From: an uncultured Alphaproteobacteria bacterium
Lineage (GTDB): Bacteria; Pseudomonadota; Alphaproteobacteria; RS24
Assembly: GCA_938091085.1 (NCBI GenBank)
Contig: CALKOC010000017.1
Coordinates: 1-64,000 of the forward strand
Reading direction: 5' to 3'
DNA length: 64,000 bases
Numbering within the stretch: position 1 is the first letter of the stretch; every line of letters starts with the position of its first letter. Below are positions 1 through 64,000 of the stretch, in pieces. Below the pieces are notes generated by a model. That model searched no databases, was not told the origin of the DNA, and saw only the letters and a list, made by a program, of their open reading frames with translations. A program made the position numbers and the translations under genes.

Positions 1-78
1 GCAAGCACAATATAACAGAATTTATTGGTTTTATGTAATATATTCTATAAATCATTTTAATAATTAATTGGAAGCATC

Positions 79-1023
79 TTGTCTAAAAAAAACATATTAA
101 AAATAATATTGCTCGACACCCTATTGGACTTGGGAGGTACAGCAACAATCCTAGAGATTTCAAAACATATTCATGCAAATTATTCAAAAAATTTAGAGAG
201 ACATAATACCCTAGTCTATACTTGGCAATATGACCTGAGATGGGCTGCAAATTATTTGCGAAAAGAGGGTTTATTAAAATCTGCAGAAGAAAGCATTGGA
301 GACAAATGGGAAATTCATCCGGAAAAAATTGAAACCCTTAAAGCTGAAAGACAGGTGAGAGATCAATACGAACTTCACTCAATTGGTTCAAAGAATCCTA
401 AAATTGGGCAGTTTAGTGAACAATTTGGGGATGGTTTCAGTAAAGGCCAAGTCGTCGAGACTACCGAAGAGGGTCATATGGACGATTCACCAAAACCTAA
501 TAAACAGTCAAAAGCAATAAGCATGGATAGCTTAGCTCAACGTATTTCAGCTATGGACGGAGGAAGTGCCTCGGGTCCAATTAGTATGACTGATTTAGAT
601 CTAAGAATTGAGCAACTTGAAAAAAATTCTTCAAATTCAAAAAAAACAATTTTGACTGTTCAAATTCAGGAAAGAGCTTCTGCAGTAATACCACTCATTG
701 AACCGTTAGCCTCAGGAGAGCTAAGGCTTCTCAATACGCACAATAATCCCCCAGAGGGCATAGATGATAATATCGTTGTCCCAAAAGAAGAATGGGAAGA
801 GTTACGCCAAAGATTAAATAAAATTGAGAAGGAGCCTAATGAAGATAAAGAAGAGCACCTCAACTTTCTTCAAAATTTTGTAAGTAAAATTGGCAGTTGG
901 CTGGCAAAGAAAATTGATGCCACAATCAATGCCTCAATTCATGCGATGGTAATTTTATATACCTCTAAAATTTCAGGTTTGTTAAATGCGTTGATTTCAG
1001 CAATTGAGGCAATTGCAAAATAG
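79..1023 (+). CDS. Hypothetical protein with N-terminal winged-helix (Mrr_N-like) domain and hydrophobic/amphipathic C-terminus
   Basis: 314-aa ORF with TTG start preceded by GGAAG; N-term pattern 'HNTLVYTWQYDLRWAANYLRKEGLLKSAEES..GDKWEI' resembles Mrr N-terminal wHTH; no nuclease domain recognised. Confidence 0.6.
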   Translation: MSKKNILKIILLDTLLDLGGTATILEISKHIHANYSKNLERHNTLVYTWQYDLRWAANYLRKEGLLKSAEESIGDKWEIHPEKIETLKAERQVRDQYELHSIGSKNPKIGQFSEQFGDGFSKGQVVETTEEGHMDDSPKPNKQSKAISMDSLAQRISAMDGGSASGPISMTDLDLRIEQLEKNSSNSKKTILTVQIQERASAVIPLIEPLASGELRLLNTHNNPPEGIDDNIVVPKEEWEELRQRLNKIEKEPNEDKEEHLNFLQNFVSKIGSWLAKKIDATINASIHAMVILYTSKISGLLNALISAIEAIAK

Positions 1024-1031
1024 CCAACCCC

Positions 1032-2255
<1,224 letters not shown>

Positions 2256-2269
2256 CTATATAGAGTCCC

Positions 2270-2884
2270 TCAAACGGCGTCGGGACTCAATATCTTGCGT
2301 ATCGGGGCAAAACTGCGCCGATGATGCGGTGTCACGCCCAGCCGCGCCAGCCCCTCTTGGTGTATTTTTACACCATATCCCTTATTGCCTGCCCAGCCAT
2401 AGCCGGGAAATTCGGCATCCAGCGCCACCATCATCCGATCGCGGGTAACTTTCGCCACAATCGAGGCCGCCGCAATCGAAACCGAGCGCGCATCCCCGCC
2501 AATCAGAAACGCCGAAGGCACATCCCATGCCGGCAGGCGATTGCCATCCACCAGCGCAAAGTCTGGCGTAAATGGCAAAGCCGAAACAGCGCGTTGCATC
2601 GCCAACATGCTCGCCTGCAAAATATTCAACGTGTCGATTTCCCCAACCTCGGCAATACCAATGCCATGCGGCAGGACGCAGATAAGCTCAAATAGCGCCT
2701 CGCGCTTTTTCTCGGAAAGTTTTTTGCTGTCATTGAGGCCAACAAGCCCCCGCGCTTCATAATCAGAAGGCAGATAGACCGCCGCGGCAACCACCGGCCC
2801 CGCCCAAGGGCCGCGCCCAGCCTCATCGACCCCGACGACTGTTTTCTCAGGCCAGCCTCGCGCTGTTTCTGCCGCGATATCTAT
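2270..2884 (-). CDS. rnhB: Ribonuclease HII; the frame must start upstream of the ORF-track GTG at 2794, candidate ATA start at 2882-2884
   Basis: In-frame upstream translation gives '[24 protein letters not shown]', containing the catalytic motif; '[13 protein letters not shown]' downstream; AGAGGA 6 nt before the ATA. Confidence 0.8.
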
Positions 2885-2895
2885 GGCGTATCCTC

Positions 2896-4440
2896 TTATT
2901 CAGCAGCTTGAGCCGTTTCCTCTGCCGACTGCCACCGCAAAATCGGTTGACGCGCCGCACGGGTTTCATCCAAACGACGGCGCGGCGCAAGCTCAGGCGC
3001 ATTCGTAAAGCGTTCCGTTTCACCTGCATTGGCACTGCGTACCAAATCTCGCAACGTGGCGATAAACAAATCCAGCGTGTCGCGGCTTTCAGTTTCCGTC
3101 GGCTCAATCAGCATCGCACCATGCACCACCAATGGGAAATACATCGTCATCGGATGATAGCCCTCATCAATCATAGCCTTGGCGAAATCAAGCGTCTCAA
3201 CGCCTGTGCCTTTTAAGAAACCATCGTCAAACAGAGCCTCATGCATACAGGGCCCGGCAAATGGCGCCGTCATCACATCCTGCAAAGACGCCAGAACATA
3301 ATTAGCGTTCAACACCGCATCTTCCGCCACTTGGCGCAGGCCATCCGAGCCATGACTTTTCATATAAGACAAAGCACGGACAAACATGCCCATCTGCCCA
3401 TGAAATGCCACCATCCGACCAAATGGTTGGTCGCCACTTTGCGCTTCAAGCTCAATCAGGTCAAAACCATTCTCGCCGGCAACCACATAGGGCAGTGGCG
3501 CAAAAGCTTTCAGCCTGTCGGACAGAACCGTCGGCCCTGACCCCGGACCACCGCCACCATGCGGGGTGGAAAAAGTTTTATGCAGATTAATATGCATCGC
3601 ATCAATGCCGAGATCCCCCGGCCTAACACGCCCGACAATGGCGTTAAAATTCGCCCCGTCACAGTAGAAATATCCGCCAGCCTCGTGCAAAGCATCGGCA
3701 ATCTCAATGATATCGCGCTCAAACAATCCGCATGTGTTCGGATTGGTCAACATAATCGCGGCAACGTCATCGCCCAGCTTGTCCTTGAAAGCGGCAAGGT
3801 CAACACGACCATCCGCATTGGCGGGGATTTCATCAACTTTAAAGCCCAACAAAGCCGCTGTCGCTGGATTGGTTCCATGCGCGGATTCCGGCACAAGGAC
3901 ACGGCGGCGGGTTTCCAACTCGCCGCGCGCTTCAATCGCCGCACGTATCGCCATCATGCCGCATAATTCACCATGCGCACCCGCTTTGGGTGAAAGCGCA
4001 ACGGCAGGCATATTGGTCAATGTCTTCAGCCAATGCGCCAACTCATCCATCAGCTCCAGCGCACCCTGCACAGTCGAGACAGGCTGAAGCGGGTGAATAT
4101 CTGAAAAGCCGGGAAGGCGCGCCATTTTTTCGTTGAGACGCGGATTATGTTTCATGGTGCAAGAACCCAAAGGATAAAGCCCTGCATCAATTGAATGGTT
4201 TTTTTGACTGAGCCTAACAAAATGGCGTAAAGCTTCAGGCTCTGACAAACCGGGCAAATCCGGCTTGGCAGGAGCCATGCAATCACCCAATCTAGTGTTT
4301 ACCGGCGGCACCGGCTCAAGGTCGACACCTGATTTATCAGCACTGCCAATTTCAAAAATAAGTTTTTCTTCAAGTATCAAAGCCTGATGCCCGGTAAAGG
4401 TTTGCTTTCTCTCCTGCTTCATAGGTGTCATCTCATTCAT
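2896..4440 (-). CDS. gcvPB: Glycine dehydrogenase (decarboxylating) subunit 2, P-protein beta
   Basis: '[19 protein letters not shown]' PLP lysine motif; position in gcv operon. Confidence 0.96.
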
Positions 4441-5792
4441 GCCGATACCCCTTTCAGCACATCTCGCAGTGCTGCTTCATAAATTTCTAAATCCGCTTCA
4501 GTATTTGCTTCGGTAGCCGCCACCAGAAGCACATCGTCCATATCCGAGTCCGGCATAAGTCGCGATACAGGCACACCGCCCAGAACAGACTTCTCAACCA
4601 AAGCCTCAACAATCTGTTCGGCGGGGGCAGGTAAGCGAATGGCAAATTCGTTGAAGAAAGTCGGTGTTACAACCTCTACGCCAGTAATGCTGTCTAGCTT
4701 GTCAGCCAATTGCACAGCGCGCGCATGGTTCAATTCAGCAAGATGTCGAAGCCCCTGACCACCAAGCAATGTCATATGAGCGGTAAACGCCAGAGAGCAA
4801 AGACCTGAATTGGTGCAAATATTGGATGTCGCCTTGTCACGGCGAATATGCTGCTCCCGCGTTGAGAGCGTCAGCACAAAACCGCGCTTACCGTCAGCAT
4901 CAACTGTCTCGCCACATAGACGACCCGGCATCTGGCGGAGATATTTTTCCTTGGCCGCAAACAGCCCGACATAAGGCCCACCAAAATTAAGTCCATTGCC
5001 AAGGCTTTGCCCCTCGCCGGTCACAATATCGGCTCCCATATCACCGGGACGCTTCAACAGTCCCAGCGAAATAATTTCCGGCACTACAACTATCAGCAAA
5101 CAGCCACGTGACTGGACTTCGCTCGCGAGTGTCGAATAATCCCTAATGCTGCCAAAGAAATCAGGATATTGCACCACGACGCTTGATGTATCCTCATCAA
5201 TAAGCGCAATCAAATCTTCGACACCATTGACGGAGTCATCGGGTGACGCGACCTCAAATCCGCCCATATCTGAAAGATTATCAATCACACCGCGATAATG
5301 CGGGTGCAAGCGCGCCGAAATAACCGCGCGTTTTTTGCGCGTAATCCGGTGCGCCATTAATACAGCCTCACCTGTCGCCGTTGACCCGTCATACATTGAC
5401 GCATTAGCGACCGGCATTCCAGTCAACTCACAAACCTGAGTTTGAAATTCAAACAAATACTGCAAAGTACCTTGGGTAATTTCTGGCTGATAGGGCGTGT
5501 AGGAAGTCAAAAACTCCGAACGCTGAATAATATGGTCTACGCTGGCGGGCACATGGTGCTTATAAGCTCCAGCTCCACAAAAGAAAGGCACGGTAGAGGC
5601 TGTTTTGTTTTGCGCTGCCATAGCAAGCAGATCGCGCTCAACCTGCATCTCACTTTGATGCGGCGGCAGATTAATCGGGCCATCAAGACGCGCAGCTTCA
5701 GGCACATCTATAAAGAGATCATCAATGGTATCCACGCCGATACGCGATAACATCGCACCTCGGTCTGTAGGGGTTAGAGGTAAATAACGCAT
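4437..5792 (-). CDS. gcvPA: Glycine dehydrogenase (decarboxylating) subunit 1, P-protein alpha
   Basis: '[15 protein letters not shown]..', '[17 protein letters not shown]'; 4-nt overlap with gcvPB. Confidence 0.96.
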
Positions 5793-6166
5793 TAACCTAG
5801 CTCCTTCACATAATCGGCATAAGCTGCCTCATCCATCAAATCGTTCAACTCGTCAGGATTGGATATTTTCATAGTAAAAAACCAGCCACCTTCTGCCGGG
5901 TCCTGATTGACCAAAGCAGGTTCATCTTCCAGTTTTACATTCGGCTCAACAATTTCACCCGACACCGGCGCATAGACTTCACTCGCAGCCTTCACACTTT
6001 CGACAACAGCCGCATCATTACCCTGTTCGACCTGTCGTCCTGCTTCAGGCAATTCGACGAAAACAACATCACCAAGCTGTTCTTGGGCGTAATCCGTAAT
6101 GCCGATACGCGCTAAATCGCCCTCAAGACTGATCCATTCATGGTCTTTGGTAAATTTCTTACTCAT
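5792..6166 (-). CDS. gcvH: Glycine cleavage system H protein
   Basis: '[14 protein letters not shown]', lipoyl-lysine region '[21 protein letters not shown]'. Confidence 0.97.
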
Positions 6167-7344
6167 GATTTTGTCCTCAAATATTTATGTTCCACAAAGG
6201 GCATGCTGGAGATTTTTGCCAGCATCGGTTTACCGCGAATTATAAGTTGTACTTGTGTGCCTGGCGCCGCATGCGTGGCACTCACATATCCCATCGCTAT
6301 TGGGGCTTGCAAACTTGGCGCAAACCCGCCGCTAGTGATACGCCCGATAGTATTATTGTCCATGTCATGGATTTCAGTACCTTCTCGCGCAGGCGCGCGG
6401 CCTTCAGGTTTAATACCGACACGTAAACGGTCAGGCTTTTGTGATAATTGTTGAGAAACTTTATGCGCGCCCGGAAAATCAAGCGACTCACGTCGACGGC
6501 GTGGGACCGACCACATTAAATCGGCTTCAACAGGCGTTGTGCCGGTATCAATATCGTGACCATACAGACAAAGCCCTGCCTCCAGCCTTAAACTGTCTCG
6601 TGCGCCTAAGCCAATAGGCGCAACCGCGTCATTTTCTAAGAGAAGCGCTGCAAACTGGGATGCCAAGTCATTAGGGAGAGAAATTTCAAAACCATCCTCG
6701 CCAGTGTACCCACAGCGCGAAATAATGACCTTTTCGCCTTGAAAATCCGCATGACAGGCCTGCATGAAAGCCAAATCCGCTGCGGCAGGTAAATGCTCTT
6801 TCAGGACTGCTTCTGCCAACGGTCCCTGCAAGGCCAAGAGCGCACGGTTTTCGACAGATAGCCTTGCTTTACCAGCAAGCGACTGGGCGATATGAGCAAA
6901 GTCATCATTTTTACAAGCGGCGTTCACAACCAACCAGAGGGTGTTACCGAAACGAGTAACCATCAAATCGTCAAGTATCCCACCATCTTGATTTGTTAGT
7001 TGCGTGTAACGAATACCACTCTCTTTTAAGGATATTATACCGCCGGGAACGAGGGCCTCGAAAACAGGCGCAACATCGCTATCCGGGTCTTCGGGAAATA
7101 ACTGCGCTTGCCCCATATGGGAGACATCAAACAAGCCAGCTTTCTCGCGTGTGTGGAGGTGTTCGCCCATAACACCTAGTCCATATTGCACGGGCATCTC
7201 ATATCCGGCGAAAGGAACCATTTTTGCGCCCAACTGCAAATGCATGTCATAGAGCGGGGTTCTGGCGTAGCCGTTTGAATCTTGCTTAGAGGAAGCACCT
7301 GATTCTTTACTACTACCGTCAAAATCTGTTGTAGAGTTAGTCAT
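6163..7344 (-). CDS. gcvT: Aminomethyltransferase (T protein); start placed at MTNSTT rather than the ORF-track start at 7371
   Basis: '[26 protein letters not shown]', '[11 protein letters not shown]'; operon with gcvH. Confidence 0.95.
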
Positions 7345-7416
7345 TAAACGGACAGGAAAACCTGCTCCCAAAACTCAAGAGTAAACACATCACTTCCGAA
7401 CCATTCATATGGAACG

Positions 7417-7556
7417 TGCTGTGCCCTCCTCTGTCTTGGGAACCTGAGAGATTGATGGCAGATACAAATTGAATGCAAATTGATTACAAATTCAGTTAAC
7501 TACCATTTACCCCGTCGGTGAGATAAGCAATATCCAAAATAAGAACTAGAGCTTAT
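7417..7556 (-). ncRNA. Glycine riboswitch aptamer 2 (approximate bounds)
   Basis: Minus strand contains 'CACCGACGGGGTAAATGG...AATCTCTCAGGTTCCCAAGACAGAGGAGG', matching glycine aptamer core motifs; directly upstream of gcvT. Confidence 0.85.
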
Positions 7557-7558
7557 CT

Positions 7559-7650
7559 GCTTTCCAGAGTCCTTAATTGAAGCGGTCCTTTTGCCTGAGA
7601 GTTTCCGAGGGCGGTTGCTCCTTCGGCGCTGAATTTAATCAGTCTCTTCC
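7559..7650 (-). ncRNA. Glycine riboswitch aptamer 1 (approximate bounds)
   Basis: Minus strand 'GCGCCGAAGGAGCAACCGCCCTCGGAAACTCTCAGGCAAAAGGACCGCTTC', a canonical aptamer core. Confidence 0.92.
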
Positions 7651-7671
7651 ACTACAATGTTTAAGGTTCTC

Positions 7672-7702
7672 ATAATATGGAATCGAGTCGACCAAGAGTC
7701 AA
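7672..7702 (-). promoter_or_regulatory. Predicted gcv operon promoter overlapping three GANTC sites
   Basis: Minus strand TTGACT (7697-7702) and TATTAT (7672-7677) or CATATT (7674-7679); GAATC 7680-7684, GAGTC 7685-7689, GAGTC 7696-7700. Confidence 0.5.
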
Positions 7703-7746
7703 TGTTGAGACATAGTTGAGATATATTTTTCGGTTAATAAACCTGC

Positions 7747-8277
7747 CTAATATCCCAGACGGCGTTTCTTTTCTGAGATATTTGATGCCAGTTCCTCGGC
7801 GGATAATTCAAAACCAACAATAACCTGCATACCGGTTGAAACCGCATCTAATTGAACATTAAGTCCATTTACCATTTGTTTGAAATTGACAAAATCACCC
7901 GACGTATTGGCTTTTAAAGAAACGGAGATACTTCTGGTCATGCGCGAAATAACCTCATTATCTGGCGTTACAAATGCAATAAATACCGGGAGAGACGCAT
8001 TATAAGTACCTGCGGAATTGGCATAAAAACGACCACTTACAAATAATGCCATCTCCATATTAGAAGGCCCCGTTACTTCACAAGCCAAATCAACCCAATT
8101 TAACTCCGCCGTCCAGTTTTGCTTATCACTTTTGACCAAACGTTCCCCATCAGCAAGAATGTAAGGCTTGGGGCATTCAACATAGGGAAGAGGCGTCTCC
8201 CCTGCGCAGGCTGACAGCAAGGTGCCCATGAAAGTCACCAGCATAAAAGTTTTTGTTATTTTGGAGATAAACATCAT
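7747..8277 (-). CDS. Hypothetical lipoprotein
   Basis: Signal peptide with lipobox-like 'TLLSACAGE'; no family recognised. Confidence 0.65.
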   Translation of the reverse strand: MMFISKITKTFMLVTFMGTLLSACAGETPLPYVECPKPYILADGERLVKSDKQNWTAELNWVDLACEVTGPSNMEMALFVSGRFYANSAGTYNASLPVFIAFVTPDNEVISRMTRSISVSLKANTSGDFVNFKQMVNGLNVQLDAVSTGMQVIVGFELSAEELASNISEKKRRLGY

Positions 8278-8408
8278 GTTTCCTTTTATAATGTCGCCTG
8301 TAAGTTAGTTTCGGTTTATAAGTATTGTGGTTTTTAATATCCAGTGATTTGCTCATTCGATGTCTTAAGAAAGGCATGACGCTAAACTAAACAAGCCGAT
8401 TACATTGA

Positions 8409-8436
8409 GCAAGTATATTGGGCAAGTATATTGGGC
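8409..8436 (+). repeat. Perfect 14-bp tandem duplication (GCAAGTATATTGGG x2)
   Basis: Read directly: gcaagtatattggg gcaagtatattggg. Confidence 0.95.
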
Positions 8437-8480
8437 CAATAATCGGCAAGTCTCATGATTATCAGCATACGGGTCAATTA

Positions 8481-9443
8481 ATGTCAGATATGTCCAAACC
8501 CTCATTAAAACTCCTACTCGCCACGCCGCGAGGGTTTTGCGCAGGTGTGGATCGAGCCGTACTGATTGTTGAACGGGCGCTCGAAATTTACGGGCCGCCA
8601 GTTTATGTTCGACATGAGATTGTTCATAATAAGCGCGTTGTTGACGACCTTGCCAATAAAGGCGCGGTGTTTATCGAAGAACTGAGCGATTTACCTGACG
8701 ACCTTAATGAAAAAACACCTGTGATTTTTTCAGCCCATGGCGTGCCCAAAGCTGTAACGAAAGAAGCCAACCGGCTGGAACTGAATTGGCTGGATGCAAC
8801 CTGCCCATTGGTATCCAAGGTGCACATTGAAGCACAACAACATTTTGCTAATGGTTATGAGATTTTAATGATCGGTCACGCCGGTCACCCTGAAGTTATT
8901 GGCACAATGGGACAACTGCCCGTGGGGAAAATTAAGCTGATTGAAAACACTGATGATGCAGAAGCAGTTGAGGTTTCCGATCCATCGCGTATTGCATATA
9001 TCAGTCAAACCACCTTATCGGTAGATGACACAACCGCAATTATCGCAATCCTGAAGCGGCGTTTCCCCGACATAGCCGAGCCGCATAAGCAGGATATCTG
9101 TTATGCGACAACTAACCGTCAAGCCGCGGTTAAGGATATTGCACCTCAATCAGACATAGTGCTGGTAATCGGCGCACCAAATTCGTCCAATTCAATGCGT
9201 CTTGTTGAGGTTAGCCTGACATCCGGCTGTCCTGAAGCGCATCTCATCACTGGGCATGCGGATATTCCTCTTGAAAGATTGAACGGCATTTCTACATTGG
9301 GATTGACCGCAGGTGCGTCGGCACCTGAAAGTTTGATGGAAGAAGTCATTGAAGAATTATCCACTCATTTCTCACTAACAATTGAAGAAGTTGTCCATAC
9401 GACCGAGTCGGTAGAGTTTAAACTTCCAAAACAAATACGATAA
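8481..9443 (+). CDS. ispH: 4-hydroxy-3-methylbut-2-enyl diphosphate reductase; start placed at MSDMSK
   Basis: '[24 protein letters not shown]', '[12 protein letters not shown]'. Confidence 0.96.
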
Positions 9444-9464
9444 AAGTGCCGGAGACTTTTCCTT

Positions 9465-10451
9465 ATGGCTGTATATACCGATCTCACTGATGAACAGCTA
9501 ACAGACTTATTGTCTGATTATGATATTGGTAGCGTCTTATCGCTTAAAGGGATAGCTGAGGGAGTTGAAAACTCCAACTTTCTCCTGACCACCGAACAAA
9601 ACGGGCATGCAGAAAAATTTATCCTCACACTTTATGAAAAACGGGTAAACCCCGACGACTTACCTTTTTTTATTAACCTCATGTCGCATCTCGCTGAGTC
9701 AGGTCTCCCCTGCCCTGTCCCAGTAAAACGCAAAGATGGATCTTCACTCTCTCATGTGGCCGGGCGTCCTGCTGCGATTATCAGCTTTCTTGAAGGTCTC
9801 AGTCTGCGTCGACCAGAGGCGGTGCATTGTCATGCGCTGGGCGTCAGGATGGCTGAGATGCACCTCGCGGCGCAACGGTTTGACATGGAGCGGATGAATA
9901 ATCTGTCAATTGATGCCTGGCCGGGTCTTTATGAGACGTCACGCAATAATGCAGACACACTCCATGCCGGTTTAACCGACTTGATTGATGGAGAGTTGGC
10001 ACGACTTAAAGAACACTGGCCTGATAAAGAAACTGCTCTGCCACGCGGCATCATTCATGCCGATCTATTTGCCGATAATGTATTTTTCATTGGCGAAGAG
10101 TTGTCTGGCATTATTGATTTCTACTTCGCTTGTACAGATATGTTGGCTTATGACCTCGCCATTGTTCTCAATGCGTGGTGCTTCGAGACTGACACAAGTT
10201 TTAATATCACGAAAGCGCGCGCCTTGATGAACGGCTATAATTCTGTCCGCAAACTTACACCAGAAGAGGTTGAAGTATTGCCAATTTTAGCCGCAGGTGC
10301 TGCCATGCGCTTTCTCCTGACCCGTTTACATGATTGGTTTGCCCCTCAAGAAGGTGCGCTGGTCAAACCGAAAAATCCCCTAGACTACCTGCACAGGCTG
10401 AGGTTTCACAAGAAAACAAAATCTGCAGCTGAATATGGAGTAGAGCTATGA
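9465..10451 (+). CDS. thrB: Homoserine kinase (type II, APH fold)
   Basis: '[17 protein letters not shown]', '[14 protein letters not shown]'. Confidence 0.93.
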
Positions 10452-10876
10452 TGACAGCCTATACAGATGGAGCATGTTCCGGCAATCCCGGCCCCGGTGG
10501 ATGGGGTGTATTAATGATTATAGACGGGCAAGAAACCGAGCTATGTGGCGGTGAAGCAGAGACCACCAATAACCGTATGGAACTTAAAGCAGCTATTGAA
10601 GCATTGCGCGCACTGCCCAAAAATGGCGCGGTGAGAATTGTTACAGACTCTACTTACGTAAAAGACGGCATCACATCATGGATGGCAAATTGGAAACGTA
10701 ATGGCTGGAAGACTGCTGCCAAGAAACCGGTAAAAAATGAAGATTTATGGCGTGAATTAGACTCTGAAAACGCGGCGCATCAGGTCGAATGGGCTTGGGT
10801 AAAAGGTCATAGCGGCCACCCCGAAAATGACCGCGCCGATGAATTGGCACGGCGTGGAATGGCCGCTTATCAATAA
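10448..10876 (+). CDS. rnhA: Ribonuclease HI
   Basis: '[19 protein letters not shown]', '[13 protein letters not shown]', '[18 protein letters not shown]'. Confidence 0.97.
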
Positions 10877-10891
10877 ATCTCTTAAAAAAGA

Positions 10892-11377
10892 TTAGAGTTG
10901 GCTAATCAGGTTTTCAGCACCTGAGTCTACGGCTTCGCCGGGATTGGACTCAATATTGAGTGTTTCCACAACACCGTCGCGTACAATCATGGAGTAGCGC
11001 AAAGATCGCGTGCCAAGACCAAAGCCTGATCCGTCCATTTCAAGGCCAATAGCTTTAGTAAACTCGCCATTGCCGTCACCGACCATCATAATGTTACCAC
11101 CTGTACCCTGGTCTTTTCCCCAAGCGTCCATGACAAAAGCATCATTCACTGAGAGACAGACAATCGTATCAACCCCTTTTTCACGGATGGTTGCAGCATG
11201 TTGAACATAACCTGGCACATGCTGATTAGAACATGTTGGGGTAAACGCCCCGGGAACGGCAAACAAAGCGACGGTTTTGCCACCAAAAAGTTCCTCTGTA
11301 GAAATTGGCGCAGGGCCCGCATCAGACATGTGCATAAAGGTTGCTGAAGGGAGTTTTTCTCCGGCTTGAATGGTCAT
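10892..11377 (-). CDS. Peroxiredoxin (Prx5/AhpC-TSA family)
   Basis: 'VALFAVPGAFTPTCSNQHVPGYV'. Confidence 0.93.
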   Translation of the reverse strand: MTIQAGEKLPSATFMHMSDAGPAPISTEELFGGKTVALFAVPGAFTPTCSNQHVPGYVQHAATIREKGVDTIVCLSVNDAFVMDAWGKDQGTGGNIMMVGDGNGEFTKAIGLEMDGSGFGLGTRSLRYSMIVRDGVVETLNIESNPGEAVDSGAENLISQL

Positions 11378-11442
11378 ATTACTATCCTCTAATTATGAAA
11401 TTTCATCTTATCTTATCGCTCTTAGATTACCAAGAGCAGGGT

Positions 11443-12390
11443 TTATTCATTTACAGATTTTTTTGATTGAACATGATGAGATTGAAAAACGGCACCGGCA
11501 GTATCCGTTATGACAAATTTCAACGCTCTGTCTAAAAAACTATCGTCAACAAACACTACAGGGATGCTAAAAATCCAGAGGTTTGGCGATTGAGAAACAA
11601 TTTCAGGTTCATCAAAAAAATCCCCGTCTCGTCCGGCAATAAAAATGTCGGGTCTTGTCAAATTTTCTCCAGCAATAGCCACTTGAAGGTTGTTTTCAAA
11701 AAAACTGACCTCTTTGACAAATAATTTATCATTCGCCGGCTTTGGGAGAGCCGTTAAGGCTTTACTCACCCATTTTTGGTCAAGGGAATGCCTTATATCT
11801 TTTAAAGTGATGCGTTCAGAAAATGTGAAGCTAGCTGGAACACAAATGTCTTTGCATAGACCTAAAGTGAATGTGAGGTTAAGCGCAAAAACTGTCTCAT
11901 CTGTATTTTCAAAAGACTCTTTGAACGTCAAGGGGATGAAAATAACCGTCTCATCATCATACCCATATGTAAGCCCCCCCGGTTCTTTGAAGCGTTTTGG
12001 AGGCAAAAAAAGTGGCTCCCCTGCAGAAAAATATGGCGATGCCCCCCACTCAAATGTGGGCGCAATACCTGCCGCCCCTGGAAAAAACCAATAACTATGC
12101 CAGCCAGCAGACATAATGAGACGTAACGCAATAACTGGCTGTCCCTCATAAATACCTTTCACAAGTTTGGCCTTGGCGACCTCCAATGGCTTGCCATAAA
12201 GGGACTTAGGCTCCTGCCAATCTTCATAAAAAGAAGGAGATTTCACGGGTATGCTAAGTCGCTCCAGTTCTGACGCATATGATTGCGAGGTAAGCCCTAT
12301 GCCTGAAAGCATAAAAAAAAGCGCCAAAATCAGAAAGGATTTACTATCGAACATTGATTTGTTTGCATCCGGTCTGCTTAGATGTTTCAC
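11443..12390 (-). CDS. Periplasmic protein resembling the DsbD N-terminal domain
   Basis: Signal peptide; 'MSAGWHSYWFFPGAAGIAPTFEW', 'LTFTLGLCKDICVPASFTF'. Confidence 0.7.
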   Translation of the reverse strand: MKHLSRPDANKSMFDSKSFLILALFFMLSGIGLTSQSYASELERLSIPVKSPSFYEDWQEPKSLYGKPLEVAKAKLVKGIYEGQPVIALRLIMSAGWHSYWFFPGAAGIAPTFEWGASPYFSAGEPLFLPPKRFKEPGGLTYGYDDETVIFIPLTFKESFENTDETVFALNLTFTLGLCKDICVPASFTFSERITLKDIRHSLDQKWVSKALTALPKPANDKLFVKEVSFFENNLQVAIAGENLTRPDIFIAGRDGDFFDEPEIVSQSPNLWIFSIPVVFVDDSFLDRALKFVITDTAGAVFQSHHVQSKKSVNE

Positions 12391-12422
12391 TGCAGGTATG
12401 ATGTTAGGTTATATGAACCGGT

Positions 12423-12992
12423 ATGTCTTTAATGAATGAAAATTTAAGCGGACAATTGCTTTTGGCCATGCCTGGCATCGGCGATCCAAGATTTGATCGC
12501 AGCGTTGTTTATATTTTTGAACACGGCCCTGACGGGGCCATGGGGTTTGTGGTTAATCAACCTGCCGAAGATGTATCCTTAAACGATATACTTGAAAGTC
12601 TTGACCTGCCAATCAGTGATAATGGTGACAGGGTAAAAGCCTATCTGGGCGGTCCGGTTGAAACTGGGCGGGGTTTTGTTTTGCATACGAGCGATTATAC
12701 AGCATCCACAACCAGCCTCGGAAATAATCACCGCATCGCCCTGACAGCTACATTGGAGATTATGGAAGTCCTCGGAAAGCATGGCGCACCTGATAGATCT
12801 CTTTTATTTCTTGGCTATGCAGGTTGGGATGCAGGACAATTGGATGCAGAGCTTCATGAAAACGCTTGGTTGGCCTGTGACGCAGATTTAGATTTGATTT
12901 TTTCAATTGATCCAGAAAAAAAATATCCAGCAGCCATGGCACGGATGGGCATTGACCTTGGCAAGCTCAGTTCTGACCAAGGCCAAGCTTAA
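12423..12992 (+). CDS. YqgE/AlgH family protein
   Basis: 'LSGQLLLAMPGIGDPRFDRSVVYIFEHGPDGAMGFVVNQP'. Confidence 0.93.
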   Translation: MSLMNENLSGQLLLAMPGIGDPRFDRSVVYIFEHGPDGAMGFVVNQPAEDVSLNDILESLDLPISDNGDRVKAYLGGPVETGRGFVLHTSDYTASTTSLGNNHRIALTATLEIMEVLGKHGAPDRSLLFLGYAGWDAGQLDAELHENAWLACDADLDLIFSIDPEKKYPAAMARMGIDLGKLSSDQGQA

Positions 12993-13008
12993 ATCTTTAA
13001 CAAACCCT

Positions 13009-13956
13009 CTATTTTTCGGGTAATTTAATCGATATGACAACTGCCAGACATAGCAATATGGATGGGATGACAAGAAACATCTCAAGCCAGTCAACAGTCA
13101 TAGCCCCCAGAAAACCCGGGGAAAAATAATGTGCCACCCAACCAAAAATAACGAATAACAATATCAGATCCACATTTAATATCACGCGGCGCCAGTATCT
13201 CTCTGAAATCGCCGACACCCGCATTATAGAGAGATGCGCAATAATCAATGCCAATGACATAAGAGCCATAGCGATACGCAAATCGTTCAAATCCAAATAA
13301 TTCCTAAAAATCTGCCAGCGCACCAACATGATAACAACAAAAGAGAGTGCAAACACAGATGGAATAATCAACCGCCTTCTGTTGCGTAAATAAGCGACGA
13401 CCAGAGCAAGTGTGGCGACAAAAATCAGTGCAACCAAAACAAATTGATGGAAGTAAAACCGCTTCTCTTCAATCTCAGATTTGTAGTCCGGATTCCATAA
13501 CCAAAACTTAGTCTTGGAGGGAATATCACCATTTAAAATATATCTTCGAACCGCGCCGGGCGGGACTTCCCAATCAATTTCATTATCCATGGCACGGCGT
13601 GGGGCAATCTCAGAATCGTCGGAACTGATGAGCCGCAAATTAAATGGCACATTTAGCCTTGGATTTGTTGCTATATGAAAAATATCCGGACGGGAGAGTT
13701 CTAGCGTCAGATACATGATCTCATCACCCGTATTCTGAATGGCAAAATCATATATACCTGGCTTAACCTGCTTAATATGCCGCGTGAGATCAATATAACG
13801 CATATTGCTGGAGACAAGCACAACATCGACAGCCAAGGCTTTAGAAGGCAACAAAGCCTGTGCCGGAAGCAACGCAAGGAAACCCAAAAATACCAGAACA
13901 GCGTGTCGTAACAGCCGGATAACATTTACCCCTGCACTATCCGTGATTTTTTTCAT
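13009..13956 (-). CDS. Multi-TM membrane protein with N-terminal extracytoplasmic domain (7TMR-DISM-like layout, no output domain recognised)
   Basis: Signal segment, soluble ~150-aa domain, then several hydrophobic helices to the C-terminus. Confidence 0.5.
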   Translation of the reverse strand: MKKITDSAGVNVIRLLRHAVLVFLGFLALLPAQALLPSKALAVDVVLVSSNMRYIDLTRHIKQVKPGIYDFAIQNTGDEIMYLTLELSRPDIFHIATNPRLNVPFNLRLISSDDSEIAPRRAMDNEIDWEVPPGAVRRYILNGDIPSKTKFWLWNPDYKSEIEEKRFYFHQFVLVALIFVATLALVVAYLRNRRRLIIPSVFALSFVVIMLVRWQIFRNYLDLNDLRIAMALMSLALIIAHLSIMRVSAISERYWRRVILNVDLILLFVIFGWVAHYFSPGFLGAMTVDWLEMFLVIPSILLCLAVVISIKLPEK

Positions 13957-14014
13957 TTTTTCAGTATATCATGGAAAACCGGCAAAGTTAAAAGCCGTTC
14001 AGGGCTAAATTTCT

Positions 14015-15421
14015 TCAGTCAGTTTTTTTCTGGCGAATAAAGTCTTGAACCTGGGCAAGATCATTAGGGTTAGTTTCGTATGTTTCGTCTTGCCTCATCA
14101 TCACCTTTACCCTTTCCGGGGTATCGATAATTTCTGCCGCCTGACGATTACAGGCCTTTTCGACTGAGGCAGGAAATTTTGCGGGATGCGCCGTGGCAAG
14201 CGTCACTATGGGCGTAGAAGCCGGTAAGTCACTCCGCAGTGCCGCACCATATCCGACAGCGGTATGGGGATCGAGCAACATCCCGTCCTTCTCAAACATA
14301 TCCTTGATGATTTTTGCAGTCTCAGCTTCATCAATACGCTCAGCAGCAAAGCTTCCACGAATAACATCAAGCACATCTGAAGAAAGTGAGAATTTTCTTT
14401 TTTCAGTCAATTCGCTCATCAAGCGACAAACTTCAGCAGCATTGCGGCCAGTGGCCTCAAACAATAGACGTTCAAAATTACTCGACACCTGAATATCCAT
14501 ACTCGGACTGGTGGAAGCCACGACATCCCCGATTTCATAAGTACCCGTCTTGAGTACCCGCGCGAGAATGTCATTTATGTTTGTCGCAATCATAAGTTGC
14601 GCGATTGGCAATCCCATCTGCTTGGCAACATATCCGGCAAAAATATCACCAAAATTTCCAGTCGGAACAGAAAAAGCAACCTCTTTATCAGGACCGCCCA
14701 ACTGCGCTGATGCCGTGAAATAATAAACTGTTTGCGCCATGACGCGCGCCCAGTTAATTGAATTCACACCCGCCAGACCGGTTTCGTGACGAAACTCCGC
14801 ATCGTTAAACATATCTTTGACGAGCGCCTGACAATCATCAAATGTGCCGTCAATCGCAAGCGCATGAACATTTGAGTCCGTCGGAGTTGTCATTTGTTTT
14901 CTTTGAACGTCGGATACACGTCCCTCGGGAAAGAAAATGAAAATATCTATATTTTCGCGTCCGCGAAACGCCTCAATTGCTGCGCCGCCTGTATCACCTG
15001 AGGTCGCTCCGATAATGGTTGCGCGTCGACCACGACGTGACAAGGCTTCATCCATTAAACGCGCAAGAAGTTGCATAGCAACATCTTTAAAGGCAAGGGT
15101 CGGGCCATGAAAAAGTTCCAGCAAATAATGCTGCCCGCCCAAATGAACAACAGGTGCAACATCAGGAACTTCAAAGGCTTGATATGCGGCTTCCAAAATT
15201 TCCCTGAACCGGTCATTATCAGGTGTGCCGCCAATAAAGGGCTGCAAGACCTCATAGGCTACTTCGGCATAGGATTTATCCTTGAAATGTAGCAGCGTTT
15301 CGCGCGACAGGCGCGGCCAATTTTCAGGCACATAGAGTCCACCATCAGTCGCCAGACCCGCCAGAAGCGTATCTTCAAAATCAAGAACCGGGGCGGTGCC
15401 GCGTGTGCTGATATATTTCAC
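14015..15421 (-). CDS. thrC: Threonine synthase
   Basis: 'MKYISTRGTAPVLDFEDTLLAGLATDGGLYVP', 'ELFHGPTLAFKDVAMQ'. Confidence 0.96.
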   Translation of the reverse strand: MKYISTRGTAPVLDFEDTLLAGLATDGGLYVPENWPRLSRETLLHFKDKSYAEVAYEVLQPFIGGTPDNDRFREILEAAYQAFEVPDVAPVVHLGGQHYLLELFHGPTLAFKDVAMQLLARLMDEALSRRGRRATIIGATSGDTGGAAIEAFRGRENIDIFIFFPEGRVSDVQRKQMTTPTDSNVHALAIDGTFDDCQALVKDMFNDAEFRHETGLAGVNSINWARVMAQTVYYFTASAQLGGPDKEVAFSVPTGNFGDIFAGYVAKQMGLPIAQLMIATNINDILARVLKTGTYEIGDVVASTSPSMDIQVSSNFERLLFEATGRNAAEVCRLMSELTEKRKFSLSSDVLDVIRGSFAAERIDEAETAKIIKDMFEKDGMLLDPHTAVGYGAALRSDLPASTPIVTLATAHPAKFPASVEKACNRQAAEIIDTPERVKVMMRQDETYETNPNDLAQVQDFIRQKKTD

Positions 15422-16182
15422 TACTCTATCTCGTTTTCAGGTTTCGCACGATTAGTTTGCTTTATGAGCCACTGCACATAAACAATTACAAGAGCCAAGG
15501 CAAGACCGTACCATGTCACAACATATTCTAAATGCCGATTCGGTAAATTGACCCGTGTTTGTCCACCAATTGGAACTTGCACTGGAAAAACGTTTTCCGG
15601 ATTTTCTAGACTATCAATAAAAAAAGGGGCAATCGGCCAGCTACTCTTTTCATAACCGGCATTCTCTGCCATGGCATTAACATCTTTCACAAACCAGAGA
15701 TTATTATCTGGTTCATCGGGCGGCTCAAATTTATTCCGTTCACTAGGCCAAACCATCAACCCTTCTAAACGGACTTTACCTGAAACCTGACCGTCCTGTC
15801 GGGTAGCGGGGACTTGCTGGGATGCTGGGATATAGCCACGATTCACCATAACAATTCGATCCCCACCTATCACAAAAGGCGTAATGACCTGAAAGCCTGA
15901 ACCAAATTTTTCGTGATGCACAAACCAGAACTGCTCTCCTCGATGATCAAACACGCCCTCAATTAAGACCTTTTGGTACATATGGTCATCAGAGGAAAGG
16001 GTACCCCATTCGCCTAGCATTGGAACAATTTGAGCGGGAGCAGCAAGACGCGCCTCAATCACTTCAATAAGGTTTTTTTTCCATGTCAGACGCTCCATCT
16101 GCCAATTGCCGAGACTTACAAGAAAGGCCAGTACCGGAAGGCAAATCAGTGTCGGCATCAAATAAAGCTTTAGCCGCGTCAT
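15421..16182 (-). CDS. SURF1 family cytochrome oxidase biogenesis protein
   Basis: 'LVSLGNWQMERLTWKKNLI', 'VNRGYIP', 'NRHLEYVVTWYGLALAL'. Confidence 0.92.
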   Translation of the reverse strand: MTRLKLYLMPTLICLPVLAFLVSLGNWQMERLTWKKNLIEVIEARLAAPAQIVPMLGEWGTLSSDDHMYQKVLIEGVFDHRGEQFWFVHHEKFGSGFQVITPFVIGGDRIVMVNRGYIPASQQVPATRQDGQVSGKVRLEGLMVWPSERNKFEPPDEPDNNLWFVKDVNAMAENAGYEKSSWPIAPFFIDSLENPENVFPVQVPIGGQTRVNLPNRHLEYVVTWYGLALALVIVYVQWLIKQTNRAKPENEIE

Positions 16183-16207
16183 AACTCAATCCGCAAAAAA
16201 GCGGGCA

Positions 16208-16576
16208 TCACTTACCCTCATTATGCTTGTCATCATCACCCTTGTGAAGTTTGCCTTCATGCGCATTGTGCCGATATTGGGAATGAATGAGCCAAGCTTT
16301 AGCAGGTCGCAACATCATCATCGGTACAGCAAAGCCAATCGGAAGCCAGATGGCGATATGTATGATGTAAGCGGGTTGCCAGCGTAATTCGACATAAAGT
16401 GCTGCGCCGGTTACGAGCAATCCTGCCAGCATAATCACAAATACAGCGGGACCATCACCTGTATCTATCTGACTATAATTAAAGTGACACCCCGAACAGC
16501 TTTTAGGCAGTGACAGGAAACCCTCAAACAATGGGGTCTGCCCACATGCAGGGCATCTTGATGAAAAAATGCCCAT
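16208..16576 (-). CDS. DUF983 family protein; start placed at MGIFSSRCPACG
   Basis: 'CPACGQTPLFEGFLSLPKSCSGCHFNY'; cox-cluster position. Confidence 0.88.
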   Translation of the reverse strand: MGIFSSRCPACGQTPLFEGFLSLPKSCSGCHFNYSQIDTGDGPAVFVIMLAGLLVTGAALYVELRWQPAYIIHIAIWLPIGFAVPMMMLRPAKAWLIHSQYRHNAHEGKLHKGDDDKHNEGK

Positions 16577-16584
16577 ATTTGTCC

Positions 16585-17418
16585 TTAATGGGTTGCCGGA
16601 GTTCCCGCGCCAATGATGTAAATCACCACAAACAGGAATAGCCAGACAACATCCACAAAGTGCCAATACCAAGCGGCGGCTTCAAAGCCAAAATGCTGTT
16701 TAGGCGTAAAGCCACCATTCACTGCTCTTAACAAACAAACCAGCAAAAAGATGGTGCCAACAATCACGTGGAAACCATGAAACCCAGTTGCCATATAGAA
16801 AGTCGCGCCATAAATATGACCGGAAAAACCGAAGGCAGCGTGTTGATATTCATATACTTGGAATACTGTGAATAATGCGCCAAGCGCAACCGTAAGCACG
16901 AGCCCCCATTTAAGCTCTTCACGATTATCTTGAAGCAATGCATGATGCGCCCATGTCACTGTTGTGCCGGAAGTCAGCAATATCAGTGTGTTAATAAGTG
17001 GCAAATGCCATGGGTCAAAAGTTTCGATACCTTGGGGGGGCCAATGTCCGCCCGTCAGCTCTGTTCTTGAAAACTGAATGGCTTCGCCCGGATAAAGGCT
17101 TGCATCAAAATAAGCCCAGAACCAGGCGACAAAAAACATAACCTCAGAGGCAATAAACAGGATCATGCCGTAGCGGTGATGAAGCTGAACAACAGGTGTA
17201 TGGTCGCCACTATTCGCTTCAATAATAACATCCCGCCACCATGACACCATGGTGTAAAGCACACCCATCAGGCCAATGAGCATCACCCATGGACCATTAT
17301 CGTGAAAGAATAAAACTGCCCCAACAGCCATTATAAAAGCACTCAGCGAGCCAACAAACGGCCAAGGACTCGGATTGACAAGATGATAGTCGTGTTTTTT
17401 AGCGTGTGCATCTGCCAT
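16585..17418 (-). CDS. coxC: Cytochrome c oxidase subunit III
   Basis: '[20 protein letters not shown]', '[17 protein letters not shown]'. Confidence 0.97.
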
Positions 17419-17463
17419 TTTTTTCCCCTGTATTCATAGCGTAGGCATTTCTTTGAATGCTTA

Positions 17464-18072
17464 CTAACCCTGCGGTATCTGTTTTGTGTTTAATGTCGTC
17501 TGATTAGATACCTTTTCAGACGTCAATTTGGATTTTAAAAAGAAAGTATAAGACAAGGTGATGGTTTTGACATCCATCATCTCTTCATCGTCTACAATTT
17601 CCGGATCAATAAAAAATGTCACCGGCATATCTACTGTCTCGCCAGGCGCCAAAGTTTGCTCAACGAAACAGAAACAATCAATTTTTGAAAAATAATATCC
17701 GGCTTTTTGTGGCGTTACATTAAATGTCGCCGTGCCTGTTATCTCTTCATTAGTTGGATTATGAGCCTTATAAAAAGCCAGACCGGTCTCACCAACTTTC
17801 AAACTCACGGCGTCATCAGGCGCTGTAAACTCCCACGGCATTTGGCGGTTACGTGACGCATCAAAGCGAACTGTCACCTGTCTTTCGATAATTGTGTCCG
17901 ATGCTGCCTCAGCACGATTGGTGGTACCCGCATACCCCGTCACGCGGCAAAATAGGTCGTAAAGCGGAACGGCGGCATAAGCCATACCCCCCATAAAAAG
18001 AATACCGGCCAGACAAAACCCAACGGTTCTATTTAAAGCAGGCGATTTTTTTCGGGGAGACTGTGTTGACAT
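17464..18072 (-). CDS. ctaG: Cytochrome c oxidase assembly protein (Cox11/CtaG)
   Basis: 'MAYAAVPLYDLFCRVTGYAGTT', 'KIDCFCFVEQTLAPGE'. Confidence 0.96.
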   Translation of the reverse strand: MSTQSPRKKSPALNRTVGFCLAGILFMGGMAYAAVPLYDLFCRVTGYAGTTNRAEAASDTIIERQVTVRFDASRNRQMPWEFTAPDDAVSLKVGETGLAFYKAHNPTNEEITGTATFNVTPQKAGYYFSKIDCFCFVEQTLAPGETVDMPVTFFIDPEIVDDEEMMDVKTITLSYTFFLKSKLTSEKVSNQTTLNTKQIPQG

Positions 18073-18093
18073 GAGTAACCTTTAATAATGACC

Positions 18094-18258
18094 TTATAAT
18101 GCTCTTTGCACGATATTCGAGCCAAGCTTGACCACCGTGACAAGGAAGAAAAGTACAACAAAACCCGCAAGTACCCAGCCCATAACAGCGGCTCTTTTGC
18201 GTCGACGAGCAAGCAACTCATCACTCCATTCAGGTGTTCCTTCAAATTCTTCTTTCAT
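18094..18258 (-). CDS. 54-aa single-TM cox-cluster protein (below the ORF-track cutoff)
   Basis: Manual translation: MKEEFEGTPEWSDELLARRRKRAAVMGWVLAGFVVLFFLVTVVKLGSNIVQRAL*; lies between ctaB and ctaG on the same strand. Confidence 0.75.
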   Translation of the reverse strand: MKEEFEGTPEWSDELLARRRKRAAVMGWVLAGFVVLFFLVTVVKLGSNIVQRAL

Positions 18259-18271
18259 TTTAAACACCTAT

Positions 18272-19246
18272 CTAAATACCAATGAGCTTGTCAGCGGGAA
18301 ACCCAGCAAAAAGCAAGAATAAATACAAAATGGAATAAGCGAACAATGCCTTAGATGCAGCCGCTTGCCGCGCGTCAGTGGCGATAAAAAGCCAGAAGCT
18401 CATCACAACGAACACAGCGCTTAAAGCTGTTGAAAACAGAGCATAAAAAAGACCCGCATGACCCAATAGAGCCGGTAAAGCAGCAAATCCAGCCATTACA
18501 AGCGAGTATGCAAGGATTTGAAAACGCGTATTTTTTGATCCGGCAACCACAGGCATCATAGGAATATTATTCTCTGTGTACTCCTTGTTTTTCAAAAGAG
18601 CCAGCGCCCAGAAATGCGGGGGCGTCCAGAAAAAGATAATCGCAAACATTAAAACAGGAAGCACATCAACCGTGCCAGTTGCGGCTGCCCAACCTACGAC
18701 CGGAGGAAAAGCCCCAGCGGCACCGCCAATCACGATATTTTGAGCCGTATGGCGCTTGAGCCATACGGTATAAACCACGGCATAAAAGAAAATCGTGAAG
18801 GCCAGAAGTCCGGCTGACAACCAATTGACGAATACGCCGAGACACATAACTGAACCTGCAGACAGTGTTAGCCCGAAAGCCAACGCCGAGTCTTTAGAAA
18901 TCCTACCCGATGGGATGGGCCGTGTTCGTGTGCGCTCCATATTGGCGTCAATATCTGCATCATACCACATGTTCAGTGCGCCTGAAGCACCAGCACCAAG
19001 TGCTATCAGCAACAGAGCTGTAAAGGCTACAACTGGATGTACCCCGCCATCTGCACCAGTGGATGCCATAATCATGCCAATAAGTGTGGTGAACACAACC
19101 AGAGACATGACACGGGGCTTGAGCAATTCAAAATAATCAGCAGCGCTTGCCATCTCAGAAACTATCTCTTTGGTTGCATCTGAGACGTCATCCGCCCTGG
19201 GGACGGATGTGTCAAAGACTGGCAAGTCGGTGCTGTTATTCGCCAT
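18272..19246 (-). CDS. ctaB: Protoheme IX farnesyltransferase
   Basis: 'YFELLKPRVMSLVVFTTLIGM', 'NMWYDADIDANMERTRTRPIPSG'. Confidence 0.96.
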   Translation of the reverse strand: MANNSTDLPVFDTSVPRADDVSDATKEIVSEMASAADYFELLKPRVMSLVVFTTLIGMIMASTGADGGVHPVVAFTALLLIALGAGASGALNMWYDADIDANMERTRTRPIPSGRISKDSALAFGLTLSAGSVMCLGVFVNWLSAGLLAFTIFFYAVVYTVWLKRHTAQNIVIGGAAGAFPPVVGWAAATGTVDVLPVLMFAIIFFWTPPHFWALALLKNKEYTENNIPMMPVVAGSKNTRFQILAYSLVMAGFAALPALLGHAGLFYALFSTALSAVFVVMSFWLFIATDARQAAASKALFAYSILYLFLLFAGFPADKLIGI

Positions 19247-19263
19247 AGGTAATATCTCCGCGC

Positions 19264-20886
<1,623 letters not shown>

Positions 20887-21741
20887 TTATTTTGATAATT
20901 GTGTGGCTGAAACATCTGCCAGTTTGGTGTTAGCTCCGTCATAAGAAGCAAATTCAACTTTTGCTTGCTCAACCCAAGCAGCAAATTCTTCTTTTTCGAC
21001 AACTTTAACCATTATCGGCATAAAAGAATGGCGAATGCCACAAAGCTCGGAACACTGACCATAATAGGTACCTGTTTTATTGGCTTTGAACCATGTTTCG
21101 TTGAGGCGTCCGGGAAGGGCGTCCATTTTAATGCCGAAAGCAGGCATAGCCCAATTGTGAATGACATCTGCAGCCGTCACAAGAACACGAACAGTTGTAT
21201 CTACCGGCACAACCACAGCGTTATCTGTTGACAACAAACGCGGCTGACCAGGCTGCAACTCGTCCTCTTCAAGCATCAGCGCATCAAAAGCAATATCGCC
21301 ATGATCGGGATATTCATATCCCCAATACCACTGATAGCCTGTCGCTTTAATGGTCATGTCAGCTTCAGGTGTCGCCTGATCATATAGAAGACGAAAAGAC
21401 GGAACGGCGATAACCAACAGAATCAAAATCGGGATGACTGTCCAAACAACCTCAATCAGCGTGTTGTGGCTCGTTTTGGATGGCACGGGGTTGGCTTTAG
21501 CGTTAAAGCGCACCATGACATAAACCATTAATCCCAGCACAAAAACCGTAATGGCTGTCATGAGAATCAGAAGGAAATCATTAAAACTGGTAATCCGCGC
21601 CATCATATCTGTCGCGGCAGGTTGAAAACCAAGCTGCCACGGCTCAGGCTGTGCAGCATGAGCAGAAATTATTCCCATCAAGTTCATCACACAGAAAGCA
21701 AGCAGCTTTGCGGAAGGATTAGTTATATTATTCAGGCGCAT
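20887..21741 (-). CDS. coxB: Cytochrome c oxidase subunit II
   Basis: 'GYQWYWGYEYPD', 'YYGQCSELCGIRHSFMPI' CuA site. Confidence 0.97.
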   Translation of the reverse strand: MRLNNITNPSAKLLAFCVMNLMGIISAHAAQPEPWQLGFQPAATDMMARITSFNDFLLILMTAITVFVLGLMVYVMVRFNAKANPVPSKTSHNTLIEVVWTVIPILILLVIAVPSFRLLYDQATPEADMTIKATGYQWYWGYEYPDHGDIAFDALMLEEDELQPGQPRLLSTDNAVVVPVDTTVRVLVTAADVIHNWAMPAFGIKMDALPGRLNETWFKANKTGTYYGQCSELCGIRHSFMPIMVKVVEKEEFAAWVEQAKVEFASYDGANTKLADVSATQLSK

Positions 21742-21924
21742 GAAATTACCCTTAAATTCGGTTGATTAGCTTCACATATAGTATAATAGCCCACTGCACA
21801 AAATCACTGAATTAAGTGACCATGCGACCAAATGCCCAAAACAGAAACTCTTAATCTAAATATCAATCTCAAGCTGTATGGAACAAAAAAGTGGCATTTA
21901 AAATTGAGCATGTCAGACTAATTT

Positions 21925-21954
21925 TTGACATCAATATCATACGCAACATATTAT
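21925..21954 (+). promoter_or_regulatory. Putative sigma70-type promoter for tldD
   Basis: TTGACA (21925-21930), 18-nt spacer, TATTAT (21949-21954), upstream of the ATG at 22009. Confidence 0.5.
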
Positions 21955-22008
21955 CTTATAAACGATACGCCTAATCATGGAAATCCCCTTAATCAGAAAC
22001 GGTAAGAT

Positions 22009-23427
22009 ATGAAACCCGAAAATTTATTTTTTGACACTTCCGGCCTCGACAAAGATCGCGCACAACGTTTAACCGAAGAAGCTCTGACTGGCGCCGATGA
22101 CGGAGAACTTTTTATGGAGCATACGCTCTCAGAGAGTTTTTCATTTGATAATAATAGATTACGTGCCGCCAATTTTGATACATCCCGAGGGTTTGGCCTG
22201 CGTGCGGTTAAAGACGAAACTGCTGGATATGCGCACAGCACAGATTTGAGCGAAACAGCCATTAAACGTGCGACTTCTGCTCTTTCACCGGTTATTTCCG
22301 GTCATAGCGGCACGATATCCGATGCCCCAGCAAAAACCGAGACAAGCCTCTACACAGACGCCAACCCGCTAGAAGGGGAAGGCTTCTCAGACAAAGTCAA
22401 AATTTTAGAAGATATCAATGCTTATGCACGCGCTAAAGATAACCGCGTCAGGCAGGTCTCTATTGGTCTTTCAGGCGAATGGCAGGCTGTTGCGATTATC
22501 CGACCTGACGGGCAGCCTGTTTTTGATGTGCGACCCCTTGTTCGCCTTGATGTCTCAGTCGTTGCCGGCGAGGGTGACCGCCAAGAAAGCGGGCATTGCG
22601 GACGCGGTGGTCGAGCCGGATACGCTCAATGGCTTACCCCTGAAAACTGGCAAGGTCAGGTCGATGAAGCTTTACGTTCAGCCTTGGTCAATCTTGATTC
22701 GGTTCCTGCTCCTGCAGGCGAAATGGATGTCGTTCTGGGCCCGGGCTGGCCAGGCATTCTATTGCATGAAGCAGTCGGTCATGGCCTAGAAGGTGACTTT
22801 AACCGGAAAAAAACATCAGCGTTCTCTGATCGTATTGGTCAACGTGTTGCTTCTCCGGGTGTCACCGTGATTGATGATGGTACCTTACCTGACCGGAGAG
22901 GCTCTTTATCTGTTGATGATGAAGGCACACCTACCGAAAAAACTGTTCTCATTGAGGACGGCATTCTGACCGGTTATATGCAAGATCGCATGAATGCGCG
23001 CCTTATGGGCATGCAACCGACTGGAAATGGCCGCCGCGAAAGTTTTGCCTGTCAACCCATGCCGCGCATGACCAACACTTACATGTTAGGTGGTGATAAA
23101 GATCCGGATGAAATTTTGGCAGATGTTAAAAAAGGTGTTTACGCGGTCAGTTTTGGTGGCGGGCAGGTCGATATTACATCAGGTAAATTCGTATTCTCTT
23201 GCACAGAGGCCTACCAAATTGAAGACGGGAAGTTGGGCGCACCTATCAAAGGGGCGACACTTATCGGCACTGGTCCTGAAAGCATGCAACGCATTTCCAT
23301 GATTGGTAATGATATGAAGCTTGATGATGGGATCGGCACCTGCGGCAAAGACGGACAAGGTGTTCCCGTCGGAGTCGGTCAACCCACATTAAGGCTGGAA
23401 GGTCTTACTGTCGGCGGCACGGGCTAG
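22009..23427 (+). CDS. tldD: Metalloprotease TldD
   Basis: 'LLHEAVGHGLEGDFNRKKTSAFS', 'GRRESFACQPMPRMTNTYM'. Confidence 0.96.
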   Translation: MKPENLFFDTSGLDKDRAQRLTEEALTGADDGELFMEHTLSESFSFDNNRLRAANFDTSRGFGLRAVKDETAGYAHSTDLSETAIKRATSALSPVISGHSGTISDAPAKTETSLYTDANPLEGEGFSDKVKILEDINAYARAKDNRVRQVSIGLSGEWQAVAIIRPDGQPVFDVRPLVRLDVSVVAGEGDRQESGHCGRGGRAGYAQWLTPENWQGQVDEALRSALVNLDSVPAPAGEMDVVLGPGWPGILLHEAVGHGLEGDFNRKKTSAFSDRIGQRVASPGVTVIDDGTLPDRRGSLSVDDEGTPTEKTVLIEDGILTGYMQDRMNARLMGMQPTGNGRRESFACQPMPRMTNTYMLGGDKDPDEILADVKKGVYAVSFGGGQVDITSGKFVFSCTEAYQIEDGKLGAPIKGATLIGTGPESMQRISMIGNDMKLDDGIGTCGKDGQGVPVGVGQPTLRLEGLTVGGTG

Positions 23428-23448
23428 AACGATCAAGCTGTTAAAGGG

Positions 23449-24801
23449 TTAATAAGTTAGGGCTTTATAAACAGAAGTAATGTCACCTTCCCACTCAGTG
23501 GAAAGTTTTGTTGCCAATATCTCCGCTGGACTACACCCTTGTTCGATTACAGCTTCTAGCGGCCTTAAATATTGGGTTTCATCTGCCCCCTCATAGTCTT
23601 TTGCCCCACGGGCAACCAGACCCTCACGAGACAAGTCGAGTGCTTGACGCGCAATATCTAACACATGGCCATCTCTAAATTCTGCTTTTAGTCCCTGCCG
23701 TGCGGCATTGATACGCAACGCATTGCGTTCCTCCGCAGACCAATCAGATACCATATTAAGCGCTTTCTTTTGCGTCGCCTCATCATAGAGTAACCCGACC
23801 CAAAAAGCGGGCAACGCACAAAAAGTATCACGCGGACCACTATCAGCGCCGCGCATTTCTATGAATCTTTTCAGTCTTGCTTCGGGAAACAGCGTGGTCA
23901 GATGGTTCTCCCAATCTTCGCCCCTAGGCTTCTCACCCGGCAGTGCAGACAAATTCCCATCCAGAAAGTCTTTAAAACTTAAACCTGTCGCATCAATAAA
24001 ACGCCCGTCCCGAATAACAAAATACATTGGTACATCCAACGCATAATCCACATATCGTTCATAACCAAAATCATCAAAAACAAAAGGTAGATTGCCTGTA
24101 CGCTCTGCGTCAGTATCCAGCCAGACCAGAGAGCGCTCAGACACATGCCCCATGCTTTGACCATTTATAAAGGGTGAATTGGCAAATAATGCAGTCGCAA
24201 TGGGTTGCAGAGCTATTGCAATCCGCATTTTCTCAACCATATCGGCTTCGGAAGCAAAATCGAGATTCACCTGCACTGTCGCCGTGAGATACATCATCTC
24301 CAGACCCCTCGTGCCCTGCGTCGGCATGTAGTTCGTCATAATGTCATAACGACCTTTAGGCATTTTGGGCATATCCGCCACCGACCAATCAGGCGCATAG
24401 CCGATGCCCATATAGGCTTGCCCCAAACGATCGGCAAGTTGCAAAACCTCTTTAAGATGCGTCCCAACTTCGGCACAAGTTTGATGTATGTTTGCTAAGG
24501 GTGCGCCGGAAAGCTCTAATTGCCCTCCTGGTTCAAGCGTGACAGAGCCGCCGCCTTGTTCTTGAGGGCGGGTAAGTGCAACCAGCGTTTCACCCTCATA
24601 TTTGCCTTGCCAACCATTACCTATAAGCCCTTCAAGCATTGCTTTAATGCCATTAGGCCCATCATAAGGCAGGGGGCTAAAATCACTGGAACGATAACCA
24701 AACTTTTCGTGTTCAGTTCCAATACGCCACTGATCTTTGGGTTTTTCGCCGGCGGCAATCCATTCTATGAGGGATGCCTTGTTTTCCAGATATTCTGTCA
24801 T
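23449..24801 (-). CDS. gshA: Glutamate-cysteine ligase (plant/alphaproteobacterial type)
   Basis: 'WRIGTEHEKFGY', 'GGSVTLEPGGQLELSGAPLANIH'. Confidence 0.95.
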   Translation of the reverse strand: MTEYLENKASLIEWIAAGEKPKDQWRIGTEHEKFGYRSSDFSPLPYDGPNGIKAMLEGLIGNGWQGKYEGETLVALTRPQEQGGGSVTLEPGGQLELSGAPLANIHQTCAEVGTHLKEVLQLADRLGQAYMGIGYAPDWSVADMPKMPKGRYDIMTNYMPTQGTRGLEMMYLTATVQVNLDFASEADMVEKMRIAIALQPIATALFANSPFINGQSMGHVSERSLVWLDTDAERTGNLPFVFDDFGYERYVDYALDVPMYFVIRDGRFIDATGLSFKDFLDGNLSALPGEKPRGEDWENHLTTLFPEARLKRFIEMRGADSGPRDTFCALPAFWVGLLYDEATQKKALNMVSDWSAEERNALRINAARQGLKAEFRDGHVLDIARQALDLSREGLVARGAKDYEGADETQYLRPLEAVIEQGCSPAEILATKLSTEWEGDITSVYKALTY

Positions 24802-24883
24802 TCAACTCGTCTCTTAAGCCGATGTAAGCTTGTTTTCTGAATCGCGCAAGACGGGAAATAATCGATACTTCTAAACGCCACCA

Positions 24884-25651
24884 CTACACCCAGTCCCCTA
24901 AAGTCATCTGACAAAGGGAAAGAGCAGCTACCAAAGCGGTATCGGCGCGTAAAATTCGTGGGCCGAGACTAATTGCAAGCGTATCAGGACGGGTATGAAG
25001 CTTTTGTCTTTCTGCTGGTGAAAACCCACCTTCAGGCCCGATAAGAATCGCAACAGGTTTATTTTTCATTGCCTCTAGTGCTTGTCGTGAGTCCTTGGTC
25101 AATATCGGCCCCGCGCCCTCATCACAAAAAACAAGAGGACGAGAGGGCAGCGTTTCACTTAGTTTTTCAAGCGCTAATTCCAAATCAATGGAGTCATTCA
25201 ATTCAGGTACTTGCAGCAAATTACATTGCTCAGCAGCCTCGACCATATTTGCTTTGAGGCGTTCATAATTTAATCGTGCTTTTTGTGTATATTGCGTCAT
25301 CACAGGCGTCAAAGATGCCGCCCCCATTTCAGTAGCCTTTTGAACCATATAATCAAGGCGGGCTTTTTTGACCGGTGCAAACAGCATGTGAATATCCGGT
25401 GCAAAGGTTTGTAAACGGGTTTGAGTCTGCGCCTCAATCAAAGCTGATTTTTTATCAAGCTTAGAAATCTCAGCCAGCCACTCCCCGTCGCGCCCATTAA
25501 AAACTAAAATATGCTCACCGGGCTGACAGCGCATAACATTCCGCAAATAATGGTGCTGGCTTTTGTTGAGTGTACAATTCCGATTTTCATTAAGGTCTTC
25601 GGATATATAAAGCCGGATTTTGCCTGTTATCTTGTTATCTGTTGACGCCAT
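24884..25651 (-). CDS. rsmE: 16S rRNA (uracil1498-N3)-methyltransferase
   Basis: 'HHYLRNVMRCQPGEHILVFNG', 'ILIGPEGGFSPAE', 'LGPRILRADTALVAAL'. Confidence 0.94.
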   Translation of the reverse strand: MASTDNKITGKIRLYISEDLNENRNCTLNKSQHHYLRNVMRCQPGEHILVFNGRDGEWLAEISKLDKKSALIEAQTQTRLQTFAPDIHMLFAPVKKARLDYMVQKATEMGAASLTPVMTQYTQKARLNYERLKANMVEAAEQCNLLQVPELNDSIDLELALEKLSETLPSRPLVFCDEGAGPILTKDSRQALEAMKNKPVAILIGPEGGFSPAERQKLHTRPDTLAISLGPRILRADTALVAALSLCQMTLGDWV

Positions 25652-25788
25652 TGGTCTCTCTACCCATATATGTCGTGAGCAGGTATAGTGAGCTCAGCTT
25701 AGTTTGGTCGGCTTATATATAGTGCTGTCCATACCAACAAAACACCAGTTATTTTTTATCCAATTAATGAAATTCAAAGACCAAAAAT

Positions 25789-26709
25789 ATGCGTGACCAA
25801 TCACCTGCAGATGCCTCAAAGAATAACTGGGTAAACCAATTTCTCCCGACTGCATTTATTCCCTATGCCCGACTTGCTCGGCTGGACCGTCCTATCGGAA
25901 GCTGGCTCCTTTTCTGGCCTTGTCTTTGGGGTGTCTGGTTGGCTCAACTTGAAACCGGTCTCATCCCATTGACACAGACATTTTATATCAGCGCGCTTTT
26001 TGCAGTCGGCGCCATCGTGATGCGCGGCGCAGGATGCACTTATAATGATATTGTTGATCGTGACTATGATGGCAAGGTAGAGCGAACGCATAACCGACCC
26101 CTCCCAGCCGGTCAAATTACAGTGAGACAAGCATGGGCATTTTTAATTGTTCAATGTCTTATCGGGCTGTGTGTTTTATTGCAGTTTAATATACAAACCA
26201 TCATCCTTGGCGTTCTATCGCTCGCCCCCATTGCGATTTACCCGTTCATGAAACGCTATACTTGGTGGCCACAGTTTTTTCTGGGTATTGCATTTAATTG
26301 GGGTGTATTTATGGGTTATGCGGCGTTAGCAGGCAATCTTTCAGTTACGGTAGGGCTGGTCTATGTGGCCGCCATATTCTGGACTGTAGGGTATGACACC
26401 ATATATGCCCATCAAGACCGTGAGGATGACAACCTGATTGGCCTCAAATCCTCTGCTATCCGACTGGGTGATAAAACCCATATCGCACTCTGGGTGATTT
26501 ATGGCTTAAGCGTGTTAAGCTTTCTCGCAGCAGGATTAATGACGTCTGCGGGTTTGTGGTTCTATCTTATTATGGGTTTAGTGGCTATGCATCTGACATG
26601 GCAGGTTCTAAATACGGACATTAATGACAGCGATCAGTGTCTGGCTGTTTTTAAATCCAACAGGGTTCTGGGCTTTATCATCATGATGGCATTTGCGTTA
26701 TCCCTATAA
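25789..26709 (+). CDS. ubiA: 4-hydroxybenzoate polyprenyltransferase
   Basis: 'YARLARLDRPIGSWLLFWPCLWG', 'YNDIVDRDYDGKVERTHNRPLPAG'. Confidence 0.95.
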   Translation: MRDQSPADASKNNWVNQFLPTAFIPYARLARLDRPIGSWLLFWPCLWGVWLAQLETGLIPLTQTFYISALFAVGAIVMRGAGCTYNDIVDRDYDGKVERTHNRPLPAGQITVRQAWAFLIVQCLIGLCVLLQFNIQTIILGVLSLAPIAIYPFMKRYTWWPQFFLGIAFNWGVFMGYAALAGNLSVTVGLVYVAAIFWTVGYDTIYAHQDREDDNLIGLKSSAIRLGDKTHIALWVIYGLSVLSFLAAGLMTSAGLWFYLIMGLVAMHLTWQVLNTDINDSDQCLAVFKSNRVLGFIIMMAFALSL

Positions 26710-26844
26710 TCGAAAATGGCTTTAAAATAGAAGCGCCTTAAAAGCTGACGAATGCCATAAAGGGTCTATATAATTTAAATACAGATGAGGCTTATCTTCC
26801 AGTAATGAGATTTTGCCTGAAGACAAATATGGAGATAAACAAAA

Positions 26845-28191
26845 ATGTCTGACCCAGTTTCAAACCCAATGGACTTTGCCCAACAGGCAGTTGAGAAAAT
26901 GCTGGCTTATGGCGCAGACCAGGCTGATGCGCTGGTTAGCGAAAGCCTCTCCATAGGGGCGTCCTCACGGCTTGGAAATATGGAAGATATTGAGCATGCG
27001 GAGTCAGCAGATGTTGGTCTGCGCGCCCTCATCGGCACCCAACAAGCATTTGTATCTTCCTCCGGTATGAATGCCGACCAATTGGACAGCCTCGCGGAGC
27101 GCGCTGTTGCGATGGCTCGCATGGCACCTGCCGACCCATTTTGCGGCTTGGCAGATGAGAGCCGACTAGCAAAAGAAATTCCTCAACTCGATCTGGAAGA
27201 CGCCAATGAACCGGAAATGGCGAAACTCACCCAGATGGCAGTTGAAACAGAGGAAACCGCACGCGCCATGGAGGGTATTACCAATTCCGAAGGGGCGGGG
27301 GCTGGCTGGGCGAAAAGCACAACCGGTCTGGTCACGTCTGACGGTTTTGCTGAGAATTATAGTGCAACCTCATGGTCGCTCAGTTGTGCTGTTCTTGCCG
27401 GCAATGGCGATAATATGGAAAGAGATTACGCAGGACATACAGTTCGGCACAGAGAAGATTTGGAAACGCCTGAACAAATTGGGGCAGAAGCGGCCAGCCG
27501 CGCATTGGCACGACTGAATCCACGCAAACTTGAAAGCCGCAAAGCCCCCGTCATTTACGACAAAAGAGTGTCGGCTAGTCTGCTCGGTCATTTCGCTGCC
27601 GCTATTTCAGGAACAGCAATTGCGCGCGGCACCAGCTTTTTGAAAGATTGCATGAATGAAGATGTGTTTTCAAAAAGCATCACCGTCATAGATGACCCCA
27701 AACGCATAAGAGGGCTTCGCTCTATGGCCTTTGATGCTGAAGGCTTGGATTGTGAGAAACTTACCCCCGTATCGGAAGGGCAGCTCACCTGCTGGCTTCT
27801 TGATACCTCGACAGGGAAACAACTTGATATGCCAAGTAATGGGCGCGCGGCGCGGGGTATTGGTGGCCCACCCTCACCTTCTGCATCCAATCTTTATATA
27901 GAAGACGGAAATGCATCCCTTCAAGAACTCATGCAGCAAATTGGGGAGGGGCTTTATGTCACCGAACTGATTGGTATGGGAGTTAATGGCGTCACAGGCG
28001 ATTACAGCAGGGGTGCTGCTGGTTACTGGATTGAAAATGGCGAGCTGGCCTATCCCGTCAGTGAAATTACAATTGCTGGCAACCTTAAAGATATGTTCAA
28101 GAACATCACTCCTGCCAATGATTTAAGTTTCAGATACAGCATTAATGCGCCCACTTTACTTGTAGAAGAGATGACACTTGCAGGTCTCTAA
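26845..28191 (+). CDS. pmbA: TldE/PmbA family metalloprotease subunit
   Basis: 'ARGTSFLKDCMNEDVFS', 'ELIGMGVNGVTGDYSRGAAGYWIENGE'. Confidence 0.95.
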   Translation: MSDPVSNPMDFAQQAVEKMLAYGADQADALVSESLSIGASSRLGNMEDIEHAESADVGLRALIGTQQAFVSSSGMNADQLDSLAERAVAMARMAPADPFCGLADESRLAKEIPQLDLEDANEPEMAKLTQMAVETEETARAMEGITNSEGAGAGWAKSTTGLVTSDGFAENYSATSWSLSCAVLAGNGDNMERDYAGHTVRHREDLETPEQIGAEAASRALARLNPRKLESRKAPVIYDKRVSASLLGHFAAAISGTAIARGTSFLKDCMNEDVFSKSITVIDDPKRIRGLRSMAFDAEGLDCEKLTPVSEGQLTCWLLDTSTGKQLDMPSNGRAARGIGGPPSPSASNLYIEDGNASLQELMQQIGEGLYVTELIGMGVNGVTGDYSRGAAGYWIENGELAYPVSEITIAGNLKDMFKNITPANDLSFRYSINAPTLLVEEMTLAGL

Positions 28192-28993
28192 TCCCCTATC
28201 GTCTTCTCTTGAGGAAGACTTTGAACTGTTATGTTCTGCTGTCCGGCAAGCCGGAGATTTAAGCATGCGCTATTTCGGTCAATCGCCTCAGCATTGGGAA
28301 AAAGAAGAAAATCAACCCGTTAGTGAAGCTGACATAGAAGTCAATGACCTGTTGCATCATCAACTACAAACCCCCAGACCAGATTATGGGTGGTTATCAG
28401 AAGAAACCCCAGATGAGCAGCACAGGTTAACATGCTCACATGTTTGGGTTGTTGATCCAATTGACGGCACGAAAGCATTTATTCAGGGCAAGCCAGAATT
28501 CACTATTTCCGTTGCTCTGGTCGAAAACTGCAGACCCATCGCCGCGGTTGTCTATAATCCAGCTCATAAAGAATTTTACGCCGCCATGTTGGGTATGGGC
28601 ACCCATTGCAATGGCAAGCCTGTCCACATCACAGAACGTAAAACCCTCGAAAACAGCCGTATTTGCGGGTATGAAAAAATGTTTGCTCATGAGGGGTGGG
28701 CGCATTTATGGCCACAATTAACTGTCGAAAACAGAAATTCCGTTGCCTATCGTTTAGCTCTCGTTGCTGGCGGTCAATTTGATGCGACATTAATTATGAA
28801 CACCAAAAATGATTGGGATATTGCCGCCGGTGATCTTCTTGTCCATGAAGCGGGCGGCGTTGTCTGTGGATTTAACCGCAAGCAACTTACCTATAATAAT
28901 CAAATCACCCGTCATCGGGGGTTGATGGCAGGGTCCGAGGCGCTTACGGCAGAATTTGCGTCACGCGTTGAGACTATTAAACATAATCTGTGA
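28178..28993 (+). CDS. Inositol monophosphatase family / CysQ-like 3'(2'),5'-bisphosphate nucleotidase
   Basis: 'VWVVDPIDGTKAFIQGKPEFTISVAL', 'NDWDIAAGDLLVHEAGG'. Confidence 0.9.
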   Translation: MQVSNPLSSSLEEDFELLCSAVRQAGDLSMRYFGQSPQHWEKEENQPVSEADIEVNDLLHHQLQTPRPDYGWLSEETPDEQHRLTCSHVWVVDPIDGTKAFIQGKPEFTISVALVENCRPIAAVVYNPAHKEFYAAMLGMGTHCNGKPVHITERKTLENSRICGYEKMFAHEGWAHLWPQLTVENRNSVAYRLALVAGGQFDATLIMNTKNDWDIAAGDLLVHEAGGVVCGFNRKQLTYNNQITRHRGLMAGSEALTAEFASRVETIKHNL

Positions 28994-29039
28994 TATGCTG
29001 AACATATGATTAAGCATCAGAATCACTTAGTGAATTTAA

Positions 29040-30812
29040 ATGTCTAAAGACTCAATAAAACGCCCACATCGGTCAAAAACACTGGCTGTCAGCACAAGAA
29101 CATTTTCGGTTTACATCAAACCGTTTCTTGGGTTGATACTTTTGGGTATTTTAGCAAATTTGATTATCGCAGGGGCAGCAGGGGCGCTTCCTTGGTTTAT
29201 TCAGCAAGCTATCGACACGGTCTTTGTTAATGGGGATAGAAGCATGTTGGTGATCATCCCGCTGGGCGTGGTCATCATGTCGGTTGTCAGAGGCGGCGCA
29301 ACATATCTGTCAAATGTTATCCTAAATTATGTCGGGCAAAAAATCACCGCGCGGCTTCAATTTGAAATATATGAAAACATCATCAAAGCTGATCTGGAAA
29401 CACTGGGCGACTCACATACTGGCAATTACATCGCCATATTTCTGAATGATGCCAAACTCATGGCGAACACCTTAAACCAAACCTTGATTAACTTGTTCAG
29501 GCACTTTTTTACCCTGATTGTTCTCACGGGCATGATGTTTAGCCTAAATTGGAAACTTGCCAGTATCTATGTGATCATAGTTATGCCAGCCGGTATTTTG
29601 TCAATGCGACGGCTCGGCAAAGTTACGCGCAAAGCCTCTCATCAAGGTCTAACAGAGACAGGGCTACTCTCAAGACTCATATCAGAAACCATCAAAGGAA
29701 TCCGGGTTGTCAAAGCCTATGCAGGTGAGAAACTGGAAGCCCAAAACGCTGACCGGGTCATTAACCGCGTTCTGGAATTCACGATGCGTTCGGTACGCGC
29801 CAAATCCGCATCCAGTCCTATTGTTGAGTCTCTTGCGGGTATTGCAGTTGCCGGCATCATCTTCTGGGGAGGTAGCCAAAGCTTTGAAGGAAATTTGACT
29901 GCTGGTGAATTCATGGGCTTCATCTCTGCACTCCTTCTTGCTTACCAGCCGCTTAGATCTGTAGCCAATCTACCCGTAGTTTTGCAAGAGGGTGTGGCGG
30001 CAGGATTGAGAGTTTTCGAAATTATCGATAAACCCATTGAAATTAAAAATAAGCCTGAGGCCACTGAACTAAAAATTTCAGAAGGCGGCATCGGATTTAA
30101 AAATGTCTCATTTGTTTATGGCAATCGTGATGTTGCTGCATTAGATGGCATTTCAATTGACATTAATCCGGGGGAAACAGTCGCTCTTGTTGGCCCTTCA
30201 GGGGCCGGGAAATCAACCTTACTCAATCTGGTTTTGCGTTTTTATGACCCTGTTTCCGGCAGCATTGAGATAGACGGTCAAGATATTCAAAATGTTACAA
30301 TTGAAAGTCTGCGAGCTTCAACGGCACTCGTGACACAAGAGCCGTTCCTATTTGATGACACAATCGCCGCCAATATTGCTTATGGACAAAATAATGCCAG
30401 TCAAGAAGACATAGAAAAAGCCGCGAAAAGCGCTGCTGCACATGATTTTATTTCTGCCTTGCCAGAAGGCTACAACACAAGATGCGGGGAAGGCGGCATG
30501 CAATTATCCGGCGGTCAGCGTCAACGCATTGCTATTGCCCGCGCCATGCTGAAAGACACGCCAATCTTGTTACTGGATGAGGCAACCTCGGCATTAGACA
30601 ATAAGGCCGAGAAAGAAGTTCAAAAAGCACTTACATATTTAATGCAAGACAGAACATCTCTTGTTGTAGCGCATAGGTTATCAACCATTATAAATGCTGA
30701 TAAAATCTATGTCATTAATCAGGGTAAAGTCGTCCAGTCTGGGTCGCATGAAGAATTATCAAAAGCCAAAGGTTTGTACGCTGAATTATACAAAGCACAA
30801 TTTGAGGATTAA
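29040..30812 (+). CDS. ABC transporter ATP-binding/permease protein (MsbA-like)
   Basis: Walker A 'GPSGAGKSTLL', 'LSGGQRQRIAIARAML', N-term TM helices; adjacent to lipid A genes. Confidence 0.88.
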   Translation: MSKDSIKRPHRSKTLAVSTRTFSVYIKPFLGLILLGILANLIIAGAAGALPWFIQQAIDTVFVNGDRSMLVIIPLGVVIMSVVRGGATYLSNVILNYVGQKITARLQFEIYENIIKADLETLGDSHTGNYIAIFLNDAKLMANTLNQTLINLFRHFFTLIVLTGMMFSLNWKLASIYVIIVMPAGILSMRRLGKVTRKASHQGLTETGLLSRLISETIKGIRVVKAYAGEKLEAQNADRVINRVLEFTMRSVRAKSASSPIVESLAGIAVAGIIFWGGSQSFEGNLTAGEFMGFISALLLAYQPLRSVANLPVVLQEGVAAGLRVFEIIDKPIEIKNKPEATELKISEGGIGFKNVSFVYGNRDVAALDGISIDINPGETVALVGPSGAGKSTLLNLVLRFYDPVSGSIEIDGQDIQNVTIESLRASTALVTQEPFLFDDTIAANIAYGQNNASQEDIEKAAKSAAAHDFISALPEGYNTRCGEGGMQLSGGQRQRIAIARAMLKDTPILLLDEATSALDNKAEKEVQKALTYLMQDRTSLVVAHRLSTIINADKIYVINQGKVVQSGSHEELSKAKGLYAELYKAQFED

Positions 30813-30862
30813 TAACCTGGTAAGCGTCAGTTAAGTTCAATAGTTAGTATTCAAGTTGAGTA

Positions 30863-31573
30863 ATGAAAATAGTGGTAAAAAAAATCGTACGAAGCAACGC
30901 AATGCTCTATTTTGCGGCACTCCTGCTCAAAATCTGGATTGGTTTTGTCTTTCTTTCTTGCCGTAAGGTTACTGTCGGACAGCAGCATCTGGATGAGATG
31001 CAAACCACCAAAGACACATTCATTCTCACCGTTTGGCACAGAAACCTCCTCATGGCCCCCAAAACTCTGGTGTCATCAAAATCATATGCCAGTTTAAGTT
31101 CTGATCATATAGACGGCAAAATAGGTGTTTTTTATGCTCGGCTGACAGGCGTCACACCCGTGACTGGCTCTGGAACAGGCACAGCCTCAAAGCGACCCAT
31201 TAAAAATAAAAAAGGCGCCACGGCGTTACGGCATTTAATCCGTTATTTAAATAATCATACCTGCGTCTGGTTAACCGCTGACCTTCCCCCCGGCCCCTCG
31301 CGTGAATGTGGAAGAGGGATTATCGCTTTGGCGCGGCTCAGTCAAAAGCCTATAATGCCAACAGCTATTCGCTCAGAAAACGAGATTATTATTGAAAAAA
31401 CATGGGACAAATTCATCATCCCAAAACCTTTTGGTAAGTTGATAATTCTCTTTGGCGCGCCGCTCACAGTGCCACAAGATGCAAACGATGAGACGCGTGA
31501 AGCCTGTCGCCAACAATTGGAAAAAAACCTTAATGACCTTCATGAAAGGGCTGAAAATCTGTTAAAAGGTTAA
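30863..31573 (+). CDS. DUF374 (LPLAT-like) protein, copy 1
   Basis: 'LTVWHRNLLMAP', 'GSGTGTASKRPIKNKKGATALRHLIRYL', 'LTADLPPGPSRECGRGIIALA'. Confidence 0.88.
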   Translation: MKIVVKKIVRSNAMLYFAALLLKIWIGFVFLSCRKVTVGQQHLDEMQTTKDTFILTVWHRNLLMAPKTLVSSKSYASLSSDHIDGKIGVFYARLTGVTPVTGSGTGTASKRPIKNKKGATALRHLIRYLNNHTCVWLTADLPPGPSRECGRGIIALARLSQKPIMPTAIRSENEIIIEKTWDKFIIPKPFGKLIILFGAPLTVPQDANDETREACRQQLEKNLNDLHERAENLLKG

Positions 31574-31614
31574 TTATAACTCAAAAATTAAGCGCACTAA
31601 GAAAGCTAATAATA

Positions 31615-32325
31615 ATGAATAAAGTGCTTATAAAACGTTTGCCAAGCCGTATTGTAATTTATGTCATTGCCATCCTAATGAAAATTTGGATGTGTTTTGT
31701 GGTTCTTTCCTGCCGTAAAATTGTAATTGGGAAAGAATATGCAGAGGCAATGCAAACAGCCGAGTACAGCCATATCAAAGCTATATGGCATCGAAATATT
31801 CTGCTGGGCCCCTTAGCCACGTTGAAAAAGAAATCCTATGCCACCCTCGTCACCCCGCATGAGGATGGCGAAGTTGGCGTCGCTTATGCAATCCTCTCCA
31901 GATTTAAAATCGTTCGAGGGTCCGGCACAGGATCTTCTAATAAAAGAAAACCAAAAGACAAAAAAGGAGCCGCAGCCTTTCGGAAATTACTTAGATATTT
32001 GAGTGATGGGACATGCGGATGGATTACTGTAGATATTCCACCCGGTCCAAAATTTGAATGTGGGAAAGGTGTTATAGTTTTGGCACGTCTGAGTCAGAAA
32101 CCGATTATGGCCACTGCCGTCCGGACACAGAACGAAGCCTATATCAAAAAATCATGGGATCAGTTTATTATTCACAAGCCTTTTGGCAAATTGGTGATCG
32201 CCTATGGCAAACCTATTTACGTTCCCAAAGATGCCGATGACGAGATGATTGAGGCCTATCGTTTGAAATTGGAAAAAAACCTTAATGAACTTCATGCAAA
32301 GGCTGAAAATCTGTTAAAAGGCTAA
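31615..32325 (+). CDS. DUF374 (LPLAT-like) protein, copy 2
   Basis: Same length (236 aa) and colinear with copy 1: 'KAIWHRNILLGP', 'GSGTGSSNKRKPKDKKGAAAFRKLLRYL', 'VDIPPGPKFECGKGVIVLA'. Confidence 0.88.
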   Translation: MNKVLIKRLPSRIVIYVIAILMKIWMCFVVLSCRKIVIGKEYAEAMQTAEYSHIKAIWHRNILLGPLATLKKKSYATLVTPHEDGEVGVAYAILSRFKIVRGSGTGSSNKRKPKDKKGAAAFRKLLRYLSDGTCGWITVDIPPGPKFECGKGVIVLARLSQKPIMATAVRTQNEAYIKKSWDQFIIHKPFGKLVIAYGKPIYVPKDADDEMIEAYRLKLEKNLNELHAKAENLLKG

Positions 32326-32327
32326 TT

Positions 32328-33608
32328 ATGCCTTTGGTGTTTTATATTTATCGAGTCGTAACCTGGCTCATTGGACCGCTTACAAGCATTTTGTTTCGAT
32401 TGCGAAAAAGAATGGGACGAGAAGATGGGTTCAGAAAATTTGAACGGCGCGGATACGCAGGTATGGCGCGCCCCAAAGGTCTTTTGGTATGGGTGCATGT
32501 AGCTAGTGTCGGGGAGATGGTTAGTGTTCTGCCCTTAATACATAAACTGCTTGAAAGTTATCCGGCAGCACAAGCCTTGCTCACAAGTGGGACTGTTACT
32601 TCTGCCAAAATCGCAAATGACAATCCGCATGAAAGAATTATTCACCAATATGTGCCAATGGATCATCCGGGATTTGCCAAACGCTTTGTCAAACACTGGC
32701 ATCCAGATATTGGCCTGTTTGTAGAGTCTGAAATCTGGCCGAACCTGATGTATCAGGCAGAGCAGAATAATGTGCCTCTGTTTCTAATTAATGCGCGTAT
32801 GTCGCAAAACTCATTTAAGAATTGGAAGCGGTTTCCTAATAGTGTTAGACATCTGCTCAATCAATTCGACCTCATTCTCGCACAAGATAACCATTCCTGC
32901 GTTCGTTATGAAATGCTGGGGGCGCGGCGTATTATATCAGCGGGAAATCTTAAATATGACACCCCTCCCTTACCTCACAAAGAAGCCGAACTTAAAAATC
33001 TCAGCCAAACTATAGGTAACCGCCCAATCTGGTTGGCCGCCAGCACCCATGAAGGCGAAGAACTAATGGTCGCTGAAACCCATAAAACCCTTAAAAACAA
33101 GCACCCTGGATTGTTGAGCATCATCGCGCCTCGCCACCCACAAAGAGGTGATAGTCTTGTTAAACAACTCACGGAGTTGGATCTAACGATTGCCCGACGA
33201 AGTGAAAGTCAGGCCATTAACGCAAATACCGATATCTATTTGGCCGATACCATTGGCGAAATGGGGCTTTTTTACAGGCTAAGTGATATTGCTTTTATTG
33301 GCGGAACGGTCACGCCCAAGGGAGGACAAAATCCTCTGGAAGCGGCAAGGCTGGACACAGCTATTTTTTACGGCCCGTCGAATGAAAACTTTTCAGAGAT
33401 GTTTACACTTATTAAAGAGGTGGATGCAGGACGGGAAATTTTCTCGCAAAATGATATGACCGATATGGTCGACCTCCTTCTTTCGGATAGCGACTTTAGG
33501 AAAAAACTCAAAAATAATGCCCTGAAAATGATTGATAAAAATGCTGGCGCAACGGATCAAACTCTCACCGCTATCACCCCGTTTTTAGAGAAAACAACCT
33601 CTGGTTAG
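32328..33608 (+). CDS. waaA: 3-deoxy-D-manno-octulosonic acid transferase
   Basis: 'VWVHVASVGEMVSVLPLIHKL', 'LFVESEIWPNLMYQAEQNNVPLFLINARMS'. Confidence 0.95.
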   Translation: MPLVFYIYRVVTWLIGPLTSILFRLRKRMGREDGFRKFERRGYAGMARPKGLLVWVHVASVGEMVSVLPLIHKLLESYPAAQALLTSGTVTSAKIANDNPHERIIHQYVPMDHPGFAKRFVKHWHPDIGLFVESEIWPNLMYQAEQNNVPLFLINARMSQNSFKNWKRFPNSVRHLLNQFDLILAQDNHSCVRYEMLGARRIISAGNLKYDTPPLPHKEAELKNLSQTIGNRPIWLAASTHEGEELMVAETHKTLKNKHPGLLSIIAPRHPQRGDSLVKQLTELDLTIARRSESQAINANTDIYLADTIGEMGLFYRLSDIAFIGGTVTPKGGQNPLEAARLDTAIFYGPSNENFSEMFTLIKEVDAGREIFSQNDMTDMVDLLLSDSDFRKKLKNNALKMIDKNAGATDQTLTAITPFLEKTTSG

Positions 33609-33616
33609 GATGAAAT

Positions 33617-34687
33617 ATGCGCGATCCTAAATTTTGGCGTTTTCCCCCAGATAAAATCCACCCAGCAAAATTGGCACTCCGGCCCTTGGGGTTTCTTTAT
33701 GGTCAAATCGTTAATTTGAGACTGAAGTTTTCTCATCCCGAAGATATAGGCAAACCTGTTATTTGCGTCGGGAACTTTACGCTGGGCGGTAGCGGAAAGA
33801 CACCCGTTACACTCAAGCTTGCAGAATATCTTCAATCTATGGGGGAACAACCATCTATTCTTTCAAGAGGCTATGGTGGCAATAACAAGCATGCACTTAA
33901 AGTCGATCCAAAACTTCACCACGCCCAAATAACCGGTGACGAACCTTATATGATGGCGCATCATTATCCAGTTTACATCGCACCCAATAGAAGAGATGCC
34001 GCAAAACTTGCCTTAAATGATAAGCAGGTCAATCCGAGCGTCTTGATTATGGATGATGGGATGCAAAGCCCAAACCTTCATAAATCTCTTACCTTTGCCG
34101 TGATAGATCGCCAGGCCGGGTTTGGAAATGGCGGGGTATTCCCTGCAGGGCCGTTGAGAGAAAACATAGATGCCGCTCTTACAAGAATTGACGCTGTCAT
34201 CATAAGTGGACCCGCGAATGAATTGCTTAGAGCCGATGTTAGTGCGGTCATTTCAAAAGCAGCAGAACGCGACATGCCTGTATTTGAGACGGAGCTTGCC
34301 GCAACCAATGCACAAGCTGAAAAAGTCGTCGCTTTTTGCGGGATTGGGCGCCCTGCAAAATTTTACAGCCAGCTTGAACAGCTTGGATACGATATTCGAT
34401 TTAGCCAGGATTTTAATGATCACCATTATTATTCGGAGCAGGATGCGGCAGATTTGCTGGCACTTGCCGAAAAATATAATGCGCAACTCATCACGACTAG
34501 AAAGGATGCTGTAAGGCTGGAAGGTTTTGATAAATCCAGTAAACGCTTTAAACTTGCCGAAATTTGCAAAACATTGGATGTTGTTGCCATGTTTTCTGAT
34601 GATAAAAAATTGGAAGAATTTCTAATCGGGCGATTAGCTGAAGCCAGACAATCAAAATTATATACGGCACCCGGAAATAATTTATAG
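33617..34687 (+). CDS. lpxK: Tetraacyldisaccharide 4'-kinase
   Basis: 'VICVGNFTLGGSGKTPVTLKLAEYL', 'LIMDDGMQSPNLHKSLTFAVID'. Confidence 0.96.
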   Translation: MRDPKFWRFPPDKIHPAKLALRPLGFLYGQIVNLRLKFSHPEDIGKPVICVGNFTLGGSGKTPVTLKLAEYLQSMGEQPSILSRGYGGNNKHALKVDPKLHHAQITGDEPYMMAHHYPVYIAPNRRDAAKLALNDKQVNPSVLIMDDGMQSPNLHKSLTFAVIDRQAGFGNGGVFPAGPLRENIDAALTRIDAVIISGPANELLRADVSAVISKAAERDMPVFETELAATNAQAEKVVAFCGIGRPAKFYSQLEQLGYDIRFSQDFNDHHYYSEQDAADLLALAEKYNAQLITTRKDAVRLEGFDKSSKRFKLAEICKTLDVVAMFSDDKKLEEFLIGRLAEARQSKLYTAPGNNL

Positions 34688-34692
34688 AAGCA

Positions 34693-35580
34693 ATGGGCAG
34701 TGCCACTATGCTGAAAACTTTCAAACATATAATTGAACTTATCTTCGGAATGGCTTTTATTAAGCTTTCGCGTTTTTTGGGACTAGAAAAAAGTAGCCGA
34801 TTTTTTGGTTATCTATTTACCAAGATTGGTCCCCTCTTCCCACAGAACAAGATTGCGATAAAAAATAAGACAGCTGCTTTTCCAGAAGCCAGCGCGGCTG
34901 AGATTAGATCTTTAAATATTGAGATGTGGCGCAATCTCGGCATGTTTTTTGGGGAATTTAGCAATCTGGACAGATTGCGCGCAGAGGCTGATACGAGAAT
35001 AAATATTTCAGGATTGGAGCTCACACAAAAAGCGTATGACGAAGGGAGAGGCCTGATATTCTTTTCGGGGCATATGGGAAACTGGGAGGTTATGGCCTCC
35101 GCGACACATATATTTGATAAGGATGTCATTGGCGTCTATCGCAAAGCGAATAATCCATTTTTCGAGAAATGGATAACCGAGATACGCAGTAAATCAACTG
35201 TGACAAAACTTGTTCAAAAAGGCGCCGATGGCGCAAAAAAAATCATAAAGACTTTGAAAGCCGGAAATGCAGTTTGCGTGTTAAACGATCAGAAAATGAA
35301 TGACGGGGCTGAACTAAAGTTTTTTGGTCGTCCGGCGATGACCGCAACAGCTATCCCTAAAATTGCCAGAAAATTTAATGTACCAATGGTTTTCCTGAGT
35401 GTTAATAGGCGTGAAAATTGCCAATTTGATGTCATTTTTCATCCTCCTTTTCTGCCTGAAACTACCGAGGACATTCATCAAGATATCATAAATACAGCCC
35501 AAAAAATGAATGATATGATGGAAGAAGCAATTAGACAGCAACCCGCTCATTGGTTGTGGCTTCACAATCGTTGGAAATAA
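34693..35580 (+). CDS. lpxL: Lipid A acyltransferase (LpxL/HtrB family)
   Basis: 'GLIFFSGHMGNWEVM', 'IGVYRKANNPFFEKWI', 'PAHWLWLHNRWK'. Confidence 0.93.
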   Translation: MGSATMLKTFKHIIELIFGMAFIKLSRFLGLEKSSRFFGYLFTKIGPLFPQNKIAIKNKTAAFPEASAAEIRSLNIEMWRNLGMFFGEFSNLDRLRAEADTRINISGLELTQKAYDEGRGLIFFSGHMGNWEVMASATHIFDKDVIGVYRKANNPFFEKWITEIRSKSTVTKLVQKGADGAKKIIKTLKAGNAVCVLNDQKMNDGAELKFFGRPAMTATAIPKIARKFNVPMVFLSVNRRENCQFDVIFHPPFLPETTEDIHQDIINTAQKMNDMMEEAIRQQPAHWLWLHNRWK

Positions 35581-36399
35581 TCAGTTTTCACCGCTTACGA
35601 GCAAGGCAGGATCTAGCCTCTGGTCACGCCAATAAACCCGCCAATCCAAATGCGGCCCCGTTGACCGCCCCGCAGACCCAACTCGTCCGATAATTTGCTG
35701 AGCGTTTACCCGATCACCGCTTTTCACATTAATTTGCGATAAATGAAGATAAGCGGAGAGCAACCCCATGCCATGGTCAATAAACACCAAACCGCCTTCA
35801 TAATACATGCTCTGTTCAGCTAACGTGACCGTCCCTGATGTCATCGCCATTACCGGTGTTCCGGCTGGCGCAGCAATATCGATACCGTAATGCGGGCGCC
35901 GAGCTTCGCCATTAAAATATCTCTGACTACCATAGACACCTGTAATCCGGCCTTTCAGAGGCCAATAAAACTTTTTCCCAAAAAGAGCTTTTGGCGCACT
36001 GTCACGGCGCGCTTGCTTTTTTTGTTGCCCCTCTAGCCGGATACGTTTCAGCACAGTCTCTGGCGGGGAAACATATTTCTGCGCCACACCCTCAACATAT
36101 TGAATATTGTAATCTCTTTTTTCCAATGGACGTATAACCGCATAGTCCTGCCCGTCTATACTGAACTTAAGCGTTGTCTCTTTTCCGGCATCGCGTCCAT
36201 AGCCAAACACGGCAAGACCTTTATCTATGGATACCGGTCTATTATCGACCTTTACTGAAACCCCCGGCTTAAGCTGTAAGGCCACCATCCCGCCAGGTTT
36301 AAAATGCCCAGCAGCAGACTCGACCAATGTGTCAGGAAAACTCTGCTGCTCCAGCGGCGCGAGAGATAACAGTCCAGTCAAAAAAAAGGTTGGTATCAT
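35581..36399 (-). CDS. M23 family metallopeptidase
   Basis: 'RPHYGIDIAAPAGTPVMAMTSGTV', 'GLLSAYLHLSQINVKSGDRV', 'STGPHLDWRVYW'. Confidence 0.93.
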   Translation of the reverse strand: MIPTFFLTGLLSLAPLEQQSFPDTLVESAAGHFKPGGMVALQLKPGVSVKVDNRPVSIDKGLAVFGYGRDAGKETTLKFSIDGQDYAVIRPLEKRDYNIQYVEGVAQKYVSPPETVLKRIRLEGQQKKQARRDSAPKALFGKKFYWPLKGRITGVYGSQRYFNGEARRPHYGIDIAAPAGTPVMAMTSGTVTLAEQSMYYEGGLVFIDHGMGLLSAYLHLSQINVKSGDRVNAQQIIGRVGSAGRSTGPHLDWRVYWRDQRLDPALLVSGEN

Positions 36400-36614
36400 G
36401 TGTCGTGATGTTGTCTTTGCTGCTCAGCCTGAAGCGAGGCAGCAGCATCAATATAAGGTTCCTGAAAATCAACATTCCAGTAGCGCAACATCTCCATCAA
36501 AATCGGCTTGCCGGTAACTGCGCAAAAAACATGCGTCCCTGGAACTTCGATTATAAAGTCCCCATCCAGATATTTAATCCTTGCTTCTGCACCAAGATTT
36601 GCCAAATCACTCAT
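36396..36614 (-). CDS. DUF2093 domain protein
   Basis: 72 aa, 'ARIKYLDGDFIIEVPGTHVFCAVTGKPILMEMLRYWNVDFQEPY'; overlaps xseA stop. Confidence 0.85.
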   Translation of the reverse strand: MSDLANLGAEARIKYLDGDFIIEVPGTHVFCAVTGKPILMEMLRYWNVDFQEPYIDAAASLQAEQQRQHHDT

Positions 36615-38104
36615 TCAAATAATTTACCTTGTTGTGAGGTTTTTGTCTCGTTTTTAGCCTTCTCGTTTTTGGGCTTTTCTTTATCGAGATTAGACGCTGA
36701 TTTAGATTTATGTTTAGCAGATTCTTTTGCAGATGATGTTTCCTCAACACGTGCACCAAGTTTTTCACCTTTGGCAAGATGAATATTCAGCAAACTGCCT
36801 ATTTTGGCCTTGGAAGCCTGACGCAAGGGTGCGCCTTGCTCGTCCAGCACAAGCGCAAACCCTCGTTCCAGCACAGCCTCATGACTAAGCAAATCTAACT
36901 GTTTGCTCAAAGCTGCAAGTTTTTGAGCCGCGTCTTTTATCTTTCTCTCTCCCGCGAGAGCTGCCCGGTGTTGCAGTCCATTAATATTTTGGCGTGATTG
37001 ATGAACATGCCTCAGCATCGGTCTGAAAGACAGCCCAACGGCTATGCGATCAAATTGAGCTTTTTGATTTGTTAGATTCGCAGTGAGGGCGCGCGCCAAA
37101 CGGCTCGCAATCGAGTCGAATAACTGCCTTGGAATAGCGAGTATATCCTCAAGGCGGGGCATTCCTCGTGACAACCCAGTCAGACGGTCACGGCGTGTTG
37201 TTATCAGAGTATGGCTGCTCCGCATCATCCGGCGCGTCAAATCCATGAGACCTGACGTTAGATCTACCCTTACCGGTACTGCCATTTCAGCCGCAGCAGT
37301 TGGCGTCGGCGCACGAATATCAGCAGCAAAATCAATAAGGGTTGTATCCGTTTCATGGCCTATAGCGGAAATAACAGGAATATCCGACTGTGCTACTGTA
37401 CGTACGACTATTTCTTCGTTAAACCCCCAAAGGTCTTCAAAGCTTCCGCCACCTCGTGCGACAATCAGCAAATCTGGGCGCGGGGTCGCCCCACCCGGTT
37501 TAATTGCATTAAAACCTGCAATGGCGCGGGACACTTCATCGGCGCAGTTCTCTCCCTGCACCCTTACAGGCCAGACCAATACATGACGCGGGAATCTATC
37601 TTCAAGGCGATGAATAATATCTCTGATAACAGCACCTGACGGGCTGGTAACAACACCTATTGTCTGAGGCAAAAAGGGAAGCATTTTTTTACGCGCCGGT
37701 TCAAACAACCCCTCTGCAGTGAGTTTCTTTTTGCGTTCTTCCAGCAAGGCCATTAACGCACCGACGCCAGCTGGTTCCATATATTCAATGATCATCTGAT
37801 ATTTTGATTGGCCCGCAAATGTCGTCAGTTTTCCTGTGCAAATAACCTCAAGCCCTTGTTCGGGTTGCAAAGGAAGTTTCTGGGCTGTCCCCTTCCAGAT
37901 AACACCAGATAAAACGGCTTTTTCGTCTTTTAAATCTAAATAGAGATGCCCCGAAGACGGACGGGAGACACGTCCAAGTTCAGCGCGCACGCGAATATGT
38001 GCAAACCCGTCCTCAATTTGACGTTTTACAAGTCCGGAAATTTCGCTGACAGAAAATTCCTGTACATTCGCATTCCGATTTTCAGTTTCTTGAAATTGAC
38101 TCAT
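36611..38104 (-). CDS. xseA: Exodeoxyribonuclease VII large subunit; start placed at MSQFQE
   Basis: 'EFSVSEISGLVKRQIEDGFAHIRVRAELGRVS', 'VVTSPSGAVIRDI', 'RGGGSFEDLWGFNEE'. Confidence 0.95.
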   Translation of the reverse strand: MSQFQETENRNANVQEFSVSEISGLVKRQIEDGFAHIRVRAELGRVSRPSSGHLYLDLKDEKAVLSGVIWKGTAQKLPLQPEQGLEVICTGKLTTFAGQSKYQMIIEYMEPAGVGALMALLEERKKKLTAEGLFEPARKKMLPFLPQTIGVVTSPSGAVIRDIIHRLEDRFPRHVLVWPVRVQGENCADEVSRAIAGFNAIKPGGATPRPDLLIVARGGGSFEDLWGFNEEIVVRTVAQSDIPVISAIGHETDTTLIDFAADIRAPTPTAAAEMAVPVRVDLTSGLMDLTRRMMRSSHTLITTRRDRLTGLSRGMPRLEDILAIPRQLFDSIASRLARALTANLTNQKAQFDRIAVGLSFRPMLRHVHQSRQNINGLQHRAALAGERKIKDAAQKLAALSKQLDLLSHEAVLERGFALVLDEQGAPLRQASKAKIGSLLNIHLAKGEKLGARVEETSSAKESAKHKSKSASNLDKEKPKNEKAKNETKTSQQGKLFE

Positions 38105-38250
38105 TCGATTTGTTACTGCTATCCACTGATTTCTAACATGGCCCACCCGAACCCTTCAGACAAGTCCGTCTAAATTTGATAGTTTGATTTTACCTTTAAT
38201 TTATTCACGATACTATCCCAAACAGTTTGAACACCCAACAGGTCGAACAC

Positions 38251-39537
38251 ATGAAAGAAAATAGTCTTAAAATTCTTGTTCTTGGTAGCGGCGGGCGTGA
38301 ACATGCTCTCTGCTGGAAAATCGCACAAAGCCCCCTCCTTGAAAAACTCTATTGCGCCCCGGGTAATGGAGGGATTGAGTCTGTCGCAGATTGCGTCACC
38401 CTTGATATTGAGTCACCCGATGCCGTTTTAAAATTTGCCAAAGAACAAGCTATAGACCTCGTTGTTATCGGGCCTGAAGGCCCTCTCGTCGCAGGGCTTG
38501 CGGATGCGCTCATGGCTGAAAATATTGCAGCTTTCGGACCCGTGGCGGCGGCAGCCCAACTTGAAGGCTCGAAAGGCTTTACTAAAGATATTTGTGCCGC
38601 CTATGGCATCCCAACCGCCGCTTACGGCCGTTTCAAATCTGCCGCAGATGCTCATGCTTATCTTGACACCCACCCTGCCCCTATCGTCGTTAAGGCTGAT
38701 GGTCTGGCGGCAGGCAAAGGTGTTATTATTGCCGAGACTGATGCTCAGGCTCGTGCCGCAGTTGATGATATATTTGATGGTGCATTCGGTCAGGCCGGCG
38801 CTGAGCTTGTAATTGAAGAATTCATGACCGGTGAGGAGGCCAGTTTTTTTGTCCTCACTGACGGCGTGAATGCGCTCCCGCTGGCTACGGCTCAAGATCA
38901 TAAGCGTGTCGGCGAGGGTGATACCGGCCCGAATACCGGCGGCATGGGCGCCTATTCACCCGCTAGAATTGTTACGCCCGCTTTATTGGAAGACACCATG
39001 CGGCGCATTATCCAACCGACATTGACCGCGATGGCAGATAAGGGGTCACCCTATCGTGGGGTGCTCTATGCAGGTTTAATGCTGACTGAGGACGGACCAA
39101 AACTGGTGGAATATAATGCACGCTTTGGCGATCCTGAATGTCAGGTATTGATGTTGCGCCTCAAAAGTGACCTTGTCCCCGCCCTGATGGCGACGGCTAT
39201 AGGGGATATTAGTGATCTTGATCTCGAATGGCACGACGAAGACGCGATGACGGTTGTTATGGCTGCACAAGGGTATCCAGGTAGCTATTCCAAAGGTACA
39301 GAAATTGATGGGCTTGATGCAGCCGTAGCAGATTCAGATACACAAATCTTTCATGCAGGTACAAAGACCGAAGATGGAAAAACACTTGCAGTTGGTGGAC
39401 GTGTGCTTAATGTCACCTCTAAAGGTCAAGACTTAAATGCCGCAAGAGACAAAGCCTATGCTGCGCTAGAAAAGATTGACTGGGAGGAAGGGTTCTACCG
39501 TCGCGATATTGGCTGGCGCGCACTGGATGAAATTTAG
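38251..39537 (+). CDS. purD: Phosphoribosylamine-glycine ligase; start placed at MKENSLK
   Basis: '[22 protein letters not shown]', '[14 protein letters not shown]', '[15 protein letters not shown]'. Confidence 0.96.
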
Positions 39538-39597
39538 CGTTTCTTTCTAACATAGACATTTGAGAAAAACGCAAAAGAGGGGGTTAAAGAGTCATAA

Positions 39598-40674
39598 ATG
39601 AGTGATAGACAGGAAAAGTTCGGCGGCACAAAAGAAGTCTCTGAAACACTTAAATTTAATGTCAAAAATCTTGAAGACTACATGCACGCTCATGTTGAAA
39701 GCTTTGAGGGCCCTCTTGAAGTGAAGCAATTTAAAGGCGGACAATCCAACCCGACCTATCAGCTCATCACCCCTAACAAAAAATATGTTTTGAGACGCAA
39801 ACCGCCGGGAAAGCTTTTGCCTTCGGCGCATGCTGTTGACCGCGAATATCGTGTTATCACCGCGCTGGCTTCAGTCGGCTTTCCTGTTCCACGCAGTTAT
39901 TGCTTATGCGAGGATGATAGTGTGATTGGAACCATGTTCTATATTATGGATATGGTCGAAGGGCGCATCTTATGGGATGTGACCCTAAGTGATTACGCCA
40001 AAGAAGACAGATGGCCGATATTTGAAGCTCAGGTCAAAACGATTGCTCAGTTGCACACGCTTGACTATGAAGCCATCGGCCTTGGCGATTACGGCAAGCC
40101 GGGCAATTATTTTGAGCGCCAAATTGGACGTTGGACGAAACAATACATCGCCTCAGAGACTCAAAAAGTCGACAATATGGATAAGCTTATGGCATGGCTG
40201 CCAGGGCAAATTCCACAAGATGACGCGACCTCAATTGTCCATGGTGATTTCAGGCTTGATAATATGGTGCTGCACCCGAACAAAGCTGAGGTGAGCGCTG
40301 TGTTGGATTGGGAATTATCGACGTTGGGTCATCCGCTTGGCGATTTCACTTATCATCTGATGCAATGGCACATGCCGTCGATTAAAACCATGGTAACGGC
40401 ATCGCTTGCGGGCAGAGATTTGGGCGAATTAGGGATTCCGACGGCCGACCAATATATCCGTATGTATTGCGACGCGGTTGGACGGGACGGTATTGAAAAT
40501 ATCGACTTCTATCTGGCTTTTAATATGTTCCGGCTTGCGGCGATTTTGCAGGGTATTGTCGGGCGCGTTAGAGACGGTACTGCAAGTTCGGCACATGCAG
40601 GTGAAATGGAAAAGAATATTCCACCCCTAGCAGATGTAGGCTGGGCCTTCGCACAAAAAGCTGGCGCAGTTTAA
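39598..40674 (+). CDS. APH-family phosphotransferase (ACAD10/11 N-terminal-like)
   Basis: 'FKGGQSNPTYQLITPNKKYVLRRKPPGKLLPSAHAVDREYRV', 'IVHGDFRLDNMVLHP'. Confidence 0.9.
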   Translation: MSDRQEKFGGTKEVSETLKFNVKNLEDYMHAHVESFEGPLEVKQFKGGQSNPTYQLITPNKKYVLRRKPPGKLLPSAHAVDREYRVITALASVGFPVPRSYCLCEDDSVIGTMFYIMDMVEGRILWDVTLSDYAKEDRWPIFEAQVKTIAQLHTLDYEAIGLGDYGKPGNYFERQIGRWTKQYIASETQKVDNMDKLMAWLPGQIPQDDATSIVHGDFRLDNMVLHPNKAEVSAVLDWELSTLGHPLGDFTYHLMQWHMPSIKTMVTASLAGRDLGELGIPTADQYIRMYCDAVGRDGIENIDFYLAFNMFRLAAILQGIVGRVRDGTASSAHAGEMEKNIPPLADVGWAFAQKAGAV

Positions 40675-40678
40675 TTCT

Positions 40679-41233
40679 TCAAGAAGTATATGAGAGCAAG
40701 GTGATTTCTGTATCACCATAAATACGCCTATTGATTTCATCAAAACCCAAAGGCGTCTTAAAGTCTGCGCGCTTGTCTTCCTCAACCACCAGCAATGCAT
40801 CCTCTGCCAACCAGTCGCCCTCTTTCAAACAAAGCAGCGTTTTCTCCGCCAGTCCCTTACCATAGGGGGGATCGAGAAACACAAGATTAAATAAAGGTGC
40901 TTGTTTGTCGTGGTTTCTCAATTTAACCGCATCACGTTTCAGAAGATGCGTTTTATCGGCGGCGTCAAGCGCGTGAATATTGTTTTCAATAACAGCCCAA
41001 GCAGCAGTCATTTTTTCTATAAAATAGCAGGTCTCTGCACCGCGCGATAAAGCCTCAAGTCCTAACGCACCGGTTCCGGCGAAAATGTCAAGAACATGAG
41101 TTTCATTAAGCTCGATACGACTTTCAAGCGCAGAAAATAATGCCTCTCTAATACGATCAGATGTCGGACGTGTCAGATTATTTTTAGGCGTTTGAAGGGT
41201 GTGCCCTTTCCATTTTCCGGCAATGATACGCAT
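40679..41233 (-). CDS. rsmD: 16S rRNA (guanine966-N2)-methyltransferase
   Basis: 'MRIIAGKWKGHTLQTP..TRPTSDRIREALFSAL', 'LVFLDPPYGKGLAE'. Confidence 0.95.
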   Translation of the reverse strand: MRIIAGKWKGHTLQTPKNNLTRPTSDRIREALFSALESRIELNETHVLDIFAGTGALGLEALSRGAETCYFIEKMTAAWAVIENNIHALDAADKTHLLKRDAVKLRNHDKQAPLFNLVFLDPPYGKGLAEKTLLCLKEGDWLAEDALLVVEEDKRADFKTPLGFDEINRRIYGDTEITLLSYTS

Positions 41234-41239
41234 ATCAGA

Positions 41240-42286
41240 TCATTTGTTTTTAAGCTTTAGCGTTTTCTTTTTTGATGTCGTTTTAGTCTCTGACATCTTC
41301 CAGGGCGTCACATTTTTTTCAGGTAGATTTTTAGGAGGCTTATCACTCTGAGTTTTTTCTTTAAACGATTTTTCTTTGTGAGATTTTGCCTTGAAAGAGG
41401 TGTCCGATTTAGAGGCCGGTTTAGAAGCCGGTTTAGAAACTGGTTTATTTTGCGCCCGTGCCGGTTTCTTTTCTAGGCGGTCTGCGGTTTGCTTGCTTCG
41501 GGTTTTCGGTTTGACCTGCGGCACGCGCCCCTCTGCAATATCGGACCATGTTGAGCCTAGTTGCTGACGTAAAACACGACGAGGAACTTCTTCAACAGCA
41601 CCGGTTTCCAAATTGCCGAGTTGAAATGGCCCAAAGGAAAGCCTAATCAAACGATTAACCTCCAAGCCGACATAGCTGAGAAGTTTTTTGACCTCACGGT
41701 TTTTGCCTTCTCTAAGCGAAATTGTCATCCAGACATTCCCACCTTGCTGACGTTCAACATCAACATCTACACCGCGATAATGAACCTCCTCAAGCGTGAT
41801 ACCCTTTTTTAGCTCGAGTAATTTTCGCTCATCAGGTCTACCGTAAGCGCGAACACGGTACCGACGCAGCCAGCCAGTTTCAGGTAACTCAAGATAACGC
41901 TTAAGCCCGCCATCATTAGTCAGCAATAACAAGCCTTCGGTATTAATATCCAGTCGTCCGACAGACAATACACGCGGCAAATTATCGGGGAGTTTAGAAA
42001 AAATTGTTGCACGGCCCTGCGGGTCACGTTCAGTCGTGACAAGCCCGCGCGGCTTATAATACCGCCATAAGCGCGGTGGATCTGGCTGAGCCAGTTCTTT
42101 CCCGTCAACCGTGATACGATCAGAGGGAAGAACATTCAATGCAGGCGAATTAATGGTTTTTCCATTAACTGTTACTCGCCCAGCCTGAATGATCGTCTCA
42201 GCTTCACGTCTGGATGACAGACCCGAGCGAGCCAAAACCTTGGCTATGCGGTCGCCTTTAATTGCCTGATTTGTCTTGTCATTCAT
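41240..42286 (-). CDS. rluB: Pseudouridine synthase (RluB/RsuA type) with Lys/Ser-rich C-terminal tail
   Basis: S4-like N-term 'RIAKVLARSGLSSRREAETIIQAGRVTVNG', 'VGRLDINTEGLLLLTNDG'; basic tail 'KPVSKPASKPASKSD..'. Confidence 0.88.
   Translation of the reverse strand: MNDKTNQAIKGDRIAKVLARSGLSSRREAETIIQAGRVTVNGKTINSPALNVLPSDRITVDGKELAQPDPPRLWRYYKPRGLVTTERDPQGRATIFSKLPDNLPRVLSVGRLDINTEGLLLLTNDGGLKRYLELPETGWLRRYRVRAYGRPDERKLLELKKGITLEEVHYRGVDVDVERQQGGNVWMTISLREGKNREVKKLLSYVGLEVNRLIRLSFGPFQLGNLETGAVEEVPRRVLRQQLGSTWSDIAEGRVPQVKPKTRSKQTADRLEKKPARAQNKPVSKPASKPASKSDTSFKAKSHKEKSFKEKTQSDKPPKNLPEKNVTPWKMSETKTTSKKKTLKLKNK
41406..41447 (-). repeat. 3.5 copies of a 12-bp tandem repeat inside the rluB tail coding region
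   Basis: Plus strand: gatttagaggcc ggtttagaagcc ggtttagaaact ggttta. Confidence 0.9.
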
Positions 42287-42340
42287 AATGCACCATGTAG
42301 CATTATATTTTCAGAAAGTCCTGAGAATGTTGACCTCATA

Positions 42341-42829
42341 ATGAATGACCCATTAACACCATCAAGCAACCCTCAAGCCAAGCCCGACGCTTCACCTATG
42401 CAACTTGCACTTCAGCAAGCTATGGCAGCTGCAGAACGAGGGGAAGTGCCTGTTGGCGCCGTCATCACAGATGCAAAGGGATATGTAATTGCTGCCAATG
42501 GCAATAGAATTATAGAATATGCCGATCCCACAGCACATGCCGAGATGTTGGTCATCCGTGAGGCAGCGACGGCGTTAAAAAATGAACGGCTCATTGATTG
42601 CAATCTCTATGTAACGCTGGAACCTTGCCCAATGTGTGCAGGGGCTATCTCACTCGCTCGCATCAAACGGCTTTATTATGGAGCTGCAGATGAAAAAGCC
42701 GGCGGCGCAGAGCATGGCATAAGATTATTTTCTCACCCGTCATGTCATCACCGCCCAGAAGTTTATGGCGGGATAGAAGAAATTGCATGTGCGACAATTT
42801 TACAGAATTTTTTTGCTGCTAGGCGTTAA
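42341..42829 (+). CDS. tadA: tRNA-specific adenosine deaminase / nucleoside deaminase
   Basis: '[15 protein letters not shown]', '[26 protein letters not shown]'. Confidence 0.93.
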
Positions 42830-42887
42830 TCATAACTTGCATCAAATCTCCATTCATCTGAGTATAAAGCCAATAAGGAGAAACCAA

Positions 42888-44111
42888 ATGAATTTCGATT
42901 ATTCTGATAAAACCAAGTCACTGATTGATGATGTCTCAAGCTTTATGGATAAACACATTTATCCTGCTGAGCCGATTTACAATCAGCAAATGAAAGATTT
43001 TGGAGATAATCGCTGGCAGGTCGTTCCGGTTTTGGAAGATTTGAAAGTCAAAGCGCAGGAAGCAGGCCTTTGGAATTTGTTTCTACCTGAAAGTAGTTTA
43101 GGCGCTGGTCTGACTAATTTAGAATATGCGCCTCTCGCCGAATTAATGGGTCGGGTAAGCTTTGCCTCCGAAGTGTTTAATTGCAGTGCGCCTGATACAG
43201 GAAATATGGAAGTGCTTGTCCGTTACGGAACACCAGCCCAACAGGAAGAATGGCTGACACCTCTCCTTGCCGGAGAAATCCGCTCTGCATTTTTGATGAC
43301 TGAGCCTGATGTCGCTTCCTCAGACGCTACAAATATCAAAACTTCTATCACCCGCGATGGTGACGAATATGTCATTAATGGTCGTAAATGGTGGTCCTCT
43401 GGCCTCGGTGACCCGAGGTGTAAAGTGACAATCCTGATGGGGAAATCAGATTTTGATGCCCCCCGTCACCAACAGCAATCCATGATACTTGTCCCAGTCG
43501 ATACGCCCGGCGTTGAGATTATAAGACCACTGACTGTTTTCGGTTATGATGATGCCCCGCATGGTCACATGGAAGTAAAATTGGATAATGTGCGTGTGCC
43601 GGCTGAAAACATGCTGCTAGGCGAAGGCAGAGGATTTGAAATCGCTCAGGGACGTCTCGGCCCAGGTCGTATCCATCATTGCATGAGAACAATTGGTCTT
43701 GCCGAACGCGCTCTTGAAACAATGTGCGCGCGCCTCGCTTCACGCCAAGTTTTCGGTAAGAAAATCTATGAACATTCACTCTGGGAAGAGCGCATTGCTG
43801 AAGCCAGAACTGATTTAGAAATGACCCGCCTCCTATGCCTTAAAGCTGCCCATATGATGGATACAGTCGGTAATAAAGTGGCACAAGCAGAGATTGCTAT
43901 GATTAAAGTTGCGGGTCCGAAGACAGCCCTTAAAATCATTGATAATGCAATACAGTCCCATGGCGGCGGTGGTGTCAGTCAAGATTTTGATTTGGCCAAA
44001 ATGTATTCAAATGCGCGCACCATGCGTCTGGTTGATGGTCCTGATGAAGTTCATAACCGCGCTATTGCCCGTATTGAAATGAAAAAATATATTGATCAGT
44101 CGCAAGCCTAA
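42888..44111 (+). CDS. Acyl-CoA dehydrogenase family protein; start placed at [10 protein letters not shown]
   Basis: '[21 protein letters not shown]', '[20 protein letters not shown]'; AAGGAG upstream. Confidence 0.94.
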
Positions 44112-44114
44112 GAA

Positions 44115-46019
44115 CTAGCGACGTCCAAATAGTTTTTCGATATCAGCCAATTTTAGCTCCACATAGGTTGGGCGGCCATGATTGCATTGCCCAGCATGTG
44201 GTGTGGCTTCCATCTCGCGTAACAATGCATTCATTTCCGTACCATTGAGCCTACGCCCAGCTCTCACCGAACCGTGACAAGCAAGCGTACTGCATATTTC
44301 TTCAAGTTTTTCCTTAATGGCAAGTGCTGCCCCAAGCTCCGCAATTTCATCCGCCAGATCCTGTACGAGCTGTTTGACATCCGCGCTCCTAAAAAGCGTC
44401 GGAATTTCTCGAACTAGAACCGCACCATCGCCAAAGCTTTCAAGTACAAATCCAATCTCTGCAAGCTCTGTACTGCGCGCCATAAGGCGGTCAGTCTCAG
44501 CGCTATCAAGCTCGACAACTTCGGGCAGGAGCAAAATTTGACGCTCGACTCCTTTGGCCGCCATATCCTCTTTCATGCGCTCATAAACCAGTCTCTCATG
44601 AGCGGCATGCTGGTCAACAATCACCAGCCCGTCACCTGTCTGGGCGAGAACATAAGTTTCGTGAAGCTGTGCGCGTGCCAATCCCAGTGGGTAAGAGTCT
44701 AAACTCTCAGTTGAGTTTTCACTCCCAACCATCCCAGCTTGACCAGTTTGGTCTTCACTAATCTGGGCTTCGCTGGCATGAGGTGGCGCTTCAAAACCAC
44801 TAAGTTGGGCAAAACCGCCCTGTTGCCCACCGACTTCATGGGGTTGCGTCATATCCAACATGGGAGGCGCTGAAGGCCTTTCACCTCGACCACCGGGACC
44901 ATAGGACGGCACGGAAAAAGATCTTAATGCTGTATCCGCCACGGTTGTTGAAGCTCGGTGGCCCGCTTCTGCCAGAGCTGTTCTGAGCGCGCCGACAATC
45001 ATACTGCGTATCAAACCTGGATCACGAAAACGCACCTCGGTTTTAGCCGGATGAACATTCACATCAACCTCCGAGGCATCAAGATCAACAAAAAGCGCTA
45101 CTGCAGGGTGTCGATTGCGCGCCAGAAAATCCTGATATGCCCCTCGCACCGCACCGTTTAAAAGACGATCTTTAACAGGACGGCCATTAACAAAAAGATA
45201 CTGCATTTGTGCAGTTGCACGATTAAATGTCGGCAACCCGGCAAAACCCGTAAGACGCATATACCCTTTTTCTGTCTCCCTTTCGGCAGAAACAGGCACA
45301 GCATTACGTCCAAAATCCTGTCCCATAACGCCAGCTAGGCGATTTAGACGCGATTTATCTGAAACATCAGGCTCAGCTGCAACTGCAAAACTCCTTCGCC
45401 CCTCCGAAGTCAAGCTGAAACCCACTTCTGGATAGGCCATGGCCAGTCGACGAACCACATCACCAACAGCTGTCGTTTCGGCACGGTCGCTTTTTAAGAA
45501 CTTCAACCGAGCTGGGGTTGCGAAAAATAAATTCCTAACCTCTATGCGCGTACCCTGTGAACCCGATGTCGGCTTTAAATCACCAACTTTTCCAGCCGTA
45601 ACAGTTAATTGCATAGCTGAATTTATATCATTCTCACCACCAGAGGCAGGATTTTGCAGAGGTCGGGATGTAATCGTCATTTTCGATACAGCCCCAATTG
45701 AAGGGAGTGCCTCGCCGCGAAAACCGAGCGTGGACACACGAAACAATCGATCCCCACCATCGCCCTCAGGCAATTTAGATGTCGCATGACGTTCAATCGC
45801 AAGCATCATGTCATCCGAGGTCATGCCGTGACCATTGTCACTGACAATAATCAAAGACTTCCCGCCAGCACCCAAGGTTATGTCAATCCGGTTAGCCTCC
45901 GCGTCAATTGCATTTTCGACAAGTTCTTTGACGACGCTGAAAGGTCGTTCAACCACCTCACCTGCGGCAATCCGATTAATTGTTCCCTCAGGTAATTTGC
46001 GTATCTTTTTTTCAAACAT
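44115..46019 (-). CDS. mutL: DNA mismatch repair protein MutL; start placed at [12 protein letters not shown]
   Basis: '[35 protein letters not shown]', '[14 protein letters not shown]'. Confidence 0.97.
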
Positions 46020-46125
46020 TTTTGTGTTACCAGACTGATTCTTTTTTGATTTTAACAAAATCATCTCCCTTGCGTCGCCCCACAGAGGCGATTAGCATGT
46101 TGATAAATCTTTGAGGGTTGAAAAC

Positions 46126-48390
46126 ATGTCAGACATAAACAACAAAAATTCATCAAACACTGCCAAGATTATCTCCGGCGTTATTCTCGGACTTATTTTA
46201 TTTTGCGGCCTTTATGTGGTTGGCATCTATCTAGACCTCTATGGCAAAACCCGTGACGCAGGGGTTATTCAAGCTGAAGGCCTCGCACCGGAAATCATTT
46301 CCCAGCGTGTCGATACGCAACAAGCCGCCATTGGTCAAATGGATGAAAATAACGAAGCTCAAATCTTATTCGGCGATTTACATGTTCATAGCACATTCTC
46401 AACCGATGCATTTTTATGGTCTATGCCACTTTATGGCGGCGAAGGTGTTTATCCAATCGCGGATGCTTGCGATTATGCGCGCTACTGCTCTGGCATAGAT
46501 TTTTGGGCTATCACCGACCATGCAGAAGCCACTACAAAAAAGAGATGGTCACAAACCAAGCAATCACTGCGTGATTGTAATGCTCGCGCGGGGGACCCAT
46601 CCAACCCGGATATGATTAGTTATCTTGGCTTTGAGTGGTCTCAAGTCGGCGCTACACCAGAAACACATTATGGTCATAAAAATGTAATTTTTGAAGGTCT
46701 TGAGGATAAGGAGCTGGCTATGCGCCCTATTGCCTCCGGCGGTCTGGCAACAGAAGTGCTTCGTAATCAGTCCTCAAACATGATGCCCCGTTCAACCGTA
46801 TTTCTAGATTTTGAGAATCGTCAGGTCTATTACGACATCAGAAAATATCTGTCAGAGATTGGCGAAGCGCCATCATGCGACCCGTCATTACCGTCAAACG
46901 AATTGCCGGAAGATTGCTTTGAAATTGCCGAAACACCCGCTGATTTAGTGGAACGCCTCGGACAACAAAATCTAGACCCTTTAATCATTCCGCATGGCTC
47001 TAGCTGGGGCTTTTATACCCCATTCCTAACCACCTGGGACAAGCAACTCAAAACCGCTATGTATCCTGAGAAATTTAAGCTGATTGAAATTATGTCCGGC
47101 CATGGTAATTCCGAGGAATATCGGGATTATAAAAACGCTGTTCCCGGTGAAGACGGCATGCTCGCTTGCCCCGAACCCACAGAAAATTTCACACCATTAT
47201 GTCATCGCGCTGGCGAAATTTTAATGGAAAGATGCCTCGCTTCAGGTGAGACACAGAATGTTTGCGAGGACCGCGCCGAATATGCCCGTTTTGCAGCAGT
47301 CAATATGATTACAGCTGGGCATTTATCAATTGGAGCCAGCGAACCAAGCGATTGGCTTGATACGGGTCAATGCATTGACTGTTTTAGACCTTCCTTCAAT
47401 CACCGCCCCGGTACTAGTATCCAATATGGGCTAGCGATTTCTAATTTTGACGACCCTGAAAATCCTACTCGGTTTAACTGGGGATTTATATCAGCCAGTG
47501 ACAATCACCGCGCCCGACCCGGCACCGGCTATAAGCCTGCCCAAAGATTGCGGACAACCGAAATGGCACGTATCGAGTCGGATTATCTGATTGATATGAT
47601 GCGTCAGACTCATGAAGAATATGCCGAAGCAGAATTGGAGACACTTGAAGATAGGCGCGATAATCTTAGCTTCAATATGCTGGAGGTTGAACGACAAGGC
47701 AGTTACTGGACAACAGGGGGTCTGGCGGCGGTTCATACACCAAGCCGTGACCGCAAGTCCGTTTTTAATGCTATGGAAAACCGTCAGGTTTATGCCACAT
47801 CCGGCCCGCGAATTTTGCTCTGGTTTGATATGAAAACTAACAAAGAAACAATCCGCATGGGCGGCACAACCAGCACAGATGTCAACCCGACATTCAGCGT
47901 CAAGGCAGTTGGTGATTTTGATCAACTCCCCGGATGCCCAAGTCATGTTGTCGATAATCTGGGTACGGAACGTGTTCAGAAATTATGTGGTGGCGAATGT
48001 TACAATCCGTCCGATGAAAGATTGCCAATCACCCGCATTGAGATTATTCGGATTAAGCCTCAAATATCACCTAATGAAAATGTTGGCGATTTGATTGAAG
48101 ACCCATGGCTTGTGCATCAATGTGATACATCTGCAGAGGGTTGCCAATTCAGCTTCACTGATCAGGATTTTGTCAAAGACGGGCGCGATACTACCTATTA
48201 CGCCCGCGCTATTCAAATCCCAACACAGGTCATTAATGCCGACCCGTTACGTTGTGAATATGACGAAACCGGACAGTGTGTAAAGGTTAACCTTTGTCAC
48301 GCTGATTATCGCCAAGACCCTGAAGATCAGTGCGATGACCCAAGCGAGGAACGTGCATGGTCTTCTCCAATTTATGTAAATATTAAGTAA
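46126..48390 (+). CDS. DUF3604 domain protein with PHP-like HxH motif, N-terminal TM anchor, Cys-rich
   Basis: 'ILFGDLHVHSTFSTDAFLW', 'CSGIDFWAITDHAEA', 'FNWGFISASDNHRARPGTGYK'. Confidence 0.9.
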   Translation: MSDINNKNSSNTAKIISGVILGLILFCGLYVVGIYLDLYGKTRDAGVIQAEGLAPEIISQRVDTQQAAIGQMDENNEAQILFGDLHVHSTFSTDAFLWSMPLYGGEGVYPIADACDYARYCSGIDFWAITDHAEATTKKRWSQTKQSLRDCNARAGDPSNPDMISYLGFEWSQVGATPETHYGHKNVIFEGLEDKELAMRPIASGGLATEVLRNQSSNMMPRSTVFLDFENRQVYYDIRKYLSEIGEAPSCDPSLPSNELPEDCFEIAETPADLVERLGQQNLDPLIIPHGSSWGFYTPFLTTWDKQLKTAMYPEKFKLIEIMSGHGNSEEYRDYKNAVPGEDGMLACPEPTENFTPLCHRAGEILMERCLASGETQNVCEDRAEYARFAAVNMITAGHLSIGASEPSDWLDTGQCIDCFRPSFNHRPGTSIQYGLAISNFDDPENPTRFNWGFISASDNHRARPGTGYKPAQRLRTTEMARIESDYLIDMMRQTHEEYAEAELETLEDRRDNLSFNMLEVERQGSYWTTGGLAAVHTPSRDRKSVFNAMENRQVYATSGPRILLWFDMKTNKETIRMGGTTSTDVNPTFSVKAVGDFDQLPGCPSHVVDNLGTERVQKLCGGECYNPSDERLPITRIEIIRIKPQISPNENVGDLIEDPWLVHQCDTSAEGCQFSFTDQDFVKDGRDTTYYARAIQIPTQVINADPLRCEYDETGQCVKVNLCHADYRQDPEDQCDDPSEERAWSSPIYVNIK

Positions 48391-49289
48391 TGACTGATAT
48401 GGAAAAAACCTCCTCAGAAAACCTGCCCTATATGCCGCTTCTACTTGGGCTAATGGCACTTGCCGGTCTCATCGTCGCGGTTAGTACAGTGTTTGATTCA
48501 CCACAGCCTGACTATGAAGGCACCGTCGTCGCTTTTGTTAACGAGACGCCCATACCAGAAACAGGTTACCTCAGAGCCTTATCTATGCTTGAGCAAGATA
48601 AGCGCGGCCCAATTACAGATGCTGACAGAACCCGCATCCTAGATTTATTGATTGAAGAAGAATTGCTCATTCAACGCGCCGATGAGATTAATCTTATCGG
48701 GATTGATAGTTCAGTCCGTAAATCCCTTACAAACGCCATGATACAATTTATCATATCTGAAAATGGCGATACCGAGATAACAGAAGATATTCTCAACTCG
48801 CATTTCTTAAAAAACCTCGATTATTTTACGCCGAACAAACAAATATGGGTGAAACGAATTTATGTACGAGGCGCGCGGGGTGATGCTGAACAGCGGCTGC
48901 AAGAAATTCGCACAGCACTCCAGCAAGGGGAAAATTTCGATACGGTCGCGTCGCGGCTAGGTGATGAAATTTTTCCTGAAATTCCAAGCAGCCTATTGCC
49001 GCCAGCCAAATTACAAGCCTATCTAGGGCCGGCGCTGACCCAAACCGTCATTTCTTTGAATGAAGGGGCAATTACGGATGCTATTCGAGTCGGTAGTGGG
49101 TGGCATTTTTTATATCTTGTGCAACAACGTAAAGGCGTTGTACCAGAATTTGAAGATATCCGAGATCAAGTCGAAAATGACTATCTAAGAAAAGTCGAAG
49201 AAAAAGCGCTCCGCGATTATCTTGATTGGCTGCGGGAGCGCGCCGATATTGATCAAACCGCCTCTCAACTTCAACCAGCCGATTTTTAG
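48390..49289 (+). CDS. Membrane-anchored parvulin-type peptidyl-prolyl isomerase
   Basis: N-terminal TM; 'FDTVASRLGDEIFPEIPSSLLPPAKL..AITDAIRVGSGWHFLYLVQQRKG'. Confidence 0.8.
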   Translation: MTDMEKTSSENLPYMPLLLGLMALAGLIVAVSTVFDSPQPDYEGTVVAFVNETPIPETGYLRALSMLEQDKRGPITDADRTRILDLLIEEELLIQRADEINLIGIDSSVRKSLTNAMIQFIISENGDTEITEDILNSHFLKNLDYFTPNKQIWVKRIYVRGARGDAEQRLQEIRTALQQGENFDTVASRLGDEIFPEIPSSLLPPAKLQAYLGPALTQTVISLNEGAITDAIRVGSGWHFLYLVQQRKGVVPEFEDIRDQVENDYLRKVEEKALRDYLDWLRERADIDQTASQLQPADF

Positions 49290-49301
49290 ACTGGAAAGCT
49301 C

Positions 49302-50606
49302 ATGCTCAAAAGTCTTGTAAAGGCTTGTGCTCAAAAACTGTTCGGCTTTGCATTCATGGTTGCTCTTGCACCAGCTCTATTGGCGAGCCATGCACTTATT
49401 CTAAGTGGTATCGGCATAGACAGTGTTCACGCACATGAAAAAAGTCAATCATTCTCAAAATGGCGCAGCACCGAAAAAGGTATTGCCGTTATTTTCACAG
49501 TGGCCGCGCGTCAGGTAACACTTTTACCGCCCAGCGATCCTAATGCCCCATCGCTTGAACGCACATTGGGTCAACATTTAGATAACACAATAACATTATC
49601 AAAACCTGAAGCCCCTTGCATTTCTTCTGGCTTTACGCCGCGCAAAGCCCGCCCTGGCTTTATCAGCATGGAAAATTACTTCATGTGCCCTGCCGAAGAA
49701 TCTGAGGAAAGCGATACAGTAACTATTGGCATTGAGAGTTTTATGGATTTCGCAGAAACCCATATTCATTTCGCACAATTTAGGAATGAAACCGGTCAAT
49801 ATCGTGGCTATCTATTTAACTATGACCGGAGGCAGGATGTTTTGAGCCTTGAAGCTGATGGCAATATGGTCGCTGAGGATATCGGGCTCGTTAAAACCTT
49901 TTTCCGTTATAGTCAGATAGGTATCACTCATATTTTAAGCGGCATTGACCATCTGGTTTTTCTACTCGGTCTTTTACTTTTGACCAACCGCTTACGTGAC
50001 GTCGTGCTGGTGGTGACTGGTTTCACTATTGGTCACAGTCTGACGCTGGGGCTGAGTGCGATGAAGATTGTCTCAACTCAGTCTGCCATAGTTGAGGGGC
50101 TCATCGGCTTTACAATTTTAGTTATTGCTGCCGAGGCTGTTATGGCGCGGCGCAATCTGATGTGGTTGGCAGGTGGTGTATTTGCGCTGATGCTGTTTTT
50201 CATGGGGCTTTATTCCATCACACTAGAAGCCCCGATGCCAATTAATGGATGGGCTGGTTTGATGCTGTTTGCAGTGGCCTATGGGTTTTATTCTCAAAAC
50301 CTAAACATCGTGAGACAAACTTTGCCTCTTATGGTTGTGATTTTTGGTCTCGTTCATGGATTTGGATTTGCCGGTGTTCTCGTCGAGGCAGGTCTTCCGA
50401 ATGACCGACTGCTATCAGCGCTTATCGGGTTTAATCTTGGCGTTGAAATCGGTCAACTTTTGATTGTCGCCATTATCTGGTTCGGTTTCTTCCGGTATAT
50501 GCATTCGCACTTTTCAGAGAAGCTGCGCGGAGCAATAACAGACTTTGCTGGCATCGCTATGTGCGGCATCGGCATGTTCTGGTTTGCGTCCAGACTGCTG
50601 ATTTAA
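49302..50606 (+). CDS. HupE/UreJ-type membrane protein
   Basis: 'SQIGITHILSGIDHLVFLLGLLLL', 'GFTIGHSLTLGLSAM', 'VIFGLVHGFGFAGVLVEAGLP'. Confidence 0.88.
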   Translation: MLKSLVKACAQKLFGFAFMVALAPALLASHALILSGIGIDSVHAHEKSQSFSKWRSTEKGIAVIFTVAARQVTLLPPSDPNAPSLERTLGQHLDNTITLSKPEAPCISSGFTPRKARPGFISMENYFMCPAEESEESDTVTIGIESFMDFAETHIHFAQFRNETGQYRGYLFNYDRRQDVLSLEADGNMVAEDIGLVKTFFRYSQIGITHILSGIDHLVFLLGLLLLTNRLRDVVLVVTGFTIGHSLTLGLSAMKIVSTQSAIVEGLIGFTILVIAAEAVMARRNLMWLAGGVFALMLFFMGLYSITLEAPMPINGWAGLMLFAVAYGFYSQNLNIVRQTLPLMVVIFGLVHGFGFAGVLVEAGLPNDRLLSALIGFNLGVEIGQLLIVAIIWFGFFRYMHSHFSEKLRGAITDFAGIAMCGIGMFWFASRLLI

Positions 50607-50615
50607 GTATTGATT

Positions 50616-51125
50616 TTACTTTAACTCTTGAGGGGCGATAAGCACCCCATCAGCATCGGCATATAGCCATGCGCCGGGATAGATGTTAACCCCATCAATA
50701 CGAAGCGGGACATTAATACTGCCTACACCCCGTTTAAGGCTCTTTTTAGGATGTGTGCCTAAAGCTTTAATCCCGACATCGACTTCAGCCAATTCAAGCG
50801 TATCTCTCACAAAACCATTTATCACAATGCCGGCCCAACCATTTGCTTCAGCAAGCTCACCCAGATTTCCACCGAGTAAAGCGCACCGGGCGGAGCCGTG
50901 ACCATCAACGACAATCACCTGCCCTTCCCCCTTACTTTCCAGCAATTCTCTCAGCGCACCATTATCCTCAAATGTATCGAGTGTCACAATCGGCCCGCTG
51001 AAAGCTAAGCGCTTCCCAAAATCTCTGAACGCCAGCCCGAGATAAGCCAGTTCGTCAGAGTAAGCATCTGACAAGTCAGCAGTACAAATTAACTCTCCGG
51101 ATGTGGGTTCAGAAGTGCCAGCCAT
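50616..51125 (-). CDS. RraA-like / 4-hydroxy-4-methyl-2-oxoglutarate aldolase family protein
   Basis: 'VIVVDGHGSARCALLGGNLGELAEANGWAGIVINGFVRDT'. Confidence 0.9.
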   Translation of the reverse strand: MAGTSEPTSGELICTADLSDAYSDELAYLGLAFRDFGKRLAFSGPIVTLDTFEDNGALRELLESKGEGQVIVVDGHGSARCALLGGNLGELAEANGWAGIVINGFVRDTLELAEVDVGIKALGTHPKKSLKRGVGSINVPLRIDGVNIYPGAWLYADADGVLIAPQELK

Positions 51126-52729
51126 TAGAATTGGTTCATGGTGTTATCTTCACCAGATGCTAGCAGGGCATTATCACCAGAGAAATATTCTTTGTGGTCA
51201 TCCCCGATATTTGAACCGGCAAGGTCTTGGTGCTTCACAGATGCCTGACCACGACGGATTTCTTGACGTTGAATATCACGAACATAAGCCAGCATGCCCA
51301 AGTCGCCGAAGTAACCTTCAGAAAGCATATCCGTTCCAAGCGCTGTTTCGTGATAAGTCGGCAGAGTAATCAGATGGTGGAAAATACCGGCCTCACGAGC
51401 AGCATCCGCTTGGAAAGATTGAATGAGATGATCAGCTTCAGCTGCCAGTTCGGAAGCATCAAACTCGACGCTCATCAAACCACGCGGCACCTCCACCGGA
51501 TCCGGATAGGCGGATACGTCTTTACCCGCAGCTGACCACTCAGCATAGACTTGCTCGCGGAAGGACAACGTCCAGTTAAAGCTTGGCGAGTTATTATAAA
51601 CCAGTTTGGCATTCGGAATAACCTCACGAACACGACTCACCATGCCGGCAATCTGGTCGAGATTAGGCTTTTCGGTTTCGATCCAAAGCAAATCTGCCCC
51701 GTTTTGGAGACTGGTGATACAATCAAGCACAACCCTATCTTCACCGGATCCATCGCGGAAGGCATAGAGGCCATTCGGCAAACGATGTGGTTTCACAAGG
51801 TCATCATTTTGTTTGAAAACAATATCGCCTTCACCTAACGCAGCCGCGTCTGTTACCGGTTCAGTTTTCAAAAAAGCATTATATTGGCTAGCCAAATCAC
51901 CCGGTTGTTGAGAGACAGGGATTTTTTGAGTCAGTCCGGCTCCAAGTGAGTCAGTCCGCGCAACGATGATACCATCATCAACACCTAACTCTATAAAGGC
52001 ATAGCGAACGGCATTAATCTTGGCGAGGAAATCCTCATGTGGCACCGTCACTTTACCGTCTTGGTGACCACATTGTTTAGCGTCGGAAACCTGATTTTCA
52101 ATCTGAATACAGCACGCACCCGCTTCAATCATTTTCTTGGCAAGCAAATAAGTTGCTTCTTCATTACCAAACCCAGCATCTATATCTGCAATAATCGGCA
52201 CGATGTGAGTCTGGAAGTTATCAATCTTTTGGAGAACAGCATCAACGTCACCACCAGCAGCTTTGACCTCATCGAGTTCAACAAACAAATGTCTCAGCTC
52301 TCTGGCATCTGCCTGCTTCAAAAAGGTATAAATCTCTTCGATCAAGCTGGATACTGCTGTTTTTTCGTGCATGGACTGATCCGGAAGCGGACCAAAATCT
52401 GAACGTAGAGCCGCAACCATCCAACCAGACAGATAAACATAACTTCTATCAGTCGTTTGTTTGTGGCGCTTAATCGCCATCATCATTTGCTGGGCGGTAA
52501 AACCATGCCAGCAACCGAGAGACTGCGTGTATTTCGAGGTGTCGCCATCATAGTTTTCCATATCAGCGCGCATGATAGAAGCTGTGTAGCGCGCAATGTC
52601 CAGACCGGTCAGAAACCTGTTCTGAAGACGCATGCGGACAGCATATTCAGGGTTAATTCCGCCCCAAGCAACACCATTGGATGTTTTGGCGGCTGTTAAA
52701 GATTGAACCTGCTCAAGATAATTTGACAT
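51125..52729 (-). CDS. aceA: Isocitrate lyase (long, KQCGH-containing form)
   Basis: 'QIENQVSDAKQCGHQDGKVTVPHEDF', 'LLWIETEKPNLDQIAGM', 'LVYNNSPSFNW'. Confidence 0.96.
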   Translation of the reverse strand: MSNYLEQVQSLTAAKTSNGVAWGGINPEYAVRMRLQNRFLTGLDIARYTASIMRADMENYDGDTSKYTQSLGCWHGFTAQQMMMAIKRHKQTTDRSYVYLSGWMVAALRSDFGPLPDQSMHEKTAVSSLIEEIYTFLKQADARELRHLFVELDEVKAAGGDVDAVLQKIDNFQTHIVPIIADIDAGFGNEEATYLLAKKMIEAGACCIQIENQVSDAKQCGHQDGKVTVPHEDFLAKINAVRYAFIELGVDDGIIVARTDSLGAGLTQKIPVSQQPGDLASQYNAFLKTEPVTDAAALGEGDIVFKQNDDLVKPHRLPNGLYAFRDGSGEDRVVLDCITSLQNGADLLWIETEKPNLDQIAGMVSRVREVIPNAKLVYNNSPSFNWTLSFREQVYAEWSAAGKDVSAYPDPVEVPRGLMSVEFDASELAAEADHLIQSFQADAAREAGIFHHLITLPTYHETALGTDMLSEGYFGDLGMLAYVRDIQRQEIRRGQASVKHQDLAGSNIGDDHKEYFSGDNALLASGEDNTMNQF

Positions 52730-52894
52730 GATTTGCCTCTCATATTGTCTGCGTCTACCGATCGGGGCTTAGTTTTCCGGCAGACCTGAAGTAAATGGCA
52801 ACTGGTAACGAAATATTTAATTACGTTGGAATTGCCGATATGTGGAGGAAGAAAATCCCCGATAAACGTTTCCACAAATAAGTTCTGGGTTCTA

Positions 52895-53006
52895 TTTACA
52901 TCATTTACATAAACACTCAAGTTATATGTTAAGTTATTGATAATAATAAGGTAAATTTATTTACAAGCTTTTTGTTGATTTTTGTAAATAATGTAAATAT
53001 TGTAAA
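52895..53006. promoter_or_regulatory. 9-bp-phased TTTACAT / TGTAAA repeat arrays between aceA and the ScfR-type gene
   Basis: TTTACAT at 52895 and 52904; TTTACAA at 52960; TGTAAA at 52983, 52992, 53001. Confidence 0.65.
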
Positions 53007-53009
53007 CTT

Positions 53010-54455
53010 ATGAGTGAAGTTAAAGGCACAAACCAGAATAGGAAATTGTTCGCCGGCATGCGCATTCGTAGGCTGCGTCGCGACCTCGGACTCACGCAAG
53101 CCGTCATGGCAGATTCACTCGGAATCTCAACAAGTTATCTTAATTTGATTGAACGCGACCAGCGCCCCGTTTCGGCACAAATTCTTATCAAAATGGTTGA
53201 TGTTTTTGACATAGACCCACGCGGTCTTGCAGGTGACGAAGAGGCTCGTGCGTATACCCAATTACGCGAGATTTTTGCTGACCCAATGTTCCATGACACA
53301 CCCGTTGCAGATCAAGAAATACGCGATATTTCTGCCGCCAGCCCAAATGCAGTGGATGCGATTGCGCGTCTATTCCAAACCTATCGCGATGCCAGCACAA
53401 CATCATCTATGCTGGCTGAGCGTTTGGCAGACAACACCCATGGCGAAACCACCAGCGCATTAATGTCATTTGAGGAAGTCCGAGACTTTATCAACCAGCG
53501 CTCTAATCACTTTCCTGAGCTTGATGATTATGCCGAGGAACTCTTTATGAAAGCGGGTCTGGTTGATGACGACCCTTTTCTTGCGCTCAGACACTATCTC
53601 CAAGAAACTCACGGCGTATCAACACGCATTGGACCGGTTGATTTGATGGGAGATGATTTAAGGCGGTACGACCGCCACCGCCAGACCTTGTTTCTTTCGG
53701 AACTACTCAATCAATCTAGCAGGGCCTTTCAGATTGCCTATCAACTCGCCTATTTTGAACATAGCAAAGCGGTTGAGGAAATTATCAATAGTTCCAAACT
53801 GGAAAACCCGGAAGCTCAACGCCTCGCGCGACTGGCCTTAATAAATTATGCCGCCGCAGCTATTTTGATGCCGTATGGTATTTTTCTTCAAACCGCGGAA
53901 GATAATGGATATGACATTACACTTCTTAGCCGACGCTTTGGCACCAGCTTCGAGCAAGTGTGCCATCGTCTGACAACCTTGCAACGCCCAGGCGCGAAGG
54001 GTGTGCCGTTTTTTCTCATACGTATCGACAATGCAGGAAACGTCTCTAAGCGTTTTGCCGCGGGTGGATTTCACTTTTCACGATTTGGCGGCACTTGCCC
54101 ACGCTGGAATATTCATGACAGCTTCAGACAACCCGGCAAAGTCATGACTCAAATCATCTGTATGGAGGATAGCACACGATATTTCTCTGTCAGCCGGACA
54201 GTGAGCCGAAACCGCTCGGCTTTTGACAAGCAGGATAATCAATTTGCCATCGGGCTTGGGTGTGAGATTTCTCATGCCAGCAAGCTGGTTTATTCACATC
54301 AGTATAATCTTGAAGAAACCAAAAGTGACATGCCCATTGGGGTGAATTGTCGACTTTGCGAAAGATTGGATTGTCACCAGCGCGCCACCCCGCCTTTGAT
54401 GCGAAGTTTACGGGTGGACGAGAATATTCGCGGCTTATCACCTTTTGACTTTTAA
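53010..54455 (+). CDS. XRE-family regulator, ScfR/RamB type (DUF2083-like C-terminus)
   Basis: 'MRIRRLRRDLGLTQAVMADSLGISTSYLNLIERDQRPVSAQ', C-term 'NCRLCERLDCHQRATPPL'. Confidence 0.9.
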   Translation: MSEVKGTNQNRKLFAGMRIRRLRRDLGLTQAVMADSLGISTSYLNLIERDQRPVSAQILIKMVDVFDIDPRGLAGDEEARAYTQLREIFADPMFHDTPVADQEIRDISAASPNAVDAIARLFQTYRDASTTSSMLAERLADNTHGETTSALMSFEEVRDFINQRSNHFPELDDYAEELFMKAGLVDDDPFLALRHYLQETHGVSTRIGPVDLMGDDLRRYDRHRQTLFLSELLNQSSRAFQIAYQLAYFEHSKAVEEIINSSKLENPEAQRLARLALINYAAAAILMPYGIFLQTAEDNGYDITLLSRRFGTSFEQVCHRLTTLQRPGAKGVPFFLIRIDNAGNVSKRFAAGGFHFSRFGGTCPRWNIHDSFRQPGKVMTQIICMEDSTRYFSVSRTVSRNRSAFDKQDNQFAIGLGCEISHASKLVYSHQYNLEETKSDMPIGVNCRLCERLDCHQRATPPLMRSLRVDENIRGLSPFDF

Positions 54456-54543
54456 AGGTGTGATTTTTAAGCTGGTGAATTCTGATTCAGATGACTTGCT
54501 CGTGCCAGAACAATCCTATAGGAAACGAGTTGGAGTTTAAGCC

Positions 54544-56019
54544 ATGGCCAAAAAACAGAAAATTTTTAAACCAAAAGCCCGTATTCCCCGCGGTTTACGC
54601 GATATGCAAGGACCTGAACTGGCGTTTCAGAAGCTGATGCTTGAAAAAATTTCAAGCGTTTATGAAAGCTATGGATTTGACGCATTGGACACATCTGCCT
54701 TTGAGTACGCAGATGCATTGGGCAAATTTCTTCCGGATGATGACCGCCCCAATGAAGGCGTGTTTTCCTTCGAAGATGATGACGGACAATGGCTAAGCAT
54801 GCGCTATGATCTGACAGCCCCTCTGGCGCGTTTTGTTGCCGAGCATTATGACCGACTACCTAAACCTTTCCGCCGCTATCAATGGGGATCGGTTTTTAGA
54901 AATGAAAAACCCGGACCGGGCAGGTTCAGACAATTTCTGCAAATAGATGCCGATACCGTTGGTGCAGGGGGCAGTCAAGCGGATGCTGAAATGTGCCTAA
55001 TGGCAGCCGACTGCATGAAAACGCTCGGCCTATCTGACAATCAGTTTTCTGTAAACATTAATAACCGCAAAATACTTGATGCTATTCTAGCGCAGGTTGG
55101 TCTCGACGCGCAGGCTGATGACTATGATATGCGCCGCCTAACCATTCTACGCGCCCTCGACAAACTCGACAGGCTTGGTATTGGCGGTGTCGCTGATTTA
55201 CTTGGCGATGGGCGAAAGGATGAAAGCGGGGACTACACAAAAGGCGCAGGGCTAGATAAAGCATCCATTTCAAAACTGACTGATTTTGTGCAAGCCGGTC
55301 GGGATACGCGCGCGGACACCCTAAAAGCCCTCGCGGCAATTATCGGTGACTCTGAGATCGGCACGGCCGGACTAGAAGAACTCACCCTCATGGACACCTT
55401 AATGAAAGATGACAGCGACAGTATCTGTTTTAATCCATCGGTTGTCCGTGGTCTCGGTTATTATACTGGTCCAGTTTTCGAAATTGAGTTGAATATCGAA
55501 ACTGAAGACGAAAACGGCGAAATCGCTCGTTTTGGATCCGTCGGTGGTGGTGGGCGCTATGATGATCTTGTAAAACGCTTTAAAGGCATAGAAATCCCGG
55601 CAACAGGTATTTCAATAGGCGTCAGTCGCTTGGCTGCCGCGCTTACCCTACTTGGCAAAGCCGACACCAAGACCACGCAGGATTTAGTGGTCTTGCTCGT
55701 CATGGATAAAACCCGTTTGGCGGAAACTTCTGAACTGGTTAAAACCCTTAGAAATTCAGGCATACGCGCTGAAATGTACATGGGTGACAGTGGGATGAAA
55801 GCACAAATGCGTTATGCCGATAACCGCAATGCCCGCCTTGTGGTCATCGAGGGCGAGGATGAGCTAGCCGCCGGTATTGTAACCCTGAAAGACCTTCAAT
55901 TGGGGCAACAAAATGCCCAAAATATTAAAGATAATGAAGAGTGGCGCGCCTCTGAGCATGCACAAACACAAGTTTCTCGCACGGACTTGGCCCAGAAAAT
56001 CAAAGAAATACTCTCTTAA
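54544..56019 (+). CDS. hisS: Histidyl-tRNA synthetase, alphaproteobacterial type
   Basis: 'YDLTAPLARFVAEHYDRLPKPFRRYQWGSVFRNEKPGPGRFRQFLQIDADTVG'. Confidence 0.95.
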   Translation: MAKKQKIFKPKARIPRGLRDMQGPELAFQKLMLEKISSVYESYGFDALDTSAFEYADALGKFLPDDDRPNEGVFSFEDDDGQWLSMRYDLTAPLARFVAEHYDRLPKPFRRYQWGSVFRNEKPGPGRFRQFLQIDADTVGAGGSQADAEMCLMAADCMKTLGLSDNQFSVNINNRKILDAILAQVGLDAQADDYDMRRLTILRALDKLDRLGIGGVADLLGDGRKDESGDYTKGAGLDKASISKLTDFVQAGRDTRADTLKALAAIIGDSEIGTAGLEELTLMDTLMKDDSDSICFNPSVVRGLGYYTGPVFEIELNIETEDENGEIARFGSVGGGGRYDDLVKRFKGIEIPATGISIGVSRLAAALTLLGKADTKTTQDLVVLLVMDKTRLAETSELVKTLRNSGIRAEMYMGDSGMKAQMRYADNRNARLVVIEGEDELAAGIVTLKDLQLGQQNAQNIKDNEEWRASEHAQTQVSRTDLAQKIKEILS

Positions 56020-56032
56020 TCTTTTCTTTATT

Positions 56033-56150
56033 GACATAATGTCGATACAATATTCATGAAATATGAATATATTTGGTGAATATTGTAAATAATTTGGATA
56101 ATTTTATATTTATGAAGTTCATTTTTTATGAAATTAGCTAATAAATTCAT
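56033..56150. promoter_or_regulatory. Cluster of inverted repeats between hisS and hisZ
   Basis: GACATAATGTC (56033-56043); CAATATTCA/TGAATATTG arms (56048-56056, 56077-56085); ATATTCAT/ATGAATAT (56050-56057, 56063-56070); ATGAAGTTCAT (56112-56122). Confidence 0.55.
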
Positions 56151-56189
56151 TTTTCTTGATTTAATATTCAACTTCTGACATAAAACACT

Positions 56190-57488
56190 ATGACCCGATT
56201 AACCACAGCAACTGATGTGATTGATGCCCTAGGAGGGACGCAGGCCGTCGCGCGCCTGCTCGATGTCGGCGCATCTGCTGTATCCAATTATCGCCGCCAG
56301 GGTTTCCCTGCCCGTGCCTATTACAAGCTATCTCAGGCTTGCGCTCAAAGAGGTCTTGATGTTGCTGAGGCTGTTTTTGGCGGTCTTCAATCTCTTGAAA
56401 CGGCGCAACCAATGAGAGCCTCATTTCACCAGTTAAGAACCGGAATTCAGAAAAACAATACCAAAGAAACCGAAGCTATGGGCTTTTTGGCAAACCTTAT
56501 TGAAGATGGTTATGAACCCGTTACACCTTCCATACTCCAGCCTTCCTCACCATTTGTCGATAGGATGGGGCCGGAAATGCAACGTCGTCTTTTTACATTT
56601 ACCGACGCGGCAGGTGACCCATTATGTTTGAGGCCGGATTTAACCATCCCAACAGCCCTCGAACATTTAAAGCGCGGCAGGGATGGTGAAAAACGTTATT
56701 GCTATCAGGGAACAGCATTCCGCTATCAACCCCGCGGCAGTGGCAAGCCCGAAGAATTCACCCAGCTCGGTATCGAGATTATCGGCGAAGCAACAGATGG
56801 TAAGCCTCACCAGCAAGCAAATGAAGCTGAGGTTTTTGAACAAATATTAAAAACCATACTTGCCAGCGGAGTTAGCGGATTTCAAATCGTCTTTAATGAT
56901 ATGTCTTATCTGGCAGATAGGGTTGATGATTATGCCTTTTCCGATGCCTTTAAAAACCAATTAAAAAGACGATTGATGCAAAGCGACAGCTTGGAAGTCA
57001 TTCAACAAACGCTCACGACGCTTTCACAAAATACAGCACCCCCGCCAAACCCGGTACGCATGAATTTTGAGGCAACGGATAATATTATCGGGCGTTCAGG
57101 TGCCGAAATCTTTGCGCGTCTGGAACGCAAGCAACAAGAAAGCCAGAACACCGCGTCTGATTTGAAGGAATTACACCGTATGCGCGCCGATTTAGAGAAA
57201 CAATCAGACGGCTGCGCAAATCTGCCTGATTTTGCGCGTCCTCTTATTGAACCGGCGCTGAAGATGGGCTGCCGGGAGGATCAACTCGTCTATGCCCCTA
57301 ATCTGGGTCAGAAAATGGCTTACTATACCGGCTTATTTTTTGAAATTCATGTGCCTGCATTACAGGAAAAGCAGGTCATTGCTTCAGGTGGGCGATATGA
57401 TGATTTACTGCACAGTCTCGGCGCAGAAAGTCCCATTCCTGCCATTGGCGGAGCCATCGCGCTTGAGCGACTGCAGGAGGCAATATAA
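56190..57488 (+). CDS. hisZ: ATP phosphoribosyltransferase regulatory subunit HisZ fused to an N-terminal Cro/YdaS-like HTH domain
   Basis: Residues 1-62 'TTATDVIDALGGTQAVARLLDVGASAVSNYRRQGFPARAYYKLSQAC' HTH; from ~75 HisZ 'PSILQPSSPFVDRMGPEMQRRLFTFTDAAGDPLCLRPDLTIP'. Confidence 0.9.
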   Translation: MTRLTTATDVIDALGGTQAVARLLDVGASAVSNYRRQGFPARAYYKLSQACAQRGLDVAEAVFGGLQSLETAQPMRASFHQLRTGIQKNNTKETEAMGFLANLIEDGYEPVTPSILQPSSPFVDRMGPEMQRRLFTFTDAAGDPLCLRPDLTIPTALEHLKRGRDGEKRYCYQGTAFRYQPRGSGKPEEFTQLGIEIIGEATDGKPHQQANEAEVFEQILKTILASGVSGFQIVFNDMSYLADRVDDYAFSDAFKNQLKRRLMQSDSLEVIQQTLTTLSQNTAPPPNPVRMNFEATDNIIGRSGAEIFARLERKQQESQNTASDLKELHRMRADLEKQSDGCANLPDFARPLIEPALKMGCREDQLVYAPNLGQKMAYYTGLFFEIHVPALQEKQVIASGGRYDDLLHSLGAESPIPAIGGAIALERLQEAI

Positions 57489-58519
57489 TGCCAATTGATT
57501 TGAAAGATGAACCCCAAGACCTCAAAACCTTTATCCTTGCCGTCCCATCCAAAGGCCGGCTTGAGGAGAAGTCTGCCGAGATTTTTTCTAAAGCGGGCTT
57601 GCCCCTAATACGCGACGGCGCCCGTGGCTATCAGGGGGAGATGGCTGGCATTGATAGTGTAAGGGTAGAATATGTGTCTGCCGGAGACATCGCCGCACGG
57701 CTAGCGGAAGGTTCGGCGCATATGGGCATTACGGGCGAAGATTTACTGCGCGAGGAAATCGCCGATTTCAACAGTGCCATTCATCTGGTCAGTCCGCTTG
57801 GTTTCGGGCACGCCGATGTCGTTGTTGCGATACCTGATGGATGGGTTGATGTCACGACCATGAACGACCTTGCCGATGTCGCCGCCGAATTTAGAGCCCG
57901 GCACGGGCGACGCTTGCGTGTGGCAACGAAATACACTCATCTCACAACCGATTTCTTTGCGCGGCACGGCGCTGATGACTGCGAACTCGTGCAAAGTTTT
58001 GGCGCAACCGAGGGCGCCCCCGGCTCTGGTGCGGCTGAGGCGATTGTTGACATTACCTCAACTGGTGCAACTTTGGCGGCAAATAACCTGCGTATCCCTG
58101 AAGATGGGGTCATTCTCAAGAGTGAAGCTCAACTGGCAGCATCCTTGAAGGCAGACTGGTCAGATAAGACACGCGCAGCCGCAAAATTTATACTGACACG
58201 TCTGGAGGCTTACCAGATTGCAAAAAAACAAATCAAAGTCTCACTCAGGTCTTCACCCGGCATGGCATCGCCAGTGATACGACAGCAGGATATTGAACAG
58301 CTACAGATAAATTATGGGGCAAAACTGGTTGATATGTTCACCGGGTCAACAGATCAAGGGTCGTCCTACACTTTTGTATTACCGGCCAACCAACAGGCGG
58401 CATTTATGGATGATATGATAGGCAATCGGCTTTTTGCGATTGGGGAAGTGTCAAAACCTGATTTTCTGTATTTTCAGCGATGTGAAATGCTGGAGCGCTT
58501 ATTGGGTCGGCTGGTTTAA
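57488..58519 (+). CDS. hisG: ATP phosphoribosyltransferase with C-terminal extension
   Basis: 'LAVPSKGRLEEKSAEIF', 'VEYVSAGDIAARLAEGSAHMGITGEDLLRE', 'EAIVDITSTGATLAANNLRI'. Confidence 0.95.
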   Translation: MPIDLKDEPQDLKTFILAVPSKGRLEEKSAEIFSKAGLPLIRDGARGYQGEMAGIDSVRVEYVSAGDIAARLAEGSAHMGITGEDLLREEIADFNSAIHLVSPLGFGHADVVVAIPDGWVDVTTMNDLADVAAEFRARHGRRLRVATKYTHLTTDFFARHGADDCELVQSFGATEGAPGSGAAEAIVDITSTGATLAANNLRIPEDGVILKSEAQLAASLKADWSDKTRAAAKFILTRLEAYQIAKKQIKVSLRSSPGMASPVIRQQDIEQLQINYGAKLVDMFTGSTDQGSSYTFVLPANQQAAFMDDMIGNRLFAIGEVSKPDFLYFQRCEMLERLLGRLV

Positions 58520-58787
58520 CGTTCCACACGTTCCTCATGTTCCACACGCTCCACAAAACGCAAAAATAAAACCGGGATCTTCAGTTTTATTTTAAAGACC
58601 CCGGCTTGATGGTGTTTCAGGGCGCACCATTGAATCGGCAGATAGGTTTGGCCCCTCAATGACTGAAAACCACTAACCTACCCAGTGACGCATAAGCAAA
58701 TTTCAAACAATGGGGTTAATATCAACAAAGTTAGACCATTTAAAAAATTGAAATATAAAATTAAATGCAGTTTTTTTATTTTTACCT

Positions 58788-58819
58788 CTTGAAACTATCG
58801 AAGCAGGCTCTTATCTCTG
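58788..58819 (+). promoter_or_regulatory. Putative RpoH-type heat-shock promoter for groESL
   Basis: CTTG (58788-58791), 18 nt, CTTATCTCTG (58810-58819), fitting the alphaproteobacterial pattern CTTG-N17/18-CYTATNTNNG. Confidence 0.6.
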
Positions 58820-58901
58820 ACTTGTTTCAGAAGCCCGACTTTTATGAGACGGGTAATGACAAGAGAAATACAAACTTATTCCAAGATGAGGAGGAAGAAA
58901 A

Positions 58902-59189
58902 ATGGCATTTCGCCCAATGCATGATCGCGTATTGGTTCGTCGTATGGACGAGGATTCCAAAACTGCGGGCGGGATTATCATCCCCGATTCCGCGCAAGAA
59001 AAACCATCACAAGGCGTCATTGTCGCTGTCGGTACTGGTATCAGAACCGAAGACGGTAAAATTACACCGCTTGATGTGAAGCCCAAAGATAAAGTTCTTT
59101 TTGGTAAATGGTCAGGAAATGAAGTCACTATTGATGGTGAAGAACTTCTGATTATGAAAGAGTCCGACATCCTCGGCATTATCGACTGA
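58902..59189 (+). CDS. groES: Co-chaperonin GroES
   Basis: '[38 protein letters not shown]'; AGGAGG upstream. Confidence 0.98.
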
Positions 59190-59198
59190 ACAGTTTAA

Positions 59199-60884
<1,686 letters not shown>

Positions 60885-60906
60885 GCTGTCTACTTAAAGA
60901 CTTTTA

Positions 60907-60937
60907 AAAGGGCCGCTATATGCGGCCCTTTTTTTAT
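60907..60937 (+). terminator. Rho-independent terminator after groEL
   Basis: AAGGGCCGC-TATAT-GCGGCCCTT followed by a T-run. Confidence 0.9.
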
Positions 60938-61708
60938 CTAAAATCCGTTAATGACCTGTCCGCCATCTATCGTTAAGGTCTGACCGTTCACATATGAACC
61001 GGCAGGTGAGGCCAGAAATACTGCCGCGCCGGCTATTTCATCTGGTGAACCAATACGTTTCATTGGTGTTGTAGACGTTGCCACTTCCAGAATTTCGGGA
61101 TTATCCCAGAGCGCTTTCGCGAAATAAGTTTTAATAAGCCCCGGCGCGATAGCATTGGTTCGAATATTATCCACACCATGTTCAACTGCCATATTACGCG
61201 CCAGCGCAGAGTCTGCCGCCTTTGACAGGCCATAAACGCCAAGAGTTGGCTGACCCATTTGACCAGCGATTGAGGAAATAACAATAATCGCGCCGTCTTT
61301 GCGTTCCTTCATGCCGGGAATAACCATGTTCATCAGCCAGTGATTGGATTTCACATTACACTCCATCACACGGTCAAAAGCGTCATCAGGACAATCTGCA
61401 GAAGGGCCAAAATAAGGATTCACCGCTGCATTACACACTAGAATATCGATCTGCCCGAATGCTTTTTCAGTTTCATCAACGAGATTTTGTAAGGCATCTT
61501 TATCGCCAATATGGGCGGCTATGGTTTTGGCGCGCCCCGGATACTTACTATTAATCGCCTCGGTGACAGCATCACAGGCATCCGCTTTACGGCTGGAGAT
61601 AACAACATTCGCACCATGCTCAGCCATCCGCATAGCAATCGCTTCGCCGATTCCTCTCGATGAGCCGGTAATGATGGCTGTTTTGCCAGATAGATCAAAT
61701 AATTCCAT
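60938..61708 (-). CDS. SDR family oxidoreductase
   Basis: 'LSGKTAIITGSSRGIGEAIAMRMAEHGANV', 'YGLSKAADSALARNMA', 'YVNGQTLTIDGGQ'. Confidence 0.95.
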   Translation of the reverse strand: MELFDLSGKTAIITGSSRGIGEAIAMRMAEHGANVVISSRKADACDAVTEAINSKYPGRAKTIAAHIGDKDALQNLVDETEKAFGQIDILVCNAAVNPYFGPSADCPDDAFDRVMECNVKSNHWLMNMVIPGMKERKDGAIIVISSIAGQMGQPTLGVYGLSKAADSALARNMAVEHGVDNIRTNAIAPGLIKTYFAKALWDNPEILEVATSTTPMKRIGSPDEIAGAAVFLASPAGSYVNGQTLTIDGGQVINGF

Positions 61709-61823
61709 TTGTTTACCCCTCTTATAAATCCCGTAAAAATAAATCTGTCAGTAAGGTATCAGCTTTTAAAAAATCTGCAATTTTCATCTTGAACTGACGA
61801 CTTGATTGGGGCAATTTCCTGCC

Positions 61824-62693
61824 ATGTCAGCAGAAAAATCACTTCCAATAAAAATAGAGAGCTTACAGGCTGTAGCATCCGATTATGATGCTCTTCTTTG
61901 TGATGTATGGGGCGTTATTCATAACGGCTATAATTTGTTTCCCGGCGTTGGCGAAGCCCTGCAAGCTTGGCGGGAAAATGTAGGCCCTGTTCTATTGCTT
62001 ACCAACGCGCCAAGACCTGCGGAAGCCGTCCAACGCCGCCTTGATCACATGGACTGCCCACGCGCAGCCTATGATGGCATTCTTTCCTCTGGTGATGCGG
62101 CACGCGAGATACTTTCACAACGCGGCGCCGAGGGACAGGTTTGTTATTTTGTCGGCGCAACTAAAGACGTTGATGTGCTAAACGGCATTGATATTGAATT
62201 TGGTCCAGCTGAAGAAGCTGATTTCATTTTGCTCACAGGGATGAGCAATGACATGGAAGAAACGCTTGAAGATTATGCAGACGAGATTGCACTTTGGCAT
62301 AAACACAATCTACCTTTGATATGTGCCAATCCAGATCGCATTGTTCAGATTGGAGAGCAGGTAATTTACTGTGCAGGTGCACTGGCAGAAATTTACGAAG
62401 ATAATGGCGGTGAAGTTATCTGGCTCGGCAAGCCGCATTTACCGATTTATGATACGGGTTTTTCCCGACTTCAAAAAATGACCAATATGGAAAAACCGCG
62501 TATTTTGGCTATTGGTGACGGTTTTAAAACCGACATACCCGGCGCCAATGCAGCTAATTTGGATGTGCTTTTCATCACCGGAGGATTGAGCGAAACACTG
62601 ACGCAAGAATCGCAAACCCCTGAAGATGTTGCTGCAATTCTGCGAGACTATGACTCATATGCGCATTATTTTATGAAACATCTGATATGGTGA
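61824..62693 (+). CDS. HAD-superfamily class IIA hydrolase (TIGR01459-like)
   Basis: 'YDALLCDVWGVIHNGYNLFPGVGEAL', 'LAIGDGFKTDIPGANAANLDVLFITGG'. Confidence 0.92.
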   Translation: MSAEKSLPIKIESLQAVASDYDALLCDVWGVIHNGYNLFPGVGEALQAWRENVGPVLLLTNAPRPAEAVQRRLDHMDCPRAAYDGILSSGDAAREILSQRGAEGQVCYFVGATKDVDVLNGIDIEFGPAEEADFILLTGMSNDMEETLEDYADEIALWHKHNLPLICANPDRIVQIGEQVIYCAGALAEIYEDNGGEVIWLGKPHLPIYDTGFSRLQKMTNMEKPRILAIGDGFKTDIPGANAANLDVLFITGGLSETLTQESQTPEDVAAILRDYDSYAHYFMKHLIW

Positions 62694-62696
62694 CCT

Positions 62697-63659
62697 ATGG
62701 GATTGTTTCGCGACCTTTCACAACTACCTGAGACTGCCAAAGGCGGCGTATTGGTAATCGGCAATTTTGATGGCGTACATAAAGGTCATCAAGCTGTGCT
62801 TTCGCGTGCCCTTGAAAAAGCCCAAGAAATTGAGGGAGAGGCAAAGACAGAGGTCACGGTTCTGGTGTTTGACCCACATCCCCGACAATATTTTGCCCCC
62901 CATGCACCTTCCTTGAGACTGACGCGACTGGAGACCCGCGCGCGGCTTCTCGAAAAATATGGCGCAACCAATATAGTGGCATTAACATTTAATAAAAACA
63001 TGGCAGAGATGTCGGCAGAAGATTTCATACAAAAAATCATTATTGAAAGTTTTGATGCGCGCGCCGTGTGTATCGGCCATGATTTTCATTTCGGCAAGAA
63101 CCGTGCTGGGACACCAGACATGTTAAAAACAACAGGAGATAAGCATGGCTTTGACGTGTTATTCATCGCTGCGGTGTCTCCCGACAATGCCGGAGAAAGA
63201 CCTTATTCCTCAACCGCGATAAGGGAATGCCTAACCCGCGGAGAAATCTCTCAGGCCACGAACCTTCTTGGCGACTACTGGCGTTTAGAAGCCGACGTTC
63301 AACAGGGAGATCAGAGAGGCCGTACCATTGATTTTCCAACAGCAAATCTGTCCCTTGAAGATTATCATCTGCCGCTATTCGGTGTATATGCCGTCACCAT
63401 TGAGATGCTAAACGGGTCATTTGCCGGACAAAAATTCACTGGGGTCGCTAATCTTGGTATTCGCCCAAGTTTTGAAACCGAAGCCCCGCGTCTTGAAGTT
63501 TTTATTTTTGATTTTGACGGCGACATTTATGGCGACACATTAAGCGTTGGGCTGGTTGACTTTATCCGTCCTGAACAGCAATTTGACAACCTTGACGCAC
63601 TTAAGGCACAAATCGCTCGGGATGTTCAATCAGCCCGTGAAGTGCTTGCAAGCCTCTAA
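62697..63659 (+). CDS. ribF: Bifunctional riboflavin kinase / FAD synthetase
   Basis: '[22 protein letters not shown]', '[13 protein letters not shown]', '[12 protein letters not shown]'. Confidence 0.96.
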
Positions 63660-63679
63660 CCGCATTGGTAAAACCCCGC

Positions 63680-64000
63680 ATGAATGAAAATCTAAGAGAC
63701 TATAAGGAAACACTGAAACTTCCCCAAACCGACTTTCCTATGAAAGCAGGCCTGCCGAAGCGTGAGCCAGATATTTTAGCTTATTGGGAAAAAATCGGGC
63801 TCTATGACCGTTTGCGTGATGCCGCAAAAGATAAAGAAAAATTCGTGCTGCATGATGGGCCACCCTATGCCAATGGCGATATTCATATCGGACATGCGCT
63901 GAATAAAATACTTAAAGACATTATTGTTCGCTCCCGTCAGATGACAGGTAAAAATGCCGTATATGTCCCGGGATGGGATTGTCACGGGTTACCGATTGAA
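63680..64000 (+). CDS. ileS: Isoleucyl-tRNA synthetase, 5' part, truncated by the window edge
   Basis: Manual translation '[98 protein letters not shown]'. Confidence 0.95.

Follow-up and report, generated by a model that had tools for sequence, protein, structure and literature searches.

The hisS-hisZ-hisG locus

In the window, i.e. the whole 64,000-nucleotide stretch that was analysed, three genes lie in the order hisS, HTH-hisZ and hisG. The gene hisS (54544-56019, plus strand) encodes a histidyl-tRNA synthetase (TIGR00442, 372 bits at a cut-off of 287). It is separated from hisZ by a gap of 170 bp (56020-56189), which is 81% AT, is enriched in TTCAT/ATGAA words, and is the candidate control region of hisZG. 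The middle gene (56190-57488, plus strand) was found by translation to be a single open frame of 432 amino acids, which starts with ATG and has no internal stop; an in-frame stop is located two codons 5' of the ATG at position 56190. The hisZ stop shares one base (TAATG) with the ATG of hisG (57488-58519, plus strand), the gene of the catalytic ATP phosphoribosyltransferase (TIGR00070, 165 bits at a cut-off of 76). With 343 amino acids this HisG exceeds the typical short-form enzyme, and past residue ~240 it gave no confident Pfam match. Upstream of hisS, a RamB/ScfR-type regulator with the domains HTH_3, Peptidase_M78 and ScfRs is encoded at 53010-54455.

A Cro/YdaS-type HTH in front of a divergent HisZ

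The first-pass annotation had described the 432 amino acid product as a Cro/YdaS-type HTH followed by HisZ in an uninterrupted frame. This was confirmed: the frame is intact, the profile-matched span of the HTH is residues 9-58, and HisZ homology extends over residues ~90-431. The HTH domain as a whole (residues 1-65; 56190-56384, plus strand) was delimited by profile matches, model helices and comparison of a family profile with the PDB, and is most likely of the P22-Cro/YdaS/"carph-isopro" type. In profile searches residues 1-74 matched three models, each score lying just under the respective cut-off: NF046037 (carph-isopro; E 3e-9, 36.9 bits, 1.1 under the cut-off of 38), Pfam YdaS_toxin (E 6e-6, 26.4 bits, cut-off 30) and P22_Cro (E 7e-5, under the curated cut-off). 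The relative L054 (genome G294) clears the NF046037 cut-off, and with a profile of the family N termini two Cro structures, 1rzs and 3bd1, were matched at E 2e-4.

Structure prediction agreed with the assignment of the HTH. The whole-protein model (12-row input; mean pLDDT 67, which is moderate) has helices at residues 7-13, 17-24, 28-37 and 41-53 with pLDDT values of 71-89, the predicted recognition helix being residues 28-37 (coordinates 56271-56300). The PDB search with this model matched the HisZ part only; a single-sequence fold of the isolated HTH was poor and was left unused. Around the recognition helix, residues S29, S32, N33, Y34, R35, G38, F39 and P40 are invariant in the window's family. 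Comparison of the window with four relatives yielded dN/dS values of 0.04-0.15 for the HTH and 0.10-0.14 for the HisZ core, by which estimate the HTH codons are under purifying selection similar to that on the HisZ core. The two domains are joined by a variable linker that is predicted to be disordered (residues 66-97; 56385-56480, plus strand), with pLDDT below 50 at residues 65-97 and the highest dN of the three regions.

Residues 98-432 (56481-57488, plus strand) were assigned by PF13393 (E 6.5e-35), NF008953 and fold to HisZ, the HisRS-paralogous regulatory subunit of ATP phosphoribosyltransferase. The best NCBIfam HisZ model, NF008953, matched at E 7e-55 with 186 bits and missed the equivalog cut-off of 384; judged by these scores, the protein is a divergent HisZ. 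In the Pfam search HTH-HisZ had no HGTP_anticodon match, and the adjoining hisS has this domain. The model of the HisZ part matches the HisZ/HisRS structures 3od1, 1z7m and 8oy0, and the histidine-site motifs YYTG and GGRYDDL are invariant among the HisZ sequences of the family alignment. In two loci of genus g3 (L019 and L020) HisZ has only 376-393 amino acids, the middle region being gone and the HTH intact.

Distribution of the fusion

The same architecture was found in 24 of the 28 genomes of the window's family (the PS1 clade and MAGs labelled Rhodobiaceae, with isolate IMCC14465 (L066) included). The remaining four are drafts in which no such hisZ turned up, and an HTH-less HisZ was not seen in any of the 28. 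Wherever the 5' end of hisZ is complete, the matches begin at residues 1-4, with identities of 36-94%. In a second family of the same class (f49, 1.4-Mb genomes) HTH-HisZ is present in 15 of 18 genomes, and it lies between hisS and hisG as in the window. Outside the window's own family HisZ matches mostly start near residue 90, and the HisZ of Hyphomicrobiales has no HTH. In a tree of the HisZ part the two HTH families group against 25 HTH-less HisZ proteins with support of 97/90; because both sit on long branches, the tree allows a single origin of the fusion and does not prove it.

Operator-like palindromes upstream of hisZ

In the 24 hisS-hisZ gaps of the family, TTCAT/ATGAA words were counted 106 times, as compared with 26.6 ± 4.8 in dinucleotide shuffles. 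The difference is inflated by kinship among the gaps, and held-out tests were therefore used. For training a palindromic matrix, TTCAT-N5-ATGAA (core TTCA-N7-TGAA), only family members from genera other than that of the window were used. When the 64 kb were scanned with this matrix, the two highest-scoring sites both fell into the 170 bp gap: O2, GTTCATTTTTTATGAAA (56117-56133, 13.0 bits), and O1, ATTCATGAAATATGAAT (56052-56068, 12.1 bits), the latter ~120 nt from the hisZ start codon. All other sites scored 10.3 bits or less. Among 5000 shuffles of the window's gap none gave two sites of at least 12 bits, and 108 gave one. The first-pass annotation had proposed that the protein could sense histidine and repress hisZ-hisG transcription, and had named 56020-56190 for footprinting. 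The proposal is largely supported, as the predicted sites provide candidate targets in this very interval.

A weaker operator-like site, O3, ATTCATTTTTCTTGATT (56145-56161, 6.8 bits), covers the -35 element of a putative promoter (56156-56184, plus strand), which consists of TTGATT (56156-56161), a spacer of 17 nt and the -10 element CATAAA (56179-56184). The assignment is based on a recurring TTGAYW-N17-(-10)-ATG arrangement, and TTCAT beside TTGAYW recurs among the family members. With 8 of 12 matches the putative promoter was not called by a consensus promoter scan of the window. Given this promoter, the hisZ mRNA would be leaderless or nearly so.

In the sister genome G001 the best-scoring 17-mer of 1.96 Mb is the one at the hisZ promoter (16.3 bits with the held-out matrix). 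The next intergenic site of G001, 5' of a rhodanese-like-looking gene, was taken as a chance match. In the same 1.96 Mb the matrix scan detected no strong site at hisBHAFE, the other his cluster of this genome. A regulon comprising all his genes was rejected on this ground, and the predicted control would reach hisZG only. It looks local, which would fit feedback on the first step of histidine synthesis.

The second family, which was wholly held out, gave the same picture: each of the 15 hisZ genes is preceded by a site that scores no less than 13.3 bits, and 29 perfect TTCAT-N5-ATGAA sequences are found in the 15 gaps, usually two ~39 bases apart, the near one lying on the -10 element of a putative TTGATT-N17-TATATG promoter. 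For 22 HTH-less hisZ genes the best site did not exceed 9.4 bits, a contrast that is weakened by the many GC-rich genomes in this set. Two loci of family f1 (L039 and L047) scored low, and longer loci of the same genomes (L010 and L018) show normal-looking sites upstream of hisZ. The scans show the conserved, predicted sites to be strictly tied to the HTH form of hisZ in two families.

Related HTHs on other enzymes

Searching with the same HTH revealed fusions in which related domains are joined to HisZ (twice), CarA, PyrB, ArgB, CoaBC, NnrD/E, SerA, GlmU, PdhA and Ccr, Pfam confirmation being available for one example each. One set is HTH-CoaBC (L056, L057, L333-L362): the HTH was matched in 54 of the 61 genomes of family f109, nearly always in frames of 350-550 amino acids. 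Upstream of these genes TTCAC/GTGAA words were counted 61 times against 5.9 expected, with a preferred spacer of 6, and the idea of a single 5-N5-5 geometry for every fusion was rejected on account of this N6 preference. Among the 30 loci retrieved from family f26 (L303-L332), 24 carry HTH-CarA, a fusion with the small subunit of carbamoyl-phosphate synthase that was also found in L061, L166 and L386; GGGAA/TTCCC words occur 79 times upstream against 16, including 30 perfect GGGAA-N5-TTCCC palindromes in 24 loci. Nine of 11 in family f113 carry HTH-NnrD/E (NAD(P)HX epimerase/dehydratase; L163, L363-L370), with TACGT present 16 times against 1.9 and arranged as TACGT-N5-ACGTA. HTH-PyrB (L058, L371-L373) was detected in three genomes, each with TTGCG-N5-CGCAA upstream. 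One genome, G139, has both HTH-PyrB and HTH-NnrD/E, each preceded by different sites. TTTACT/AGTAA-like repeats were recognized by eye upstream of HTH-ArgB (N-acetylglutamate kinase; family f59; L398-L400, L402, L411-L414). The separate HTH-HisZ of family f121 (L396, L407-L410) has a different HTH and TGTCCYG repeats upstream, and one protein of this type clears the HisZ equivalog cut-off with 403 bits.

Further HTHs of this kind were seen among L388, L401, L405, L060, L062, L403 and L404, on SerA, the pyruvate dehydrogenase E1 alpha subunit (PdhA), GlmU and a crotonyl-CoA-reductase-like dehydrogenase (Ccr) and, by eye, on prephenate-dehydratase-like and TorD-like proteins. The HTH is also present on coiled-coil membrane proteins that look like mitofilin/COG4223 (L144-L165, L168, L171, L172), and some of their genes adjoin hemC/hemD-like genes. 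The mitofilin-like fusions have no 5-N5-5 palindromes, yet GTACG/ACGTA words are enriched upstream, and therefore they do not constitute a clean negative control.

The recognition helix SNYR goes with TTCAT (HisZ) and TTCAC (CoaBC), and TTVQGW goes with TACGT (NnrD) and GTACG/ACGTA (mitofilin-like). Similar helices accompanied by similar half-sites are the pattern expected if the HTH reads the site, although the groups are few and the pattern was noted after the fact. It appears rather likely that these proteins form a modular class in Alphaproteobacteria, in which Cro/YdaS-type HTHs were joined repeatedly to the N termini of enzymes, each enzyme would repress its own gene at cognate sites, and the code relating recognition helix and half-site would be readable. 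If so, the fusions would amount to a natural library of many metabolite-sensing enzymes, all linked to one small HTH, from which Cro-type recognition rules could be read and biosensors built, and proteins annotated so far by enzyme name alone would gain functions. This wider class, the operator-like sites, the second family and the separate second HisZ fusion go beyond the first-pass annotation.

HTH-HisZ as a candidate autorepressor of hisZG

Taking into account that matching palindromes are present at the start of its own gene, the enzyme and the gene are probably under the control of the same protein. We consider it likely that HTH-HisZ is bifunctional, serving as the allosteric subunit and as an autorepressor of hisZG with HisZ as the histidine sensor. 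The HisZ part would assemble with HisG and sense histidine, pairs of HTHs would bind the TTCAT-N5-ATGAA sites in front of the hisZ promoter and on it, and an ample supply of histidine, or of free HisZ, would lead to a block of hisZG transcription. In short-form complexes a tetrameric HisZ core is located between HisG dimers, and inhibition is mediated by histidine bound to HisZ (PMC10795190). With four HisZ subunits in the core there would be four HTHs per complex, which would suffice for two of the two or three palindromes to be occupied at once, and the complex could hold two operators together. Binding of the operators by the HTH, repression, its dependence on histidine and the formation of tetramers or loops are what we infer from the sequences. 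If true, feedback on the activity of the histidine enzyme and on gene expression would run through a single molecule, and a tRNA-synthetase paralogue would be the ligand sensor of a repressor. His control in alphaproteobacteria without attenuators, T-boxes and HisR would become testable with one protein and one 170 bp DNA.

Autoregulation alone accounts for all the sequence data, and it could respond to a signal other than histidine. HisZ that is free because it outnumbers HisG might bind the DNA, in which case the operon would sense the balance of the subunits, a balance suggested to matter by the one-base overlap between hisZ and hisG. This is conceivable, with a probability that we put rather low: histidine binding is an established property of HisZ (PMC10795190), and its YYTG and GGRYD motifs are kept.

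HTH-HisZ might instead be an activator, or repress at high and activate at low occupancy, as could be read from the two or three sites at varied distances and from the remoteness of O1 from the start codon. Such a role is unlikely: Cro-type proteins are repressors, and the sites lie over promoter elements in the second family, as they probably do in the window.

It is decidedly improbable that a different regulator binds the TTCAT palindromes, the HTH serving protein contact or being an inert relic of a prophage gene. Binding of the operators by the HTH is deduced from sequence, and YdaS-type proteins were named prophage toxins in E. coli (PMC5700373), but the HTH is better conserved than the remainder of the protein, with its codons under strong purifying selection, the sites and the HTH occur together in two families and are jointly absent elsewhere, and the sites of the other HTH-enzyme fusions differ, tracking the recognition helix.

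That the HTH is not made at all, because translation starts at the internal ATG at residue 76 or because the fusion is an artefact of assembly or frame, can practically be dismissed, since the same frame is found in 39 genomes of two families, a stop lies just upstream, codon change in the conserved HTH is biased to synonymous sites, and the internal Met, which precedes RASFHQLRTG in the window, varies even within the genus (PSQSRF in L004, PLRPP in L005).

Comparison with known systems

The proposed histidine-responsive autorepressor resembles short-form HisZ in sequence, fold matches, synteny with hisG and histidine-site motifs, and differs from it by the N-terminal HTH, the operator-like sites at its own gene and scores below the NCBI equivalog cut-offs. 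Enzymes acting as autorepressors or trigger enzymes include PutA, BirA and NadR. PepA, likewise a trigger enzyme, represses genes of its own pathway (PMC6245113). All of these combine in one protein a metabolic role and DNA binding at genes of their own pathway, the latter being predicted in the case of HTH-HisZ. In contrast to PepA, PutA, BirA and NadR, HTH-HisZ has another HTH and another sensor, a catalytically dead HisRS paralogue, and in the wider set one HTH type is joined to many unrelated enzymes, unlike in the known trigger enzymes. HTH-HisZ looks like an added variant of the trigger-enzyme idea.

In some alphaproteobacteria his operons are controlled by HisR, a TrpR-family repressor with the site TGTAnTArnnnnyTnTTACA (PMC9413887). 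The likeness consists in palindrome-based control of his genes, which for HTH-HisZ is predicted from the sites. HisR, however, is a separate, non-homologous protein of the TrpR type, and membership of HTH-HisZ in this group was ruled out by its Cro/YdaS-type HTH and its TTCAT-N5-ATGAA site.

Among open PMC papers no description of an HTH-HisZ fusion, of a DNA-binding HisZ or of HTH-enzyme fusions of this kind was found, and the open literature yielded no paper on carph-isopro. In sequence the HTH resembles P22 Cro, Xfaso Cro, YdaS and NF046037; the Cro proteins among these are phage regulators, small and free-standing, whereas in the window the HTH forms part of the allosteric subunit of a metabolic enzyme. 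The matches of NF046037 include HTH-CarA proteins, and thus the domain has already been catalogued on enzymes by curators.
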